Shown: one piece after another, positions 1 through 64,000 of the stretch | Layout of the letters: each line of letters opens with the position of its first letter | Position numbering within the stretch: the stretch's first letter is position 1 | Assembly (NCBI RefSeq): GCF_947498095.1 | Contig: NZ_CANMJE010000001.1 | Coordinates: 1-64,000, forward strand | DNA: 64,000 nucleotides | From: an uncultured Shimia sp. | GTDB lineage: Bacteria; Pseudomonadota; Alphaproteobacteria; Rhodobacterales; Rhodobacteraceae | Reading direction: 5' to 3' | Notes under the pieces: generated by a model | Databases searched by the model: none | What the model saw: the letters and a program-made list of their open reading frames with translations, nothing else | Told to the model about the DNA's origin: nothing | Made by a program: the position numbers and the translations under genes

Positions 1-33
1 AGCACGGCGACGAGCGGGGCTCAGAAGTTTCCC
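1..33 (-). CDS. IS3 transposase orfB, N-terminal fragment (partial)
   Basis: In the -1 frame relative to orfA, the codons from 33 down to 1 are open and read GKLLSPARRRA. The LSPxRRRA stretch is typical of the start of the DDE catalytic subunit of IS3 elements. The catalytic domain would lie beyond the window. In this group orfB is usually expressed as an OrfAB fusion by ribosomal frameshifting, and the slippery heptamer at 27-33 supports that. Only 11 codons are present. Confidence 0.55.
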
Positions 34-299
34 CGTGCGGCTTCCTTCAAGATGAGTTTGTCGAGCGTCAGGTCAGACACCGCACGCCTCAGCCGATCAT
101 TTTCTTTTTGGAGGCGTTTCAGTTCTTTCAGTTGATCTACACCCATTCCGCCGTATTGCTTGCGCCAGCGGTAATAGGTTTGTTCAACAACTCCAATCTG
201 TCGGATCGCATCCAGACGCGGCATTCCTTGCCCCGTCAGAACTTCAACCTGTCGTAACTTTGAGACAATCTCTTCCGGCTTCAGTCGCTTGTTTGCCAT
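21..299 (-). CDS. IS3-family transposase OrfA (DNA-binding subunit)
   Basis: A 92-residue helix-turn-helix protein starting MANKRLKPEEIVSKLRQ. It shows the Hin-like HTH (about residues 5-50, including the EQTYYRWRKQYGG recognition segment), then a leucine-zipper-like coiled coil (about 52-85, KELKRLQKENDRLRRAV), and ends KEAARGNF. This is the standard IS3 OrfA architecture; it binds the IS ends and dimerises. The ATG at 299 was preferred over an in-frame upstream start at 338 because homologues begin MxNKRxxPEE and the upstream codons lie in the terminal region of the IS. Confidence 0.88.
   Translation of the reverse strand: MANKRLKPEEIVSKLRQVEVLTGQGMPRLDAIRQIGVVEQTYYRWRKQYGGMGVDQLKELKRLQKENDRLRRAVSDLTLDKLILKEAARGNF
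27..33 (-). other. Candidate -1 programmed frameshift site GGGAAAC
   Basis: In the orfA frame the codons CGG-GGA-AAC form the heptamer G-GGA-AAC, a canonical X-XXY-YYZ slippery sequence. It lies one codon before the orfA stop. A -1 slip here enters the open orfB frame. The mechanism is known for IS3 elements; use of this exact site is inferred. Confidence 0.6.
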
Positions 300-355
300 T
301 CTTAGTCCTCCGTTTCCTAACCTTAACGGTGGACCCATTCAGATGGGGAGGCTCA

Positions 356-1690
356 TTAATGCAAATAGTGCAAACATTGGACGTTTCCTATCCCCCCTCA
401 GCAACACTTGCAGAGTTTTGGGGCAAAAGTTTGCGGGAAGACCGGTGTGAATTGAACGCTGCGACAGGCAAAGCGAGCAATGTCGAGCCTACGAAAAAGC
501 GTAATTGGTGTCCTAGTTTGGCACCCCAATCGTAAATCCGTGCTAGCCCTCAGGTTCCGGTGTGCTCCACATAATTTTCGAGACATACCCTGAAACGGAA
601 TGACTGCGTGCGCTTCGTAGCGACTCAGCGATGAACCAGAAGTTTCGAAATCCCCATCTCCCCAAAACTTAACTCCTGAACTTAAAACTCGGAATGGAAA
701 GTTGAAAGAGTAAGTTACAGGTGCGTCATGGTTGCTCATCGATACGATGACCATGATTGGACTTTTAACAGCATGGCTAAACTGTACTCGACTAGTCGAA
801 GCGTTTCTCCCGACGAGGGTAATTGCTTCAGAATTGGTTGGAGCTTCCTGTACTTCAGGGTTCAGATATGGGCCACTGGAAGTTCAGTAATCAGTGCCAC
901 CATTAGTTTGGGAAAAATGTACTTTCCCGTCATTTTCGACTTTCACGACTTTCCCCCTTTGGCACGTGACGTAGTCTTACACTCGGCCGCTGGCTCCAAC
1001 ATGTGCAGTTTCCCAGCCCGCCCAAAAAGGACGTGTCTTGTTCGATCGGCGATGCAGACCGAAGTACACGAAACTGGCTAAATCCAGCCTCAAAGCTAAC
1101 CCACTTTTTGTGATTCAACGGTTGCCAAAGGATTGTTATTGGTTTGGTGTCAAGACGTTCGCCGTGCGCACCACCTGAGGAAAGCCCGACTTATATTTAT
1201 CTTAACTCTTTTGCGCGCATGTTTGGAGTGGGCTAAAACTCTACTTCCCAAATCTTCCGATCTCCGGTTTCGATCAGCTATCCTACAGGGACTTTAACAA
1301 GTGGAGGACTCAGAGCCGGAGTAGAAACTGAAGCCTTTTCGTACGCTGTTCGTCGTATATGCGATTGTTAGGGCTAATTGTAGCGCTCCAAATTTCAATC
1401 TTGGGAGACAAATTTCGGTCAGTAGAACTATTATTCTCTTCATTGCATGGAGTATTTCCCTTTCTTGCTCTAACAATTCGCGGTCGGCAACTGCAGAGCA
1501 TGTATGCAGTCCGTAGATTGCAGATATCTTAAAGTAGGTTGACCAAATGTCAGAATGTGTAGCGTTGATTTTGACTTCATGTTACGAAGCGATCATCGCC
1601 TCTTAAGAGGCTTCGACAATTGAGGACACAGCGCCAGCTCCAGCATCGATTGGAACGGTATATGCAGTTCTTCCTCCCCAAGTTGTCGAG
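356..1690. other. Intergenic / degraded stretch without recognisable gene
   Basis: About 1.3 kb between the IS element and the integrase remnant. Short open frames exist on both strands (for example 728-1081 plus and 398-754 minus), but their translations look random: rich in Cys, Ser and Arg, with no domain motif and no convincing ribosome binding site. Base composition is more AT-rich than in the core genes to the right. I read this as decayed accessory DNA. No RNA gene was recognised. Confidence 0.5.
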
Positions 1691-2566
1691 TAGATTAGAG
1701 CCCGCTTCGACCGCACGGCTTGCGGAGGTGCTCACTTCGAAACTCGTTGACGGTATCTATGCGCGATTTCATTTTCTCAGCAGCAATAGTCCAAACGCCG
1801 CCCAAGACTTGTTCCAGTCAACAGAATCGGATCGGTTTGGAGCGGAGGCCGTTAAAATCAACAAGCACAGCGCAAGTTACGTGATCGTTCCTTCGTTCAG
1901 GCTTTGATTGAAGGCGGTACCTCTCTCCACAGCGACACTGGAATGTGCTGGATCTGGTGACGAGACTTTCTTAGCAATGCCTTCGCCTATTGAGCTGCCT
2001 GCAGATCCACATCCATGGCCGCAGCATGCTTCCGAACAATAACCAACGGGTTCATGACTTTGTGTAGTGGATCGGCGTTCGTATGCCAAATCGGTGCCGA
2101 GTTGTCAGCAATGGCTCTTTGGTCGATATCCTTGAAAGGCACCTTCCCGGCTTAGGCAAAACAAGCTGCTCAAGAGAAGAAAACCAGCGTCCGACTGACT
2201 ATTACCTTTCAATTAGGCCTTGCCCGCTCCGAATGCTTCTTCGGGAATCGTTCACAATGTGTGGTTTGATTTCCACTCTTCTCGTCGGAGGCGTTCCCAT
2301 TCTTTGATAGGTGCTCGGCCCTACCGTGCCAGCGCTTGCCATTGGATTGCTTCCTCACGGGCCACTTTGAGAGATACACCACGCTTTACGATTGGATCAT
2401 GTCCACCAAAGCCCTTCTCGCGTCTACGTCCACAAACCGATACTCGGAGTACCCACTGCGTTCCGCCATCATCACGATTGAGGAGCCATAAACCGCCACC
2501 ATCTGAATACTTTCCAAAAGCAGAATTCTTGATTGTGGCATGGGTACGCTTGTCCAATGTATTCAA
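1690..2566 (-). pseudogene. Tyrosine recombinase (P4-type integrase), heavily decayed
   Basis: Starts intact at 2566 (MNTLDKRTHATIKNSAFGKY, then SDGGGLWLLNRDDGGTQWVL), the arm-binding DUF4102 N-terminus of P4-like integrases. It hits TAG at 2321. Reading on in shifted frames recovers PIKEWERLRREEWKSNHTL (stop at 2252-2254), FKDIDQRAIADNSAPIWHTN, VIVRKHAAAMDVDLQ, HIPVSLWREVPPSIKA, LALCLLILT, LRSKPIRF and VWTIAAEKMKSRIDTVNEFR. These follow the integrase core in order as far as the first catalytic Arg region. The His-x-x-Arg and Tyr motifs were not found. Several frameshifts and at least three internal stops make it non-functional, so an integrated element once sat here. The left boundary is approximate. 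Confidence 0.8.
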
Positions 2567-2940
2567 TTCTTATTCCCCAGTTATCTACCCTCAATATATG
2601 ATATCAGACAAGACATATTGAAACAGATTGAAAAGGGAATATCCTTAAAAATTGCGCATTTTTCAAAAAATACGACACAGCCTGAGACTACCTGATATAG
2701 TAGTTCAATGCTGTGCTGATAGCACAATCTTACCCTCAAATTACCCACAATGAAACGCGCTACAAACAGCGCAAATTGTCTGTTTGTTTGCCCTTAATCT
2801 CCCCTGTCTAGTCATTCCCTGGTCTTAATTTCGCCTCACTGCCCCGCGATCATCATCTGAAATCGGGCCATTCGGTCCAGTGAATTCGGGTCTAGGCAAG
2901 AACATCCGCAACAGGAAATGCGAAAAAAGTAGGTGGGAAC
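2567..2940. other. AT-rich intergenic region, no gene seen
   Basis: 374 bp between the integrase remnant and the glycosyltransferase operon. It is AT-rich with runs of A and T (around 2645-2670). No tRNA or obvious attachment site is visible. The promoter of the downstream gtr operon should lie here, and the sequence just before the 2941 start (aagtaggtgggaac) gives a usable ribosome binding site. Confidence 0.5.
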
Positions 2941-3951
2941 ATGAACGCAACGACAAAATACAGTCTGGTCATTCCATTCATGAATGAAGAAGAGGTTCTG
3001 CCTCTGTTGATGGACCGTCTGGACGGCTTTATGGCCGATCTTGATGGCGCCGCCGAAGTGGTCTTTATTGATGACGGCAGCCGCGACAACAGCGCCGCAC
3101 TTGTTGCGGAACGCGCCCGTCAGGACGGACGTTTCAAGATAATCCGTCTGTCGCGCAATTTCGGCCACCAGATCGCCGTGACCGCAGGCCTGAACGAAGC
3201 CTCGGGTGATGCGGTGATTATCATGGATGCTGACCTGCAGGATCCGCCAGAAGTGGCGCATGATCTGATTGCCAAGTGGCAAGAAGGCTATGAAATCGTC
3301 CACGCCCAGCGCCGCCGCCGCGATGGCGAGACCATGTTTAAGAAAATGTCGGCGAACCTCTACTATCGCATGCTGGCCAAACTCTCGTCGGTTGATATTC
3401 CGCGCGATGTTGGCGACTTCCGCCTTGTGGACGCCCGCGTGGTTCGGGCCATTCGCGCCATGCCCGAGCGCGACCGCTTTCTGCGTGGCATGTTCGCCTG
3501 GGTAGGATTCCGCCAATGCCTGGTTCAATTCGATCGTCCAGAGCGTCAGGCAGGGGAAACCAAGTATCCCCTGAAAAAGATGCTGCGCCTGGCGATGGAT
3601 GGTGTCATCAGCTTTTCAGATGCCCCGCTGCGCATGGCCTTATGGCTGGGGGCATTGGTGTCGCTTGGCGCGATGCTCTATGGCGCCTACATTTTCTCGC
3701 TCGCGCTGTTCACAGACCGTCTCGTGGATGGCTGGGCCTCGACCATCGTGATCTTGTCTTTCCTGTCGGGCATGAACCTACTGATTTCTGGCGTGATTGG
3801 GCTGTTCGTCGGCCGCATTTATACCGAGGCCAAACAGCGGCCTTTGTACTTTGTGTCAGAAAGCATCGGCCTGACGGATGTTGTACGTTTGCCTGACCAG
3901 CGTCCCGAAACTCGTCACGTGTTTCGCACGCCCTATCAAGCACACGGCTAA
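2941..3951 (+). CDS. Glycosyltransferase family 2, GtrB/DPM1-like
   Basis: 336-residue membrane-anchored GT2 enzyme that probably moves a sugar from a nucleotide donor to polyprenyl phosphate on the cytoplasmic face. Visible features: N-terminal GT-A domain starting YSLVIPFMNEEE (7-18), VVFIDDGSRDNS (40-51), the metal/donor motif MDADLQDPPE (95-104), and two C-terminal membrane segments (about 225-250 and 265-290), as in GtrB, ArnC and bacterial DPM1-like proteins. It leads a three-gene operon with a GtrA flippase and a GT-C transferase. That is the standard arrangement for adding a side sugar to a surface polysaccharide. The sugar is unknown. Confidence 0.88.
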   Translation: MNATTKYSLVIPFMNEEEVLPLLMDRLDGFMADLDGAAEVVFIDDGSRDNSAALVAERARQDGRFKIIRLSRNFGHQIAVTAGLNEASGDAVIIMDADLQDPPEVAHDLIAKWQEGYEIVHAQRRRRDGETMFKKMSANLYYRMLAKLSSVDIPRDVGDFRLVDARVVRAIRAMPERDRFLRGMFAWVGFRQCLVQFDRPERQAGETKYPLKKMLRLAMDGVISFSDAPLRMALWLGALVSLGAMLYGAYIFSLALFTDRLVDGWASTIVILSFLSGMNLLISGVIGLFVGRIYTEAKQRPLYFVSESIGLTDVVRLPDQRPETRHVFRTPYQAHG

Positions 3952-3993
3952 GTTGCTACCTTAGGTTCAATCATAACAAACGGACGGTTCATC

Positions 3994-4371
3994 ATGAGCA
4001 GTTTCGCACCTTTCGGACAAATCATACGCTTTGCCGGCGTCGGTGTTACGTGTTCGGTGATGTATTTCGTGCTGGCAACTGGCTTGAACAGCTTGCTTGG
4101 GCTGGACACAATCAGCGCCTCATTTCTAGCCTATTTGCTGTCGGCAATCTTTGGTTACACGGCACATCGCCGCGTGACCTTTGTGAGCGACGGCGCTGTG
4201 CACCAAGAGGTCACACGCTTCTTTGCCGCCACCGGCGTTGGAGTCACAATTTCGCTGATTGTACCGATGATGCTGCACAACCACACGCCTGTGTTGTCTT
4301 TCTTTATGGTGTTTCTGATCGTGCCCGCGTGCTCATTCGTGATGATGAAGTTCTTCGTATTCCGCACATGA
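3994..4371 (+). CDS. GtrA-family membrane protein (putative polyprenyl-sugar flippase)
   Basis: 125 residues with four hydrophobic helices and few charges, matching GtrA/DPMS-associated proteins. It contains a central AHRRVTFVSD segment similar to the ...RxxTF... signature between helices 2 and 3 of the family. GtrA is thought to flip undecaprenyl-linked sugar across the inner membrane. It lies 42 bp after the GtrB-like gene, and its stop overlaps the next start (ATGA at 4368-4371), implying translational coupling. Confidence 0.82.
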   Translation: MSSFAPFGQIIRFAGVGVTCSVMYFVLATGLNSLLGLDTISASFLAYLLSAIFGYTAHRRVTFVSDGAVHQEVTRFFAATGVGVTISLIVPMMLHNHTPVLSFFMVFLIVPACSFVMMKFFVFRT

Positions 4372-5834
4372 CAAAAGATCTGATTGCACCGCTGGCAATC
4401 CTTGTTGCCGGGGCCATCATGCTGAGCGGCACGATGCTGAACCACGACACCAGTTGGTACTTGATTTCGACCGGATGGTGGCTCGACGGGCTGCCGATCT
4501 ATGAAGAGATCCTTGAACTGAACCCACCCTGGTCGTTCTATCTGGCGGCTCCGCCGGTTTGGGCCGCAAAAACGCTCGGCATCTCGGCAACCACAAGTTT
4601 TCAGATTTACACGTTGGCCTTGATCGTTGCGTCGATCTGGATGGCAGGTCATATTCTGCGCGGTGATGCCAGCATTCCCGATCTGACGCGCCGCATTTGG
4701 CTGGCTGCAGCCGCCGCCGCTCTGGTCTGGGTTCCAATGAAAGACTTCGCTGAACGCGAGCATCTTTTTGCAATTTTCTATTTGCCCTTTGTCGCCATGT
4801 CGATGAGCAGCACCCAGCGCACCCGCCGCCAGCGTGGCTGGATCAGCCTCTGGGCGACATTGGGTGTTGCGCTGAAACACTATTTTGTTTTGATGCCGCT
4901 CTTGCTGTTGATCTACCGCCTGATCGCTGAACGCAGTTGGCGTCCGATCCTGCGCATCGAAACCTTGCTGCCAGCAGCCTTGCTGATCGGCTATGTCGGC
5001 GCATCCTGGGTTGTGCACCCGGCCTATTTCGACAAGATCATTCCGCTGACACTCGCGGTCTATGGCACTTCGAGCCTGCCGATTGACATCCTCTTGGGCA
5101 AGGCTGCCCCGGTGCTGTTCTTGTTCCTCTGGCCTCTGATCATGGCCGGACTGGTCCATCCTGATCGCCGTGCAGCGCTGGTGGCGGTGCTGACCGCCCT
5201 TGGCGGGATTCTTGTGTTTTTCATCCAGGCCAAGGGGTGGAGCTATCACCGTGTCCCTGCAGACGTTTACACCGTTCTGGCGCTGGTCTGGGTTGGCACT
5301 TCTTTGGCGCGGACGCGACAACACTGGATGCCCGCCGCCCTTGCGGTACTGGGATCTCTGTCGATTTTGGTGCCAGCAATCGCAAGCGGGCCTTACGACA
5401 TCAGCTTTGCCCAAAAGGTCGAACGCCACTTTGCTTGTGCGCCTGGAGAACGAAGCTTTCAGGCCTTTAGCTCGGTGGTTTCCTCGGGCTATCCGTTGGC
5501 CAACTATGCGCAGGCAACGCCGTCGAACCGCGCGCCGACCCTTTGGTTAATACCAGGGGCGACATACAATCTCAGCCAGGCCACCGACGACGCTCGCTCT
5601 AAGTATGAAGAGATTTTGGCCTATGCAAAAGACACAGTTCTGGCCGATTTTTTCCGGGCCCGGCCGCAACTGGTGTTGGTCGACGTAAGCAAGGAAAAAT
5701 TCTATTTCGGCGACATTGACTTCGACTACATCGACTTTTTCAGCGAGGATGACGCTTTTCTTGAGGCTTGGCGCGACTATCAACAGGTCGGGCAGGTCGG
5801 CGACTTTGAAATCTACCACCGCCCGGGCTGCTAA
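4368..5834 (+). CDS. GT-C type membrane glycosyltransferase
   Basis: 488-residue polytopic protein starting MTKDLIAPLAILVAG. The first periplasmic loop carries NHDTSWYLISTGWWLDG then YEEILELNPPW. This fits the Asp general base and D-G-xP-Y...NPP signature of GT-C enzymes (PMT/ArnT-like), followed by about nine more membrane spans and a soluble C-terminus. The open frame extends upstream to 4050, but the ATG at 4368 overlaps the gtrA stop and makes a natural coupled start. By position it takes the place of the serotype-specific gtr(type) gene, so it probably transfers the flipped sugar to a glycan outside. Acceptor unknown. Confidence 0.75.
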   Translation: MTKDLIAPLAILVAGAIMLSGTMLNHDTSWYLISTGWWLDGLPIYEEILELNPPWSFYLAAPPVWAAKTLGISATTSFQIYTLALIVASIWMAGHILRGDASIPDLTRRIWLAAAAAALVWVPMKDFAEREHLFAIFYLPFVAMSMSSTQRTRRQRGWISLWATLGVALKHYFVLMPLLLLIYRLIAERSWRPILRIETLLPAALLIGYVGASWVVHPAYFDKIIPLTLAVYGTSSLPIDILLGKAAPVLFLFLWPLIMAGLVHPDRRAALVAVLTALGGILVFFIQAKGWSYHRVPADVYTVLALVWVGTSLARTRQHWMPAALAVLGSLSILVPAIASGPYDISFAQKVERHFACAPGERSFQAFSSVVSSGYPLANYAQATPSNRAPTLWLIPGATYNLSQATDDARSKYEEILAYAKDTVLADFFRARPQLVLVDVSKEKFYFGDIDFDYIDFFSEDDAFLEAWRDYQQVGQVGDFEIYHRPGC

Positions 5835-5840
5835 GTCGGG

Positions 5841-6671
5841 TCAGAACAGCGCCGGACGCATCGTGTCCGCTGGCGTAACCTCGAGCCGTCTCAGCACCGT
5901 CGCGGCAATCCCGAGCTGGCTGAGTTCCTTGCCGTCTTCCGGCAAGCTCTCGGCCTCACCGAAGTAATAGAACGGCACCTCGCGCATGATCTTTTCCATG
6001 CCGCCGTGATGTTTTTCAGCGTTCATCCCATGATCTGCGGTCACAATCACCTCATACCCCAGATCGCGCCACGTGGGGATCGCACGGGACAAGGCGTTGT
6101 CGATCATCCAGACCTGCCAACGATATTCGGCGCTGTCTCCGCCAAAGGTATGACCCAATGTGTCGGCGGCACAGCTGTGCAACAAAAGATAGTCGGGCTG
6201 ATGCGTCTCGGCCAGAATGGTCACCTGCGCACAGAGGTCGATCTCAGCTGGCGCCATCGCATTGACCGGGCCATAGCCCTCCATCGAATAAAACCGGGCG
6301 TGTTGAATATCCGTGTCCGGGTCACTGTGTTCGACCGATCGCAACCGATCCCACGGACGGTCGACATAAAGCTTGTGAAAGTACTCTTGCGCCACGGCCG
6401 CCGTGGTCTTTCCGGCCGCGCGGGCCACCGAAAAGATGTTGGCGCTGGTCGATGCGCGCATGCCTTCGTTCGACACGATGCCATGCTCATGCGGCCACAG
6501 GCCGGTATGGATGCTTTCGTACATCGGCCCCGACAGGCTGGGGGTCGCGGTGATCATTTTCCAACGACGGGCCTGCCCCAGTTCGACGGCCCCTTCCAGA
6601 TATCCGCATTGCGACGTGGCCGCGTCATATCCGCTGCCGTCCATGATAACGAGAATGACTTTTTTGTTCAT
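5841..6671 (-). CDS. Alkaline-phosphatase superfamily phosphodiesterase/nucleotide pyrophosphatase-like
   Basis: 276 residues. It begins with VILVIMDGSGYD (first metal Asp) and has ATPSLSGPMYESIHTG at the nucleophile position, then LWPHEHGIVSN, which is very like the TGLYPxxHGI segment of type I phosphodiesterases. A central LLLHSCAADTLGHTFG and a late TADHGM supply the other metal ligands. The nucleophile position appears to be Ser rather than Thr. No signal peptide is seen, so it is likely cytoplasmic. It shares strand and orientation with the CDP-alcohol phosphotransferase upstream and may act on a phosphodiester or phosphonate metabolite. Substrate unknown. It ends 6 bp from the convergent glycosyltransferase. 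Confidence 0.78.
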   Translation of the reverse strand: MNKKVILVIMDGSGYDAATSQCGYLEGAVELGQARRWKMITATPSLSGPMYESIHTGLWPHEHGIVSNEGMRASTSANIFSVARAAGKTTAAVAQEYFHKLYVDRPWDRLRSVEHSDPDTDIQHARFYSMEGYGPVNAMAPAEIDLCAQVTILAETHQPDYLLLHSCAADTLGHTFGGDSAEYRWQVWMIDNALSRAIPTWRDLGYEVIVTADHGMNAEKHHGGMEKIMREVPFYYFGEAESLPEDGKELSQLGIAATVLRRLEVTPADTMRPALF

Positions 6672-6790
6672 AACCCTGCCCTGATTAAGCTGTTGTCTGA
6701 AGATGCCGGATCACGAACGCGTAAATCTGGCCCAGACGCGGCGTGCAAATGTCGCGTTTGACAAACTCATGACGGTGACCAATCCGCGCG

Positions 6791-7489
6791 CTAAAGGTCT
6801 CGGTAAGGGGAATGGCGCATGGGTACAAAGGCGTCGACGATATCCATCACGGAATACACGAGCAGTGCCACAATCACCCAGCTGGTATATGACCCCGCCA
6901 AGACGCCAAAAGGGATCAAGCCAGACAGCCCCGAGACAAAGGCACCGGGCAGATCAGACATTCTGAAAGGACCGGGCGGGCCTTCGCCAATGCGCTTTTT
7001 GATCTGCTCTCGTACCAGACGCGCAAGCAAGCGACCCGCGACAGCAACCACGCCCATCAGCGCCCAGAACGTTCCGGTTTCAAGATACCTGTCGGCAATC
7101 AACCCAACCGACGCATAGATACAGATATAGTGGAACATACCGACGAGGTAATCCATATCGGCCCCAAACACGGAAGACCGCCCAGTGGCGCGGGCCAATG
7201 TCCCGTCTGCGCAATCCAGAATTTGAAACAGCGCGCCCAGAATGACAACGGACCAAACCGCCAAGGTCAATGGGAGCCAAACCGCAAGTGCAGGCATAAT
7301 GAGTGACAAGACAAATCCCAGCCCTGTAACCATCAACGGTGTCCAACCAAGCCGCAGGAATACCCACACAAACAGCTGGCTTGGTACGCGGAACAGAAAC
7401 GCAATAGCCCATTCACCCCGCCATTCCTCAAGCACGTGCTGATCTTTGAGGTCTTTTACGATTTCCCGAAGCGAAAGCTGGATCGCCAT
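6791..7489 (-). CDS. CDP-alcohol phosphatidyltransferase family protein, atypical motif
   Basis: 232-residue integral membrane protein with the CDP-alcohol phosphotransferase signature ILDCADGTLARATGRSSVFG (Asp92, Asp95, Gly96, Ala99, Arg100, Gly109), then Asp113. The family motif is D-x2-D-G-x2-A-R-x8-G-x3-D-x3-D. The last Asp, the proposed catalytic base, would be residue 117, but Gly is read there. About six membrane helices surround the motif. Normally these enzymes join CDP-diacylglycerol or another CDP-alcohol to an alcohol acceptor. With the final Asp missing it may be inactive or act differently. The phosphodiesterase-like gene lies downstream on the same strand. Confidence 0.8.
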   Translation of the reverse strand: MAIQLSLREIVKDLKDQHVLEEWRGEWAIAFLFRVPSQLFVWVFLRLGWTPLMVTGLGFVLSLIMPALAVWLPLTLAVWSVVILGALFQILDCADGTLARATGRSSVFGADMDYLVGMFHYICIYASVGLIADRYLETGTFWALMGVVAVAGRLLARLVREQIKKRIGEGPPGPFRMSDLPGAFVSGLSGLIPFGVLAGSYTSWVIVALLVYSVMDIVDAFVPMRHSPYRDL

Positions 7490-7662
7490 CTGTCTGTCCT
7501 GTCGTTATACCGCTTGCTTAGCACAGGATCGGGCGATGTCACGAGGACAAGTTCGTGGCGAACCAGAGCATTGCCTAACCTCGGCAACAGACGTTTTCCC
7601 TTGCAGCCAATGATGCGGGACGCGATGCTGGTCCGAACGTCAAATGACATGAGAAATGCCTG

Positions 7663-8559
7663 ATGCAACCTTCGCTGTTTTCAGACCTGAAAGATCTGCG
7701 CGACAGCGAAACCGGCACCATAACACCGTTTAAAACCCAGCTCATCAAATGGGTTGGCAACAAGCAGCGTTATGCAGATCAGATCATTTCGCATTTCCCG
7801 CGCACTTATGGCACTTATTTTGAACCGTTCCTGGGATCCGCCGGCGTGCTGGCAAACCTTGCACCTGCGCGGGCCGTGGCCTCGGACGTTTTCCGTCCGT
7901 TGATGGACATCTGGCAATGTCTGGCCGACACCCCGGACGAACTAAAAGACTGGTACGCAACACGCTGGGAGTGGGTTCAAAAAGGCGACCCACTAGAGCG
8001 CTACGAGCAGATCAAAGCCACCTACAACGCCAATCCAAATGGCGCCGACCTCTTGTATCTGAGCCGTGCTTGCTATGGCGGGGTTGTGCGGTTTCGCAAA
8101 AAAGACGGCCTGATGTCGACTCCAATGGGCAGCCACCCTGTCATCAAGCCCGAGAAATTCGCGCGGCGGGTCGAAATGTGGAAGCCCCGCGTCGCGGGCA
8201 CCCGGTTTGAATGCCTCGACTATCTTCAGGCATTTGATCAGGCTCAGGCCGGTGATCTGGTTTATTGCGACCCGCCTTATGCCCATTCTCAAAGCATTCT
8301 CTATGGCGCTCAGCGCTTCCGGTTAGAGCATCTGATGCAGGCCATAGCCGAGGCCAAAAACCGCGGTGTCTATGTCGCACTTAGCATTGACGGCACAAAA
8401 AAGTCAGGGAACACCTATTGCGACATTCCTTACCCGAAAAATCTTTTCGAAAGTGAGCATTTCGTCAATATCGGACGGTCGATGCTGAAGCGGTTTCAGA
8501 TGGATGGTCAAACCCTCGAAACCGAGGTTGTACGCGACCGTTTGATGCTGACGTATTAG
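7663..8559 (+). CDS. D12-class (Dam-type) DNA adenine N6-methyltransferase, orphan
   Basis: 298 residues. It has the N-terminal QLIKWVGNKQRYADQI region, the SAM-binding FEPFLGSAG motif (53-61) and the catalytic DPPY motif (203-206, YCDPPYAHS), in the motif order of Dam/D12 methylases. It would methylate adenine in a short DNA site. No restriction endonuclease, specificity subunit or phage gene is next to it, so it is an orphan that may act in regulation, self-protection or as a prophage relic. It is divergent from the CDP-alcohol phosphotransferase, with 173 bp between starts. Confidence 0.85.
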   Translation: MQPSLFSDLKDLRDSETGTITPFKTQLIKWVGNKQRYADQIISHFPRTYGTYFEPFLGSAGVLANLAPARAVASDVFRPLMDIWQCLADTPDELKDWYATRWEWVQKGDPLERYEQIKATYNANPNGADLLYLSRACYGGVVRFRKKDGLMSTPMGSHPVIKPEKFARRVEMWKPRVAGTRFECLDYLQAFDQAQAGDLVYCDPPYAHSQSILYGAQRFRLEHLMQAIAEAKNRGVYVALSIDGTKKSGNTYCDIPYPKNLFESEHFVNIGRSMLKRFQMDGQTLETEVVRDRLMLTY

Positions 8560-9157
8560 CCACATTCCCGTCACATTTGACCGATTTGGACGGCAGATTA
8601 AGACATACATGCCATACGCACGAATCAATTTGTTCCGAAGCTGGGGACATTTATCGGTTCTCGGCATGACTGTTTCCCGAATAGCAATAACCTCGGGATT
8701 ATTGTTGCCACAGAAGGCTGACGTAAGGTCAAGGATTAATGGTTCCGGATTGGAAACGTTGCACGACTTAAAAGTCGCCCGCTCACCACTTGTAAACAGG
8801 TGAAGCAACCCTTCAACCAAATTTCTTCACTTAAATCCAGATGGTTACTCCTCTTCTTTTTTCCAAATTCGGAAACAATGCCACGATTCAGATTGATCGA
8901 GATCTCTCTTGGACAGATCAAAAGTAGATCATTAAGTACAAAAAAAGGCGAAATGTGGCATCTTTGGGTTTTGTTAAAGGCGCGATTGAAGCATGTTTAG
9001 GTCACGCCTAACTGGGGGGCGACATGTGGCTCGGGGCGGCCAACCAAAAATTTGATGCATCTGCGTGGTGCAATCGTACGAATTGCGAGCTGCGGACACC
9101 TTGTCCGTCGGTTTTGCGGGTGCGCCGAATGCGGCACGCGCTTGAGAAGAGGTTACT
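8560..9157. other. Long upstream region of the RTX gene
   Basis: 598 bp without a supported gene. It is more AT-rich than the flanks, with A-tracts around 8935-8950. Short open frames (such as 8609-8803) have no recognisable motif or binding site. It presumably carries the promoter and regulatory sites of the giant RTX gene. The start at 9158 is preceded by gagaagaggttact, which contains an AGAGG ribosome binding site. Confidence 0.5.
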
Positions 9158-12100
9158 ATGGCTGATCTTAGTGGTCCTGGTGTTGTCGCGGGCACTGAGA
9201 ACGACGATACCATCAACGGCGGATACACCGATGGTGATGGTGATTCCGTAACAAGCGGAAATGATGTTGTTTTTGGCCTTGGTGGAGATGATTCCATCGA
9301 AGCTGGAGACGGTAACGATACCATTCATGGTGACAGCGGGGCCTCTGGGTCGGGCTCTTCGACCAAAGTAATCGACTTCAACGACCTCGCTGCGGGCACT
9401 CTGGTGTCTGATCAGTATGCTGGCGTTTCGATCGAATCCTACCACTCCGGCACGCCGACGATGATCTTTGACACGTCGAACCCGACTGGCGGCGACACAG
9501 ATCTGGCCACAAACAATCTGGGCGGAGTTTTGATCCTGTCAGAAGACGGCGACAGCTCGGATCCGGATGACAATTCTGATGGCGGCAAGATGGTTTTCAA
9601 TTTCGACGATCCGGTCGACGTGAACCAGCTGACCTTCCTCGACATCGACGAAGACTATGTAAAGGTTAAGTTTTACGACGCCAACGGCGACAAAATCGGC
9701 GAAGTCAAAACTTACGGTGGCGACGACAATTCCCAGATCATCCAAGACTATGACATGACGGGTGTCAGCAAAATGGTCGTTGAGATGAAAAGCTCGGGAG
9801 CGATCGACAACCTGACATACACCAGCGATGCGCCCTCGGGCCCAGGTGATTTCGGTGACGACGTGATCTTTGGCGAAGGCGGCGAAGACCTGATCTATGG
9901 TGAGGGCGGCAGCGATACCATCGACGGCGGAACCGGTGACGATACGATCTATGGTGGTTACGGCGACCAGGAAGCTGGCGGAACACGCGAAAGCTTCAAT
10001 TGGAGCGAACTGACCGAAGGTGGTTCAACGGTTTCAGATGGGGATGATCCGACCAGCGGTCAGACTCAGGATACAGGCTCCGTCGAGGTCACATATACTG
10101 TCCTTGAATACGATCACGGGAAACCTCGTTTCGAAGACGACACACAGAACGTCGGCGGAATTGACGACGGATCCGAAACCATTGATTCCTCTAGCTCATT
10201 GGAATCGCGGACAGATGATGACGGTGACAAAGACGTTGTTCAGCTTGAGTTTTCTAGTGCAGTTTCGAACGTCGACTTCCGTGTGAACGACATCGACCAC
10301 GACTCTGTGGTCACCATTCTGGCGTTTGACGCGGACGGGAATGCAATTCCGGTCACATTGACCGCAAGCGGCAACACCGACCTTGATCTGGAAGATACAG
10401 ATAGCGTTGCAGGAGACGATACAGCGCGCGCAACAGGCAATTCTGGCTCAAACACCGAGGACGACAACTCCATCCTGGTTGAAATTGCCGGACCAGTCGC
10501 GACCATCCAGATCATTCACGAAAATGATGGTGGCGATAATAGCAACGTCAATATCACCGACGTCTTCTATGACACGCCGGTTGTGTCTCTTGATGGGTTG
10601 GACGAAGGGGATCTGATCCTCGGCGGCGAAGGCGACGACTTGATCTTTGGCGAAGAGGGTGATGACACCATCTATGGCCAAGACGGATCTGACACTGTCG
10701 AAGGTCAAGACGGTGATGACATCATCTATGGCGGCAGCGGCGACGGCATCCCGACAACCTCTCATGAGATCTTTGAGTGGTCAGAGGAAACCGACTTTGC
10801 CGATGGTCAGGATGTGTCGGGCTTTACCCAAGACACTGGCAGCGCCAATATCACGTTCTCAACCGTGAGCCAAAGCTCTGGCGTTGACACCGAATACGAC
10901 ACCTCCACGCAGGACGTAAGCGAGCTTGACGCCGAAGTTGGCGCCAACTCTTCCTTGGTGTCCGTTCTGAATGATGATGCAAATTCAGCGACTTACGCTT
11001 GGGCATCTGACACTCCCATCGAGAATGTTGAATTCCGCATCAACGACATCGACGGCGATGGCCGGGTTGTTGTGCGTGCATGGGACGAGAACGACAACCC
11101 AATCGAAGTCGTGCTTACTGACGCGGGTTCTGGCCTTGCACTTTCGGATGCCGATGGCGTTGCCGGAGCGGAAACCGCTACCAGCATCGACAACGACTAT
11201 ACCGATAACGACAACCCCGAGCATTCGGTCCTTGTGACCATTCCTGGCCCGGTTTCCCGTTGGGAAGTTCAGCACGAACAGGACGGCGGAAACAATTCCG
11301 GCGTCACCGTGACGGACATCACCTTTGACGTGACAACAATTGTGACCGACACCGATGACGGCGCAGGTGACTCGCTGGTTGGCGGTGATGGCGATGACTC
11401 GATCTACGGCGAAGGCGGAGACGACACCATTGAAGGTGGCGACGGCTCTGACTCGATTGAAGGCGGCGAAGGCAATGATCTCATCGAGTCGGGAACGGGC
11501 GATCTTGCGGATCAACTGCCCGACCTCGGTTTCCCGGGTTACGGTCCTGTCCCGCCAATTGCAGCGGACAGTGATCCCGATGATGACCGCGATTATGTCG
11601 ACGGCGGCGCTGGCAATGACACCATCTCGACCGGTGATGATGCCGACACAATTCTGGGCGGCACCGGCAACGATGAGATCGATGGCGGCGTTGACGCCGA
11701 TGATATCGACGGCGGTGAAGGCGACGACACCATCATTGGTGGCGAAGGTTCAGACACCATCGACGGCGGCGACGACGACGACCTGATCTATGGCGGTCTC
11801 GACCCCATCTTCCCTGACTCGTTGAACATCAAAGATGACGACGATACCTTTGGACCCGATCCCGAGCCTGACAATGGCCGCGACCTGATCGACGGTGGCG
11901 CCGGTAACGACACCATCTTTGGTCAGGACGACGATGACACCATCTTTGGTGGCACCGGCAATGACTGGATCGATGCGGGTATCGACGACGACAGTGTCGA
12001 TGGCGGCTCGGGCGTTGATATCATTTCTGGCGACCACGGCGACGACACCCTGTCCGGCGGCGACGACACCGACCTTGTCCTTGGTGGTATCGGCGACGAC

Positions 12101-14086
12101 GACATCAGCGGTGACGCCGGTCGTGACATCCTTGGTGGTGGCGAAGGCAGCGACACCGTCGACGCCGGTACGGACAGCGACTTTGTCTACGGCGGCGACG
12201 GCGCGGACAGCGTAATTGGTGGCGACGGCAGCGATGTTGTTGCTGGCGGCGAAGGTGACGACGAGATCTATGGCGACGGCACCACGGACGAAGGCAACAC
12301 CGCTGGCGGCGCAGCTGACCTCTTGTTCGGTGGCGAAGGCGAAGATACCCTCGTCGGTGGCTCGGGCGACGACATCCTTGTTGGCGGCGCTGACGCCGAT
12401 GACATGAGCGGTGGCGATGATCGCGACGTCTTTGTCGAAGTTGGCGTGGGCGACCATGTGGACGGCGGCGAAGGTGGTGACGACTACGACACGCTGGTCA
12501 TCAACGGCAACGCGATCATCGAATATGATGAGAGCGATCCGACCTGGGATGGCGTTACCAGCGAAAGCGGCACGATCACCTACTTTGATCTGACGACGTT
12601 GATTACGATTGGATCTTCGACCTTTGAGAATGTCGAGAATGTCATCTACGTCGAAGACCTTCCGAACCCGGAAGAGTTCCTGCAGTCTCTGACGTCTGGC
12701 GACGATGTCCCCACGGTTCTCGCAACCTCTGCTTCAGATGTGTTTGAACCCACCAGCGGCCCCGGCGTTGTCGAAGGCACCCCTGGACCTGACCTGATTG
12801 ACGAGTTCTACGCCGGCGATCCGGATGGAGATGTCGTTGGCCCAGGCGACGACACGATCTTGGGTTTCGACGGCAATGACACCATCGAGGGTCTGGCAGG
12901 CGATGATGATATCATTGCAGGCGATGGTGACGACGTGGTCGATGGCGGCGACGACAACGACATTATCCGTGGCGAAGGGGGCAACGACAGCCTCGAAGGC
13001 GGTGATGGTTTCGACCAGATCTCGGGTGGCGACGACAACGACACTATTGATGGTGGCGCCGACTCGGATGTTCTGGACGGCGGCGACGGCGACGACTCGA
13101 TCACCGGCGGCACCGGCAATGATGGTCTTTACGGCAATACCGGCGATGACTTCCTGGATGGCGGCGATGGCAGCGATCTGGTCGTTGGTGGCGCGGGTGA
13201 CGATACCATCGAGCTTGGTGGTGACGATGGCGACATCGACCTGGCCTTTGGTAACAATGACCAGGACACTTTCCAGAACCTTGGCGGTGGCGACACTGTT
13301 ATAGGTGGCGAAGGTGGCGATGACTTTGACACGATCAATCTGGACGGCTCAATCCCGCCGGGTGGGTCTTACGTCGTAAACTACGACGCGGGCGACCCGA
13401 CCTTTGATCCGGTCACTGGCAAGAGTGAAAGCGGCACGATCACGCTGCTCGATTCGAACGGCGATCCCGCTGGCACGATCACCTTTGGCCAGATCGAGAA
13501 TATCGTCTGCTTCACCCCCGGCACTGTGATCCTGACCACGTCGGGCGAAGTTCCGGTGGAACAGCTCAAGGCAGGTGATCAGGTTGTGACCCGCGACAAC
13601 GGCCTGCAGACCATCCGTTGGGTAGGCAGCAAGGCCCTGTCAGGCCGCAACTTGCTTCAGCGTCCAAATCTGCGTCCGGTGATGATCCGCAAAGGCTCGC
13701 TGGGACCGAACCTGCCAGAGCGCGACATGATGGTCTCGCCCAACCACCGCATGCTGATGGTCAGCCATCAGGCACAGCTTTTGTTTGCAGAAAGCGAAGT
13801 CCTGACGGCGGCCAAGCACATGACCCACTTGGATGGTGTGCATCAGGTGCAGGTTGGTGGTGTTGAGTACGTCCACTTCCTCTGTGACAACCACGAGGTC
13901 GTGCTGGCCAACGGCACATGGAGCGAAAGCTTCCAGCCCGGCGCCTTCTCGATGGGCAGCATGGATGACGCGCAACGCTCGGAAATCTATGACCTGTTCC
14001 CCGAGTTGCAGGATCACAAGGGCCTCGACAACTACACCTCGGCCCGCCTGACGCTGAAAGCGCACGAGGCGAAGCTTCTGGGCTAA
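9158..14086 (+). CDS. Giant RTX calcium-binding protein with C-terminal Hint domain
   Basis: 1642 residues, strongly acidic, without an N-terminal signal peptide; probably exported by a type I system not present here. Order: short RTX patch (about 40-62), beta-rich domain (68-229), RTX patch (231-270), two related beta-sandwich-like domains with NWSEL/EWSEE starts and QDTGS motifs (278-478, 536-728) separated by RTX nonapeptides, a long GGxGxDxhx array (731-1105), an intervening segment, a second array (1215-1388), and a Hint_2-type domain from Cys1451 (CFTPGTVILTTSGEVPVEQL). The Hint block-B motif is VSPNHRML. Hint domains can self-cleave; here Cys and His are kept. The family is common in Roseobacters; a role in adhesion or cell-surface interaction is inferred. 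Confidence 0.88.
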   Translation: MADLSGPGVVAGTENDDTINGGYTDGDGDSVTSGNDVVFGLGGDDSIEAGDGNDTIHGDSGASGSGSSTKVIDFNDLAAGTLVSDQYAGVSIESYHSGTPTMIFDTSNPTGGDTDLATNNLGGVLILSEDGDSSDPDDNSDGGKMVFNFDDPVDVNQLTFLDIDEDYVKVKFYDANGDKIGEVKTYGGDDNSQIIQDYDMTGVSKMVVEMKSSGAIDNLTYTSDAPSGPGDFGDDVIFGEGGEDLIYGEGGSDTIDGGTGDDTIYGGYGDQEAGGTRESFNWSELTEGGSTVSDGDDPTSGQTQDTGSVEVTYTVLEYDHGKPRFEDDTQNVGGIDDGSETIDSSSSLESRTDDDGDKDVVQLEFSSAVSNVDFRVNDIDHDSVVTILAFDADGNAIPVTLTASGNTDLDLEDTDSVAGDDTARATGNSGSNTEDDNSILVEIAGPVATIQIIHENDGGDNSNVNITDVFYDTPVVSLDGLDEGDLILGGEGDDLIFGEEGDDTIYGQDGSDTVEGQDGDDIIYGGSGDGIPTTSHEIFEWSEETDFADGQDVSGFTQDTGSANITFSTVSQSSGVDTEYDTSTQDVSELDAEVGANSSLVSVLNDDANSATYAWASDTPIENVEFRINDIDGDGRVVVRAWDENDNPIEVVLTDAGSGLALSDADGVAGAETATSIDNDYTDNDNPEHSVLVTIPGPVSRWEVQHEQDGGNNSGVTVTDITFDVTTIVTDTDDGAGDSLVGGDGDDSIYGEGGDDTIEGGDGSDSIEGGEGNDLIESGTGDLADQLPDLGFPGYGPVPPIAADSDPDDDRDYVDGGAGNDTISTGDDADTILGGTGNDEIDGGVDADDIDGGEGDDTIIGGEGSDTIDGGDDDDLIYGGLDPIFPDSLNIKDDDDTFGPDPEPDNGRDLIDGGAGNDTIFGQDDDDTIFGGTGNDWIDAGIDDDSVDGGSGVDIISGDHGDDTLSGGDDTDLVLGGIGDDDISGDAGRDILGGGEGSDTVDAGTDSDFVYGGDGADSVIGGDGSDVVAGGEGDDEIYGDGTTDEGNTAGGAADLLFGGEGEDTLVGGSGDDILVGGADADDMSGGDDRDVFVEVGVGDHVDGGEGGDDYDTLVINGNAIIEYDESDPTWDGVTSESGTITYFDLTTLITIGSSTFENVENVIYVEDLPNPEEFLQSLTSGDDVPTVLATSASDVFEPTSGPGVVEGTPGPDLIDEFYAGDPDGDVVGPGDDTILGFDGNDTIEGLAGDDDIIAGDGDDVVDGGDDNDIIRGEGGNDSLEGGDGFDQISGGDDNDTIDGGADSDVLDGGDGDDSITGGTGNDGLYGNTGDDFLDGGDGSDLVVGGAGDDTIELGGDDGDIDLAFGNNDQDTFQNLGGGDTVIGGEGGDDFDTINLDGSIPPGGSYVVNYDAGDPTFDPVTGKSESGTITLLDSNGDPAGTITFGQIENIVCFTPGTVILTTSGEVPVEQLKAGDQVVTRDNGLQTIRWVGSKALSGRNLLQRPNLRPVMIRKGSLGPNLPERDMMVSPNHRMLMVSHQAQLLFAESEVLTAAKHMTHLDGVHQVQVGGVEYVHFLCDNHEVVLANGTWSESFQPGAFSMGSMDDAQRSEIYDLFPELQDHKGLDNYTSARLTLKAHEAKLLG
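11371..12440 (+). repeat. RTX nonapeptide array 1 (coding tandem repeat)
   Basis: Degenerate tandem repeats encoding GGxGxDxxx units (for example GGDGDDSIYGEGGDDTIEGG) within the giant protein, interrupted by two Pro-rich inserts near 11515-11580 and 11800-11870. Each unit is a Ca2+-binding beta-roll turn. At the DNA level this is a run of ggcggcgacg-like words, so assembly or alignment artefacts are possible. Confidence 0.8.
12841..13320 (+). repeat. RTX nonapeptide array 2 (coding tandem repeat)
   Basis: Second block of GGxGxDxxx calcium-binding repeats, directly before the pre-Hint segment of the same protein. It is separated from array 1 by about 130 residues that include a duplicated pre-Hint-like segment. 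Confidence 0.75.
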
Positions 14087-14105
14087 AGTCCACATCGATT
14101 AATAC

Positions 14106-14135
14106 AAAAGGGCGGTCCATTGGGCCGCCCTTTTT
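14106..14135 (+). terminator. Rho-independent terminator after RTX gene
   Basis: The stem AAGGGCGG...CCGCCCTT with a short loop (tccattggg) is followed by a T-run at 14131-14135, 20 bp after the RTX stop. The A-tract on the other side lets it also serve the convergent SDR gene. Confidence 0.85.
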
Positions 14136-14156
14136 GTTGGCGGGAACGCCGGATGC

Positions 14157-15104
14157 TTAAAGGCTCCAGCTAAACCCCGTGTCCTTTTCCGACCGCTCCC
14201 ACAACTTCTGCATGACCATCTTATCATGGGCATACGGTTCCAGAGTTCCCTTCCCAACCGGTCCAACCATTTCCATGCGCCCGGTCGGGCCATAAATGGC
14301 CCTTTGCTCCAATGCATTCTCAGTCGCGCACATGACCTCAGGGTAGGCCCCCTTTTCAGCTGACTGTGCGATCGGCAATTTGGCCATGAACCAGAACATG
14401 ACGCGCGTAATCAGGTTGCCACTCGTCTTGACCAGCGACGTCCTGGAGGCACCGGGATGGCAGACATAAACCTCAACGTTTTTACCGGCCGCTTTAACCC
14501 GGTCCTGCAATTCATAGGCAAACATCATCTGCGCCAGCTTGCTATGGCAATAGGTGCGGTTCTGGTGGTAATTCGCGTCCCAGTTCATATCCTCGAACTG
14601 TATCGTCTTCAGCCCCATTTTGTAGCCCAGGCTCGCGACGACAACGATCCTGCCCTGCGTTTCCTCGATGCGATTAAAAAGCGCACCGCACAAAACAAAA
14701 TGGCCGTAGTGATTGGTCCCTAGCTGGCTTTCAAATCCGTCAACTGTAAGCACCTGTTTCGGCACCTGCGCAATGGCAGCATTGCAGATGAGCCCGTCAA
14801 TACGCGGCACCGTTTTCAGCACCTCTGCCGCTGCCTCTCGGACGCTCGCCAGCACGGCAAGATCCATCAATACAAAACTCACATCCGCGCCGGCGCCAAA
14901 CTCTTTTGTCAGCAGGTTAATAGCCGCCGCCGATTTGTCGGCATTACGGTTCAGCATCACGACCCTTGCCCCTTTTGATAAAAGGATACGACTGGCTTCA
15001 AATCCTGCCCCTGCAGTGGTTCCGGTGATGACATAAGTTTTGCCCTTCAACGAGCCAAGTCGTGCAGGCGTCCAACCTTGCTGCCCAAGTGTTTCGCGTA
15101 CCAA
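14157..15104 (-). CDS. Short-chain dehydrogenase/reductase (retinol/protochlorophyllide-reductase-like)
   Basis: 315 residues with an NAD(P)-binding Rossmann fold: TGTTAGAGFE (TGxxxGxG, about 28-37), NRNAD after strand 2 suggesting NADP use, CNAAIA, and the catalytic YCHSK (YxxxK). The upstream Ser lies in VVASLGYKMG. Length and the late HPGASRTSL loop resemble WW-domain oxidoreductase/protochlorophyllide-reductase-like SDRs. It is divergent from an AraC-type regulator, a common pairing for alcohol/aldehyde reductases induced by reactive aldehydes. Substrate unknown. Confidence 0.82.
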   Translation of the reverse strand: MVRETLGQQGWTPARLGSLKGKTYVITGTTAGAGFEASRILLSKGARVVMLNRNADKSAAAINLLTKEFGAGADVSFVLMDLAVLASVREAAAEVLKTVPRIDGLICNAAIAQVPKQVLTVDGFESQLGTNHYGHFVLCGALFNRIEETQGRIVVVASLGYKMGLKTIQFEDMNWDANYHQNRTYCHSKLAQMMFAYELQDRVKAAGKNVEVYVCHPGASRTSLVKTSGNLITRVMFWFMAKLPIAQSAEKGAYPEVMCATENALEQRAIYGPTGRMEMVGPVGKGTLEPYAHDKMVMQKLWERSEKDTGFSWSL

Positions 15105-15272
15105 TTCTATGCTCCTTTACTCCGCCTACCTGCATCATTCGGTGCTCTTGGCGGCCAACTTGAAATGACAAATATCTCTCAAAGCCACCACAAAACAGAT
15201 GAATTTCTGGCAAATACTTGCCTATTCATATCAATAGAGTACAAATTGCATTCATTATCTCTGGAACTCGGC

Positions 15273-16172
15273 ATGAGCAAACAACAAATCCTGCACCTTA
15301 TCGAAAGCAGGATGCACAACGATGGCATGATCGAAACCGGTATCAGCGGTATTCAGATTTTCCGGATGACGGAGCCCGTACGCTGCGCGCCGGCAGTCTA
15401 TGACCCCTGCGTTATCGCCATCGTTAGCGGTACGAAAGAGGCGCTCTTGGACGGGCAGCGATACAAGTATGACAGCCAAAAGTACTTGTGTTGTCCAATG
15501 TCCATGCCAGTCGAGGCTGGCACGCCCAAGGCTTCTCCCGATAACCCCTTGCTGGGTGTATATATCTCGCTCGATACGCGCGCGATAACCGAACTCGCCA
15601 TCGAAATGGACATTGATGCCGGTATAGCGCGACAGCCCAGAGTTGGTCGGCGCCCGCAAGCGTTGTCTTTAGCCCGATGGAGCGATGATTTTACCGACGC
15701 CCTCCTGAGACTGTTGCAGGTAAGCGAAAATGCCACCGATGCCGCCGTTCTTGGCAGGGGCAGGCTGAAAGAGTTGCACTATGCAATCCTCAAGGGCGAA
15801 GCAGGTCTCGCCGCGCGACGCGCCTTTGGTACCAGTAACGATATCGCCCGCACGATCGACCTTCTGTCCTCCCGGCTCGATGAAACGATCTCTATTGACG
15901 AAATGGCAGCCCAAGTCGGCATGAGTCGTGCTGTTTTTCACCGCAGGTTCAAAGAGGCAACCACCATGTCACCAATCCAGTTTGTGAAATCCATGCGCCT
16001 CAACAAGGCGGCAATGAAAATCGCCAGCGGCTTGACAGTGACCCAGGCCGCAATGGACGTTGGATATGTCAGCACCTCTCAGTTCAGCCGCGAGTTCAAA
16101 CGTATGTATGGCAAATCCCCCCGGCAATGGTTCGATGCGCAACAATTTCTTGCCGAGCGGGCGCGACTTTGA
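15273..16172 (+). CDS. AraC-family transcriptional regulator (AraC_N type)
   Basis: 299 residues. The N-terminal AraC_N domain shows FRMTEPVRCAPAVYDPCV and VSGTKEALLDGQRYKYD, like YqhC-type regulators. The C-terminal double HTH is SIDEMAAQVGMSRAVFHRRF and TVTQAAMDVGYVSTSQFSRE followed by FKRMYGKSPRQW. The start at 15273 (MSKQQILHLI) fits the usual length. The frame is open to 15078, but that stretch is the divergent promoter region shared with the SDR gene. It probably activates the SDR; YqhC activates an aldehyde reductase in Escherichia coli, so an aldehyde inducer is possible. Confidence 0.85.
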   Translation: MSKQQILHLIESRMHNDGMIETGISGIQIFRMTEPVRCAPAVYDPCVIAIVSGTKEALLDGQRYKYDSQKYLCCPMSMPVEAGTPKASPDNPLLGVYISLDTRAITELAIEMDIDAGIARQPRVGRRPQALSLARWSDDFTDALLRLLQVSENATDAAVLGRGRLKELHYAILKGEAGLAARRAFGTSNDIARTIDLLSSRLDETISIDEMAAQVGMSRAVFHRRFKEATTMSPIQFVKSMRLNKAAMKIASGLTVTQAAMDVGYVSTSQFSREFKRMYGKSPRQWFDAQQFLAERARL

Positions 16173-16196
16173 AGGCCGGAGTTTGTGAGCTTTGTA

Positions 16197-16223
16197 TAGG
16201 GGTCTCGCACATGACCCTTTTTT
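16197..16223 (+). terminator. Probable terminator after araC-type gene
   Basis: GGGTC tcgcacat GACCC hairpin (extendable by a G-T and an A-T pair) followed by a run of six T residues, 25 bp beyond the regulator stop. The stem is short, so efficiency is uncertain. Confidence 0.55.
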
Positions 16224-16252
16224 GAACGCTTGCTTAAGTTACACAAAATGAT

Positions 16253-16262
16253 TAACATGTTA
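16253..16262. promoter_or_regulatory. Palindrome TAACATGTTA upstream of hpaD
   Basis: Perfect 10-bp palindrome in an AT-rich stretch, 33 bp before the hpaD start. It is a candidate operator for the operon's own GntR-type regulator. The assignment is inferred from position only. Confidence 0.35.
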
Positions 16263-16295
16263 TCTAATTAAAGCGCGAAACAGAGGAGTGCGACA

Positions 16296-17276
16296 ATGCC
16301 AGTCCCAGCCCCGAACCTTTATCCCGACTTCAACATCGTGCGGCTCAGCCATGTGGAGTATCGCGTGACCGACCTTGCGCGCAGCCGGGCCTTTTATGTC
16401 GACACGCTGGGTTTGCAGGTCACTTTCGAGGATGACAGCCACATCTATCTGCGCGCGATGGAAGAGCGCGGACACCATTGTATTGTACTGGTTCAGGCAG
16501 AGACCGCCGAAGTGGGCGTGCTGGGCTTTAAACTTTTTGATGAGCCGGACCTCGACAAGGCGGCGGAGTGGTTTGCAGCCCGCGATCTGCCAGTTGAATG
16601 GGTAGACCGTCCCCATATGGGTCGCACCCTGCGCACCCGCGACCCTTGGGGCATTCCGCTCGAGTTCTACGTCAAGATGGACCGCCTCGCGCCGATCCAT
16701 CAGGAATACAAACGCTACAACGGCGTCAAACCCCTGCGCATCGACCATTTCAACATGTTTTCGGCGGACGTCGACGCCAGCGTCGCCTTTTATAACAGCA
16801 TGGGCTTTCGCGCGACCGAGTACACCGAAGACGCAGAAACTGGCCGGGTCTGGGCAGCATGGATGCACCGCAAGGGCGGCGTGCACGATGTGGCCTTCAC
16901 CAATGGACATGGCCCCCGCTTGCACCACACCGCCTTTTGGGTGCCGACGCCTTTGAACATCATCGACCTGCTTGATCTCATGGCCACCACCGGTTGGGTC
17001 GACAACATCGAACGCGGCCCCGGTCGCCACGGCATCTCTAACGCCTTCTTCCTCTATGTCCTCGACCCCGACGGCCACCGGATTGAGATTTACTGCTCGG
17101 ACTACCAGACCGTCGACCCAGACCTTGAACCGATCAAGTGGGATCTCAAAGACCCGCAGCGCCAAACCCTCTGGGGGGCCGCCGCACCCCGCAGCTGGTT
17201 TGAACACGGCTCAACCTTTGAAGGGGCCAAAACCCGCGACAGCGATCTCAAGTCGCAACCGATCATCGCCCCCTGA
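16296..17276 (+). CDS. hpaD: 3,4-dihydroxyphenylacetate (homoprotocatechuate) 2,3-dioxygenase, type I extradiol
   Basis: 326 residues with two vicinal-oxygen-chelate modules (HVEYRVTDLARSRAFYVDTL at about 19-38, and RIDHFNMFSADVDASVAFYN). Metal ligands by alignment with the Brevibacterium enzyme (His155, His214, Glu267) are His151, His210 and Glu264 here, in DHFNMF, LHHTAFW and RIEIYCSD. It cleaves homoprotocatechuate to 5-carboxymethyl-2-hydroxymuconate semialdehyde using Fe(II) or Mn(II). A good binding site (cagaggagtgc) precedes the ATG. It is followed by the aldolase hpaI and a GntR regulator. The intermediate genes hpaE, hpaF, hpaG and hpaH are absent here. Confidence 0.87.
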   Translation: MPVPAPNLYPDFNIVRLSHVEYRVTDLARSRAFYVDTLGLQVTFEDDSHIYLRAMEERGHHCIVLVQAETAEVGVLGFKLFDEPDLDKAAEWFAARDLPVEWVDRPHMGRTLRTRDPWGIPLEFYVKMDRLAPIHQEYKRYNGVKPLRIDHFNMFSADVDASVAFYNSMGFRATEYTEDAETGRVWAAWMHRKGGVHDVAFTNGHGPRLHHTAFWVPTPLNIIDLLDLMATTGWVDNIERGPGRHGISNAFFLYVLDPDGHRIEIYCSDYQTVDPDLEPIKWDLKDPQRQTLWGAAAPRSWFEHGSTFEGAKTRDSDLKSQPIIAP

Positions 17277-17339
17277 CCCTCTGGACAAACGCCCGGTCCG
17301 GCGATTTGATGCGCCGGAAAACAGACGAAAGACACCCCC

Positions 17340-18113
17340 ATGCCCGCACCCCACAACTCATTCAAAGCCGCCCTCGCCGCGAAGCAGCCTCAAATCGGCC
17401 TCTGGGTCTCAAACGGCGAAGCTGCTGTGACCGAAATGATTGCAACCGCCGATTTCGACTGGCTGGTGCTGGATGGTGAACATGCCCCGAACGACCTGCG
17501 CTCTTTGCGCGATCAGTTGATGGTGGTGGAACCCGCCTCGGCCCACGGCGTGGTGCGCATACCCTTTGGCGAAGCATGGATGGTCAAACAGGCGCTGGAT
17601 GCCGGCGCCCAGACAATCCTTGTCCCCATGGTCGACACCGCGGATCAGGCGCGGGACATGGCCAGCGCCATGCGCTACCCGCCCTTGGGCATTCGCGGCA
17701 TGGGCGCCAGCGGCGGGCGTGTCTCGCATTTTGGCAAGATGGCCGACTATGTGCAGACCGCCAACGATCAAGTCTGCCTTCTGGTTCAGGCCGAGAGCCG
17801 CGCCGCGTTGAGTAATCTCGAAGAGATGCTGACCGTGGACGGTGTCGACGGCGTATTTATTGGCCCCGCTGACCTCTCCGCCGACATGGGCTACCCCGGC
17901 AACGCCGGTGCACCTGAAGTGCAAGAGACCATCGCCGCCACGATCAAAAAGATCGCCGCCAGCGACAAAGCCGCGGGCATCCTCGTGCAGGACCTCGGGT
18001 CAGCTCAGAAATACCTCGACATGGGCGCAACATTCGTCGCCGTAGGGATCGACACAGTGATCTTCGCCAAGGCCATCCGCCAACTCGCCACCGACGCCAA
18101 GGGCTTGCTCTAG
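17340..18113 (+). CDS. hpaI: HpcH/HpaI-family aldolase (4-hydroxy-2-oxoheptanedioate aldolase)
   Basis: 257-residue class II aldolase that splits 4-hydroxy-2-oxoheptanedioate into pyruvate and succinate semialdehyde. Typical segments: IGLWVSNGEAAVTEMIA at the N-terminus, DWLVLDGEHAPNDLRSL with the catalytic region, VVRIPFGEAWMVKQALDAGA, QTILVPMVDTADQA, QAESRAALSN (metal-binding Glu) and GVDGVFIGPADLSADMGY (metal-binding Asp). It lies 63 bp after hpaD, in the same operon. HpaI-like aldolases are promiscuous, so another 2-keto-3-deoxy acid is possible; the hpaD neighbour favours the assignment. Confidence 0.87.
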   Translation: MPAPHNSFKAALAAKQPQIGLWVSNGEAAVTEMIATADFDWLVLDGEHAPNDLRSLRDQLMVVEPASAHGVVRIPFGEAWMVKQALDAGAQTILVPMVDTADQARDMASAMRYPPLGIRGMGASGGRVSHFGKMADYVQTANDQVCLLVQAESRAALSNLEEMLTVDGVDGVFIGPADLSADMGYPGNAGAPEVQETIAATIKKIAASDKAAGILVQDLGSAQKYLDMGATFVAVGIDTVIFAKAIRQLATDAKGLL

Positions 18114-18139
18114 TTTCCACTCCGGCGGATAAAGAGCGC

Positions 18140-18790
18140 ATGGCAGGCCAGACCGACACCATCATCGACGCCATCCTTGGCGACATCGAAAGCGGCACGC
18201 TCAATCCCGGCGACGGGATTGACGAAACTGCGCTGGCCACCCGCCTCGGCGTCTCGCGCACGCCCTTGCGCGAGGCCATGATCCAACTGGAAACCGCTGG
18301 CCTTATCACCCGCCAACCCCGCAAGGGTGCTGTGGTCTTCAAACCTTCGCTGGAAGAGTTCCTCGCCATCCTCGAAGTCCACGCCAAGCTCGAAGGTCAG
18401 GCCGCAGGCCTCGCGGCGCGCCGCCTTTCGACCGATCACGCCAAGGAACTGGAACGCATCGTCGTAGCCTGCGAACACCACGCCGCCACCAAGGGCGACG
18501 CCGACCCCGACGGCTATTACCAGCTGAACCTCGACTTTCACCGCATCATCGCCATCGCCGCCGGAAATCCGTTCTTGCTCGAAATGATCAAGACAAACGC
18601 CCGCAAGCTCATGGCCTACTACCGCGCCCGCTATCAATATGTCGGCGCCATCGCCGACAGCGCCAAAGACCATCGCGAGATCGCCACGCTGATCACCGCC
18701 CGCGACGCCGAGGCCGCCGAACAGCGCATGGCCCGCCACGTGCAGTTCGATCAGGTCACGGCAATGGATTTGCTGGCGGTGTTGAGTTGA
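18140..18790 (+). CDS. GntR-family (FadR subfamily) transcriptional regulator
   Basis: 216 residues. The N-terminal winged helix is TIIDAILGDIESGTLNPGDG, then TRLGVSRTPLREAMIQLE and GLITRQPRKGAVV; the C-terminal all-alpha FCD effector domain includes HAKLEGQAAGLAARR and NLDFHRIIAIAAGN with metal-binding His positions. It lies 26 bp after hpaI on the same strand, so it probably autoregulates the hpa operon. A pathway acid is the likely effector. Confidence 0.87.
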   Translation: MAGQTDTIIDAILGDIESGTLNPGDGIDETALATRLGVSRTPLREAMIQLETAGLITRQPRKGAVVFKPSLEEFLAILEVHAKLEGQAAGLAARRLSTDHAKELERIVVACEHHAATKGDADPDGYYQLNLDFHRIIAIAAGNPFLLEMIKTNARKLMAYYRARYQYVGAIADSAKDHREIATLITARDAEAAEQRMARHVQFDQVTAMDLLAVLS

Positions 18791-18807
18791 CGCCCAAAGT
18801 CCCCGGG

Positions 18808-19185
18808 ATGGGCACAACCCAGCTTCACAGCATCACCCCCTACTTCACGGTGAAGGACGCAGATCTTCTAATCGCTTTTCTGACGCAGGCATTCAATGCG
18901 CGCATCATCAGGGAAAACCGCTATGAGGACGGGCACGTGCAACATGCTCGCCTGCAAATGGGAGACTCGGTGCTGATGCTGAACCAAAGCTCGTCAGATT
19001 ATCCGCCCAACACGTCCCAGATGCACCTCTATGTCGACGACGTAGACACCACACACGCCACCGCATTGGCGCTTGGCGCAACCTCGATCATGCAGCCCAA
19101 CGACAGACCTCACGGGGATCGCATGGCCGGGCTGACAGACCCCTGCTGCAACCTTTGGTGGGTCGCCGCGCCGATCATCGCTTGA
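18808..19185 (+). CDS. VOC (glyoxalase/PhnB-like) family protein
   Basis: 125 residues from the ATG at 18808 (MGTTQLHSITPYFTVKDADL). An in-frame TTG at 18787 overlaps the previous stop, but the ATG fits homologues, which begin just before the SITPYLTVxDA segment. A single betaalphabetabetabeta module with HVQHARLQMGDSVLML, MHLYVDDVDTTHATALALGA and GDRMAGLTDPCCNLWWVA, close to the PhnB/YdhR-like group of unknown biochemical role. It is translationally close to the GntR regulator. A decayed C-terminal copy of a related gene lies at 25686-25781. Confidence 0.8.
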   Translation: MGTTQLHSITPYFTVKDADLLIAFLTQAFNARIIRENRYEDGHVQHARLQMGDSVLMLNQSSSDYPPNTSQMHLYVDDVDTTHATALALGATSIMQPNDRPHGDRMAGLTDPCCNLWWVAAPIIA

Positions 19186-19276
19186 ATTCGCAAAGCGCGT
19201 CTTTGAACGCTTTTCACCAAATCTGTGATGCTTTTTATGCTAATGAAGCATCGAAAATGGCCTTTCGCGACTACGC

Positions 19277-20287
19277 TCACCAAGTATCCGATAGGATAAA
19301 CCCGCTTGGGAATGGGTCGCTTGGGTCCAGACCAATTTGCGAAACACCGTAAATCCAACATTGACCTGAAACGCGAACGCGGCTGCCCTGATGGTCCCCA
19401 ACTTGAGCCTCTCCCAACAGTTCGGCCTTAAACTCACCGCCGATGATCGAGCGGGTGATAAGCGTGTCTCCGGGACGGAGTTCACCTTGCGCATGTAAGA
19501 CTGCGACGGTCGAGTTGGTGCCAGTACCGCAAGGAGAGCGATCGGCGCGTGCTGGCTTGAGCGTCGTGCAATGGCGCATTGCACCATCATCGTCACGGGA
19601 TCGGAACATAACATAGGCCAGCCCATGCACCTGCGGGATCTCTGGATGCGTGATGTCGGTTTGAGCGGCAATCAAGTCGCGCAGCACGACACCCTTATCC
19701 GCCAGTTCACGGGCATTTTCCGGAGCGATTTTCAGGTCAATCTGATCGACATCCACCAACGCATAAAACACACCGCCATAGCACAGATCATAGGTCACTT
19801 CTCCCCAATCGATCGTTTCGATCGTGCCACCCGAGAGTGCCACAAAGGATGGAGGCATATCCAGGCTAACGCTGGTGACCTTACCGTCCTTGCAGGTCGC
19901 GCAGGCGCGTACGAGGCCCGAGGCCGTATCAAGGGTGACCACTGTTTCCGGCTCGACCATTTCCATCATGCCGGTTTCCAGAATTGCGGTGACGGCACAC
20001 ATTGAGTTTGAGCCTGACATGGCGTGAGCCTGATCGGTCTGCAGCACGATCATGCCAAAGTCGGCGTCTGGATGACAGGCTGGTGGGATCAGCACGAACG
20101 AATGGTTTGCAGCGCCGCGTGGTTCGGAGCAAAGCCAGCGGCGCAGGCTGTCGTCCACCTCGTTGATATGAGCCAGCTTGGCCGCCATCGTATCACCTGG
20201 GATATCGAGCACCCCACCGGTGATGACCCGGCCGATCTCGCCGGCGCAATGCACGTCAACGGTTTGCAAGGTGCGTTTCCAGCGCAT
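19277..20287 (-). CDS. Proline racemase family enzyme, Ser/Cys type (probable hydroxyproline 2-epimerase)
   Basis: 336 residues. Active-site motif I reads MSGSNSMCAVTA, so the usual first Cys is Ser91; motif II is RSPCGTGTNSTV with Cys253. The family has Cys/Cys (racemase or epimerase), Ser/Cys (4-hydroxyproline epimerase and/or trans-3-hydroxyproline dehydratase) and Cys/Thr (dehydratase) classes, and this is the Ser/Cys class. Genes upstream in the operon encode a D-amino acid dehydrogenase and a DHDPS-family enzyme. That set favours 4-hydroxyproline epimerisation, D-hydroxyproline oxidation and then deamination. trans-3-Hydroxyproline dehydration remains possible. Confidence 0.85.
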   Translation of the reverse strand: MRWKRTLQTVDVHCAGEIGRVITGGVLDIPGDTMAAKLAHINEVDDSLRRWLCSEPRGAANHSFVLIPPACHPDADFGMIVLQTDQAHAMSGSNSMCAVTAILETGMMEMVEPETVVTLDTASGLVRACATCKDGKVTSVSLDMPPSFVALSGGTIETIDWGEVTYDLCYGGVFYALVDVDQIDLKIAPENARELADKGVVLRDLIAAQTDITHPEIPQVHGLAYVMFRSRDDDGAMRHCTTLKPARADRSPCGTGTNSTVAVLHAQGELRPGDTLITRSIIGGEFKAELLGEAQVGDHQGSRVRVSGQCWIYGVSQIGLDPSDPFPSGFILSDTW

Positions 20288-20298
20288 CGTTCAACTCC

Positions 20299-21549
20299 TC
20301 AAAATCGGTCAACACGATAGGGTTTCATGTCGACAGCTGGTTCGCCACCAATGATAAGATCCCCCATCAGATGGGCGCAGGTCGCGGCATAGGTCAGACC
20401 CAGATGGCCGTGTCCGGTAGCATAAAACACACCAGGTGTTTTGGCTGAGGCTGACATGACAGGGATGGTGTCAGGGAAAGCAGGGCGGTGTCCCATCCAT
20501 TCGGAGGAATCTGCGACTTTCAGATTTGGCAATGCCTCTAAGGCGCGGCGCACTGTGATCTTGGCGCGCCGGTAATCCGGGGTGGCGTCCAAGCCTGCCA
20601 TTTCAACTGTGCCACCCACGCGAATGCCGCCCGCCGTGGGGCTGACCATGAATGCCTTAGCTGGCCAAATGATCGAATGGGCCAACGAGATACCAGGTGC
20701 CGCAATCTGAGTATGATAGCCGCGTTCAGTTTCAAGCGGCATGGGTTCGTCCAGCTGTTGGGAGAGCCGTGCCGTGTAAGCCCCGGCGCACAGGACCACA
20801 TCGTCGGCCTGAAGTACCTCATCATTGTTTAGTCGAACCACGGAGATTCGATCAGAACGGGAGAACCCGGTTACATTGGCCCGGCGAACACTTCCGCCCA
20901 GAGCTAAAAACCGGTCAACCAGACGCAACACGAACTGCTCTGGATCGGCTAGGGTGCGGTTGTCAGGCAGCAAAACCGCCTTGGTGATGTCCTTGGTGAT
21001 TTCCGGCTCAAGCCTACGGATGGCGGCGGTGTCCAACACGTCGTAGTCAAATCCGAACCGATCCAGCATGTCGATGCGTTCCCGGTCGGCTTGGAACTCG
21101 ACTTCGTTGGCGTAAAGCGACAAGCAGCCTGTCTTTGAGAGTTGTTCACCAATACCGATTTCATTCATCAAGGCCTTCGTGTCGGCTAGCGCGCGGTCGC
21201 AAAGCGCTGCGCCCGCGGTTTCCAATCGGCGCACGACCGATGGGCGGCTGGCAGCCAGAAATCGTGCAAACCAAGGAACCAAGCGGGGCATGTAACGCGG
21301 GCTGACCCGGATTGGTCCTTCGGGGTCCATCATCCAGCCGGGAATCTGCTTCCATGTTGATGGGCGCGCAACAGGCATAAACTCGGTCACTGCAATCGAG
21401 GCCATGTTGCCAAAAGACGCCCCTGATCCAGGGGCATCACGGTCGATCAACGTCACTGAACGCCCACGCTTTTGCAGCTCATGGGCGATAGCGGCCCCTA
21501 TTGCTCCGGCACCGATCACAACAGTGGATGTGGGAGACGATGCGCTCAC
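20299..21549 (-). CDS. DadA-like FAD D-amino acid dehydrogenase (probable D-hydroxyproline dehydrogenase)
   Basis: 416 residues. The N-terminal dinucleotide-binding VVIGAGAIGAAIAHELQKRG is followed by LIDRDAPGSGASFGNMASI, the DadA/DAAO pattern. The C-terminus has WMGHRPAFPDTIPVM and FYATGHGHLGLTYAATC, contacting FAD as in the DAO family. It would oxidise a D-amino acid to an imine, passing electrons to the respiratory chain. It lies 11 bp upstream of the epimerase gene in the same operon, so the epimerase product is the likely substrate. Confidence 0.85.
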   Translation of the reverse strand: MSASSPTSTVVIGAGAIGAAIAHELQKRGRSVTLIDRDAPGSGASFGNMASIAVTEFMPVARPSTWKQIPGWMMDPEGPIRVSPRYMPRLVPWFARFLAASRPSVVRRLETAGAALCDRALADTKALMNEIGIGEQLSKTGCLSLYANEVEFQADRERIDMLDRFGFDYDVLDTAAIRRLEPEITKDITKAVLLPDNRTLADPEQFVLRLVDRFLALGGSVRRANVTGFSRSDRISVVRLNNDEVLQADDVVLCAGAYTARLSQQLDEPMPLETERGYHTQIAAPGISLAHSIIWPAKAFMVSPTAGGIRVGGTVEMAGLDATPDYRRAKITVRRALEALPNLKVADSSEWMGHRPAFPDTIPVMSASAKTPGVFYATGHGHLGLTYAATCAHLMGDLIIGGEPAVDMKPYRVDRF

Positions 21550-21604
21550 AGTTCGCCCCTTACGGCAAGGAAGCCGGAGACAGTCAAAGCCCCGGCCTCA
21601 TAGG

Positions 21605-22495
21605 TTACATGGCCAGGATCGGGGCCATCGCGTCTTTCAGGTCGGCTTTTTCGGCATCGGTCAGCGGACCAAGCGGCGCCCGGCATTCGCCCACCGGCAG
21701 GCCCTGCAACTCACAGCCATACTTAATCTTCTGCACGAACTTGCCTGATTCAAGGATGTTCATTGCCCGGTAGAGCTTGGTCATGATGTCCTTGGCCTTG
21801 ACCAATTCCCCGGCTTTGTAAGCCCGATCCAGATCACAACAAGCCTTGGCCAGGAAATTTGATGGTCCGCAAATCCAGCTTTCCGCGCCCCAGAACATGA
21901 AATCCAAGGCGATGTCATCCGAGCCGGAAATCAGCTGGATTTTGCCCTCGTATCGGGTGGAGATATCGACCGCGCGTTGCAACACGCCCGAGCTTTCCTT
22001 AATCCCGATCACACGTGGGTTGTCGGCGAAATGGTCCATCAATTCGAAAGAAATGTCCGCACCATCCTTGGCCGGATAGCTGTAGAGCACCAGGTTCACA
22101 TCAACCGCATCCAGAACGGTTTCGTAGTGCTTTATCAACTCGTCCTGCGTGGGCCGGGTGTAAACTGGCGGCGCCAGCAGCACGTTGTCATAACCAATCT
22201 CCTTGGCGATGGCGCTCTGTTCGATCACTTCGCGGGTTGCCATGGCGTTGGTACCAGCGATCAGGATTTCATCGTCGTTGGCAAAATCCTTGACGAACTC
22301 CAGAACCGCGCGGCGCTCCTCGGTTGATTGCGAGAAATACTCACCTGTTGATCCGTTTGGCACCCAGCCGGTCACGCCAGCCTCACGGAAATGGGTCAAC
22401 AGCTTTTCAAATGCATTGAAGTCGATCTTGTCGTTCGCATCAAAAGGCGTAACAAGAGCTGGCATGACGCCGGAGAGTTTCACATTGTAACTCAT
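21605..22495 (-). CDS. DHDPS/NAL-family lyase (probable pyrroline-4-hydroxy-2-carboxylate deaminase)
   Basis: 296-residue TIM-barrel class I aldolase-family protein. Schiff-base Lys166 lies in VIGIKESSG, Tyr138 in VLYSYP, and the pyruvate-binding GSTGEYFSQ (48-56) replaces GTTGE. With a hydroxyproline-type epimerase and a D-amino acid dehydrogenase downstream, the best fit is LhpC-like 1-pyrroline-4-hydroxy-2-carboxylate deaminase, giving 2-oxoglutarate semialdehyde. True dihydrodipicolinate synthase is less likely in this context. A semialdehyde dehydrogenase, needed to finish the route, is not in the cluster. Confidence 0.82.
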   Translation of the reverse strand: MSYNVKLSGVMPALVTPFDANDKIDFNAFEKLLTHFREAGVTGWVPNGSTGEYFSQSTEERRAVLEFVKDFANDDEILIAGTNAMATREVIEQSAIAKEIGYDNVLLAPPVYTRPTQDELIKHYETVLDAVDVNLVLYSYPAKDGADISFELMDHFADNPRVIGIKESSGVLQRAVDISTRYEGKIQLISGSDDIALDFMFWGAESWICGPSNFLAKACCDLDRAYKAGELVKAKDIMTKLYRAMNILESGKFVQKIKYGCELQGLPVGECRAPLGPLTDAEKADLKDAMAPILAM

Positions 22496-22548
22496 TTTGA
22501 TGATCCTAGTGTTGGAGGGAAACGGAAACCGGGGCTTCCGGAAAACAG

Positions 22549-23799
22549 TCAGATAACAGCCCGTTCAATAACGCGCTCGCCCTTGGCAAAACGCTCATAC
22601 AGGAACGGTGACAGGTCCATCGAGCGAAACTCGCCATAGATGATCTGCTCGGCCACGCCACGCCCAACGGCCGGGCCCTGTTGTGAGCCATGACCCGAAG
22701 AACCGTTGGTGAAGTGAAAATTCGACACCTCGTCATGCGGGCCAATCACCACGTTGAAATCAAAGGTGTTGAAGTCGTAGTGTCCAATCCAAAAGTCGAT
22801 GATCTCGACATCTTTGAACTGTGGAATGCGGTTGGCGATGATTGGGTGGACCTTGTCTTCCCAGATGGTTTCCTCGGCTGAGAAATCATCGACATCGACC
22901 GTTGCGTCCTCACCCAGCGGCGGGCAGCCGACAAGGTAATCATCACCGAACTGGCGGAAATGAACACCCGTCGGGTCGATCGTCAACGGCAGATCGCGGT
23001 CAAGTGGTTCCTTGGCGCGGAAGATGAAAGTATAGCGCCGCTTGGATTGAATATCGAGTTTGAGGCCGGCCATGTCGGCGACAATCCCGGCCCGGGTGCC
23101 CGAGGCATTGACGATGGCGCCGGCCTCGATGGTTTCGCCCGAAGCAAGGGTCACACTGGTCACCTTGTCGCCATCGCGACCAATCGCCGTGACCGTATTT
23201 TGAACATAGTCGACACCGTTTGCGATCGATTTCTTAATCAGCCATTCAACCATCAAGGGCGCGTTGTAATAGCCCTCATCAACCGTGTTGAGGCTGCCCG
23301 CTTCGATGTCATCGAGTTTGTAGAACGGATAGGCCGCGGCGATTTCCTTGGATGTCACCATCTTGGTGCCCGCGCCACAGTCTTCCTGCACGCTCTGGTC
23401 CCGGTGCAGAACCTTGGTCAGTTCGGCGTTATCGGACAGATAGAGATACCCAAAGTTGCGAATATCTAGGTTCGGCACCTCTGGGTCACCACCCAGGTTG
23501 TTGCGGAAGTCCCCAATGAACTCTGCTGCATATTGGCCGATCTTGACGTTGATCGGGTTGGCAAATTGCTGGCGCATGCAGTTGTTGGACGCGCCAGTCT
23601 GCGCCTTGGCGAAGGTCGGATCGGGCTCGACCACCAGCACTTTGCCTTTGAAGTCAGGGTTCGATGCAAGGAACCATGCGGTGCAGGCCCCCATGGTGGC
23701 GCCGCCGATAATCACGACATCATAAGCGCCGTGCTTTGGCTTTGCGGAAAACCCGGGGAGATCCATTTCCCAAGAGGAGTCTTTGGATGTCGGTTTCAT
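22549..23799 (-). CDS. FAD-dependent oxidoreductase, DAO/sarcosine-oxidase-like
   Basis: 416 residues from the ATG at 23799. The frame stays open upstream, but that part lies in the neighbouring SDR gene and a purine-rich agaagaagagacg precedes this ATG. Features: DVVIIGGATMGACTAWFLAS (FAD Rossmann motif, about 26-45), QTGASNNCMRQQFANP, NTVDEGYYNAPLMVEWLI, and HFTNGSSGHGSQQGPAVGRG near the end, similar to FOXRED1/sarcosine-dehydrogenase-like enzymes. It probably oxidises a secondary or N-methylated amino acid. It sits between the SDR and the DHDPS-family gene, all on one strand. Confidence 0.82.
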   Translation of the reverse strand: MKPTSKDSSWEMDLPGFSAKPKHGAYDVVIIGGATMGACTAWFLASNPDFKGKVLVVEPDPTFAKAQTGASNNCMRQQFANPINVKIGQYAAEFIGDFRNNLGGDPEVPNLDIRNFGYLYLSDNAELTKVLHRDQSVQEDCGAGTKMVTSKEIAAAYPFYKLDDIEAGSLNTVDEGYYNAPLMVEWLIKKSIANGVDYVQNTVTAIGRDGDKVTSVTLASGETIEAGAIVNASGTRAGIVADMAGLKLDIQSKRRYTFIFRAKEPLDRDLPLTIDPTGVHFRQFGDDYLVGCPPLGEDATVDVDDFSAEETIWEDKVHPIIANRIPQFKDVEIIDFWIGHYDFNTFDFNVVIGPHDEVSNFHFTNGSSGHGSQQGPAVGRGVAEQIIYGEFRSMDLSPFLYERFAKGERVIERAVI

Positions 23800-23830
23800 G
23801 ATGTCGTCTCTTCTTCTACTAAACTCAGGA

Positions 23831-24538
23831 TCAGACCGAGCGGGTGATGCCACCGTCAACACGAATGTTCTGACCGGTGATATAGGCGCCACCTTCAGAG
23901 GCGAGGAAGCCGACTGTGGCTGCAATCTCGTCAAAGGACTTGCCGTAGCGCTCCATCGGGATCTTGGCCATAAAGTCCGGGTTTTCCGGCAGGCTGTCGA
24001 TAAAGCCGGGCAGCACATTGTTCATACGCACGTTGTCAGAGGCATAGTTGTCTGCAAACAGCTTGCTATAGGCCGCCAGACCGGCCCGCATCACACCCGA
24101 AGTCGGGAAGACCGGATCCGGCTCAAAGGCGGCGAAGGTCGAAATATTGATGATCGTGCCAGATTTCTGTTTGATCATGATCGGCGCAACGATGCGCGTG
24201 GCGCGCACGGCATTGAGGAAGTACACCTCCATACCTTCGTGCCAATCGTCATCGCTGATCTCAAGGATCGGAGCGCGTGGACCATGGCCCGCCGAATTGA
24301 CCAGAACATCCACGCGGCCCCATTTTTTCAAAACCGCATCGACAAGCTTTTGCATGTCGTCGCTGGATTTATTGGTGCCGGTCATACCGATGCCGCCTAG
24401 TTCATTGGCCAATGCCTCTCCCTTGCCGGATGAGGACAGAATGGCGACATTGAACCCGTCTGCAGCCAGACGGCGCGCACTGTCTGCGCCCATACCACTG
24501 CCACCACCCATGATGATTGCCACTTTTTTGTCAGCCAT
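23831..24538 (-). CDS. Short-chain dehydrogenase/reductase (classical SDR)
   Basis: 235 residues. The cofactor motif is IMGGGSGMGADSARRLA (TGxxxGxG equivalent with GGGSGMG), then NSAGHGPR, a catalytic Ser in the NISTFAAF region, Y-S-K in AGLAAYSKLFADNYASD, and a C-terminal FLASEGGAYITGQNIRVDGG typical of FabG-like SDRs. It is first in the minus-strand operon, divergent from the LysR gene. It probably reduces or oxidises an intermediate of the amino-acid route downstream. Substrate unknown. Confidence 0.85.
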   Translation of the reverse strand: MADKKVAIIMGGGSGMGADSARRLAADGFNVAILSSSGKGEALANELGGIGMTGTNKSSDDMQKLVDAVLKKWGRVDVLVNSAGHGPRAPILEISDDDWHEGMEVYFLNAVRATRIVAPIMIKQKSGTIINISTFAAFEPDPVFPTSGVMRAGLAAYSKLFADNYASDNVRMNNVLPGFIDSLPENPDFMAKIPMERYGKSFDEIAATVGFLASEGGAYITGQNIRVDGGITRSV

Positions 24539-24661
24539 TGTTCGTCTCCCTGCAGTCGTCGGATTTCCTTTGAAATCAACATGGCGCTTAGTACGCGGTT
24601 TGACTAATCAGTATTTCTGCCATAACACTGTAGAAAATCTATTACCTTGCGGGGAATTCCA

Positions 24662-25534
24662 TTGCGAAACCTGCCGCCATTGAACTCTCTCAAGGCCTTT
24701 GAGGCTTCGGGGCGACACTTGAACTTCAGGATTGCCGCCGAAGAATTGGGGGTCACTCAAGGCGCTGTTGCACAGCAAGTGCGGGCGTTAGAGGCCCTTT
24801 TGAAAGTCAAACTTTTCCGCCGGCACGCGCGAGGACTTGAGCTGTCAGACGAGGGGCGCAGGTATCTTCCGCCAATCCGACGCGCCTTTGACATGATCGC
24901 CGAAGCAAGTGAGAACCTTGCACCCAAAGATGTCGTAGCAACCATTAGTTCTACACCGTCGTTCGCTACGCGGTGGCTGGTTCCCAGGCTTGGTGCTTTT
25001 GCGAAAGATCACCCCGAGGTTCGGTTGCGCCTTGACGCCTCAAACGCTCTTTCTAACTTCCAATCGGATGGTGTTGATGTTGCAATCCGACAGGGCAAAC
25101 CACCTTTTGGGCCCGGTCTGACTGCAGAACCGCTGTTTGCGTCTGAGTTGATCGCGGTCTGCCATCCGGAATTGGCAATCGGCAAAACGCCAATCTCATC
25201 TCCCGGCGATTTGCTGAACCACGTTCTGCTTGAAGATGCCCACGGCCAATGGCCCCTATTTCTGGAAAGCGCTCTGGGCGGCGGGCAAATCTCTGACATG
25301 CGAACGATGAATTTCAGCCAAACTTCTTTGGCCATAGATGCAGCCGTCGCGCGCCAGGGCGTCGCGCTGACCATTCGGGCATTCGTAGAGGAAGATCTTG
25401 CATCCAACCGCCTCTGCCAGCCTTTCCCTTTTTCGGTCACTGCCGAGGAAGGTTACTTTGTGGTCGCGCCAAGAGAACCACGTAACGCCAGAGTGGTTTC
25501 TGTCTTGCGCAGATGGCTCGTTGAGCAAACGTGA
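24662..25534 (+). CDS. LysR-family transcriptional regulator (GcvA-like)
   Basis: 290 residues from the TTG at 24662, which has GGGGA at good spacing; an in-frame TTG at 24647 would add five residues. N-terminal wHTH: RNLPPLNSLKAFEASGRHLN, then AEELGVTQGAVAQQVRALE, a GcvA/AmpR-like start. The periplasmic-binding-like effector domain follows (SSTPSFATRWLVPRLGAF onward). It is divergent from the SDR-led operon across a 123-bp gap, so it most likely regulates that operon. Confidence 0.87.
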   Translation: MRNLPPLNSLKAFEASGRHLNFRIAAEELGVTQGAVAQQVRALEALLKVKLFRRHARGLELSDEGRRYLPPIRRAFDMIAEASENLAPKDVVATISSTPSFATRWLVPRLGAFAKDHPEVRLRLDASNALSNFQSDGVDVAIRQGKPPFGPGLTAEPLFASELIAVCHPELAIGKTPISSPGDLLNHVLLEDAHGQWPLFLESALGGGQISDMRTMNFSQTSLAIDAAVARQGVALTIRAFVEEDLASNRLCQPFPFSVTAEEGYFVVAPREPRNARVVSVLRRWLVEQT

Positions 25535-25685
25535 GTAGAATGGTGCTCATTTCTAAAAAGCATTTTTTCGTAGCTTTTTTGAAATTTGTCTTCGTGCTCT
25601 TTTCATCACCGCACACGAACGAACGGCGATTTACATGAACGACGAGGAATCCGCTGCATTTTCTCTATGAGGAAGCTTCTATCTC

Positions 25686-25781
25686 ATGAAGTCCAATGAC
25701 CGAACTCACCGGGATCGCATGGCCGCGCTGACAGAACCCTATGGCAAAACCTGGTGGACCGCCCCACAGATCAGTGCGTAA
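25686..25781 (+). pseudogene. C-terminal remnant of a VOC/PhnB-like gene
   Basis: The frame from 25686 reads MKSNDRTHRDRMAALTEPYG, then KTWWTAPQISA and a stop. It matches the C-terminus of the intact VOC gene ending at 19185 (PNDRPHGDRMAGLTDP...LWWVAAPIIA) and of that family generally. The N-terminal two thirds is absent upstream. It is a broken relic in a short AT-rich accessory stretch. Confidence 0.6.
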
Positions 25782-26043
25782 TCGCCAGAAACGACAGCTT
25801 GCTGACCAAAGGAGACAATCTGGATGGACCAATTTCAGAAAGCACAAAGGTCTGTACCAAAACCTTGCTCGCCGACAAGATGGCACAAAACTCGAACATG
25901 TTCAATTCGTGCGCTTTATGCTTATTTTCAGAAAAACCCTTGCTACATTTTTTGCTGATTTGAAATGCATAGCTTTCTTTCTACCCTCTGGCTTTGGCCC
26001 AAAACGCGACAAGTGAAACGAACATAAGCAAACCTTTTTTGCT

Positions 26044-26295
26044 ATGATGCATGGAACGTTTCAGTGGACCAGCCAGCATTGGCCCCTAAGCGTGCTTCTT
26101 AGGGACGAAGGTATGAAGTTGTTCGAGTTAACTCCCGTAGGCCTAGGTGACGTAGAACGCTTGAAGACTAGCCTTCTTGCCGAGGCCAAAAAGGATGATG
26201 TACCTGAAGTGGTTGAGAAAAGGGGAGATGGTTGGCCTATTCCAAAGAACGGGCTTCGCAAGGCGTTGCAAACAATGAGACTACATCCATTTTAG
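26044..26295 (+). CDS. Small hypothetical protein, doubtful
   Basis: 83-residue open frame, or 60 residues from an internal ATG at 26113 (MKLFELTPVGLGDVERLKTS) preceded by gggacgaagg. The translation is reasonably protein-like (mixed charge, LLAEAKKDDVPEVVEKRGDG) but matches no family I know. It overlaps the end of a minus-strand frame by 15 bp. Confidence 0.25.
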   Translation: MMHGTFQWTSQHWPLSVLLRDEGMKLFELTPVGLGDVERLKTSLLAEAKKDDVPEVVEKRGDGWPIPKNGLRKALQTMRLHPF

Positions 26296-26460
26296 TCCTA
26301 AGCTGTACGGCAGACCTTTCCAAAGGGAACACCGAACTTTCAGATTACCATTGTCGTAGCTATCGATAACAACCCATTCCTTCAGTAAAAGCTCCATGTC
26401 GAGGCTCCTGCCCGCGTCGAAAAACGCGGAAGGGCTCTGCTCGCGGTCGAAGGCCAGCAT
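26281..26460 (-). CDS. Possible small protein or gene remnant, unrecognised
   Basis: 59 codons from the ATG at 26460 (MLAFDREQSPSAFFDAGRSL, then DMELLLKEWVVIDSYDNGNL). The open frame continues upstream without a start to a stop near 26507, so it may be the tail of a decayed gene. Codon use is plausible and the peptide looks protein-like, but I do not recognise the family. Confidence 0.22.
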   Translation of the reverse strand: MLAFDREQSPSAFFDAGRSLDMELLLKEWVVIDSYDNGNLKVRCSLWKGLPYSLGLKWM

Positions 26461-26573
26461 CAGTTGATGGAAGTAAGTACGACAAAGGAAATCGTTGCTG
26501 ATGTTTTGTTAGAGATCGCTCGTAACTAACAATGCGATGAGTGTGTGCTTCGTAAGCGTAGCAGACGCCTCCT

Positions 26574-27281
26574 TTACCCCACCGCCCACTCAAAAAACTC
26601 TACAATCTGTCGCCCAAACGCATCCCGATCAGCGCGGCTCTTTAAGGACTCCCGCGCCGCTGCCGTGACTTCATACCCCACATAGTCCGCGGTGAACTCC
26701 ACAAGGTCCGCGATAAACGCATCCGTCATCTCCGGATGATACTGCGTCGTGAAGATGTGGCGGCCTTTCATATAACCACCGACGGCACACCCTGGCCCCG
26801 AGGCCACAATCTCGGTCCCCTCCGGCAGCTTCGTAACCTGCTCAATGTGGCTCGCGTAGAGCCCCACCTGCGCGGGCCGATCTCCAAACGGCAACTCCCC
26901 GACCGAATCGGTCATCGCAAACCCATGCACCCAGCCTTCCGGATTGCGCTCCACGGCACCGCCCAGCGCCTTGGCAATTGCCTGATGCCCGAAGCATGCT
27001 GCAAAAACCGGCATCTCTGCCGCATCCATCTCTCGGATCAGGTCAAACAGCCGCTGGACCCACGCTTCATCATCATGCACCGAGGCCGGGCTTCCGGTGA
27101 TCATCACCCCGTCAAACGACTGAATATTTTCAGGAAATTCATCATCCTTTACCGAGAACACTTCGCAGGACCACTCCAGGCGCTGCTCTTGCACCAGCAC
27201 AGTGAATTTCTCCCCATCCTTGGGTCGGGCATTGGCGAAATCACTCTCATCCGTATTGGTCATCAGGATCGCAAGTTTCAT
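26574..27281 (-). CDS. Class I glutamine amidotransferase-like hydrolase
   Basis: 235 residues. Catalytic triad: Cys96 in VFAACFGHQAIA, His182 and Glu184 in TTQYHPEM; the oxyanion-loop region is VMITGSPASVHD. It resembles stand-alone GMP-synthase-like GATases. It is divergent from the P450 and glutamine-synthetase-like genes, so a role as gamma-glutamyl amide hydrolase (as PuuD or IpuF act in other gamma-glutamylation routes) is attractive. That role is inferred from context only. Confidence 0.82.
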   Translation of the reverse strand: MKLAILMTNTDESDFANARPKDGEKFTVLVQEQRLEWSCEVFSVKDDEFPENIQSFDGVMITGSPASVHDDEAWVQRLFDLIREMDAAEMPVFAACFGHQAIAKALGGAVERNPEGWVHGFAMTDSVGELPFGDRPAQVGLYASHIEQVTKLPEGTEIVASGPGCAVGGYMKGRHIFTTQYHPEMTDAFIADLVEFTADYVGYEVTAAARESLKSRADRDAFGRQIVEFFEWAVG

Positions 27282-27377
27282 TTTTCTGGTCCGCGCATTT
27301 TTCGTTTTGCATATTTATGAGTTCCATATATATACATAACAAAGCAAGTAAACAAGCCAGAAAGGGAGGCGGCTCGT

Positions 27378-28640
27378 ATGACTGTCTGGACACCCAAGGA
27401 CGACGGATTTGCCGATCTGACCAACCACGACACATTCGCCAACGGCGCGCCACACAACACCTTCAAGCGCCTGCGCGATGAAGACCCGATCAGCTGGACC
27501 GATTACGATCAGGGCGAGGGCTTCTGGTCGATCACCCGCAACCAAGACATCACCGAGATGAACCGGAACTTCAAAGTGTTCTCCTCGGCCCGCGGCATCC
27601 GCATGGAAGACCAGTCTTACGAGGAATACCTCGCGCGGCGCACCTTTCAGGAAATCGACCCGCCCGAACACATGCACACCCGCGTGAAACTGGCCAAAGC
27701 ATTTTCCAAACCCGTGGTCGCCCAGTTCGAAGAAGACATCCGCGATCTCTGTGCCGAAATCCTTGATCAGGCGCTGGCCAACGACAGCTTTGACGCCACC
27801 AAGGACATCGCCCGACAGCTGCCCATGCGCATGCTTGGCCGCATCCTTGGCTTGCCGGACAAGGACCTGCCCTGGCTTGTCGAAAAGGGTGACGCGTTGA
27901 TTGCCAACACCGACCCGGACTTTACTGACCACGTGTTGGACAAGATGGAGACCGATGAGTACCGTAAGATGCCCTTCAACTCCCCGGCGGGCGCCGATCT
28001 CGCGGATTACGCAAAAACCCTGATGGCGGAAAAAGACGCGTCGGGCGACACCTCGGGTATCCTGCATTTGATTCGAGCGCCGGGTAAAGACGGCAGCGTG
28101 ATCTCGGACGAAGAATTCCGTAACTTCTTCTGTCTCGCCGTCGCCGCAGGCAACGACACCACCCGCTATTCCATTGCGGCTGGCATTCAGGCTATGTGCC
28201 ATCAACCCGAACTCTTGGGTCAGATGCAGACCGGAGATGATGCTTTTTGGGATCTGGCGCCGGATGAAATCATCCGCTGGGCCACGCCTGCGCTCTATTT
28301 CCGCCGCACGCTGACGCAGGATTTCGAAGCACATGGCAAGCAGATGAAAGAGGGCGACAAGGTGCTGTTCTGGTGGGCGTCGGCCAACCGCGACGAGACC
28401 GTCATCGACGACCCTTTCCGGGTAAACCTCACGCGCTCGCCCAACAAACACATGTCCTTTGGCCAATCCGGTCCCCACGTCTGCCTTGGCATGTGGCTGG
28501 CGCGTCTGGAAGTGCGTGTCTTGTTCCAAGAGCTTTCCAAACGGCTGAAAAAGATAGAACCTAACGGTGCGCACAAATTCCTGCGCTCGAACTTTGTCGG
28601 CGGCATCAAAGAACTGCCCGTCCGCGTACACCTGCAATAA
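27378..28640 (+). CDS. Cytochrome P450
   Basis: 420-residue soluble bacterial P450. I-helix oxygen-binding AGNDTTR, K-helix EIIR (ExxR), and haem loop MSFGQSGPHVCLGMWLARLE with ligand Cys369. A strong binding site (aaagggaggcggctcgt) precedes the ATG. The sequence resembles CYP108/CYP125-like alicyclic or aliphatic hydroxylases. It is followed 12 bp later by a glutamine-synthetase-like gene and then by a [2Fe-2S] ferredoxin that can serve as electron donor. No ferredoxin reductase is seen in the window. Confidence 0.9.
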   Translation: MTVWTPKDDGFADLTNHDTFANGAPHNTFKRLRDEDPISWTDYDQGEGFWSITRNQDITEMNRNFKVFSSARGIRMEDQSYEEYLARRTFQEIDPPEHMHTRVKLAKAFSKPVVAQFEEDIRDLCAEILDQALANDSFDATKDIARQLPMRMLGRILGLPDKDLPWLVEKGDALIANTDPDFTDHVLDKMETDEYRKMPFNSPAGADLADYAKTLMAEKDASGDTSGILHLIRAPGKDGSVISDEEFRNFFCLAVAAGNDTTRYSIAAGIQAMCHQPELLGQMQTGDDAFWDLAPDEIIRWATPALYFRRTLTQDFEAHGKQMKEGDKVLFWWASANRDETVIDDPFRVNLTRSPNKHMSFGQSGPHVCLGMWLARLEVRVLFQELSKRLKKIEPNGAHKFLRSNFVGGIKELPVRVHLQ

Positions 28641-28652
28641 GGAGGGCTAGCA

Positions 28653-29942
28653 ATGAGAGACCGTCTGCGCGCCGTATACTGTGACCACCTGTCGATCATG
28701 CGAGGCAAGTACCTGCCCGGCTCGAAACTGGCCGACAGTGAAACCCGTTTTTGCCGTTCCACCTTTGGAGTGCATTACGACAAAGACCTTCTGCCTGCCC
28801 CCGGCGCGATGATGATGGAAGGCCTGCCCGATATGGAGCTGCGCTGGAAACATGACGACATCCGCGACAGCTGGGATCCTCATACCAAGATCGTTCTAGG
28901 CGATCTCTACGACGACGCGGGTGTTCCGCTGGAGCTCTGCCCCCGCGGCACCCTGAAACGTGCCGTCGCCAAATGGGAGGCCAAGGGCCTGACCCCCAAG
29001 GTGGGAATTGAGCTCGAAGCCTTTGCGCTGCAGGCCGACGCCGATGGCAACCTGCGCCCCTACGACACGCCGGGCGCGGTGGTCTACGGCACTGGCCCCA
29101 TGACCGACCCGATGCGCTTTAACGATGCGATCTGGGAAAAAGCGGACGAGTTGGGCTTTCGCCTCGACATGATCACCGCCGAGTTTGACGCGCCCCAATT
29201 CGAATACACGCTGACCTTCGACAACGCGGTGCAGGCCGTGGATGACATCGTTTTGTTCCGCCTCATGGCGAAAGAGATCGCGCTGGAATACGGCATCATC
29301 CTGTCCTTTATGCCGAAACCCATTGCCGGAGCTGGCGGGTCTGGCATGCACATCAACTTTTCCTTTTCTGATGTCTCGGGCGGCAACGCGCTCTCTTCCG
29401 GCGAACGCAATCACCCCGACACGATCAACGATCTATCCAAAGGGTGCCTCGCAGGTTTGTTGCATCACCACAAAGCCTTGGCTGGGCTGATCGCCCCCAC
29501 CGCCAACAGCTACCAGCGCCTGCAACCTGGCTCTCTCAGTGGTTTTTGGAAGAACTGGGGCGGTGACCACCGCAATGTGACCACCCGTATCAGCTCGGAA
29601 GGTGGACCGAAATCGCGGCTTGAACACCGCATGGCTGACGGCACCGCCAACCCCTATACCGCCGTGGCCGCCGTCTTGAGCGCCTCGCTTCTGGGTGTCG
29701 AAAACAACTATCCTCTGCAACCGATTGAGACCGGCGACGGTTTTGAAAAAAACGACGCCAAGGAAAGCACTGCGATGGACCTCAAGGGTGCCGTGGCTGA
29801 CCTCAAGGCCGACACCGTCCTTGGTGACGCTGTGGGTCGCCTGCTCGTCGACAACCATATTTTCATGAAGGAAAAAGAGGTCAGGAAAACCAAAGACCTC
29901 GAAGGCGACGCCCTGCGCGACTTCTACGTCTACTTCGTCTGA
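28653..29942 (+). CDS. Glutamine-synthetase-like gamma-glutamyl-amide ligase
   Basis: 429 residues of the GS catalytic superfamily: PKVGIELEAFAL (metal-binding Glu), MITAEFDAPQFEYTL, FMPKPIAGAGGSGMHINFSF (the usual GSGxHxN), PTANSYQRLQPGS and SRLEHRMADGTANPY (ATP/ammonia-site Arg). It is shorter and more divergent than GlnA, closer to GlnA3/PuuA/GMA-synthetase-type enzymes that link glutamate to an amine. Placement next to a P450 and opposite a GATase-type hydrolase suggests glutamylation of an amine before oxidation. The amine is unknown. Confidence 0.82.
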   Translation: MRDRLRAVYCDHLSIMRGKYLPGSKLADSETRFCRSTFGVHYDKDLLPAPGAMMMEGLPDMELRWKHDDIRDSWDPHTKIVLGDLYDDAGVPLELCPRGTLKRAVAKWEAKGLTPKVGIELEAFALQADADGNLRPYDTPGAVVYGTGPMTDPMRFNDAIWEKADELGFRLDMITAEFDAPQFEYTLTFDNAVQAVDDIVLFRLMAKEIALEYGIILSFMPKPIAGAGGSGMHINFSFSDVSGGNALSSGERNHPDTINDLSKGCLAGLLHHHKALAGLIAPTANSYQRLQPGSLSGFWKNWGGDHRNVTTRISSEGGPKSRLEHRMADGTANPYTAVAAVLSASLLGVENNYPLQPIETGDGFEKNDAKESTAMDLKGAVADLKADTVLGDAVGRLLVDNHIFMKEKEVRKTKDLEGDALRDFYVYFV

Positions 29943-29950
29943 CCCCGCTT

Positions 29951-29987
29951 TTCGTATTGCCAGAAATACTCCCGCCGGAGGCATCCC
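29951..29987 (+). repeat. 37-bp intergenic repeat, copy 1
   Basis: Begins TTCGTATTGCCAGAAATACT and continues through CCCGCCGGAGGCATCCC. The inverted copy at 54635-54671 matches it at all but a few positions. It contains a small CTCC-GCCGGAG palindrome. It sits 9 bp after the GS-like stop and before the ferredoxin gene. Confidence 0.75.
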
Positions 29988-30029
29988 ACGGGGCCTCCGA
30001 ACGGAACAGCCGAACAAGGAACTCATCCC

Positions 30030-30344
30030 ATGAAAGCCACCTGGAAACTCGCCGACGGATCAGAGATTACGGCCGACATCACCAATGGCACCAACATGAT
30101 GCAAGCTGCGGTCGACAACAACGTCCCAGGCGTTATTGGCGAGTGCGGCGGATGCCTCAGCTGCGCCACCTGCCATGTTTATGTAGACGCGGACTGGGTC
30201 GGCAAAACCGGCACTGCGGATGATTTCGAAGACGCCATGCTGGACGTGGCCGAAGCTGAACGCACCGACTCCTCGCGCCTTTCCTGCCAGATCGAGGCCA
30301 GCGACGCTTTGGATGGTCTGGTACTGATAGTACCGCAGCCCTAA
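30030..30344 (+). CDS. Adrenodoxin/putidaredoxin-type [2Fe-2S] ferredoxin
   Basis: 104 residues. Cluster ligands by family pattern are Cys39, Cys45, Cys48 (GECGGCLSCATCHVYV) and Cys86 (RLSCQI); Cys42 is an extra cysteine in the loop. The fold and the CX5CX2C...C spacing match vertebrate-type ferredoxins that reduce bacterial P450s. It is the likely electron donor for the P450 two genes upstream. Confidence 0.9.
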   Translation: MKATWKLADGSEITADITNGTNMMQAAVDNNVPGVIGECGGCLSCATCHVYVDADWVGKTGTADDFEDAMLDVAEAERTDSSRLSCQIEASDALDGLVLIVPQP

Positions 30345-30411
30345 GCGCCCCATTAGGAATCTTCACGGTTTCGTGATAGCCTTTGTTCATCGCGAACAGG
30401 GGGAATGCTTC

Positions 30412-31248
30412 ATGAAAGCCTTTTTTACGGCCGTGCTTATGCTCGGCCTTGCAACCATTACGTCCGCAGAAGTCTCGGTCGAGCGTGGCGAATATCTGGT
30501 TCGCGGCCCGGCGGGCTGCGGCAACTGCCATACACCCATGGGGCCAAACGGCCCTGATATGGCCAACGAGTTTGGTGGGTTCATGGTCGAAAAGAACCCA
30601 CAATTCGAAGCCTGGGCCGTCAACATAACGCCCGCCAGTCGCGTGGCCGACTGGTCTGACGCGGAACTGGCGCGGGCCATTCGGGAAGGCATCCGGCCAG
30701 ACGGCACGGTCATTGGGCCACCGATGCCCATCAGCCTCTATCGCGGTCTTGGTGATGACGATCTGATGTCCATCGTTGCCTTTCTGCGCACGGTGGCACC
30801 CAGCGACAACACCACGCCGTTTTCCACCTACAACATCCCGCTACCGCCCGCTTACGGCCCGCCTGTCGACAGTGTCACCGCTCCTCCGCGTGGCGTGACA
30901 GTCGATTATGGGGCCTACCTCGCCGGGCCGGTCGCACACTGCACCGAGTGCCACACCACGTTTGGCCCCAAGGGTCCGATGTTCGACACGCATCTCGGCG
31001 CAGGAGGTTTTGAGTTTCACGGCCCTTGGGGTGTATCAGTGGCACCTAACATAACCTCGCACGAAGATGGTCTTGCGGGATATTCAGATGCCGATTTGAA
31101 ACAGATGATCACCACGGGCACCCGGCCTGATGGCAATCGCATGTTGCCTCCCATGGGCTACCACCACTATGCGGCCACCAACGAAGACGACATCGACGCG
31201 ATCATCCTTTACCTTCGCACGATCCCACCTCTGCCGGACGCCGGCTGA
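30412..31248 (+). CDS. Secreted dihaem cytochrome c
   Basis: 278 residues from the ATG at 30412 (MKAFFTAVLMLGLATITSAE), chosen over an upstream frame opening because of a purine-rich agggggaatg site and a clean Sec signal peptide (about 1-19). Two haem-binding motifs, CGNCH and CTECH, lie in two repeated cytochrome-c domains, each ending in an IVAFLRT or IILYLRT segment. It resembles alcohol/aldehyde-dehydrogenase cytochrome subunits. It probably carries electrons in the periplasm. The link to the P450 genes is by proximity only. Confidence 0.85.
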   Translation: MKAFFTAVLMLGLATITSAEVSVERGEYLVRGPAGCGNCHTPMGPNGPDMANEFGGFMVEKNPQFEAWAVNITPASRVADWSDAELARAIREGIRPDGTVIGPPMPISLYRGLGDDDLMSIVAFLRTVAPSDNTTPFSTYNIPLPPAYGPPVDSVTAPPRGVTVDYGAYLAGPVAHCTECHTTFGPKGPMFDTHLGAGGFEFHGPWGVSVAPNITSHEDGLAGYSDADLKQMITTGTRPDGNRMLPPMGYHHYAATNEDDIDAIILYLRTIPPLPDAG

Positions 31249-31265
31249 CAAGGCTTAACAAAAAT

Positions 31266-31301
31266 AAGCGCCCGCCCCGATCTCCGAGGCGGGCGTTGAT
31301 C
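31266..31301. terminator. Bidirectional terminator
   Basis: 8-bp stem CGCCCGCC...GGCGGGCG (31269-31276 with 31288-31295), followed by a T-rich tract on the plus side (31301-31306) and by A-rich sequence on the left that becomes a T-tract on the minus strand. It lies between the converging cytochrome c and sulfatase genes. Confidence 0.8.
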
Positions 31302-31346
31302 TTTTTGTCGACGGACAAAGCGTCTCGCCAGCTTGCTCGATCTTCC

Positions 31347-32933
31347 CTATTGCGACACGCCGCCTTCCGAGGACACCTGCTCTTCCACGTGGGCCTGATT
31401 GGTCAGCGCCTTGCCGCGTGGTGGGAACTCCTGGAACGTCGCCAGATGCCCCTGGATTAGACGCGCGGCAGGACCAAACGCCCACATCTTGGTGCCCATC
31501 CAACGGACATACATGCCGCTTTCATCCGCGGCTTTCTCATAGGGATCGCGACGCAGGTTATACAGAAGCGGCGCAGTCAGCTCTTCTTTCGGGCCGGACC
31601 AGCCGTGGTTCTGAACAACAAAATGCGCTTTCCAGTCGTTGTAACGCACAGCCTGAAGATCCGTCCCCTGATAATAGATCAGCTCTTTACGGCTGCTCTT
31701 GTCAGCCGCGCCGGTCAGATAGGGCAACTGGTTGTACCCATCCAGATGCACCTTGAACCCTTCGTAGCCTGCCAACAGCTGTGATGGCAGATCCTCGGGA
31801 CCGCCCGCAGCTGCCACAAAGGTCGGCATCCAGTCCATGCCGCTGAAAATACCGTTCAGCACCTGTCCCTCGGCAACCTTTCCCGGCCAGCGGATGATCG
31901 CGGGAACCCGAAATCCACCTTCCCAGGTCGTGCCCTTTTCACCGTGAAACGGAGTGGTGCCACCATCAGGCCATGTCATGGTTTCGGGACCATTGTCCGA
32001 GGTGAACATTACGATCGTGTTGTCCGCCACCCCCAGCGCGTCAAGATGCGCCAGCACCTTGCCGACATTGTCGTCCAGCTCTTTCATGATCACGTCCTGA
32101 AGACCGCGCCCATTGCCCAGCATCGCTTCGTATTCGGGGCTGAGGTGAGTCCAAACATGCGCCCGCGCCGGTGCCATCCACACGAAAAACGGCGTCTCGG
32201 ACTCGACGGCCCGCGACATGAAATCCGTGGTGTGGGCCGTGACCTCGTTGTCGAGGGTCTTCTGCCGTTCCGGAGGGGCCGGACCATCGTCGACAATGCG
32301 CTGCTTGCCCACTTTGCCCCAACGGGGATCGACGGTCTCGTCCTCTTCTTCGGTCGCAAACGCGTGGATGATGTTGCGCGGGCCAAAGGTGGCCTCGAAC
32401 TCGGGATCATCCGGCCAATCCGGGTCCGACGTATATTCCATGGCGTTCAGGTGATAAAGCCATCCCCAATACTCGTCAAAACCCTTTGCGGTGGGTAGAA
32501 ACTGGTTCAGGTCGCCCAGGTGGTTCTTGCCAAACTGGCCGGTCGTATAGCCCATGGACTTCAATAGCATCGGAAGCGTCGGATCATCCGGGTGCAAGCC
32601 AACCGGGTCGCCGGGCAACCCAACGGTATGCATCCCGGTCCTGATCGGCATCTGCCCGGTCATAAAGGCGGACCGGCCCGCGGTGCAGCTGGGCTCGGCA
32701 TAATAATCCGTCAGCCGCGCGCCCTGCGCAGCCAGCGCATCCAGGTTTGGTGTTTCAATGCTTTTGACACCGCCGTGGTAGCTCCCCAGACTTGCCCAAC
32801 CCACGTCATCCGCCATGATGACAAGGATGTTTGGTCGTTCAATGTCTTGTGCCATGGCCGCCGAAACCACAAGGCTTAGCCCAGTTGCCAATAATAAACT
32901 GATCTTCAAAGTGTGTCCTTTCCTTTTACCCAA
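31347..32933 (-). CDS. Exported arylsulfatase
   Basis: 528 residues with a Sec signal peptide (cleavage near AMA-QD, residues 28-29). ILVIMADDVGWASLG supplies the two metal Asp residues. The sulfatase signature SCTAGRSAFMTG has Cys83, converted to formylglycine in family members (C-x-A/P-x-R). Later TSDNGPET and a GEKGTTWEGGFRVPAI segment are typical of choline-sulfatase/arylsulfatase A-type enzymes. It hydrolyses a sulfate ester in the periplasm; no formylglycine-generating enzyme or transporter is next to it. A marine algal sulfate ester is a plausible substrate. Confidence 0.9.
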   Translation of the reverse strand: MGKRKGHTLKISLLLATGLSLVVSAAMAQDIERPNILVIMADDVGWASLGSYHGGVKSIETPNLDALAAQGARLTDYYAEPSCTAGRSAFMTGQMPIRTGMHTVGLPGDPVGLHPDDPTLPMLLKSMGYTTGQFGKNHLGDLNQFLPTAKGFDEYWGWLYHLNAMEYTSDPDWPDDPEFEATFGPRNIIHAFATEEEDETVDPRWGKVGKQRIVDDGPAPPERQKTLDNEVTAHTTDFMSRAVESETPFFVWMAPARAHVWTHLSPEYEAMLGNGRGLQDVIMKELDDNVGKVLAHLDALGVADNTIVMFTSDNGPETMTWPDGGTTPFHGEKGTTWEGGFRVPAIIRWPGKVAEGQVLNGIFSGMDWMPTFVAAAGGPEDLPSQLLAGYEGFKVHLDGYNQLPYLTGAADKSSRKELIYYQGTDLQAVRYNDWKAHFVVQNHGWSGPKEELTAPLLYNLRRDPYEKAADESGMYVRWMGTKMWAFGPAARLIQGHLATFQEFPPRGKALTNQAHVEEQVSSEGGVSQ

Positions 32934-33330
32934 CTGGTACAGTTGAGAAGTTTCTTATTCCTGAATATGTATTGAATTTAGATGTTTGGTCCAGAACAAT
33001 CAAAGTGACGTAAGGGTCCGGAATCGCAATGCTTTTAACGGGCTGGCCCGCGTCCCGGCACGGCCTTGGTTTTCAGGCTGGTCCGGGCCTTTCTGGCTGC
33101 CCACCAGGCACTCGGACCGGTCTGGTCAACGGGAAAGTTCCGCTCAGGCCCTATTTGCCGCCCCCCAGACACACCAACGCCCGCCCCGTTAATCCCGGGA
33201 CGGGCGTGCTGAACACACGGTACGGCACCGACGCAATACCGACGTTATACCGAGCGCGGTTTGGCCTTGTTTTTTTGGCCCTTAACCCACGAATCGCGCG
33301 GAACCGGTCAAATCACACCGTACGCTGCCT
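32934..33330. other. Intergenic region with GC-rich inverted repeat
   Basis: About 400 bp between the sulfatase start and the aminotransferase stop, without a supported gene. An imperfect inverted repeat CGCCCGCCCCG ttaatc CCGGGACGGGCG lies at 33178-33206 but has no T-run, so it is not called a terminator. The sulfatase promoter should lie near 32940-33000. Confidence 0.45.
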
Positions 33331-34686
33331 TTACGAAACCGCAGCAAACCCCGCGTCCAGCGACGACAGGATCACCTGCACATCCTCCGAAGTTAGCACC
33401 AGCGGAGGCGACAGGATGATATTGTTGCCTGAGACCCGCACCATTGCGCCGGACTTATAGGCCACCTCTTGGATAGTGCCGATGGATTGCTTGTCGATTG
33501 GCGCTTTGGTTTCACGGTCGCTGACCAGTTCGATGGCGTTCATCAGCCCATGACCACCGCGCACATCGCCAATGCTCTCGTACTTTTCCTGCAAGGCCAA
33601 CAAACCCGCCATCATCTCGGCACCACGGGCGGCAGCGTTGTCCTTTACGTTCAGTCGCAGGGTTTCCTCGACACAGGCCAACGCGGCAGCCGCCCCCACC
33701 GGATGACCCGAGTAGGTGTAACCATGCCCGATCGCGCCTTTGCCCGAAGTGTCTTTCTCAAAGGTCTCGGTCATATGGTCCGCAATCATCACCGCGCCAA
33801 ACGGGAAATACCCATTGGTGATCGCCTTGGCGGTGGCCATCATGTCGGGCTGCACGCCCCAATGGCGTGACCCAGTCCAGCTACCAGTTCGCCCAAAGGC
33901 TGTGATAACCTCGTCCGCAATCAGCAAGATCCCGTTTTTGCTACAGATCTCACGCACACCGGGCATAAAGCTCTCATGCGGCGGGATCACGCCACCAGCC
34001 CCGAGGATCGGCTCCATGATCATTGCGGCAATCGTGCCTGCTCCTTGAAAGGCGATCTCTGCTTCAAGCGCTTCCAGACACAGACCCGCCAGCTTTTCCG
34101 GGTCGGTTTCATTGAACGGATTGCGATAGGTATAGGGTGCAGGGATGTGGAAACAGCCCGGCAACAGCGGCTCATACATAGTGCGGAAATTGGCATTGCC
34201 ATTGACCGAGGCGCCGCCTGTGTGGGTTCCGTGATAGCCTTTTTTCAGGCTCAAATACTTGGTGCGCCCTTCCTCACCACGGATCTTGTGATACTGCCGC
34301 GCCAAGCGTAGCGCCGACTCCACCGAATCTGATCCGCCCGAGGTGTAGAACGCCCGGCTTAGCCCGTCGGGCGCGTAAAAGTCGCGCAATACTTCCGAAA
34401 GCTCGATGATCGCGTCATTCGTCGTACCCCGAAAAATTGAGTAGTAAGGAAGCACGTCCAGTTGCTTGGCAATCGCGTCCTTTACCGGTTGGCACGAGAA
34501 TCCGAGGTTCACATTCCACAAACCGCCAACCCCGTCGACAACCTCGTGCCCGTCGATGTCGCTGATCCGCACGCCTTGTGCGCCGGTCACGATAACCGGT
34601 GGGTTGGCCAGATGGTCCGCCGGATGCGCCATCGGATGCCACAAGGATTTGGCGTTTTTCTCTTTCAGGAAATTGCTGTCTTTCAT
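33331..34686 (-). CDS. Class III omega-aminotransferase (beta-alanine/taurine:pyruvate-like)
   Basis: 451 residues, PLP fold type I. Lys287 in MATAKAITNG binds PLP; FYTSGGSDSVESALRLAR binds phosphate; DEVITAFGRTG holds the PLP-stacking Asp. Length and the LWHPM start resemble omega-amino acid:pyruvate transaminases, which turn terminal amines into aldehydes. It is followed 25 bp upstream by an IclR regulator on the same strand and faces away from the large transporter/dehydrogenase operon, so the two units probably share a pathway. Confidence 0.87.
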   Translation of the reverse strand: MKDSNFLKEKNAKSLWHPMAHPADHLANPPVIVTGAQGVRISDIDGHEVVDGVGGLWNVNLGFSCQPVKDAIAKQLDVLPYYSIFRGTTNDAIIELSEVLRDFYAPDGLSRAFYTSGGSDSVESALRLARQYHKIRGEEGRTKYLSLKKGYHGTHTGGASVNGNANFRTMYEPLLPGCFHIPAPYTYRNPFNETDPEKLAGLCLEALEAEIAFQGAGTIAAMIMEPILGAGGVIPPHESFMPGVREICSKNGILLIADEVITAFGRTGSWTGSRHWGVQPDMMATAKAITNGYFPFGAVMIADHMTETFEKDTSGKGAIGHGYTYSGHPVGAAAALACVEETLRLNVKDNAAARGAEMMAGLLALQEKYESIGDVRGGHGLMNAIELVSDRETKAPIDKQSIGTIQEVAYKSGAMVRVSGNNIILSPPLVLTSEDVQVILSSLDAGFAAVS

Positions 34687-34711
34687 CGGTTCGGACCTTT
34701 CGACATTGGAG

Positions 34712-35509
34712 TCAGTCGGGCTCTGCCAGCAGAGCCTCAGATTTTAGTTTGAATTCATCAGGAACAAATCCGCCCAATAGGCGGGTCATATGTAACGAGG
34801 CGCGCGTGACTTCGCGGCGAATGGTACTGCGCAGCTCGGGAGTCATGCGGGCAACGGGGGCGGCGACGGCCACTGCCCCGAAACAAGACTGACGGGCATC
34901 AAAGACCGGGCAGGCGTGGGAATGCACATCTTCCTCAAACCCGCTGACCACCTCGGCCAGGCCAAGTTGGCGGGTTTGAGCCACCTGCTGGCGAATAATG
35001 TCCGGATTGGTTTCCGTTTGGGGCGTGCGCCGCTCCAGCGGCTCTGAGAGCACGCGATCCACAAGTTCCGCGCCATTGAAGGCCAGCACAACCAACCCTG
35101 AACTGGTCGAATGAAAGTTGATCTGTTCGGCGTCTTCCATGGTCACCCGGGTACCGTGCTGAACGCTGTACACATAGGCCAAGGTCGACAGAACCTGCCC
35201 CTGCAGCACCGACATATGGGCCGTTTCTCCGGTTGCCTCGCTCAGATCTTTCAGCACTTTTTGTGCCACCTCACGGGTTGGAACCGCCGCTTCGCGCAGC
35301 GCTGCGAGACGCAGATAGATGGGTCCAAGCCGGTATTGTCGACCACTTCCAAGCTGTTCAACGAATCCCTGTTCCGCCAATTCTGTCATCAAGCGGTACA
35401 CAGTCGCCTTGTTCAGGCCGGACAACCTGGTCATTTCACTCAAGCCAATCTCCGGTGTAGTGCGAGAGAAAAAACTTAATAAAGACAGTGCTTTCGATAC
35501 AGTTCCCAT
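34712..35509 (-). CDS. IclR-family transcriptional regulator
   Basis: 265 residues. The N-terminal winged helix is ALSLLSFFSRTTPEIGLSEM then RLSGLNKATVYRLMTELAEQ; the C-terminal effector domain shows HSTSSGLVVLAF and FEEDVHSHACPVFD then GAVAVAAPVARM. It is divergent from the tct operon, whose upstream region has an inverted repeat (35584-35610), and cotranscribed with the aminotransferase gene. It probably controls both directions. Confidence 0.88.
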   Translation of the reverse strand: MGTVSKALSLLSFFSRTTPEIGLSEMTRLSGLNKATVYRLMTELAEQGFVEQLGSGRQYRLGPIYLRLAALREAAVPTREVAQKVLKDLSEATGETAHMSVLQGQVLSTLAYVYSVQHGTRVTMEDAEQINFHSTSSGLVVLAFNGAELVDRVLSEPLERRTPQTETNPDIIRQQVAQTRQLGLAEVVSGFEEDVHSHACPVFDARQSCFGAVAVAAPVARMTPELRSTIRREVTRASLHMTRLLGGFVPDEFKLKSEALLAEPD

Positions 35510-35583
35510 AGGTGCGGCGCAGGCTTCTCGTCTAAAAATTAGGCGTGACAGACGAATGGTTCGCCTGTCTTCTGTTAAAAGTG

Positions 35584-35610
35584 TTGACAGAAATATACTT
35601 AACCTGTCAA
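35584..35610. promoter_or_regulatory. Inverted repeat TTGACAG-N13-CTGTCAA, candidate IclR operator
   Basis: Perfect 7-bp arms (35584-35590 and 35604-35610) in the 161-bp gap between the divergent IclR and tctC genes. Arms of this size spaced about two helical turns apart suit a dimeric regulator. The left arm also resembles a -35 hexamer (TTGACA). Binding is inferred. Confidence 0.5.
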
Positions 35611-35670
35611 TCTATTTTCGAACCTTTGGTTTAAATAATGAACCGTTCGCTTTATTAGGGAGAAAGCAAC

Positions 35671-36612
35671 ATGAATTCCAAAATGATCCTGGGCAGCGCA
35701 CTTGCCCTTTCCTTGTCGGCCATTTCCGGTGCTGCTCTGGCCGAGTATCCGGAAAAGCCTGTCAGCTTCATCGTGCCTTGGCCTCCGGGCGACCTCGAAG
35801 ACGTTCTGACCCGCATGATCGCAGAAGATTTTCAAAAGGCCTACGGAGTGTCGGCGGCCGTTGTTAACAAACCTGGTGGCGGCGGTGGCCCCTTCCCCGG
35901 TGCCATCGACGTAGCAACTGCTCCGGCTGACGGCTACACCATCGGCTCGTTCGTGCCTGCCGTGCCAGTGATCGGTCACGAGATCGGCATCGACGAACTG
36001 GCGGACGAAGTGTTCGAACCAATTGGCATCTTCCTCACCTACCCCTTTGTCATCGCGACCTCGGGCGATGCGCCTTACTCTTCGATGGCTGAATTGGCAG
36101 AACACGCCAAGTCCAACGACGTGGCGCTTGGTCACTTCGGTCAGGTTCTGACACCAACACAGGTCACCATGGCTTATGCGGCGAACGCGGGTTTTGAGTG
36201 GGGCTCTGATGCGGCCTTTGACGCGTTGGACTGCAACACGCTGGCCTCGGGTGATGCCGATGTCATCAACACCACCCTTCAGCTGATCCTGCCCTGCCTC
36301 GACAGCGTCAAGGTTCTGGCCTCGATCACCGGTGACCGCATTTCGCTGACACCCGACACGCCGACCATCGGCGAGTTGGACTCCTCGCTCGACATCGCGC
36401 TGTGGAACGGTCTGTTTGTGCACAAGGACACACCGGCAGATGTCCGCGAGAAAATCGCTGCTGTGGCCATGAAAACAGTGATGAGCGACCGCGCTCAGGC
36501 AATTGCCGCGGAAACCGGCGCTCAAGTCTATTGGGCAGACGCTGCAGCCTCGGCGGAGATCATCGCCAAGGACAAGGCCACTGGCGCCGTCATCTCGGGT
36601 ATCCTCGAGTAA
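35671..36612 (+). CDS. tctC: Tripartite tricarboxylate transporter substrate-binding protein (TctC)
   Basis: 313 residues with a signal peptide (MNSKMILGSALALSLSAISG...ALA). The mature part begins EYPEKPVSFIVPWPPGDLED, the TctC/Bug-family hallmark, then VVNKPGGGGGPFPGA and DGYTIGSF. It binds an organic acid in the periplasm and delivers it to TctAB. A strong binding site (tagggagaaagc) precedes it. It is first gene of a seven-gene operon that includes the two membrane subunits. Confidence 0.92.
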   Translation: MNSKMILGSALALSLSAISGAALAEYPEKPVSFIVPWPPGDLEDVLTRMIAEDFQKAYGVSAAVVNKPGGGGGPFPGAIDVATAPADGYTIGSFVPAVPVIGHEIGIDELADEVFEPIGIFLTYPFVIATSGDAPYSSMAELAEHAKSNDVALGHFGQVLTPTQVTMAYAANAGFEWGSDAAFDALDCNTLASGDADVINTTLQLILPCLDSVKVLASITGDRISLTPDTPTIGELDSSLDIALWNGLFVHKDTPADVREKIAAVAMKTVMSDRAQAIAAETGAQVYWADAAASAEIIAKDKATGAVISGILE

Positions 36613-36681
36613 TCTGCACTCAATAATCGGGCCGGAGGTGCACAAACCCCCGGCCCGTTCTCTATCCAGAGCGAGGCACAG

Positions 36682-37212
36682 ATGAGTTCTCTTGAAGAAA
36701 AACGGTTCCCCGGCCCCCTGCGCGGCCAGATCCTGTTTGCCATCGTCTTTCTCGTGGCTGCTGTTCTTCTGCTCTCGCAGCTCGGCGAGCAAACCAAGTG
36801 GATGAAGCGCACCAAATTCTTCGCCCAACCCCGTTTCTGGCCGATGGTCTCTATTGCAGGCATGGTCCTGTTCGGCGGGCTACACCTTTGGAAACTTCCT
36901 CGGCGCAAGTTCGTGCGTGCCGATGTTGTCGAGTGGAAGGTTTGGTTCTTCGCCATCGAATGGGTACTGTGGTTCCTGCTCTATGTGATCCTTGTGCCCA
37001 TCATAGGATACCTGCCCGTCACTATGATCTTCATGCCCATCCTCGTGTGGCGCATGGGCTATCGCGACAAGCTGATAATGTGGGTTTCCGTGGCCTTTGG
37101 CGTCGCCGTCGTCTTGTTTTTCAAGGCTTTCCTCGACGTGAAGATTCCCGGCGCCGCAATTTATGAATACCTGCCGGGCAGCTTGCGCAGTTTCTTCATC
37201 CTGAACTTCTAA
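36682..37212 (+). CDS. tctB: Tripartite tricarboxylate transporter small permease (TctB)
   Basis: 176 residues with four predicted membrane helices (about 15-35, 55-70, 95-115, 125-150) and basic linkers. It has the size and arrangement of TctB and lies directly between TctC and TctA. Sequence identity in TctB proteins is low, so the call relies on topology and position. Confidence 0.85.
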   Translation: MSSLEEKRFPGPLRGQILFAIVFLVAAVLLLSQLGEQTKWMKRTKFFAQPRFWPMVSIAGMVLFGGLHLWKLPRRKFVRADVVEWKVWFFAIEWVLWFLLYVILVPIIGYLPVTMIFMPILVWRMGYRDKLIMWVSVAFGVAVVLFFKAFLDVKIPGAAIYEYLPGSLRSFFILNF

Positions 37213-37222
37213 GGGGCGTCCA

Positions 37223-38869
37223 ATGGACCTCATTTTCTCTTCCATCGAGATCCTCGCCCGCTGGGATGTACTGCTCGCCCTGCTGGCCGGGTCCATCGGC
37301 GGCGTACTCATTGGGGCCATCCCCGGGGTTGGTCCCGCCGTGGCCATCGCGATCCTCTTGCCCGCCACCTTTTCGATGGATCCGATTGTCGGCCTGACCG
37401 TGCTCCTGGGCATTTACGGCTCGTCCATGTACGGCGGCTCGATCCCCGCGATCCTCATCAACACGCCGGGTACTGCGGTGAACGCGCTGACCACCTATGA
37501 CGGCTACCCGATGACCACGCGGGGCGAGGCTCGGCGCGCCCTGTCTCTGGCTTATTCCGCGTCCTTTTTTGGCGGCATCTTTTCGGTGGTCTGCCTGATC
37601 CTCTTTGCACCGATCCTTGCCAAGATCGCGCCCATGTTCGGCAGCCGAGAGATTTTCCTTGCCGCCCTTCTGGGCCTGATCCTTGTCGTGGTCGCCCATC
37701 GCGGCCAGGCGCTCATCGCCGCGGCACTGGCCTGTTTCGGCATTTTCCTCAACACCGTCGGCCTTGAGCCGGTGAAATACACCAAGCGTTTCACCTTTGA
37801 CCAAAGCTGGCTTTCGGGTGGCGTGAATTTGATCGTCGTCGTGTTGGGCCTCTTTGCTCTGTCTCAAGCCTTCTATCTGCTCACCGGCGAAGACGAAAAA
37901 GTCCGCATGACCAAACTCCGCGGTGGCCTCTTTCAGGGCTTGCGCGAGCTGGCCCGCCACCCCCGTGTGGCCGGGGTATCCGGCACCTTTGGCGTCCTGA
38001 TGGGCATGATCCCCGGCGTCGGCGAATTCACCGCCCAGTTCCTCAGCTACACCTATGCGCAGAAGACGTCGAAACGCCCGCAGGATTTTGGCCACGGCTC
38101 TTCCGAAGGCCTAATTGCCGCAGAAACTGCCAACAACGCCGTGCCCGCCGCCGCAATGGTGCCGCTCCTCGCGCTCGGCATCCCGGGCGAAGCGCTGACA
38201 GCCATGATGCTCTCGGTCTTTTATGTGCACAACGTCGTGCCCGGCCCGCAGCTCTTTCAGAACGACATGGACTTTGTCGTCGCGCTGTACCTCGCGCTAT
38301 TGTTGTTGAATATTCTGGTTCTGGTCTTCCTCTTGTTCGCCACCAACCAGCTCATCAAAGTGGTCAAGATCCCAAACCGATTCCTCGGCGCGGCGATCCT
38401 CGTCCTCTCTTTCGTCGGCGTCTACAGCTTGCGCAATTCCTTCACCGACTGCCTGATCGCCGCCTGTTTCGGCATCTTCGGCTTCGTTCTGAAACGGCTT
38501 TCCATCCCCGCCGTCCCGATCATCCTTGGCATGGTCCTTGGCGGCATTATGGAAGTCAAACTGCGCGCCGGTATGGCGCGGGTGAAATCTTTCCCCGACT
38601 TCTTCATCGATGGCCGGGGTGACACCAACAGTATTCGCCCGATTGCCGTGATCCTGTTCATCATGATTATCGGTGTCCTGCTCATCCATTTCCGCCGCGT
38701 CTGGCTGGATCGCAAAGAACTCAAGGAGGCCAAATGGTCGACCAAACACGCGTCAACGAACTTCGGAATGCACCTGTCCCGCCGCAAGGATTATTTATTG
38801 AGGGAGCGTGGTCGCAAGGTTCGGGGGAAACACTTGACGTACAATCCCCGATCGACGGGCAAACGCTAA
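37223..38869 (+). CDS. tctA: Tripartite tricarboxylate transporter large permease (TctA), extended C-terminus
   Basis: 548-residue polytopic protein: GSIGGVLIGAIPGVGPAVAI near the N-terminus, GSMYGG-type SSMYGGSIPAILINTPG (the TctA signature), and LMGMIPGVGEFTAQFLSY in the second half, an internal repeat of the same motif. TctA proteins are usually about 500 residues. Here the last 45 residues (from about KWSTKHASTNF) are basic, not membrane-like, and read in another frame over the first 136 nt of the next gene. The normal stop seems to have been lost. Core function is probably kept. Confidence 0.88.
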   Translation: MDLIFSSIEILARWDVLLALLAGSIGGVLIGAIPGVGPAVAIAILLPATFSMDPIVGLTVLLGIYGSSMYGGSIPAILINTPGTAVNALTTYDGYPMTTRGEARRALSLAYSASFFGGIFSVVCLILFAPILAKIAPMFGSREIFLAALLGLILVVVAHRGQALIAAALACFGIFLNTVGLEPVKYTKRFTFDQSWLSGGVNLIVVVLGLFALSQAFYLLTGEDEKVRMTKLRGGLFQGLRELARHPRVAGVSGTFGVLMGMIPGVGEFTAQFLSYTYAQKTSKRPQDFGHGSSEGLIAAETANNAVPAAAMVPLLALGIPGEALTAMMLSVFYVHNVVPGPQLFQNDMDFVVALYLALLLLNILVLVFLLFATNQLIKVVKIPNRFLGAAILVLSFVGVYSLRNSFTDCLIAACFGIFGFVLKRLSIPAVPIILGMVLGGIMEVKLRAGMARVKSFPDFFIDGRGDTNSIRPIAVILFIMIIGVLLIHFRRVWLDRKELKEAKWSTKHASTNFGMHLSRRKDYLLRERGRKVRGKHLTYNPRSTGKR

Positions 38870-40218
38870 CCACGATCCCGCGTGCGACCCCTGCGGACGC
38901 AGAGCGTGCCATTGCCTCGGCCCGTGCGGCCTTTGACGATGGTCGCTGGAGCCGCATGGCACCTGCAGGTCGCAAAAAGGTTCTGCACAAGCTGGCCGAT
39001 CTGATCGAAAAACACGCGCTGGAACTGGCGGTGCTTGGCGTGCGCGACAACGGCACCGAGTTGGGCATGGCGATCAAGGCTGAAAGCGGCTCGGCAGCCG
39101 GCACCTTCCGCTACTACGCCGAGGCGCTGGATAAGGTGTATGGTGAGGTCGCCCCCACCGACCCCAATTTCCTCGGCCTGATCCACAAGGAACCTGTCGG
39201 CGTGGTCGGCGCCATCGTGCCATGGAACTTCCCGCTGATGATCGGCTCTTGGAAGCTCGCGCCCGCGCTGGCCATGGGCAACTCGGTGGTACTAAAGCCA
39301 GCAGAAACTGCCTCTCTCTCCCTGCTGAAACTGGCGGAACTCGCGTCTGAGGCTGGCCTGCCCGATGGCGTTCTGAACGTCGTCACCGGGCAAGGGTCCG
39401 TCGTCGGCGAAGCCATCGCACTGTCGATGGATGTAGACGTGCTGGTCTTCACCGGCTCCGGCGGCGTCGGTCGTCGTCTCTTGGAATACTCCGCGCGTTC
39501 CAACATGAAACGCTGCTATCTGGAACTCGGCGGCAAATCCGCAAACCTTGTCTTTGCCGACGCTCCCAACCTTGATGAAGCTGCCAAGGTCTCGGCCATG
39601 GGCATCTTCCGCAACTCCGGTCAGGTCTGTGTCTCCGGCTCACGCCTGCTGGTCGAAGACAGCATCCACGATGACTTTGTTGCCCAAGTCGCCAAATACG
39701 CCGCCGAGCTCAAGGTCGGCGACCCCCTAGACCTATCCAACGATGTCGGCGCGGTAAACTCCCTCACCCAGTTGCAGGGCAACCTTGGCTTTGTCGACAG
39801 CGCCCGCGCCGACGGCAACACCATTTATCTCGGCGGCAATCGTATTCTCGAGGACACCGGCGGCTTCTACATGGAGCCCACCATCGTGACGGACGTGAAA
39901 CCAAGTGACAGACTAGCTCAAGAAGAGGTCTTTGGCCCCGTCCTTGGTGTTCTGCCGTTCAAATCCGATGACGAGGCCATCGCGCTAGCCAATAACTCGA
40001 TCTACGGGCTGGCGGGCGGTGTCTGGACCTCGAACCTCAGCCGCGCGCACAAGATGATCCGGGGCATCAGAACCGGCGTCGTGCATGTCAACACCTATGG
40101 CGGACCTGACAATACGGTGCCGTTGGGTGGGGTCAAACAGTCCGGCAACGGTCACGACAAATCCCTGCACGCGCTTGAAAAATACGTCGACCTCAAAACC
40201 GCCTGGATCAAGCTGTGA
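38734..40218 (+). CDS. NAD(P)-dependent aldehyde dehydrogenase
   Basis: 494 residues. Catalytic Cys299 (NSGQVCVSGSRLL), general base Glu264 (YLELGGKSANLVF), cofactor motif FTGSGGVGRRLL and substrate-tunnel WNFPLMIGSWKLAPALAMGN, all as in the ALDH superfamily. AAGGAGG lies just before the ATG, which is inside the tctA tail. Upstream is a carboxylate transporter and downstream a PLP enzyme and a kinase, so it probably oxidises an aldehyde made by the PLP enzyme. Confidence 0.9.
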   Translation: MVDQTRVNELRNAPVPPQGLFIEGAWSQGSGETLDVQSPIDGQTLTTIPRATPADAERAIASARAAFDDGRWSRMAPAGRKKVLHKLADLIEKHALELAVLGVRDNGTELGMAIKAESGSAAGTFRYYAEALDKVYGEVAPTDPNFLGLIHKEPVGVVGAIVPWNFPLMIGSWKLAPALAMGNSVVLKPAETASLSLLKLAELASEAGLPDGVLNVVTGQGSVVGEAIALSMDVDVLVFTGSGGVGRRLLEYSARSNMKRCYLELGGKSANLVFADAPNLDEAAKVSAMGIFRNSGQVCVSGSRLLVEDSIHDDFVAQVAKYAAELKVGDPLDLSNDVGAVNSLTQLQGNLGFVDSARADGNTIYLGGNRILEDTGGFYMEPTIVTDVKPSDRLAQEEVFGPVLGVLPFKSDDEAIALANNSIYGLAGGVWTSNLSRAHKMIRGIRTGVVHVNTYGGPDNTVPLGGVKQSGNGHDKSLHALEKYVDLKTAWIKL

Positions 40219-41507
40219 CCAATACTCAAACTCTGATCGACCGGCGAGCCCAACTGCTCGGCCCCAATGTCTCGACCTTCTACGAGGACCCGATCCATAT
40301 GGTGAAGGGTGATGGCGTCTGGGTCTGGGACGCGGACGGACGCAAGTACCTCGACTGCTATAACAATGTTCCGCACGTCGGCCATTGCCACCCCAAAGTA
40401 GTCGAGGCCATCTGCAAGCAGGCCGCAACACTCAACACCCACACACGCTACCTGCACGAAGGCATCCTGAACTATGTTGAGGCGCTGACCGACACATTTT
40501 CCAGTCCGCTGAACACAGCGATCATGACCTGCACAGGATCCGAGGCTAACGACATCGCCCTACGCATGGCACAAGCGGTAACTGGCAATACCGGCGTCAT
40601 CGCGACAGACCACACCTATCACGGCAACACCATGGCCGTGTCACAACTCAGCTGCACCAACCCACCGCCCAACCGTTGGGATAACACCGCCTATGTCCCC
40701 GCTCCTGACAGTTATCGACCCTTAGGCGGAGAAAGCGGTGCGGCTCATGCACAGGCTTTTGCTGCCGCGGTGGACCAGGCCATCACAGAGTTGGCAGAAC
40801 GTGGCCACGGCCTCTCTGCCCTCATCATCTGCCCCTACTTCGCTAACGAAGGTTTCCCCACCCTCGAAAAAGGCTTCCTGCAACCTGCCATCGATGCCGT
40901 GCGCAAAGCCGGAGGCATCATCATCGCCGACGAGGTGCAACCCGGCTTTGGCCGCCTCGGGACCGACTTCTGGGGCCATCAAAAAGCAGGTTTCCTGCCG
41001 GATATCGTGACCATCGGCAAACCCATGGCCAACGGCCACCCGGTCGGCGGTGTTGTCACCAGCCTCGACACCATGACAGCCTTCCGCAAAGACTTCCGCT
41101 ACTTCAACACCTTCGGCGGCAACCCCGTTTCGGCCGCTGCTGCCCTTGCCACACTAAAGGTGGTGCAAGACGAAGGCCTGATGGAAAACGCCCGCATCAC
41201 AGGGGACTATGCCCGCGAAGGGTTGCGCCAGCTGGCACAGACCCACAGCTGTTTCGGCGACGTGCGCGGCTCGGGCCTGTTCTTTGGTGCCGAAATGGTG
41301 CTGGATCAAAATGCCAAAACCCCCGCGTCTACCTTTACCAAGAAGATCGCCAACGCCATGCGCCAAAAAGGCGTTTTGCTGAACTTTCTCGGCATCCATT
41401 ACAACGCTTTAAAGATACGCCCACCGCTACCGTTTTCCCGCGAGAACGCCGATATGATGCTCGAACGCCTTGATGAGGCCCTGACAGAAACCCCGCTGGA
41501 ACCCTGA
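40215..41507 (+). CDS. Class III PLP enzyme, AGXT2L/phospho-lyase-like
   Basis: 430 residues from a GTG overlapping the ALDH stop (GTGA). Lys269 in [15 protein letters not shown] is the PLP lysine. The GKPMxNGHP form is typical of ethanolamine-phosphate and phosphohydroxylysine phospho-lyases and their bacterial relatives, unlike ordinary aminotransferases. [11 protein letters not shown] supplies the PLP Asp. The next gene is an APH-fold kinase and the previous one an ALDH, so elimination of phosphate and ammonia from a phospho-amino alcohol is proposed. Simple transamination remains possible. Confidence 0.82.
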
Positions 41508-42439
41508 TGGAGTCCCGCGTCGCACAGGCTCTGTCTCTTTGGAGCATGACAGGGGCAACGGCCTCACTCGTCGCCCAACGTGAAAACCATGTCTATCGCG
41601 TGGACCATGGCCCGCGAACCTACGCACTGCGTTTCCACCGCCCCGGCTATCGCACCGAGGCCGAGCTGCGCTCTGAGCTGGACTGGTGCCATTACCTCGC
41701 CGGGCATGGCCTGCATGTTCCGCGCCCCGAACCGGATTGCGCCGCCAATTCTCTGCCAAAGGTCGGCGACACCTATGTCAGCCTTCTGCCGTGGTTGTCC
41801 GGCACGCCAATCGGCGAGGGAACCGAGATCACCAGAGACGCAAATGCGATGACCTTTCGCGTGGGGCACGAGATGGCGCGCCTGCATGACCTCACGGACC
41901 AATGGCAACGCCCTCCCACATTTACCCGGCCCGACTGGACGTGCGAGGCACTGGTTGGCGACACGCCGCTTTGGGGTCCTTTCTGGGAACACCCGGACCT
42001 GTCGCCTGACGAGGTTGCGCTGCTGCAAGACGCTCGCACCGCCGCGCGCCGCGACATGGCGCTGGTGTCAGAAGACACCGGCCTTATTCACGCCGACATA
42101 CTTGCCGAGAACCTGCTGCTGGACGGGGATCACCTGCGCCTGCTTGACTTCGATGACAGCGCGACCGGTTACCGTGCCTTTGAACTCGCCACTTTCCTCC
42201 TGCGCTACAGCGAACGAGCGGACTTTGTTGACCTCTGCGCCGCCTTGACCGATGGCTACGCCAAACGCAGGCGTATTGAACACGACGAACTCACCCTCGC
42301 CCTCTTGCTGCGCGCACTGACTTACGTGGGGTGGATCATCCCCCGCCGCAGTGAACCCGGCGGAGTCACCCGATCCAAACGCATGATTGCGCGCGCCACC
42401 CGGCTGGCGCGAACCTATCTGAACCGGAGACCCCTATGA
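41507..42439 (+). CDS. APH/choline-kinase-fold small-molecule kinase
   Basis: 310 residues of the aminoglycoside phosphotransferase fold: ENHVYRVD in the ATP lobe, SLLPWLSGTPIGEG, catalytic loop LIHADILAENLLLDG (HxDxxxxN) and metal-binding LLDFDDSATGYRAFELATFL. It abuts the PLP enzyme (start shares the last base of the stop). Vertebrate hydroxylysine kinase belongs to the same fold and feeds a related phospho-lyase. The likely substrate is an amino alcohol; antibiotic resistance is improbable in this operon. Confidence 0.82.
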   Translation: MESRVAQALSLWSMTGATASLVAQRENHVYRVDHGPRTYALRFHRPGYRTEAELRSELDWCHYLAGHGLHVPRPEPDCAANSLPKVGDTYVSLLPWLSGTPIGEGTEITRDANAMTFRVGHEMARLHDLTDQWQRPPTFTRPDWTCEALVGDTPLWGPFWEHPDLSPDEVALLQDARTAARRDMALVSEDTGLIHADILAENLLLDGDHLRLLDFDDSATGYRAFELATFLLRYSERADFVDLCAALTDGYAKRRRIEHDELTLALLLRALTYVGWIIPRRSEPGGVTRSKRMIARATRLARTYLNRRPL

Positions 42440-43668
42440 CACAGGACAAAACCATCCTCGTCGTTGGCACTTATGACACCAAGGACGATGAACTGAACTA
42501 CATGCGTGACAGCATTTGCGGACAGGGCGGCAAGGTCCTCTCGATGGATATCAGCGTGCTGGGGGATCCTTCGGAACCCACCGACTATTCCAAACACGCA
42601 GTCGCCGAAGAGGGCGGGTCGTCCATTCAGGAAGCCATTGACAGCGGTGACGAAAACCACGCCATGCAGATCATGGCACAGGGGGGCGCCCGGCTGGCCT
42701 TGCGCCTTTATCGTGAAGGCAAAATTGACGGTGTTGTCGTTCTTGGCGGAACCATGGGCACTGACGTGGCTCTGGATATCTGTCAGGCGCTACCGCTCGG
42801 CGTGCCAAAGTACATTGTCTCGACCGTTTCCTTTTCGCACCTTCTGCCACCTGAACGCCTCGCTGCGGACATCCAGATGATCCTCTGGGCGGGGGGTCTC
42901 TACGGGTTGAACTCGGTCTGTAAATCCTCCCTCAGCCAAGCCGCAGGTGCCGTGCTTGGCGCGGCCCGCGCGGTCGAAAAGCCCGCCAAGGACAAACCGC
43001 TGATCGGTATGACCTCCTTTGGCAAGACCATCTTGCACTATATGGTCACGCTTAAGCCTGCACTCGAAGAGCGCGGCTTTGAAGTCGCCGTCTTCCACGC
43101 GACCGGCATGGGCGGTCGGGCTTTCGAGAGCCTTGCCGCCGAAGGCGCCTTTGCCTGCGTGATGGACTTCGCCACGCAAGAGGTCGGCAACCACCTCATG
43201 GGCGGCCTCAGCGCGGGCGCGGATCGCCTCACCAACGCAGGCGCTACGGCCACACCTCAAATCGTTGCGCCCGCCTGCTATGACCTTGTCGATTTTGTCG
43301 GTTGGAAATCCTTGCCCGAGCGCATGGGGGACAATCCCGCACATGACCACAATCGCCTGTTAAAGTCTGTGGTCCTGGATGCAGATGAACGTCGGGAAGT
43401 GGCTCGCGCCCATGCCGAAAAGCTAAGCCAAGCCAAAGGCCCAACGACCTTCGTCATGCCCAAGGGCGGCTGCAACGAATGGGACCGGCCCGGCGCGCCC
43501 TTGCATGACGCGGATGGCCTCGCGGCCTTCATTGACGAAATGGCAAACACCATCCCCGCCAACGTCGACTACCGCCCGATCGACTGCCACATCAACGATG
43601 CCGAATTCTGCGAGACAATACTCGCGATCTTCGATGGCTGGGTCGCAGAAGGCACGGTCAAAACCTAA
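42436..43668 (+). CDS. Tm-1-like / UPF0261 family protein
   Basis: 410 residues. N-terminal TILVVGTYDTKDDELNYMRD, then VVVLGGTMGTDVALDICQAL and VSTVSFSHLLPPER; the C-terminal part has MTSFGKTILHYMVTLKPALE, GMGGRAFESLAAEG and VAPACYDLVDFVGW, the full UPF0261 (Tm-1-like ATP-binding) pattern. The plant relative blocks a viral replicase; the bacterial role is unknown, though such genes often sit in catabolic operons. Starts overlap the kinase stop by 4 bp. It is the last gene of the operon. Confidence 0.87.
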   Translation: MTQDKTILVVGTYDTKDDELNYMRDSICGQGGKVLSMDISVLGDPSEPTDYSKHAVAEEGGSSIQEAIDSGDENHAMQIMAQGGARLALRLYREGKIDGVVVLGGTMGTDVALDICQALPLGVPKYIVSTVSFSHLLPPERLAADIQMILWAGGLYGLNSVCKSSLSQAAGAVLGAARAVEKPAKDKPLIGMTSFGKTILHYMVTLKPALEERGFEVAVFHATGMGGRAFESLAAEGAFACVMDFATQEVGNHLMGGLSAGADRLTNAGATATPQIVAPACYDLVDFVGWKSLPERMGDNPAHDHNRLLKSVVLDADERREVARAHAEKLSQAKGPTTFVMPKGGCNEWDRPGAPLHDADGLAAFIDEMANTIPANVDYRPIDCHINDAEFCETILAIFDGWVAEGTVKT

Positions 43669-43671
43669 TGC

Positions 43672-43706
43672 AAAAGGGGCAGGCCACTGCCCGCCCCTTC
43701 ATTTGG
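43672..43706 (+). terminator. Rho-independent terminator of the tct operon
   Basis: AAGGGGCaGGC cact GCCcGCCCCTT hairpin right after the operon's last stop, followed by a T-containing tail (TCATTT). It lies between convergent genes and may work both ways. Confidence 0.75.
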
Positions 43707-43775
43707 CGAAAATACTCGGGGTGAATTGGCGGCTTGCAGCTAAGAGGCGTCGCGCCCCTCCGTCCCCTCAGTGCA

Positions 43776-44792
43776 TTAACTCTTCGGCTCAGATTTCCCA
43801 TCAAACCGACGCTGCCATTCCTTCAAGATTGCCTTGCGGTTGTTGGCAGCAAACTCAAAGTCATTGTCGATCATCGCCTCTTGCAGCCCTTCGGGGAAAT
43901 GCGGCACGGGCTTGGCCACCGACGGGATCGCCAAAACGGCGTAGCCGCCATTGTACAAACCGTTGGCCTCTTCGGTGACCGCGAAATCAACCAGCTTCTT
44001 GGCTGCGTCCAGTTTGTCCGTCCCCGCGACAATGCCCGTCGCTTCCATGTCCCAGCCCACGCCTTCGCTTGGCAGGATAATCTCCAGCGGCGCGCCGGCA
44101 GCTTTCGATTTGGCGCCCCGGAAAGCAAAGGAAATACCAATCGGAATTTCACCCGCCGCGGCCAGCTTGCAAGGCTTGGACCCAGAGTGCGTATAGCGAG
44201 CAATGTTCTGATGCAGCCCGTCCATGTACTCCCAGCCTTCCTCTTCGCCAAACATCTGCAACCAACTCGACACGTCGAGGAAGCCGGTGCCGGAGGAATT
44301 CGGGTTCGGCATGATCAGATGGCCCTTGTACTGCGCATCCAATAGATCCTTCCACGAGGTCGGTGGCGTCAGGCCCAGTTTTTCCGCTTCCACAGTGTTG
44401 TAGCAGATCGACGCGACCCAGGCGTCCATGCCGGTCCAATGCGGAGGGGTGTCGGCATCCACAAATTTTGGATCCAATTTTTCCAACCCAGGAGGCGCAT
44501 AGGGTTCCAACATGCCTTCGGATTTCAGCAGCAAGAGCGATGTTGCCGCGAGACCCCACACGACGTCAGCTTGTGGGTTGTTCTTTTCTGCCAGCAACTT
44601 GGCGGTAATGATCCCAGTGGAATCCCGCACCCAGTTGATTTGAATGTCGGGGTGGTGGGCCTGAAATGCCGCAGCATATCGCGTCAGATCTTCAGCTTCG
44701 ATCGCTGAATAAACTGTCAACGCGGTCTGAGCCTGCGCCGTCCCAAATCCAAGTGCCGCAGCACATACAGCAAGAATGCCAGTCAGTTTCAT
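43776..44792 (-). CDS. ABC transporter substrate-binding protein, 2-aminoethylphosphonate-type
   Basis: 338 residues with a signal peptide (about 1-22, ending AQA). The mature region begins ALTVYSAIEAEDLTRYAAAF then INWVRDSTGIITAKLLAEKN and QADVVWGLAATSLLLL, which I associate with AEP-binding proteins of the PhnS/AepX group inside the Fe3+/polyamine SBP superfamily. No permease or ATPase gene follows, so it is an orphan here. Another small charged ligand cannot be excluded. Confidence 0.8.
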   Translation of the reverse strand: MKLTGILAVCAAALGFGTAQAQTALTVYSAIEAEDLTRYAAAFQAHHPDIQINWVRDSTGIITAKLLAEKNNPQADVVWGLAATSLLLLKSEGMLEPYAPPGLEKLDPKFVDADTPPHWTGMDAWVASICYNTVEAEKLGLTPPTSWKDLLDAQYKGHLIMPNPNSSGTGFLDVSSWLQMFGEEEGWEYMDGLHQNIARYTHSGSKPCKLAAAGEIPIGISFAFRGAKSKAAGAPLEIILPSEGVGWDMEATGIVAGTDKLDAAKKLVDFAVTEEANGLYNGGYAVLAIPSVAKPVPHFPEGLQEAMIDNDFEFAANNRKAILKEWQRRFDGKSEPKS

Positions 44793-44966
44793 TAGATCAC
44801 CCCACCTAGTGATAATTTGTCCATTTGGAAGTAATTGTTTTTAAGCAAAATAATCAGATTAGGCTATTTTTCAAAGAAACAATGCGGCACACCATTCCAG
44901 CACAGCTTGCAAACCGCAGGACAGCACAGAATACTGTCGCCAGATAACCATCGTTTGAGGCCGGCC

Positions 44967-45434
44967 GTGACACTTTTGCACCAATTGATATGGGGGTCCA
45001 TTTTTCTTGGGCTGTGTTCGTTAGTGCACGTATTGCTGATCGGCTTTTGTGCAAACAGCATGATCTGGGCCAACAATTCCCTGTACAGGCACGGTCGCTT
45101 TGCCCGCGTGTTTGGCCTTGTGAGTGTCGGCTTTGGAATCATTACCTTCTCTCACACTGTTCAAGTATGGATCTGGGCCATCGCCTTTTTGGGGATGGGT
45201 GTGATTTCGGACATGAACAGCTCGCTCTACTTCGCCCTCGCGACCTATTCCACGGTCGGTTACGGCGACCTGACACTTGGGCCCGGCACCCGAATTTTTG
45301 GCACCTTCGCCGGGGTCAGTGGTGTCCTCAGCCTTGGCGTGAGCACGGCCATGCTGGTGGCCATGCTCAGTCGGTTTCTGGCGAAAGAACCAAAGGACAT
45401 CCCTCAGGGTTCAGAAGATCAAGAGAAGCCATGA
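44967..45434 (+). CDS. Two-helix potassium channel family protein
   Basis: 155 residues from the GTG at 44967 preceded by GAGG; the open frame extends upstream to 44835, but that part is not protein-like. Two or three membrane helices surround the pore segment with selectivity filter YSTVGYGDLTLG, and the last helix is GVSTAMLVAMLSRF. It is a minimal K+-channel pore (Ion_trans_2) without a regulatory RCK domain. Its stop overlaps the start of the DUF2478 gene. Confidence 0.8.
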   Translation: MTLLHQLIWGSIFLGLCSLVHVLLIGFCANSMIWANNSLYRHGRFARVFGLVSVGFGIITFSHTVQVWIWAIAFLGMGVISDMNSSLYFALATYSTVGYGDLTLGPGTRIFGTFAGVSGVLSLGVSTAMLVAMLSRFLAKEPKDIPQGSEDQEKP

Positions 45435-45940
45435 CCAAAATCGCCTATACTATGACCGAAGGCAAAGGCGAGCTGGATCGCCTGCTCGCTGACTTTGCCG
45501 ACACGCTGGCGACTCGCGGCGTGCGCACGTGTGGGATCGTCCAGATCAACACGGATTGTGACAGCGGCTATCGCTGCGACATGGACGTACAGGTCCTGCC
45601 CGATGGCGCTCGAATCCGGATCTCGCAACAGCTGGGCCGTGATTCAACTGGATGCCGGCTGGACGCATCCGCCCTGACTCAGGCCGTCGCGGATGTCGCC
45701 GTGCAAATGCAAAGCGACTTTGACATTTTCATTCTGAACAAGTTCGGCAAGCAAGAGGCAGATGGCGGCGGGTTCCGTGACCTGATCGCGGCTGCCCTTG
45801 ATCAGGGTGCTGCCGTGATCGCCGGGACAAACGGACTCAACACACAACGTTTTGAAGCGTTTTCTGGCGGCCTTGCTGAGCGAGTTGACCCAACACCCGA
45901 GGCTTTGCTGGCGTGGTTTGAAGCCCCCGAAGGCGACTAG
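45431..45940 (+). CDS. DUF2478 family protein
   Basis: 169 residues. Matches DUF2478 by VRTCGIVQINTDCDSGYRCD, RISQQLGRDSTGCRLDASAL, then DIFILNKFGKQEADGGGFRD and AAVIAGTNGLN. The family has a P-loop-NTPase-like fold and is often encoded near molybdate transport genes; no such gene is seen here. It overlaps the channel gene by 4 bp, so the two are coupled. Function unknown. Confidence 0.82.
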   Translation: MTKIAYTMTEGKGELDRLLADFADTLATRGVRTCGIVQINTDCDSGYRCDMDVQVLPDGARIRISQQLGRDSTGCRLDASALTQAVADVAVQMQSDFDIFILNKFGKQEADGGGFRDLIAAALDQGAAVIAGTNGLNTQRFEAFSGGLAERVDPTPEALLAWFEAPEGD

Positions 45941-45950
45941 CCGGTCAGGT

Positions 45951-47036
45951 CTAGGGTGTGCCTTCAGCGTCCTCGTCTGCCACATCCCCAGTGTTCGTCA
46001 AGAGGATCGCTATTGGACGGGTTGCCGGGAAAAGGCCCATAACTGTCATGACACCTGACGTCAGAATTACCGACAAGATCGCCCCGACTAGACCCCAGAT
46101 AGATGTCCAAAGTGCCAGCGATAACATGATCACGACCGGGCTGACGTTCAACGTGCGCCCCATCAGGCGAGGCTCCCAAAAATAGCCGATCGTCATCTGA
46201 GCGGCACAGAGCGCCAAGGCAATCAGCAACACGTCGTAGCTCAGCCCAAACTGGCCCAGCGCAAACAGCATCGGCAGCGCCATCGCCACCCAGCTCCCGA
46301 CATAGGGTATGTAATTGAAGATCGCGGTCAGTACGGCAAAGAACGCGGCGAACTCTAGTCCGAAGACCAGAAATATCGCGTAGCAGATGCCACCCAGAAC
46401 AGCGTTGATCATGGTCTTTGTGGTAAAATAGGTGCCGATCTGGGAAATTATCGATTCAATCGCCACCCAGACATTCGCGCGTTTCTGTTCGTCGGGCACC
46501 AGAGCCGCAACTTTGCGATGCATCGTGGCTTTTTCGAACAAGAACAGGATCGCATAGATGAACACCAAGATCATATACCCTGCCGAATAGCTCAGCGAAT
46601 TGAGTGAGTATCGGATGACATCCTGAAGGCTGATCGAGTTTGCAATCAGGTTATTAACGGAATGCCACGTTAGCTCGACCTCTACGTCAAACTGTCGGGC
46701 AACATCTGAAACAATGACGGAAAAGGTCTCGATGTATTGCGGCAAGGCCCGCACAACCGCGTCCAGGTTCCGTGCAAAGAACCCGACCCCCAGCAACAGA
46801 ATTGCAAAAAGAACGATGCAGGTCATGGCCAGCCGCATCCAAGGCGGCACGATGCGGGCATAGAACGGAATACGTGACAGCTCGCGCGAAATCCCATCCA
46901 TGAGAAACGCCAACAAGGCCCCCAAAACAACAGGCACCAACAGCGCTTCGGCTGCTGCAAACAGCCATCCCACCGCTATTGTCGCAACAATCACGAGGCA
47001 TACTGAGATTGTTCTGAGATAATTCTCTGTATCCAT
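45951..47036 (-). CDS. AI-2E family transporter (permease)
   Basis: 361 residues from the ATG at 47036 (MDTENYLRTISVCLVIVATI). An upstream in-frame GTG at 47066 has weaker support. About eight membrane helices; the family-typical region reads FAVLTAIFNYIPYVGSWVAM and later LNVSPVVIMLSLALWTSIWG. Family members include AI-2 exporters and Na+/H+ antiporters, so the substrate is not set. It is convergent with the DUF2478 gene, 10 bp apart. Confidence 0.85.
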   Translation of the reverse strand: MDTENYLRTISVCLVIVATIAVGWLFAAAEALLVPVVLGALLAFLMDGISRELSRIPFYARIVPPWMRLAMTCIVLFAILLLGVGFFARNLDAVVRALPQYIETFSVIVSDVARQFDVEVELTWHSVNNLIANSISLQDVIRYSLNSLSYSAGYMILVFIYAILFLFEKATMHRKVAALVPDEQKRANVWVAIESIISQIGTYFTTKTMINAVLGGICYAIFLVFGLEFAAFFAVLTAIFNYIPYVGSWVAMALPMLFALGQFGLSYDVLLIALALCAAQMTIGYFWEPRLMGRTLNVSPVVIMLSLALWTSIWGLVGAILSVILTSGVMTVMGLFPATRPIAILLTNTGDVADEDAEGTP

Positions 47037-47303
47037 TGGCTTTTTACCTATCGAGGCCCCAAACACAAAAACCCGTTCCAGTCTCCACTGTCAAATGCTT
47101 TGCAACACTCTGACAGGTGCCTCTGACGGTGCAGGAGGTATGACACTATGAAAAGAAACTTCATAGGAGTCATTTAATTCGACACTCGCATTAAATGCCG
47201 ATATGGTCTCTTGGAACACAAAGGGGGTTGCGATGGGTCACCCGCAGGACTGCGGGCACATGTTCCAACGCGAGTCACGCACGCACTGATAGGGATGGAC
47301 CAT

Positions 47304-48146
47304 ATGTTCCTTTTGACGGACACCGGGGGCACAAATACACGTATTGCACTTGGCGATGAGTCCGGCGTGCAAAGGGGGACGGCTCAGAGTTTTCGAAATG
47401 CCGACTTTGACAGCTTCGATTCTGTGGTCAGCCGGTATTTGTCAAACCAGCCGCATCAATCCATTCGCGCCTGCGCGTTTGCCTTCGCCGGCCCCTTAAG
47501 CGGGCGATCACCACGGCTTACGAATCTGGATTGGGCCATTGATGCCGACAAACTCCAGCAAAAAATCGGCGCGCCTGTTCGGTTGCTGAATGACCTCGAA
47601 GCCATGGGGCGCGCATTGCCGGTTCTGGCGGCTGCTGATGTTCTGAACCTGACAACCGCCACCGGCACGAGTAATGGGCAGATGCTGGCCGTGGGCGTTG
47701 GCACCGGCATGAACGCCTGCGCCGTTAAAGCAGTTGAAGGATCTGACGTCGCGGTTTGGTCGTGCGAATACGGCCACTCGCCTCTTTCGGCCTCACTCAT
47801 GGGCGCCCTTCAAAAACAAGGCCTGTCGCCATCGAATTTCACAAGCGTTGAACATCTTTTTAGCGGTCGTGGCTTTGCGGAATGCCGGGATCAAGGCGTT
47901 GAAGAAGCCACTTTTGCGAATTGGCTGGGGCAACTCTGTGCCGCCCTTTCGATGCAATTCCTGCCGCTTGGCGGCTTGTACCTCGCAGGCGGAGTGGCAC
48001 GAGCAGTTCTGACGATGGACAGCGGAGCGGCTTTTAACGATGGTCTCTCTCAAGCACTGCCACAGAGCGCCGTGTATCCCCCTGTGTCACTGATCACAGC
48101 CGATGACGCAGCGCTTCAAGGGTGCCTCTCGGTTCTGACGGACTAA
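47304..48146 (+). CDS. glk: Glucokinase
   Basis: 280 residues of the bacterial glucokinase family: LLTDTGGTNTRIALGD (phosphate-1 motif), AFAFAGPLSGRSPRLTNLDW (sugar-binding), LLNDLEAMGRALP with the catalytic Asp, AVGVGTGMNACAV, a sugar-contact CEYGHSP, and GGLYLAGGVARAVL (adenosine motif). The start at 47304 follows AGGG at 9 bp; an ATG at 47295 would add three residues. It phosphorylates glucose for the Entner-Doudoroff route common in this group. Confidence 0.85.
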   Translation: MFLLTDTGGTNTRIALGDESGVQRGTAQSFRNADFDSFDSVVSRYLSNQPHQSIRACAFAFAGPLSGRSPRLTNLDWAIDADKLQQKIGAPVRLLNDLEAMGRALPVLAAADVLNLTTATGTSNGQMLAVGVGTGMNACAVKAVEGSDVAVWSCEYGHSPLSASLMGALQKQGLSPSNFTSVEHLFSGRGFAECRDQGVEEATFANWLGQLCAALSMQFLPLGGLYLAGGVARAVLTMDSGAAFNDGLSQALPQSAVYPPVSLITADDAALQGCLSVLTD

Positions 48147-48910
48147 CCGACAATGCCTTTGCGAACGATGTTGAGCGCAGCGACACAGAGAACGATCAAC
48201 GTGACCTTACGAAACGTGGCCTGATCGATCCGATCCTGAATACGCCCACCAATCCACATGCCCACCAGAGCCGGGATCAACAAAGCCATGGTCAGCGGCA
48301 CAGTCTTTGCATTCAGAATGCCCGAACCGATATGTGCGCCAACCAAAGTCAAAGCGCCCAGACCATAGATCACGCCCTGCACGCGGATCTGCTCGGTCTT
48401 TTCGGTACCCAGCGACGTTAGATACATCACCGTCGGCGGCCCCCACATGCCAGAGAGCCCACCGATTGCTCCAGCAAAGGCTCCAATCGCAGCCTCCAAC
48501 CGGAAACTGGGGCGTGGCAGGCGCAACTCGTATCCGACAAGTTGGATCAGGGCAAAACTGGCAACGGGGATGCCAATGATCAACAGGAATACGTCCTGCG
48601 GAATGACTCGCACCAATTGCGCTGACAAGACCATCGTGCAAAAGCCGGCAATCAGGAACACGCGAAACTGTTTGACCGAAGCGAGAGCGGCACTAGGTCC
48701 GTTACGTGTGGCTTGCATAAGATTGCTCCCTACAGTGGGGGCAATCAATCCAGCCAAGGCCAGTTCAGGCGACAAGAACGTTGTCAGCCCCGAAATCAGG
48801 ATCATCGGCATGCCAAACCCGACAATACCTTTCACGACTCCTGACAAAACGGCCACGGCAATAGCTACGGCAAAAAGCGACGGGCTGAGGATCGAGAACA
48901 GGGAGTCCAT
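48143..48910 (-). CDS. TauE/SafE family sulfite/organosulfonate exporter-like permease
   Basis: 255 residues from the ATG at 48910 (MDSLFSILSPSLFAVAIAVA); the frame extends upstream to 48991. About eight membrane helices with VKGIVGFGMPMILISGL and GAFAGAIGGLSGMWGPPTVM, the duplicated TauE motif. Members export sulfite, sulfoacetate or other small anions. It overlaps the convergent glucokinase stop by 4 bp. Confidence 0.85.
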   Translation of the reverse strand: MDSLFSILSPSLFAVAIAVAVLSGVVKGIVGFGMPMILISGLTTFLSPELALAGLIAPTVGSNLMQATRNGPSAALASVKQFRVFLIAGFCTMVLSAQLVRVIPQDVFLLIIGIPVASFALIQLVGYELRLPRPSFRLEAAIGAFAGAIGGLSGMWGPPTVMYLTSLGTEKTEQIRVQGVIYGLGALTLVGAHIGSGILNAKTVPLTMALLIPALVGMWIGGRIQDRIDQATFRKVTLIVLCVAALNIVRKGIVG

Positions 48911-49054
48911 GCCAGAGTGATAGGGGTATTGGCGGGCGGTGGCAAAGGTTGGTCGCGCAACAAACGAACAAATGATATTCTGCACAAGCATTATAGTTGC
49001 GCTGCAGGTGCAAAAGAATTATGTCACAATGCAGCAAAAGACAGGATATGATTC

Positions 49055-50743
49055 ATGGCCCACGACGGACAGGACCTGACAATGACACACACCGTTATTC
49101 TCCCCGATCTGCTTTCTCTGACCGGGGCGGCCTTGCCCCCGCTTGAGGCGCTTCTGGACACAGCCAAAACCTCTGTGCGCGACATGGTCAGCGTCGACGG
49201 ACGCGTTTCCGGCGGAAAGCTGGAAGAGAATCAAACCGCTGCACATGGGTTGTCGTGGCTTGCCACCTACGTCGAAGCCCTGCGCCAAATGCAGAACTGG
49301 GCCACCCGCATGCAGGACGAAGGCAAGTTCGGCGAGATGGAGCAGTTGATCCACCAGATCGCCTTTGGCGAATACCTCTGGCAGGTCTATGGCGGCATTC
49401 CGATGTCCCAAAACGAGATGATGCGCCTGCAAGACCTTGGCCTGAGCCAGGACGACATGCGCGGCCTGTTGGAGCCTGCTGTGATGGCCCTGACACAGTC
49501 GGGCAACACACAAGCGGCTCGCACGCGCCTGATTGAACTGATGCAGGACAACGCGGGCCACGCTACTTTTGGCACCTCGGGGCTGGATGAAGAGCTTGAG
49601 ATGATCCGCGAACAATTCCGCCGGTACGCGGACGAGCGGGTCGTGCCGAACGCACACGAGTGGCACCTTAAAGATGACTACATCCCCATGGAAATCCTCG
49701 AAGAGCTTGGTGAAATGGGCGTCTTTGGCCTGACCATTCCCGAGGAATACGGCGGATTGGGCCTCAGCAAAGCCTCGATGGTCGTGGTGTCCGAAGAATT
49801 GTCGCGTGGTTACATCGGCGTTGGGTCCCTTGGCACCCGCTCCGAGATTGCTGCTGAACTGATTCTGGCAGGCGGCACAGACGAGCAAAAAGAACAGTGG
49901 CTGCCCAAGATTTCATCCGCTGAAATCCTGCCGACGGCTGTGTTTACAGAACCGAACACGGGCTCTGACCTAGGTTCATTGCGCACCCGCGCGGTCAAGA
50001 ACGCGGATGGTGACTGGGAGATTACCGGCAACAAAACCTGGATCACCCACGCCGCCCGGACGCATGTCATGACCCTGTTGGCCCGCACCAACCCGGACAC
50101 CACAGATCACCGTGGCCTGTCGATGTTCTTGGCCGAGAAAACCCCTGGTGATGACGAGAACCCCTTCCCCACCGAAGGCATGACCGGCGGCGAGATTGAA
50201 GTGCTCGGCTATCGCGGCATGAAAGAGTTTGAGCTGGGCTTTGACGGTTTCAAAGTCAAAGGTGAAAACCTGCTGGGTGGCGAAGAAGGTCAGGGTTTTA
50301 AGCAACTGATGAAGACCTTTGAAGCGGCCCGCATTCAGACCGCCGCCCGTGCCATTGGTGTCGCGCAAAACGCGCTTGAGGTCGGCATGCAATATGCCGA
50401 AGACCGCAAGCAGTTTGGCAAATCCCTGATCAACTTCCCGCGTGTCTCGGGCAAGCTGGCGATGATGGCGGTAGAGATCATGGTCGCCCGTCAGCTGACC
50501 TACTTCTCGGCATGGGAAAAAGACCACGACCAGCGCTGCGACCTTGAGGCAGGCATGGCCAAACTCCTTGGCGCGCGTGTTGCCTGGGCCTCGGCTGACA
50601 ACGCGTTGCAAATCCACGGCGGCAACGGTTTTGCAATCGAGTATCAGGTCAGCCGTATCCTGTGCGACGCCCGCATCCTCAACATCTTTGAAGGCGCCGC
50701 AGAGATCCAAGCTCAGGTGATCGCACGCCGCCTGCTGGGCTAA
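49055..50743 (+). CDS. mcd: Acyl-CoA dehydrogenase, probable (2S)-methylsuccinyl-CoA dehydrogenase
   Basis: 562 residues, with an extra N-terminal domain of about 170 residues before the ACAD core (GLDEELEMIREQFRRYADER onward). FAD/substrate motifs: TEPNTGSDLGSLRTRA, WITHAARTHVM, QFGKSLINFPRVSGKLA; the catalytic Glu is probably E546 in NIFEGAAEIQ. This extended form is typical of Mcd of the ethylmalonyl-CoA pathway in Rhodobacteraceae, oxidising methylsuccinyl-CoA to mesaconyl-CoA. ATG 49055 has AGGA upstream; an ATG at 49082 (MTHTVILPDL) is an equally good start. Other pathway genes are not in the window. Confidence 0.83.
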   Translation: MAHDGQDLTMTHTVILPDLLSLTGAALPPLEALLDTAKTSVRDMVSVDGRVSGGKLEENQTAAHGLSWLATYVEALRQMQNWATRMQDEGKFGEMEQLIHQIAFGEYLWQVYGGIPMSQNEMMRLQDLGLSQDDMRGLLEPAVMALTQSGNTQAARTRLIELMQDNAGHATFGTSGLDEELEMIREQFRRYADERVVPNAHEWHLKDDYIPMEILEELGEMGVFGLTIPEEYGGLGLSKASMVVVSEELSRGYIGVGSLGTRSEIAAELILAGGTDEQKEQWLPKISSAEILPTAVFTEPNTGSDLGSLRTRAVKNADGDWEITGNKTWITHAARTHVMTLLARTNPDTTDHRGLSMFLAEKTPGDDENPFPTEGMTGGEIEVLGYRGMKEFELGFDGFKVKGENLLGGEEGQGFKQLMKTFEAARIQTAARAIGVAQNALEVGMQYAEDRKQFGKSLINFPRVSGKLAMMAVEIMVARQLTYFSAWEKDHDQRCDLEAGMAKLLGARVAWASADNALQIHGGNGFAIEYQVSRILCDARILNIFEGAAEIQAQVIARRLLG

Positions 50744-50765
50744 GCGCAAAATCAACCAAACCTGC

Positions 50766-50799
50766 AAAGCCCCGATGCGCACCGCGCCTCGGGGCTTTT
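50766..50799. terminator. Bidirectional terminator
   Basis: AAAGCCCCGA...TCGGGGCTTTT hairpin (10-bp stem with a GC-rich loop) 22 bp after mcd, followed by T residues. The flanking A-tract on the left allows use by the convergent gene ending at 50804. Confidence 0.85.
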
Positions 50800-50803
50800 C
50801 AAT

Positions 50804-51331
50804 TTACCTGCCCTCGCTTTTGAGCTGATGTTTCAATCCGCGCACAGCGGCCCATAACAGAACGCGGGAATATAACTTGTGCACCCCCATGAACGCGCGA
50901 AACCCCAAGGCAATCTGCGGCGGCGCGTCGCCCTTTGCAGGTTCCGGCACAATCGCCGTCCCGAACCACAGATGCGCATCGCTTCCGGGCCTCGGTTCCA
51001 CCATCAGCCACGTTCGCACTGCGCCGCGCCGCACCTCCAATAACAGCTCATGCCCGTTGCGCTGCAGTGTCGACCACAGCGCCATGGTCTGGCCCTCGCC
51101 AGCCGCCAGCGCCGCCACTTCTTCTGCAGAACTCGACTTTTTCCCAAACGCTGCCAGAACCATCCGCTCAGCCCGAAAGACCGGCGAGTCAAACATAGCG
51201 CGGATGTAATCTGCAAGCTCGGTCGCCGCGTCCGCAGGCACCGCAAAGGCATCCGCATGACACCCCGGCATCTCGACAAACTGTTGCAACAGGCTGGCCC
51301 GAGGCACCTCGCGTTCCCGAATGCGTTTCAT
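50804..51331 (-). CDS. Hypothetical protein in TetR operon
   Basis: 175 residues, soluble, no signal peptide. Readable features: CHADAFAVPADAATELADYI, FDSPVFRAERMVLAAFG, RNGHELLLEVRRGAVRTWLM and a C-terminal HKLYSRVLLWAAVRGLKHQL. The pattern recalls the DUF2867 type of polyketide-cyclase-like proteins, but I cannot place it firmly. It overlaps the TetR stop by 4 bp and is the last gene of a three-gene minus-strand operon. Confidence 0.65.
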   Translation of the reverse strand: MKRIREREVPRASLLQQFVEMPGCHADAFAVPADAATELADYIRAMFDSPVFRAERMVLAAFGKKSSSAEEVAALAAGEGQTMALWSTLQRNGHELLLEVRRGAVRTWLMVEPRPGSDAHLWFGTAIVPEPAKGDAPPQIALGFRAFMGVHKLYSRVLLWAAVRGLKHQLKSEGR

Positions 51332-51873
51332 CTGTCTTCACCCTTTTCCAAATGTGCCGCCACCAGCCTGTCAAAGGTGGCTGATACGGCAATGCTGCGC
51401 TCGATCGGCTCCCCTTGCCAGACCATCTGCGTCCCGACAAAAGCCGCATATTCCAACTCTGCAAAGGCCCGCGCCTCTGTGGCCTCCAGAGCGCCCGACT
51501 TGCCATAAAGCCAGGCCAGAAACCCGATCCGCTTTTCGTCAACCTCGGCCAGCTTGGCCGCGACAACGGGGTTCTGGAATCCATACAGCCGCATGGCGAC
51601 TTCGATCCGGTGATCCAGCCTGCGCACAATCGAGGCCAGCTGATCTGCCTTGGCCCCCGAAGCCGCCATCACATCATCGGTATAGGTTTTTTCCCAATGC
51701 GCGATCAGGTCCTTCACAAACCCAGCATGATCCGTGAAATGCGCATAAAAGGCCCCCGTTGTGCGTCCTTGCACCTTGCACAGATGCGCCAACTTGAGGC
51801 CATCCGGCCCCAGACGTGCCAACTGCGTCAAACCTGCCTGCAGCCAGTCCTCTTTGCTCAGCCGCCCTACCAT
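51328..51873 (-). CDS. TetR-family transcriptional regulator
   Basis: 181 residues from the ATG at 51873 (MVGRLSKEDWLQAGLTQLAR). HTH: GLKLAHLCKVQGRTTGAFYA with HFTDHAGFVKDLIAHWE, the classic TetR recognition helix and following turn; the C-terminal ligand domain is all-alpha. The start overlaps the stop of the upstream membrane-protein gene (ATGA). Its operators are probably the TAACA...TGTTA palindromes at 52285-52298 and 52411-52428. Confidence 0.82.
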   Translation of the reverse strand: MVGRLSKEDWLQAGLTQLARLGPDGLKLAHLCKVQGRTTGAFYAHFTDHAGFVKDLIAHWEKTYTDDVMAASGAKADQLASIVRRLDHRIEVAMRLYGFQNPVVAAKLAEVDEKRIGFLAWLYGKSGALEATEARAFAELEYAAFVGTQMVWQGEPIERSIAVSATFDRLVAAHLEKGEDR

Positions 51874-52250
51874 CAGAACAGGCTGCCCCAAAAGCCGAGC
51901 GACGCGATCGGTACAAAGAACCACCCTTGCGGCAGGTCGGAGAGCGTCAGCCCCGCGCGCGAAAAATGCCACAACCCAATGCCCCAGATGGCGAAACCCG
52001 CTGCCATCAGACTGCCCATCACCGCCAGGTCATTCGCCCCACCCCACAGTGCGGGCCACAGAAACAAAAGGCACATCAAACACAGGCAGATCGACACCAA
52101 ATGCCAGCAGTAATAGGCGATGTACTTCGGCTGTTTCTCCAGATCCTGCGCCTCCAAAAGCGGTGCCGCCACCTCTGTCCCGCCCATGAAGATATGCGCA
52201 AGCGCGGCAAGGGCTGAAAGACCTCCGGCGACAAATAAGGGATCGAACAT
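51873..52250 (-). CDS. Small four-helix membrane protein
   Basis: 125 residues from the ATG at 52250 (MFDPLFVAGGLSALAALAHI), with tgaggttccc just upstream. Four hydrophobic helices (about 5-23, 45-65, 72-90, 100-122) and a short loop EAQDLEKQPKYIAYYCWHLV. No named family is certain. It is first in the operon with TetR, so the regulator probably controls its expression. Confidence 0.7.
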   Translation of the reverse strand: MFDPLFVAGGLSALAALAHIFMGGTEVAAPLLEAQDLEKQPKYIAYYCWHLVSICLCLMCLLFLWPALWGGANDLAVMGSLMAAGFAIWGIGLWHFSRAGLTLSDLPQGWFFVPIASLGFWGSLF

Positions 52251-52284
52251 GGGAACCTCATATGCACTGTTGATTCTACGTAAC

Positions 52285-52298
52285 ATAACATATGTTAT
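52285..52298. promoter_or_regulatory. Palindrome ATAACATATGTTAT, candidate TetR operator
   Basis: Perfect 14-bp palindrome 35 bp upstream of the membrane-protein start, in the gap between divergent units. It shares TAACA...TGTTA half-sites with the second palindrome at 52411-52428. Confidence 0.55.
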
Positions 52299-52410
52299 TG
52301 AAACTGTCCAGAGACCGCCCTTCCTCTTCCGCCCATCCAAGCACCTTCAAATGGTGCCGCAGGGCGTATCGCTTGCGGCACCCCTTGCACGCCTCTTGAT
52401 CGCGCATATA

Positions 52411-52428
52411 TTTAACAAATATGTTAAA
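52411..52428. promoter_or_regulatory. Inverted repeat TTTAACA-N4-TGTTAAA, candidate TetR operator
   Basis: Perfect 7-bp arms separated by AATA, immediately before the AGGAG binding site of the 52441 gene. Binding here would block transcription or translation start. Half-sites match the palindrome at 52285-52298, with 2 bp more spacing between the TAACA/TGTTA cores. Confidence 0.55.
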
Positions 52429-52440
52429 CAGGAGTGCCCC

Positions 52441-52746
52441 ATGCGCAGCATCACCATCACCTACGAATACGCCGGACCCGACGCCCCGTGGCGCGCCTTG
52501 GTTGAGTCCTTTATCGCGGCCCTCGACTCGGACGACGGGATTCCCGGAAGTTTCTCCTATCAAGTCGCGGTTGCCGACAATGGAACCACCCGCATCCACT
52601 GGGGTCGCTGGGACAGCGCCGAAACCCTCGCCCACGTGCAGGCGCAGGACTATTTCAAATCCTTTGCAGGCGCCCTCAAGGACTTGGCGGGCGACACACT
52701 CTCTCCAACCGGAACCAACGTGATGGCACGCACGGCAAACTGGTAG
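52441..52746 (+). CDS. Small alpha/beta-barrel-like protein
   Basis: 101 residues from the ATG at 52441, with caggagtgcccc upstream; the frame is open further upstream but overlaps the promoter region. Begins MRSITITYEYAGPDAPWRAL and has IHWGRWDSAETLAHVQAQDY with FKSFAGALKDLAGDTL, suggesting a ferredoxin-like ABM-type fold. No firm family. It is divergent from the TetR operon and has an operator-like repeat over its promoter, so it is probably repressed by that regulator. Confidence 0.68.
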   Translation: MRSITITYEYAGPDAPWRALVESFIAALDSDDGIPGSFSYQVAVADNGTTRIHWGRWDSAETLAHVQAQDYFKSFAGALKDLAGDTLSPTGTNVMARTANW

Positions 52747-52916
52747 GGCTTATTCGTTGACGCGGTATCATATTACCGCGTTGAAATTGTACAAAACAAT
52801 CAATCCGCCCAAAAATTGATGTACAAAAAGGTCTTTTTACCACTTTCTGTCGTTTTCGCTGCACTGCGGCATTGCGGCTCTTGCATGGAATCAATCCCAC
52901 CCCTAACTCTTCAGTC

Positions 52917-53468
52917 ATGACCACGACTCGCCTCTCTCCCGACAGCTGGATCGAAGCCGGCTTTGACGCCCTGATCGCGCAGGGGCCTTCTGCCCTGAAG
53001 GCCGAAGCGTTGGCGCGGGGCTTGAAGACCACCAAGGGATCGTTTTACTGGCATTTCAAAGACGTTCCTGCCTTTCACGAGGCCTTGCTGGAACGCTGGG
53101 AAGAATGCAGCCGCAGCCGCTTTCAGAACGCTCTGACAATCGACGACACGCCGGTACAGCGTCTGCGTCACGTCGCGCAAGTTGTTGAAAAAGAAGAAAG
53201 TACCGATCCCGTCCATGCGCTTGAGCCCGCTATTCGCGCTTGGGCACATGGCAATGAAAAGGTGTCGGACGCCGTGCAACGGGTCGATGCCCTTCGCATG
53301 GAAGAGTTGACTCGCCTGCTTGAGGAGCTGGGACTGTCAAACCCAGAGCTGTCCCGCATCATTTATGCCGCCAATCTAGGAATGGCAGAGTTGTCCGGGC
53401 GAGATCGCCAAGACAATGAAGATGCTTTGGGAACACTGGTCGATCTGGTCCTCGCGCTCTATTCTTAA
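52917..53468 (+). CDS. TetR-family transcriptional regulator
   Basis: 183 residues from the ATG at 52917 (MTTTRLSPDSWIEAGFDALI). HTH: SALKAEALARGLKTTKGSFY with WHFKDVPAFHEALLERWEEC. C-terminal alpha-helical domain with HALEPAIRAWAHGNEKVSDA, like the TetR subgroup carrying a C-terminal TetR_C_33-type domain. Nearest downstream gene is a META-domain lipoprotein, 4 bp after the stop. Target unknown. Confidence 0.83.
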   Translation: MTTTRLSPDSWIEAGFDALIAQGPSALKAEALARGLKTTKGSFYWHFKDVPAFHEALLERWEECSRSRFQNALTIDDTPVQRLRHVAQVVEKEESTDPVHALEPAIRAWAHGNEKVSDAVQRVDALRMEELTRLLEELGLSNPELSRIIYAANLGMAELSGRDRQDNEDALGTLVDLVLALYS

Positions 53469-53472
53469 GACA

Positions 53473-53874
53473 ATGAAACACTTTGCTCTGATATGTATGA
53501 CTCTGCTGGCCGTAAGCGGCTGCAAGAAGGATGAGACCGTGGCGGGCTATGATGGTGGCAAAACCTGGTCTCTGATCGAGCTGGACGGCCAAGCCTTTGA
53601 CGCGCGCGCAACACTTGTGTTTGGCGATGACGGCAAAATAACGGGGCAAGCCCCCTGCAACAACTATTTCGCCACCCAGACCGAACCCTATCCGTGGATA
53701 AACATCAGTGCGATCGGCTCAACGCGCATGGCATGCCCGGAGCTTGAGAAAGAAACACAGTTCTTCACTGCGCTCGAAGACATGACGTTGGCTGAAGTCA
53801 CCGGAGATGTCTTGTTGTTAAGCAACGACGCAGGCCGCGAGATGGCGTTCACACCTGTGAAAGACGCCGACTAA
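53473..53874 (+). CDS. META-domain (HslJ-like) lipoprotein
   Basis: 133 residues from the ATG at 53473. Lipobox LLAVSGCKK (lipidated Cys at about residue 17), then [34 protein letters not shown] and [20 protein letters not shown], the META/HslJ pattern with two conserved Cys. Such proteins are envelope stress or heat-shock associated. It overlaps the convergent recO gene by 26 bp. Confidence 0.82.
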
Positions 53875-54580
53875 GCATATCCACCAGACGACCACGCGCC
53901 GTAGGCAAAGGCTTGTTCCCCAGTTCCGGCGCGAGCTTATGCTCCATAAAATACCCGGTTGTTGAAAGCGCCACGAGGACGTCTTCATCCGATGCTTCAC
54001 CCTGTCCGACAAGGCAGGGTGGTAACGGAAGCAGACGGTCTTCCCACTCACCGGCCCCAGCCTTGGACACAGCCCGACCACTGCGAGGCGAGACATAGAT
54101 CAACCCCTCACGTGCACCCGTTACAGCACATTGGCTAAGGTCCAACCCAAACCCCAAGTCTTCCAGCAATGCCAGTTCCCATCTCAGATAGGCCAAAGGC
54201 CAGAGATCGTTTTGGCCCAAAAGATCCAGCAGTTGCTCACTTCGCTGATAAAGCGCCGGATGTGGCTCGCGTTCTGGAAGGGCAAAGGACAACAAGGCCG
54301 TCACCGCATTCAAACCCGACAGAGAAAACCGATCTGACAATGCGGCCGCGCGACTGCGCACTGGCTCAACAACGAAACTGCCGATGTGGTCCTCTAACCT
54401 TGCCCGCCACGTCACATCCACTTGCCCACCGGGCTGCAGGATCGGTGTCATCTTACGGCTTGTACCGCCACGTACCACCCCGGCATGACGCCCACGCACC
54501 GGGGAGAAAACCTCAAGGATCACAGAGGTTTCCCCGTGCTTTCGTGTGCTCAGCACAATGCCTTGATCTCGCCAGTCCAT
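53849..54580 (-). CDS. recO: DNA repair protein RecO
   Basis: 243 residues. The N-terminal OB-fold is [20 protein letters not shown], then [19 protein letters not shown]; the helical domain has [20 protein letters not shown] and [20 protein letters not shown]. It acts in RecFOR loading of RecA at gaps. The usual zinc-finger cysteines are reduced: Cys151 (SQCAVTG) is seen but the full set is not, which is common in alphaproteobacteria. It is the last gene of the era-side strand block. Confidence 0.9.
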
Positions 54581-54634
54581 GGGCAGAGACTAGTGGGTTT
54601 TTGGCGATTGCCAAGGCTTGTCCTGAGGCGCGTT

Positions 54635-54671
54635 AGGATGCCTCCGGCCGGAGTATTTTGGGCAATACGAA
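54635..54671 (-). repeat. 37-bp intergenic repeat, copy 2 (inverted)
   Basis: On the minus strand it reads TTCGTATTGCCCAAAATACT and continues CCGGCCGGAGGCATCCT, nearly identical to 29951-29987. It lies in the 99-bp gap between DUF1491 and recO and contains the CTCC-GGCCGGAG palindromic core. Confidence 0.75.
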
Positions 54672-54679
54672 GTTGGGGG

Positions 54680-55012
54680 TCAGTCGGATAGGCCGGGTTC
54701 GTCCAGCAAGTGGCGACCTTGGCGATCTTCGACTTCGATCACCCAGAGGTCAGGATCAAAACTGCGTTGTTTGGCAATGGCTGCGTCCACATCAGCTTCG
54801 GCACCTTCGGCCAGAATGATCCATTTGCGAGCACCACTCATCAAATCGAAACTGCGTTGAAACGCAGTCGCCTGTCCATCAAGTGTCGCGAGTTTAATCA
54901 GAACAGCACCTGCGATGTCATCCCCATGTGCGACGACAAATGCAGGTATTCCCTTAAGTTCAAGACGGGTTCTGTACGCGTGAACCCAAAACTTAGCCGT
55001 CAGTCTGGTCAT
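54680..55012 (-). CDS. DUF1491 family protein
   Basis: 110 residues, soluble. MTRLTAKFWVHAYRTRLELK, GAVLIKLATLDGQATAFQRS, then RKWIILAEGAEADVDAAIAK and DPDLWVIEVEDRQGRHLLDE match the DUF1491 family, restricted to alphaproteobacteria and commonly encoded beside era and recO. It overlaps the era stop by 4 bp. Function unknown. Confidence 0.87.
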   Translation of the reverse strand: MTRLTAKFWVHAYRTRLELKGIPAFVVAHGDDIAGAVLIKLATLDGQATAFQRSFDLMSGARKWIILAEGAEADVDAAIAKQRSFDPDLWVIEVEDRQGRHLLDEPGLSD

Positions 55013-55917
55013 TTGTTCCCGTCGCGGAAATCGAGCCCCATTTCGGAATAGCGCTCTTTCTCCTCCAGCCAGTTTGGCCGCACTTTGACTTGGATAAACA
55101 GGTGCACGCGGCGGCCCAGAAACTCTTCCAGTTCGAGCCTTGCGGCTTTGGACACCGCCTTGATCGTCTCACCTTTGTTGCCAAGTACAATGCCCTTGTG
55201 GCCATCCCGCATGACGTAAACCAACTGGTCAATCCGGGCAGAGCCATCCTTGCGCTCTTCCCAGTTCTCGGTCTCGACCGTCAGCTGGTAAGGTAGCTCC
55301 TGGTGCAGACGCAGAGTCAGCTTCTCGCGGGTCATTTCGGCCGCAATCATCCGCATGGGCAGGTCGGCAATTTGATCTTCGGGGTAGAGCCACGGTCCCT
55401 CGGGCAGTTCATTGGCCAGCCACGTCTTGAGATGTTCTGCGCCATGACCCTTTTCAGCAGAGATCATAAATGTCTCTACGAAAGGAAAGCTGTCGTTCAG
55501 TTTTTTGGACAGCCCCAGCAGCACATCAGATTTGACCTTGTCGATTTTGTTGATCGCCAGAGCAATTTTGCGGCCCTTGCCGATGTCTTCCAACCCTTCA
55601 AGAATGCGTTCTACACCCTCGGTGACACCGCGATGGGCCTCGACCAGCAGAACGATGATATCTGCATCTGCAGCACCACCCCATGCGGCCGCAACCATCG
55701 CACGATCCAAGCGGCGGCGTGGGCGAAACAGACCGGGCGTGTCGACAAAAACAAGCTGGCTGTCGCCCTCCAACGCCACGCCACGGATACGGGCGCGGGT
55801 GGTCTGGACCTTGTGTGTCACGATCGACACTTTGGCCCCAACCATGCGATTGGTCAGGGTCGATTTCCCTGCGTTCGGCTCTCCGATAAGAGCGACGAAT
55901 CCGGCGCGGCTGGTCAT
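55009..55917 (-). CDS. era: GTPase Era
   Basis: 302 residues from the ATG at 55917 (MTSRAGFVALIGEPNAGKST). G1 GEPNAGKST, G3 DTPGLF, G4 NKIDKV; the C-terminal KH domain includes IVLGNKGETIKAVSKAARLE. It binds 16S rRNA and helps mature the 30S subunit. The open frame extends far upstream but that part is not Era-like. It is part of the lepB-rnc-era operon. Confidence 0.95.
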   Translation of the reverse strand: MTSRAGFVALIGEPNAGKSTLTNRMVGAKVSIVTHKVQTTRARIRGVALEGDSQLVFVDTPGLFRPRRRLDRAMVAAAWGGAADADIIVLLVEAHRGVTEGVERILEGLEDIGKGRKIALAINKIDKVKSDVLLGLSKKLNDSFPFVETFMISAEKGHGAEHLKTWLANELPEGPWLYPEDQIADLPMRMIAAEMTREKLTLRLHQELPYQLTVETENWEERKDGSARIDQLVYVMRDGHKGIVLGNKGETIKAVSKAARLELEEFLGRRVHLFIQVKVRPNWLEEKERYSEMGLDFRDGNK

Positions 55918-55958
55918 GGGGTATCCTTTGCGGTTGCAGGCCCGTGCTCTACAGGAGT

Positions 55959-56840
55959 TTAGCGTGTTGGGCCAGTCGGGATTTTGCCGCCGGATCTCAT
56001 CAGCGTGAAAAGTCCGCTGCCAACAATCAACACGGCGCCTGCCAATGTGAGCATGTCCGGGCGCTCGTGAAACCAAACCACCGCAAACCCCAAAGCGAAG
56101 AGCAGGCGCGAATAGCGAAATGGTGTGACAACAGCGATGTCTCCGGTGCGCATTGCAACGGTCAGAGCGTTGTAGGCAACCACGCCGACAAGTGCTGCGA
56201 TGACCACAGCCGCCAACGGCTTCCAACCGGGCATGTGATCAGGCAGTCCGTAGAACGGGATCAGCACGACGCCGGCCACGACGAGGACCATGAAACCAAG
56301 GTTTCCCAACTGTCGGCCCGACATGGTCCGAGGGCTTATGCTGGTGGCGAGATCACGACCAGCAAAGCCAAGGGTCGCCAGTAGTGCAAAGATAGACGTG
56401 GCTTCAAAACTCTCCGGTGTCGGGCGCAGGATCAGCAAGACACCAAGGAACCCGACCAGCATGGCAAGCCAGCGCCTTGGCCCAACACGTGCGCCAAGAA
56501 AGATTACAGCGCCAAGTGTCACAACCAGCGGCGCAGACTGCAGGATCGCCGATGTACTGGAAAGCGGCGTAAAGGCCAGCGCCAACGCAAAAAACAAACG
56601 GCCGCCCAGCTCAAAGACCGACCGCAAGATCATTGCGCGTATCAGGATGGCTGGGTGAAACACGGATTCCCGCGCATGTACCGAGAGGCCGATAAAGACC
56701 AAAAGTCCAAACACACCAAACAGCAAGAGTGCCACGCTTACAGGCATTTCGGAGGTGGCAAACTAAAAGAAGGCGTCCTCAACCGCAAAGGCCGCCATGG
56801 CAAGGATCATTGCAAGGCTGCCACGCAGGTTGTCCGACAT
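55959..56840 (-). pseudogene. EamA/DMT-family transporter with in-frame amber stop
   Basis: From the ATG at 56840 the frame reads MSDNLRGSLAMILAMAAFAV-EDAFF and then TAG (56763-56765) where homologues have a residue such as Lys, before FATSEMPVS and a normal ten-helix DMT permease to 55959. The 262-residue stretch from 56747 is intact but lacks the first membrane helix. Either the gene is a recent pseudogene, the stop is read through, or translation restarts at the Met at 56747. It lies 7 bp after rnc in the same operon block. Confidence 0.7.
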
Positions 56841-56847
56841 CAGAAGG

Positions 56848-57528
56848 TCAGCTTTCCAGCCGTGCCATCAGCGCCTTAGCTGCGGCCTGTTCGGCCTTGC
56901 GCTTGGAATTGTCCGTGGCCTCTGCAGCCTCACCACTTTCAAGCTTGGCGGCCACTGTAAACACCGGTGCATGGTCCGGTCCGCTGCGCGAGACGACCTC
57001 ATAATTTGGAGGTTTTTGACCACGCGCTTGTGCCCATTCCTGCAGGCTGGTTTTTGGGTCGCGCGCATCATCTTCTACCTTGTGGACACGGTCCCCCCAC
57101 AGACGTATCACCAGATCCTTGGCGGTTTCGAAACCAGCGTCCAAATAGACCGCTGCGATCACCGCTTCCATCGCATCACCCAAGAGGGCCTGTTTGCGGC
57201 GGCCTCCGGACAGCATTTCAGATCGGCCAAGCTTCAAAGCGTCACCAAGCGAGATTTGCACGGCAACGTCGGCGCAGGCTTCTTTGCGTACGAGAGCATT
57301 AAAGCGGGGGGCCAGCTGGCCTTCGGTCGCCTTGCGGTCCTGCGCCAAAAGGGCCTCTGCCATGACGAGGCCCAAGACGCGATCGCCGAGAAATTCCAGC
57401 CGCTGATTGTCGTCCCGCGTCGGAGATGACATAGAAGAATGCGTCACAGCGCGCACCAGTAATTCAGGGCGGGAAAACTCATACCCCATCCGCGCTTGCA
57501 GCGCTTTTAGTTCACTCGAGAGCTTCAA
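56848..57528 (-). CDS. rnc: Ribonuclease III
   Basis: 226 residues. Signature [20 protein letters not shown] (metal-binding Glu and Asp), a second catalytic region [18 protein letters not shown], and a C-terminal dsRNA-binding domain ([20 protein letters not shown] to [14 protein letters not shown]). It cleaves double-stranded RNA in rRNA and mRNA processing. Start overlaps the lepB stop by 4 bp. Confidence 0.95.
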
Positions 57529-58361
57529 TTCACCGCCTTGAAGAAACGATCACCGCGCCAGGTCCAGAAAAAGAACATAGACGTCCCGGCAGATGAGAAC
57601 ATGATGCGGTCGGCTCGACCGATCAGATTTTCGTATGGCACGAAACCAACGCCGCGCGCAGCGCGTGGGACCCGGCTATCAACCGAGTTATCGCGGTTGT
57701 CACCCATAAAGAAATAGTGTCCTGCGGGTACGGTATAGACACCGGTGTTGTCCGAACGCTGCGGGCCGATGTTCAGGATTGGGTGGCTTACACCGCCCGG
57801 CAAGGTTTCAATCTGGCGCGACTTAACGCAGCTTCCGCCAATACCGACAGGGCCATTTTCGCAACGTGGGCTCAGTCTCTGAGGACCTTGCGGGCCTGCA
57901 AGTTCTTCAAAGACACCATCATCCTCAAGTCCAACTGGCTCAGCGTTGATGTGCAACACGCCCGCTTTCATTTGCACGGTTTCGCCGGGCAACGCGACAA
58001 GACGCTTGATGTAATCCAGACCTGTGACCGGGTGACGGAAAACCACCACATCGCCACGCTCAGGCTCTCCCCCCCAAATGCGCGAGTTATCACCTTTGAG
58101 GAACCCACAGATGTCTTCTGCATCTACATTAACCCCGAAACGCGGCATGCGGATCGACGGGCACGAGGCATAGGAATAGCCATAGGTCATCTTGTTGACG
58201 AACAGGAAGTCGCCAATCAGCAACGTGTCTTTCATCGACCCTGACGGGATCCAAAAAGGCTGAAAAAACAGAGTGCGGAACACGCCGGCAATTAATAGCG
58301 CGTAGACAATGGTTTTGATGGTTTCAACAAAACCGTTTTGTTTCTTGGCTTCGGATGCCAT
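57525..58361 (-). CDS. lepB: Signal peptidase I
   Basis: 278 residues, membrane-anchored. N-terminal helix [20 protein letters not shown], catalytic Ser in [17 protein letters not shown], catalytic Lys in [12 protein letters not shown], and box [18 protein letters not shown]. It removes Sec and Tat signal peptides. The order lepB-rnc-era is conserved in proteobacteria. Confidence 0.95.
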
Positions 58362-58413
58362 CTGCTCGCCTCTTTGGGTTTCTTAAGATGGGCGTTACAT
58401 GCGGTGACACCGG

Positions 58414-58839
58414 TCAGGAGTCAAGCAATGCGTCCGGGTTGCTGACAGGTCGCGCCTCGATCACGACAAAGGCCTGCGCCCAAGGGTGGTCATCTGTCAG
58501 TGTGACGTGAACGATCGCCTCGTGACCCGCAGGCGTCATGTCTTTCAAACGCTCTGCCGCCCAACCGGTCACATGCATTACGGGTTGGCCGGTGCGCAGG
58601 TTGCTCACCGCCATATCTTTCCAGCTGATACCCATCCGCAAACCAGTGCCCAGCGCCTTGGAACAGGCCTCTTTCGCGGCCCAGCGCTTGGCATATGTGC
58701 CAACCGTATCGCGGCGACGCTCGGCCTTGGCCTGTTCGACTTCGGTAAACACACGGTTGCGAAAACGGTCGCCGAAACGGTCCAACGTATTTGCGATGCG
58801 ATCTATGTTCGCAAGATCTGTACCAATTCCAAGGATCAT
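58414..58839 (-). CDS. acpS: Holo-[acyl-carrier-protein] synthase
   Basis: 141 residues. [20 protein letters not shown] carries the metal-binding Asp; [15 protein letters not shown] is the second motif, with Trp in place of the common Phe. It transfers phosphopantetheine from CoA to ACP. In this family acpS is normally next to pdxJ; here a three-gene cassette separates them. Confidence 0.93.
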
Positions 58840-58924
58840 CTAGGCCGCTTTCCAGTACTGTTGTTCTCACTTGCTATGTGCAGCCACAATAGGCAAGCCT
58901 GAATCCGTGGTCGGCAAGGCAGCT

Positions 58925-59914
58925 TCAGTGCCCAATCCAAGCCCGGGCGTCATCCAGTATGGTCTTGCCTGTCGCGCTCAGGTCGCCATGTTGGTCGATC
59001 ACACCCAAGCCTTTGGCATAGTTGCTCCGATCCACGGCAGCCATCGCCATAGCGCGCTCATGATCATCATCTGACAGACACCCACTGGATGCGAGCATCT
59101 CCATCGCCCATGCCATGCGCGCCGAAACATAGGTTGCGTGATAAATTCCATCCATAGGCCGTGAATCCAAACGCAATGGAGACGTGAACAGCTCTTCATC
59201 TGGGTTCAGAACCAGTGGTTCTTCAATGGTCATGCCAAACAACAGCGAATGCGAGGCTTCGTGCGCGAGCACCTCAACAATAGCGAGCGGGGTCTTGTGA
59301 TGCTTGGGATTTAGCATCAGAAGGCCCCAAAACTGATAGTGAGAGGCCCCGTCAAACTGCATCTTGTCTCCGGATGGCGCCCGTGCCAGCAACACCTCGT
59401 GGACGATTGATCGTAATTCCCCGTACAACTCCGACAGGTTTTGTCGGAGTAGATCAAGTCCTTCGTCCAAAAGCATTTGAAAATCGGCGGCTTCAGTGGC
59501 GGTAATTGGCGCCAACCGCAACCCATCGTCTATCAAATCAAGACTAAGACTGTCTGCCTCGGAGGCTCCAAAATAGGTGAGCTTCAGCGAGGCAGAGCGA
59601 TCAGGCGCAGCTTCGATTTTTTGTAAAAGTGTTTCAGCATGGTGTTGGTCCTCGGCCACGAGAGCTTGCACGAGAAGAAAATAGGCACGGAACACCTGCG
59701 GCCTTACACGTCGGCCCATGCGAATGGCGTCCGCAACCTCAACTAACCTTCGAGAAATTTCCGGAAAACTATCCTTGGACGCATTGGACAGATGTCCAAG
59801 GCTACTTGCAAGCTCAATGTGCATGCGCGCATCGAGCGCACGTCCTCGAGCAGCGCACGGCACGAAATTCGTGAGTGTATTGCGGTCAACAACAGACTTT
59901 TCAGGCGCAGACAT
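58925..59914 (-). CDS. HExxH protein resembling aKG-HExxH-type peptide beta-hydroxylases
   Basis: 329 residues from the ATG at 59914, which has AGGG close upstream; a TTG at 59944 would add ten residues. Key motif EVLAHEASHSLLFG with H218-E219-A220-S221-H222, preceded by DGASHYQFWGLLMLNP and followed by a RPMDGIYHATYVSARMAWAM block. This HExxH plus R-P-(M/L)-x-G-(I/L)-x-H-A pattern is what I associate with the mod_HExxH family (TIGR04267), found in RiPP clusters and now named as alpha-ketoglutarate-dependent peptide hydroxylases. The gene follows a small Lys/Gly-rich peptide gene by 39 bp. Assignment is by pattern memory; an unrelated metallopeptidase is the alternative. Confidence 0.68.
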   Translation of the reverse strand: MSAPEKSVVDRNTLTNFVPCAARGRALDARMHIELASSLGHLSNASKDSFPEISRRLVEVADAIRMGRRVRPQVFRAYFLLVQALVAEDQHHAETLLQKIEAAPDRSASLKLTYFGASEADSLSLDLIDDGLRLAPITATEAADFQMLLDEGLDLLRQNLSELYGELRSIVHEVLLARAPSGDKMQFDGASHYQFWGLLMLNPKHHKTPLAIVEVLAHEASHSLLFGMTIEEPLVLNPDEELFTSPLRLDSRPMDGIYHATYVSARMAWAMEMLASSGCLSDDDHERAMAMAAVDRSNYAKGLGVIDQHGDLSATGKTILDDARAWIGH

Positions 59915-59953
59915 TTCAGCCCTGTTCTCAACGAGGCGCGTCAACAGATTTAG

Positions 59954-60148
59954 TTAACGAACAGGCTTCTTTCCATCTTTTACACCGACCTTGTCGCCAG
60001 CTTTTTCGCCCAGTTTGGTTGCAAGGGCTGCCTTTGAAATAGCACCGCGTTTGTCACCGACCTTGGCGCTCATGACGGCCTCATTTGCCTGATCTGCAAC
60101 CAACCGGTATCCTAATAACTTTTTGAAATCGATTTTCATTACAGCCAC
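59954..60148 (-). CDS. Small Lys/Gly-rich peptide, candidate RiPP precursor
   Basis: 64 residues from a GTG at 60148 with AAAGGA 8-9 bp upstream; an ATG three codons later has worse spacing. The first half (KIDFKKLLGYRLVADQANEA) looks leader-like and amphipathic. The second half is low complexity with spaced Lys, Gly and Asp (GEKAGDKVGVKDGKKPVR), a plausible core. No known family is recognised. It is followed by the HExxH gene and faces the ATP-grasp gene. As an alternative it could be an unrelated small basic protein. Confidence 0.6.
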   Translation of the reverse strand: MAVMKIDFKKLLGYRLVADQANEAVMSAKVGDKRGAISKAALATKLGEKAGDKVGVKDGKKPVR

Positions 60149-60175
60149 AGTGTGTATCCTTTGATTGTTCCGATC

Positions 60176-60206
60176 TTAGTAAATGGACCAACAGGTGCTA
60201 TGTCAA
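60176..60206 (-). promoter_or_regulatory. Candidate sigma-70 promoter for the small peptide gene
   Basis: On the minus strand TTGACA (60201-60206) is followed after 17-19 bp by TTTACTAAG (-10-like TTACTA or TACTAA), about 30 bp before the GTG. The -35 hexamer overlaps the start codon of the divergent ATP-grasp gene. Confidence 0.45.
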
Positions 60207-61216
60207 CGAAATCCTATTTGACGGGAATGCATTTACTCCCACTTGGCCGCAATGCGCCGCGACTGATTTCGGTAACATCAATGCGTCAGCGGTACACGTT
60301 GCAGGCCGTCACGAAGTTGATGCGCCAACGCGGCATTCGTCATGAGCGCTGGACATATGAACAGCTATTTACGCGCCGCCGATTGCCGAGAGCCGTCTAT
60401 ATTCTGACAGATTTCGACCGCGTCCATCCCTGGTACCTGGAGGTTGCATCGCTGATCCGGCAAAAGTTGCAGAACGAAGGCTTGGTGGTTTTGAACGATC
60501 CACGCAAATACATGCCGCGCGATGCATTTCTTAGACGCCTCTACAATGAAGGCATAAACAGCTTTAACTGTTGGCGCCCCGTGGCCGGTGAATGGCCCGA
60601 TCGTTTCCCTGTCTTTCTAAGAACCATCCATGCGCATCGCGGTGTCATAAGCGATCTGTTGAACGACCGACACGAAACCGAGGCAGCAATGGAGCACGCT
60701 TTGCAACATGGAAAAGCTATGAGTGACCTCATGTTCATCGAGTACTGCGCACAAGCCCAGCCTGACGGCGGCCATTTTCGGAAATTCGCCAGTTACGCTG
60801 TTAACAACAAGATAATCCGCGCCGCGACCGTGTCGGAATCGCGCTGGATCGCGAAACTGGGTGAGCGTGGTGTGGCGACGAAATCGGAGTATGAACAAGA
60901 CCACGCGGAACAACAAAGCGATCCACATCACGACGTCATGCAACGTGTCTTTGAACTGGCGGGAATGGAGTTCGGTCGCATTGATTTCGGCCTCGTGGAC
61001 GGCAAGCCAGAAATCTATGAACTGAACACCAATCCCGTTATTAAGTGGCCCAAGAAACACGAGAGTAAGAGACGATTAGATACGCTGAAAATCATGCGTG
61101 AGTCGGTCATTCAGGCGCTTGCGGACATGAATTATCCGGACCCCAAGGGTCATGTTGATCTGTCTGATATCTGGCATCGCTGGAACAAAGGCGCGCGAGG
61201 TTTCGAGCAGCCCTGA
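60200..61216 (+). CDS. RimK-like ATP-grasp protein, divergent from the peptide gene
   Basis: 338 residues from the ATG at 60200 (MSTKSYLTGMHLLPLGRNAP) with ACAGGT upstream; the frame opens at 60152. N-terminal YTLQAVTKLMRQRGIRHERW, then a D-F-D-R-V-H segment, LNDPRKYMPRDAFLRRLYNE (substrate-loop), a central FIEYCAQ, and the C-terminal ATP/Mg motif FGRIDFGLVDGKPEIYELNT-NP, characteristic of ATP-grasp ligases. It probably forms an amide, ester or peptide bond. With the HExxH protein and the peptide it suggests a peptide-tailoring system. It ends exactly where pdxJ ends, head to head. Confidence 0.68.
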   Translation: MSTKSYLTGMHLLPLGRNAPRLISVTSMRQRYTLQAVTKLMRQRGIRHERWTYEQLFTRRRLPRAVYILTDFDRVHPWYLEVASLIRQKLQNEGLVVLNDPRKYMPRDAFLRRLYNEGINSFNCWRPVAGEWPDRFPVFLRTIHAHRGVISDLLNDRHETEAAMEHALQHGKAMSDLMFIEYCAQAQPDGGHFRKFASYAVNNKIIRAATVSESRWIAKLGERGVATKSEYEQDHAEQQSDPHHDVMQRVFELAGMEFGRIDFGLVDGKPEIYELNTNPVIKWPKKHESKRRLDTLKIMRESVIQALADMNYPDPKGHVDLSDIWHRWNKGARGFEQP

Positions 61217-61951
61217 TCAAGCGCGCGCCTCGTCCATCAGACGCCGCATTTCGCGAATGGCAGGGTCAAGCCCGGCAAATATGGCCTCGCCTATCAGAAA
61301 GTGACCGATGTTCAGCTCCTTCACTTTTGGGAATGCCGCAACGGATTGTACCGTCTCATACGTCAGGCCATGTCCGGCGTGAACCTCAAGCCCCAGTGAA
61401 TGAGCGAAGGCCGACATGTCGCGCAGGCGTTCCAGCTCTGCATCACGTTCGTCAAAGCGGCCCTCTGCGTGGAAATCGCAATAGGCACCCGTATGCAATT
61501 CAATCACTTGCGCACCGATGCGGTTTGCGGCTTCGATTTGCCTCGCATCCGCTGCAATAAAGATCGACACCCGACAGCCGACCTCACGCAATGGGGCAAT
61601 GAAATGCGCCAATTTGTTTTCCTCGCGTGACACTTCAAGGCCGCCCTCGGTGGTGCGCTCTTCACGCTTTTCCGGCACGATACAGACTGCATGTGGCTTG
61701 TGGCGCAATGCGATGGCCTGCATTTCGTCTGTTGCTGCCATTTCAAAGTTAAGAGGAACGCTCAGCGCATCCATCAGACCGTCGATGTCTTCATCCATAA
61801 TGTGGCGACGATCTTCTCGCAGATGAGCGGTAATACCATCGGCACCTGCTTGTTCGGCAACTTTGGCCGCGCGCACCGGATCAGGATAGGCACCACCGCG
61901 TGCATTCCGCACCGTGGCCACATGGTCAATATTCACACCAAGACGCAACAT
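61217..61951 (-). CDS. pdxJ: Pyridoxine 5'-phosphate synthase
   Basis: 244 residues. [60 protein letters not shown] and [20 protein letters not shown] are the PdxJ TIM-barrel motifs; INDH-type His and the loop-4 residues are kept. It condenses 1-deoxyxylulose 5-phosphate with 3-amino-2-oxopropyl phosphate in vitamin B6 synthesis. Confidence 0.95.
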
Positions 61952-62015
61952 CCGAGTCTCCTGTTATCTCTTGCTGCGGACACTAGTCGCCCGAACAAGG
62001 CAAGAAAACCCGTTT

Positions 62016-62681
62016 TCACCTTTGGGCGTCGTCTTCTTTTTTTGCGGCAGCCAGATCGCGAGCCTTGGCACGAACTTTGGCGACCTTTTTACGGAATCGT
62101 GCTGCACGGCGCTTCTGGTAAGCACGGATGACGGGAGCCGTCAGGTAATAGCAGATCGAGGCACACAGAATCCCAGGAAGTACGCCCCCTACGAGGTAAG
62201 GAAAAAAGACCTCGTCAAAGAACACTGACAGACCGTGCCAATCCATCTCTTCGTCGGTAAACACTGCAATAAAGTTGTGCCAGAGATCCGCACCTGCATT
62301 GGCGAATTTGCTGGCAAGCGACTGCTGAGCGCCTTCCTCAAATTCCGTCCCCAACAAGAAGTGCCCGGTTTTGAGAGACACCACCCCAATCGGCAGATAG
62401 GTCAGGGGATTGCCAAAAAACGTGCTGAGCAATGCGGCAAGCACATTGCCGTTGATCATCCGCGTGATCACCGCTGCAATCAGAAAATGCAGCCCGTAGA
62501 AAGGCGTGAACGTGGTAAAGACGCCGGCCCAAACCCCGCGCGCGATAAACTCGGGCGTGCCCGGAAGACGCCGCAGCCGGTGGCGCACGTAGTGAAAGGC
62601 CCGTGTCCATCCACCCTTGGGATAGACTCCGTCCGCAATCACTTGGATGGTGGTGCGCTTATCCCGACGTTTGAATACCAC
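62016..62681 (-). CDS. DUF2062 membrane protein
   Basis: 221 residues with several hydrophobic helices. GTPEFIARGVWAGVFTTFTP-FYGLHFLIA and FFGNPLTYLPIGVVSLKTGH match DUF2062. A basic C-terminal tail (RRAARFRKKVAKVRAKARDL) follows. The gene commonly lies between pdxJ and relA/spoT in this family. Function unknown. Confidence 0.87.
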   Translation of the reverse strand: MVFKRRDKRTTIQVIADGVYPKGGWTRAFHYVRHRLRRLPGTPEFIARGVWAGVFTTFTPFYGLHFLIAAVITRMINGNVLAALLSTFFGNPLTYLPIGVVSLKTGHFLLGTEFEEGAQQSLASKFANAGADLWHNFIAVFTDEEMDWHGLSVFFDEVFFPYLVGGVLPGILCASICYYLTAPVIRAYQKRRAARFRKKVAKVRAKARDLAAAKKEDDAQR

Positions 62682-62693
62682 GTCTGCGGGTCC

Positions 62694-64000
62694 TTACTTA
62701 TCCGGTTTGGCCGACTGTCTGGCTTTTGATGGATCGCGGTGCCTTTCGATCTGCGCCACGTCGTTTTCTGCCCGAAGCGCAAGCATCAGTGAATGCAGAT
62801 GCTCAGCGTCGCGCAGTTCAACATTTAGGTACAGACGGAAAAAGTCCGGTTTCCTGTCCACGAATTCAAGATCTGAAATATTGGCCTTGTGCTCACCAAT
62901 CAATGTGCAAATACGTCCCAGTACCCCTGCATCATTCCCGATGGTCAGTTCAAGGGTAACACCAAAGATCGCTTTGTGCTTTCCCGCATGCCAATTGAGA
63001 TCCAACCAGCGTTGCGGCTGGTCTTCGTAGTTGCCCAATGCATCGCAGTCAATGGCATGCACAACAACACCTTCACCGCGATATGTAATGCCGACAATTC
63101 GCTCTCCGGGAAGCGGTTCGCAGCATGGCGCGCGCTGAAAACTCTGTTCTGGCGACAAGCCGATCACCGCGCGCTCTGAAGACACCTCGTCACTCTCGTC
63201 CGGCGCCAAATCAGGATAGACTGCCTGAACTACTTCATGAGCTGTCAGTTCAGCGCTGCCCATCCGGGCCAAAACTTCATCGCGATCCTTGAGGCGCAAT
63301 TGCTTGGACGCAAGATCCAGAACGCGGTCCGTCGACTTCTTCCCAACATGCTCGAAGCCAGCTCTTGCCAGTTCGCGACCCAGTTTCACAAACCGTTCCC
63401 GATCCACTTCGCGCAGTGCACGCCGGATAGCCGTCTTCGCCTTACCGGTAGAGGCAATATCCAACCATGTCGCCTGAGGCATTTGCCCCTCGGCCGTGAT
63501 GATCTCGACCGATTGCCCGTTCTTAATTCGTGTCCACAGAGGAACGCGCATATGGTCGATCTTGGCTCCCACGCAAGCGTTCCCAATCCGGGTATGGATG
63601 GCATAGGCGAAATCCAAGGGTGTCGCACCACGCGGCAGCTTGACCACTTCGCCTTTGGGCGTGAAACAGAACACCTGGTCTGAATACATCTCAAGTTTAA
63701 CCGCCTCGAGAAAGTCTTCGTGGTCATCCTCGGCATCAAATTGCTCGGTCAGGCCGCTGACCCATTTGACCGGATCCACCGCAAAAGGGTTTTCGCCTCG
63801 CACACCATCTTTGTACGACCAGTGTGCCGCCACACCGGTTTCGGCCACATCATGCATCTGTTGGGTGCGGATTTGCACCTCGACCCGTTTGCCATCGCGA
63901 CCTGAAACAGTGGTGTGAATTGACCGGTATCCGTTGGTCTTGGGCTGACTGATGTAATCCTTGAATCGCCCCGGCACCGCACGCCATCGCTGGTGAATAG
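62694..64000 (-). CDS. rsh: RelA/SpoT homologue (p)ppGpp synthetase/hydrolase, C-terminal part (partial)
   Basis: The 5' part is cut by the window end; the reading frame continues through IHQRWRAVPGRFKDYIS. Visible: the end of the synthetase domain (KTNGYRSIHTTVSG), the TGS domain (VKLPRGATPLDFAYAIHTRI), the helical and zinc-finger-like region with FQRAPCCEPLPGERIVGI, and the C-terminal ACT domain (LELTIGNDAGVLGRICTLIG). It sets (p)ppGpp levels in starvation. Alphaproteobacteria usually have a single bifunctional enzyme, so synthesis and hydrolysis are both expected. Confidence 0.92.
   Translation of the reverse strand, partial: IHQRWRAVPGRFKDYISQPKTNGYRSIHTTVSGRDGKRVEVQIRTQQMHDVAETGVAAHWSYKDGVRGENPFAVDPVKWVSGLTEQFDAEDDHEDFLEAVKLEMYSDQVFCFTPKGEVVKLPRGATPLDFAYAIHTRIGNACVGAKIDHMRVPLWTRIKNGQSVEIITAEGQMPQATWLDIASTGKAKTAIRRALREVDRERFVKLGRELARAGFEHVGKKSTDRVLDLASKQLRLKDRDEVLARMGSAELTAHEVVQAVYPDLAPDESDEVSSERAVIGLSPEQSFQRAPCCEPLPGERIVGITYRGEGVVVHAIDCDALGNYEDQPQRWLDLNWHAGKHKAIFGVTLELTIGNDAGVLGRICTLIGEHKANISDLEFVDRKPDFFRLYLNVELRDAEHLHSLMLALRAENDVAQIERHRDPSKARQSAKPDK

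Follow-up and report, generated by a model that had tools for sequence, protein, structure and literature searches.

A gene encoding an HExxH protein, a gene for a small lysine-rich peptide and a gene for an ATP-grasp ligase adjoin one another in the DNA described here, and they may constitute a minimal RiPP-type cassette in which hydroxylation by the HExxH protein is combined with acylation of lysines by the ATP-grasp on a repeat-containing precursor. We give this complete reading about an even chance, but its parts stand more firmly, as the protein families, the active-site residues, the architecture of the precursor and the co-inheritance of the genes are established at the level of sequence comparison and predicted structure. 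The recurrence of such gene sets in many bacteria points to a hitherto unstudied class of modified peptides. This would be a widespread candidate RiPP class with a precursor signature of its own, in which an ATP-grasp family lacking any Pfam match is joined by an oxygenase family that was recognised recently, and its leader motif can be used for genome mining.

The genes of the cassette

In the window, which is the whole stretch of 64,000 nucleotides that was analysed, the order of genes is acpS, HExxH gene, peptide gene, ATP-grasp gene and pdxJ, with all three reading frames of the cassette present:

58414 to 58839, reverse strand: acpS, housekeeping flank outside the system, assigned from homology (Pfam ACPS is matched by the gene next to the Actibacterium cassette)
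58925 to 59944, reverse strand: predicted aKG-HExxH-type peptide oxygenase gene, start at TTG 59944 or ATG 59914
59954 to 60148, reverse strand: precursor-like peptide of 64 amino acids, GTG start with an in-frame ATG at 60139; similar peptides lie at the same place in relatives
59966 to 60067, reverse strand: repeat core of the peptide with K-x-G / G-x-K units (K29, 33, 39, 45, 49, 53, 57, 60 and 61; a lysine spacing with a period of 4 is seen over 66 precursors)
60101 to 60133, reverse strand: leader motif I-D-F-K-K-L-L-G-Y-R-L of the precursor, covering leader positions conserved among precursors
60152 to 61216, forward strand: divergent ATP-grasp ligase of predicted RimK/LysX fold, likely start at ATG 60200
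61217 to 61951, reverse strand: pdxJ, housekeeping flank outside the system, named by homology

The first-pass annotation had described a compact three-gene unit. This is correct as far as the three reading frames are concerned, and the genes for the peptide and the HExxH protein almost abut, but the ATP-grasp gene is transcribed divergently from both; the ATP-grasp and HExxH genes lie on opposite strands in 38 of 46 related loci, too. The Lys/Gly-rich peptide of 64 residues is a real reading frame with 12 lysines and seven glycines. For the ATP-grasp the start at ATG 60200 is preferred to the one at 60152, because residues 1-18 of the model have a pLDDT below 50. The cassette has neither a transporter or protease gene of its own nor polysaccharide genes as neighbours. 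A scan for promoters and terminators gave no excess over the chance expectation, and folding of the RNA from the divergent promoter region gave a z of 0.64.

The precursor peptides

For comparison of the peptides, 66 precursors were collected from 55 rows of a regular-expression search, minus eight judged by eye not to be precursors, plus 16 found by eye (some of them trimmed to an internal Met), the window peptide and two more; a 67th came from a later examination of loci. For most of them the selection used LLG-F/Y-K/R, and hence also position -2, together with a minimum of one or two GxK/GK units, so that only the other leader positions and the spacing count as independent evidence; the D and the K/R ahead of LLG played no part in it. 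When the 67 precursors are aligned on L-L-G-F/Y, their leaders follow the consensus L-D-x-(S/T)-(K/R)-L-L-G-(F/Y)-(K/R)-(L/I); 62 precursors have D at position -10, 55 have L at -11, 61 have K/R at -7 and 64 have K/R at -2. Thus, D stands four residues ahead of LLG in 62/67 and K/R immediately ahead of it in 61/67. In the cores of 66 precursors a Lys-Lys distance of 4 occurs 193 times compared to 54 times after shuffling (z 20.8), and Gly two residues before Lys 279 times compared to 76 (z 29.1), which together define the core as a (G-x-K-x)n repeat, often with an aliphatic residue after the lysine. K-x-G occurs at least once in every one of the 67 precursors, and KxG or GxK units account for 339 of the 405 tail lysines. 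The pooled pN/pS of the peptide reading frame in seven Burkholderiales copies is 0.46, which is consistent with a translated gene. A small precursor with a conserved leader and a repetitive core beside modifying enzymes, the arrangement looked for in a RiPP, is therefore found with 67 precursors.

Some loci carry deviating or multiple precursors. A Histidinibacterium locus has six precursor genes with clearly varied core types and two ATP-grasps (L040 3631-7999, same as L021), and in an alphaproteobacterial locus (L136 8626-11936) the HExxH gene is flanked by two ATP-grasp genes and the precursor has LKEGKP repeats. Variant precursors that combine an LLGYW leader with just one LKMGxKG...KFFGG core occur in L043 (6664-7996, same as L147) and L046, that of L043 in a locus without an ATP-grasp. 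A short peptide with LDASKLLG lacking FKL and with a degenerate core adjoins the HExxH and ATP-grasp pair of L090 (6827-6952) and is possibly a decayed or a different precursor.

The HExxH protein

The window protein matches TIGR04267 with 92.3 bits at a cut-off of 40, and a match at E 0.01 was obtained for all 35 aligned members, which comprise the window protein plus 34 of 64 relatives. The HEASH and RPMDGIYHA blocks that had drawn attention to the protein are both present. H228, E229, H232 and H269 (P0001 numbering) are invariant in the window protein and seven relatives, and their equivalents are invariant across the 35 aligned sequences. The HExxH motif, a third conserved histidine and the fold of ChlH are thus all found in one protein, and ChlH shares with it also the HExxH and R-P-x-x-G-x-x-H-A blocks. 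Therefore, the suspected likeness to aKG-HExxH peptide hydroxylases holds both for the sequence model and for the predicted fold, and supports the assignment of the protein to a family of putative Fe / 2-oxoglutarate dependent peptide oxygenases.

The ATP-grasp protein

No Pfam family matches the ATP-grasp, and the RimK model TIGR00768 gives 15.6 bits, below its cut-off of 143.4. The nearest folds of the predicted structure are RimK, ArgX and LysX, which places the protein within the RimK/LysX fold family. The earlier label of a RimK-like ATP-grasp can hence be kept for the fold, but at the level of the sequence model it is weak. The family alignment comprises the window protein plus 39 of 47 relatives, from which two were excluded as truncated and six for lack of a suitable ATG; among the NCBIfam matches of these 40 members up to E 0.01 there is no graspetide model, and the protein is unrecognisable as a graspetide synthetase. 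An assignment to the R2K clade (CDC123) was tried and rejected, as the strand-2 lysine that is absolutely conserved in R2K-clade ATP-grasps (PMC4431377) has its equivalent in a position read as Arg (R157), and DUF4343 gave no match.

Co-occurrence and co-inheritance

A search of 295 family genomes gave relatives of the ATP-grasp in 12 and an HExxH protein above the TIGR04267 cut-off in 13. Eight genomes, including that of the window, have both, and in 8/8 the genes adjoin, the ATP-grasp having the HExxH gene and between one and six small peptides as neighbours (hypergeometric P = 5e-10 for the overlap). Against the main reading speak the other four of the 12 family relatives, which show 26-29% identity and have no HExxH gene in the stretch covered, and three of the five ATP-grasp relatives found in a class sample of 385 genomes, the window's own being among the five: of the four others, one has an adjoining HExxH gene and precursor and three have not (one of them on a contig of 10.7 kb). 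Several of the ATP-grasp relatives without an HExxH gene in the stretch covered (L023-L027, L137-L141) lie near methyltransferase-like and TctA-like genes, and some near ABC transporters; the methyltransferase-like gene was Pfam-tested in L026.

A wider set of loci was obtained from 84,980 species genomes, scanned with two patterns from the HExxH alignment, which gave 110 stretches and 89 relatives, of which the best 80 were kept; this procedure favours near relatives, and contig ends cut some of the loci. Within these best 80 of 89 loci, 46 contain a RimK-like ATP-grasp (class A) and 19 a cyanophycin-synthetase-like ATP-grasp (class B), never both together, nine have an AMP-binding ligase only and six none of these. 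A precursor was seen in 42/46 class A loci, 12/19 class B loci, 0/9 loci with an AMP-binding ligase and 2/6 of the remaining ones. The carriers are chiefly Alpha-, Beta- and Gammaproteobacteria; a few are metagenome bins labelled Verrucomicrobiota, Acidobacteriota, Planctomycetota or Cyanobacteriota, for which mis-binning is possible. The pairwise distances of HExxH and ATP-grasp proteins are correlated over 44 loci (two of the 46 class A loci excluded) with r 0.855 and Spearman 0.70, the maximum of 2000 permutations being 0.199. Furthermore, the ligase types cluster on a quick tree of the HExxH proteins (two of the 80 excluded), with 10 changes compared to a shuffled mean of 29.2.

The three genes thus occur together, in all eight family genomes that share them and with a class A ligase in 46 of the best 80 of 89 HExxH loci. 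Two observations had been named beforehand as speaking against the initial reading, namely an HExxH protein without similarity to hydroxylases and homologues that are never found together, and neither was made. Accordingly, the initial reading as a RiPP-type cassette is strengthened by a conserved precursor that is co-inherited with two families of modifying enzymes, while their joint chemistry is a proposal.

The cassette occupies the gap between acpS and pdxJ in five of the eight family genomes (in two of them with extra sequence between) and lies elsewhere in three, and an acpS orthologue is located on this side of the cassette in 5/8. A genome of the same genus gave no match to either the HExxH or the ATP-grasp protein. 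Its acpS-pdxJ gap (L150 188-1501) holds other reading frames and no cassette, from which we infer that the cassette has probably been lost or gained recently. A scan of genome contigs for close relatives with one protein returned 103 pattern matches and no relatives, and the plasmid collection gave four and two distant records, none of them covering 80% of the query.

Relation to known systems

The aKG-HExxH oxygenases ChlBH/ChlH, BpmH, PflC/PosC and PesO belong to the same TIGR04267 sequence family as the window protein. They act on RiPP precursors, but together with radical SAM, MNIO or asparagine-synthetase-like partners (PMC12636437, PMC13060819); the term ATP-grasp is absent from the texts of these two papers. 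The pairing of hydroxylation and ATP-grasp ligation on one precursor, which had been taken to be unusual, has precedents: corallotide (a group 15 graspetide) and the SmaO/SmaX system (group 18) each bring an ATP-grasp together with an iron/2-oxoglutarate hydroxylase in the pathway of a ribosomal peptide, and in the case of SmaO/SmaX the hydroxylated substrate is the precursor of a graspetide (PMC13097080). Both use other hydroxylases together with graspetide synthetases, unlike the window cassette. Corallotide also has repeated lysine motifs; however, its enzymes are the PF13640 oxygenase CorC and the TIGR04187 graspetide synthetase CorB, and its motif is KxxxD (PMC13097080), whereas the window cassette has an HExxH hydroxylase, an ATP-grasp fitting no model and a repeat without a conserved acid. 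PF13640 matches none of the three window proteins at E 1, and KxxxD past the leader is found in only 2/66 precursors and is absent from the window peptide, so that neither mark of a corallotide-like system is present. The combination of ATP-grasp and hydroxylase in general is therefore already known, and in searches of open-licence papers no title or abstract came up that pairs HExxH with ATP-grasp in a RiPP, nor any paper printing one of six precursor strings, prior notice elsewhere being possible. Neither HEXXH nor cyanophycin is mentioned in the graspetide survey PMC8939145 (main text).

From the RimK, LysX and ArgX systems the cassette differs by its ATP-grasp, which stays under the curated RimK cut-off, and by having no lysine-biosynthesis or ribosomal-protein gene. 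A ligase like cyanophycin synthetase (CphA) lies beside the same kind of HExxH protein and precursor in related loci and is absent from the window. In the beta-lysylation and hydroxylation of EF-P and in the hypusine of eIF5A, a lysine in a Gly-flanked loop is extended on its amine and hydroxylated. These modifications involve different enzymes and a single site in a folded protein, and can serve as an analogy only.

Proposed pathway and alternatives

We propose that the small gene would give rise to a precursor, the leader of which (L-D-x-S/T-K-L-L-G-F/Y-K/R-L) would be recognised by both enzymes. It is very probable that both of them act on the window peptide. The HExxH protein, as an iron / 2-oxoglutarate oxygenase, would hydroxylate residues of the repeat at several sites; in known relatives the hydroxylated residues are His, Asp, Phe, Gln and Pro (PMC13060819). 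The ATP-grasp would convert a carboxylate via an acyl phosphate into amide bonds at the repeats, and most likely couple the lysine side chains to a free amino acid or another small carboxylate; the product would then be a decorated lysine ladder and no macrocycle. Acylation of lysine side chains is favoured since lysine is the conserved reactive residue and a conserved acid is missing; the chances that the lysines are the ligation site are roughly balanced, and an external origin of the acyl group is assumed tentatively, with somewhat less confidence. RimK, ArgX and LysX link amino acids to proteins, and usually activate the carboxylate of the protein, not that of the incoming amino acid, so lysine acylation would reverse the usual polarity of RimK-type enzymes. 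Leader removal and export would probably be left to the general machinery of the cell, as no dedicated gene was seen to recur: neither clustering nor Pfam counts of 143 class A neighbours revealed a recurrent exporter or protease family, ABC_tran and Peptidase_S26 being found in 3/143 each, the latter at least partly as lepB of the acpS region.

Alternatively, the ATP-grasp could form intramolecular amides that link lysines of the repeats to Asp/Glu side chains or the C-terminal carboxylate, as in a graspetide, with the HExxH protein hydroxylating the ring as in corallotide. An intramolecular link could be allowed by the 44/67 cores with some Asp/Glu, and just 6/67 precursors have none anywhere past the leader. 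However, 23/66 cores are without any Asp/Glu, the acids are scattered (of 248 KxG units, 10 have D and four have E before the K, 14 in total), and conserved Asp/Glu acceptors were not found in the core, which makes a standard graspetide unlikely; together with the missing match to any graspetide model this lowered our estimate, and we consider the explanation unlikely. Distinctly unlikely is a RimK- or cyanophycin-like activity adding amino acids at the C-terminus of the peptide, with the HExxH protein hydroxylating the repeats independently. The nearest folds and the cyanophycin-synthetase-like partner of class B would fit, and enzymes of the RimK/cyanophycin type use the peptide carboxylate, but by eye the C-termini differ widely among precursors while the repeats are conserved, and the presence of the repeats in multiple copies would be left unexplained. 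HExxH is also the classical protease motif, and the related enzyme PflC shows proteolysis in the absence of its leader (PMC12636437), so the HExxH protein might be a zinc metalloprotease trimming the peptide, with the ATP-grasp as sole modifier; as sequence and fold match peptide hydroxylases, this was rejected as highly improbable. That the three genes are unrelated neighbours, as their place between acpS and pdxJ, the lack of an own transporter or protease and the ATP-grasp on the other strand might suggest, is practically negligible given eight genomes that share adjoining genes out of 12 and 13, at different genome positions, in several bacterial classes and with correlated divergence.

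Polysaccharide genes near related cassettes

According to a reading of the translations, in about ten class A loci among those listed the cassette lies amid polysaccharide genes, with gene-by-gene Pfam support in four (L049, L051, L060 and L067). In L049 (7465-8940) and L051 (4911-6401), a polysaccharide flippase gene (Pfam Polysacc_synt_3) separates the HExxH gene from the ATP-grasp gene, and a TupA-like ATP-grasp is nearby in L060 and L067. Counting at most four neighbours per locus in 39/46 class A loci (six near-identical Burkholderiales loci excluded), the 143 neighbours include Glycos_transf_2 six times, Epimerase five times, Glycos_transf_1 three times and PdxJ twice. Among 66 neighbours from the 19 class B loci, Glycos_transf_2, Epimerase and Glycos_transf_1 are each found at most once; this difference between the classes is small, consists of raw counts without a genome-wide control and is a lead. 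The flippase and polysaccharide neighbours are the basis for a bolder version of lysine acylation, of which the main claim is independent: the ATP-grasp might couple the lysine amines of the peptide to carboxylates of cell-surface glycans, e.g. uronic acids. We regard this as a long shot. If true, the product would be a ribosomally templated peptide-polysaccharide conjugate and the genetically encoded counterpart of teichuronopeptide.

On a Paracoccus plasmid (L167 4229-5278) a relative of the ATP-grasp, annotated as hypothetical, directly follows an oligosaccharide flippase gene and is accompanied by genes for O-antigen ligase and glycosyltransferase; the annotation shows no HExxH gene in the vicinity.

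Other ligase partners

Four class B partners tested against NCBIfam, and one more in L082, are cyanophycin-synthetase-like; the remaining ones were called by a profile built from 14 of them, L078 weakly (94 bits). The class B ATP-grasp has about 620 amino acids and stays far under the cyanophycin synthetase cut-offs. The class B system contains the same kind of HExxH protein and a precursor of the LYGFK/LLGFK kind (L059, L064, L068, L073, L080-L083, L085, L087 and others). With the same kind of precursor, a RimK-like ligase is thus exchanged for a cyanophycin-synthetase-like one, and the two may represent independent routes to the same chemistry. HExxH proteins of the same family also lie near AMP-binding ligases, with no lysine-repeat precursor found, in L091, L094, L096, L100-L102, L104, L106 and L107; in L091 the context of the AMP-binding ligase includes carrier and thioesterase domains.
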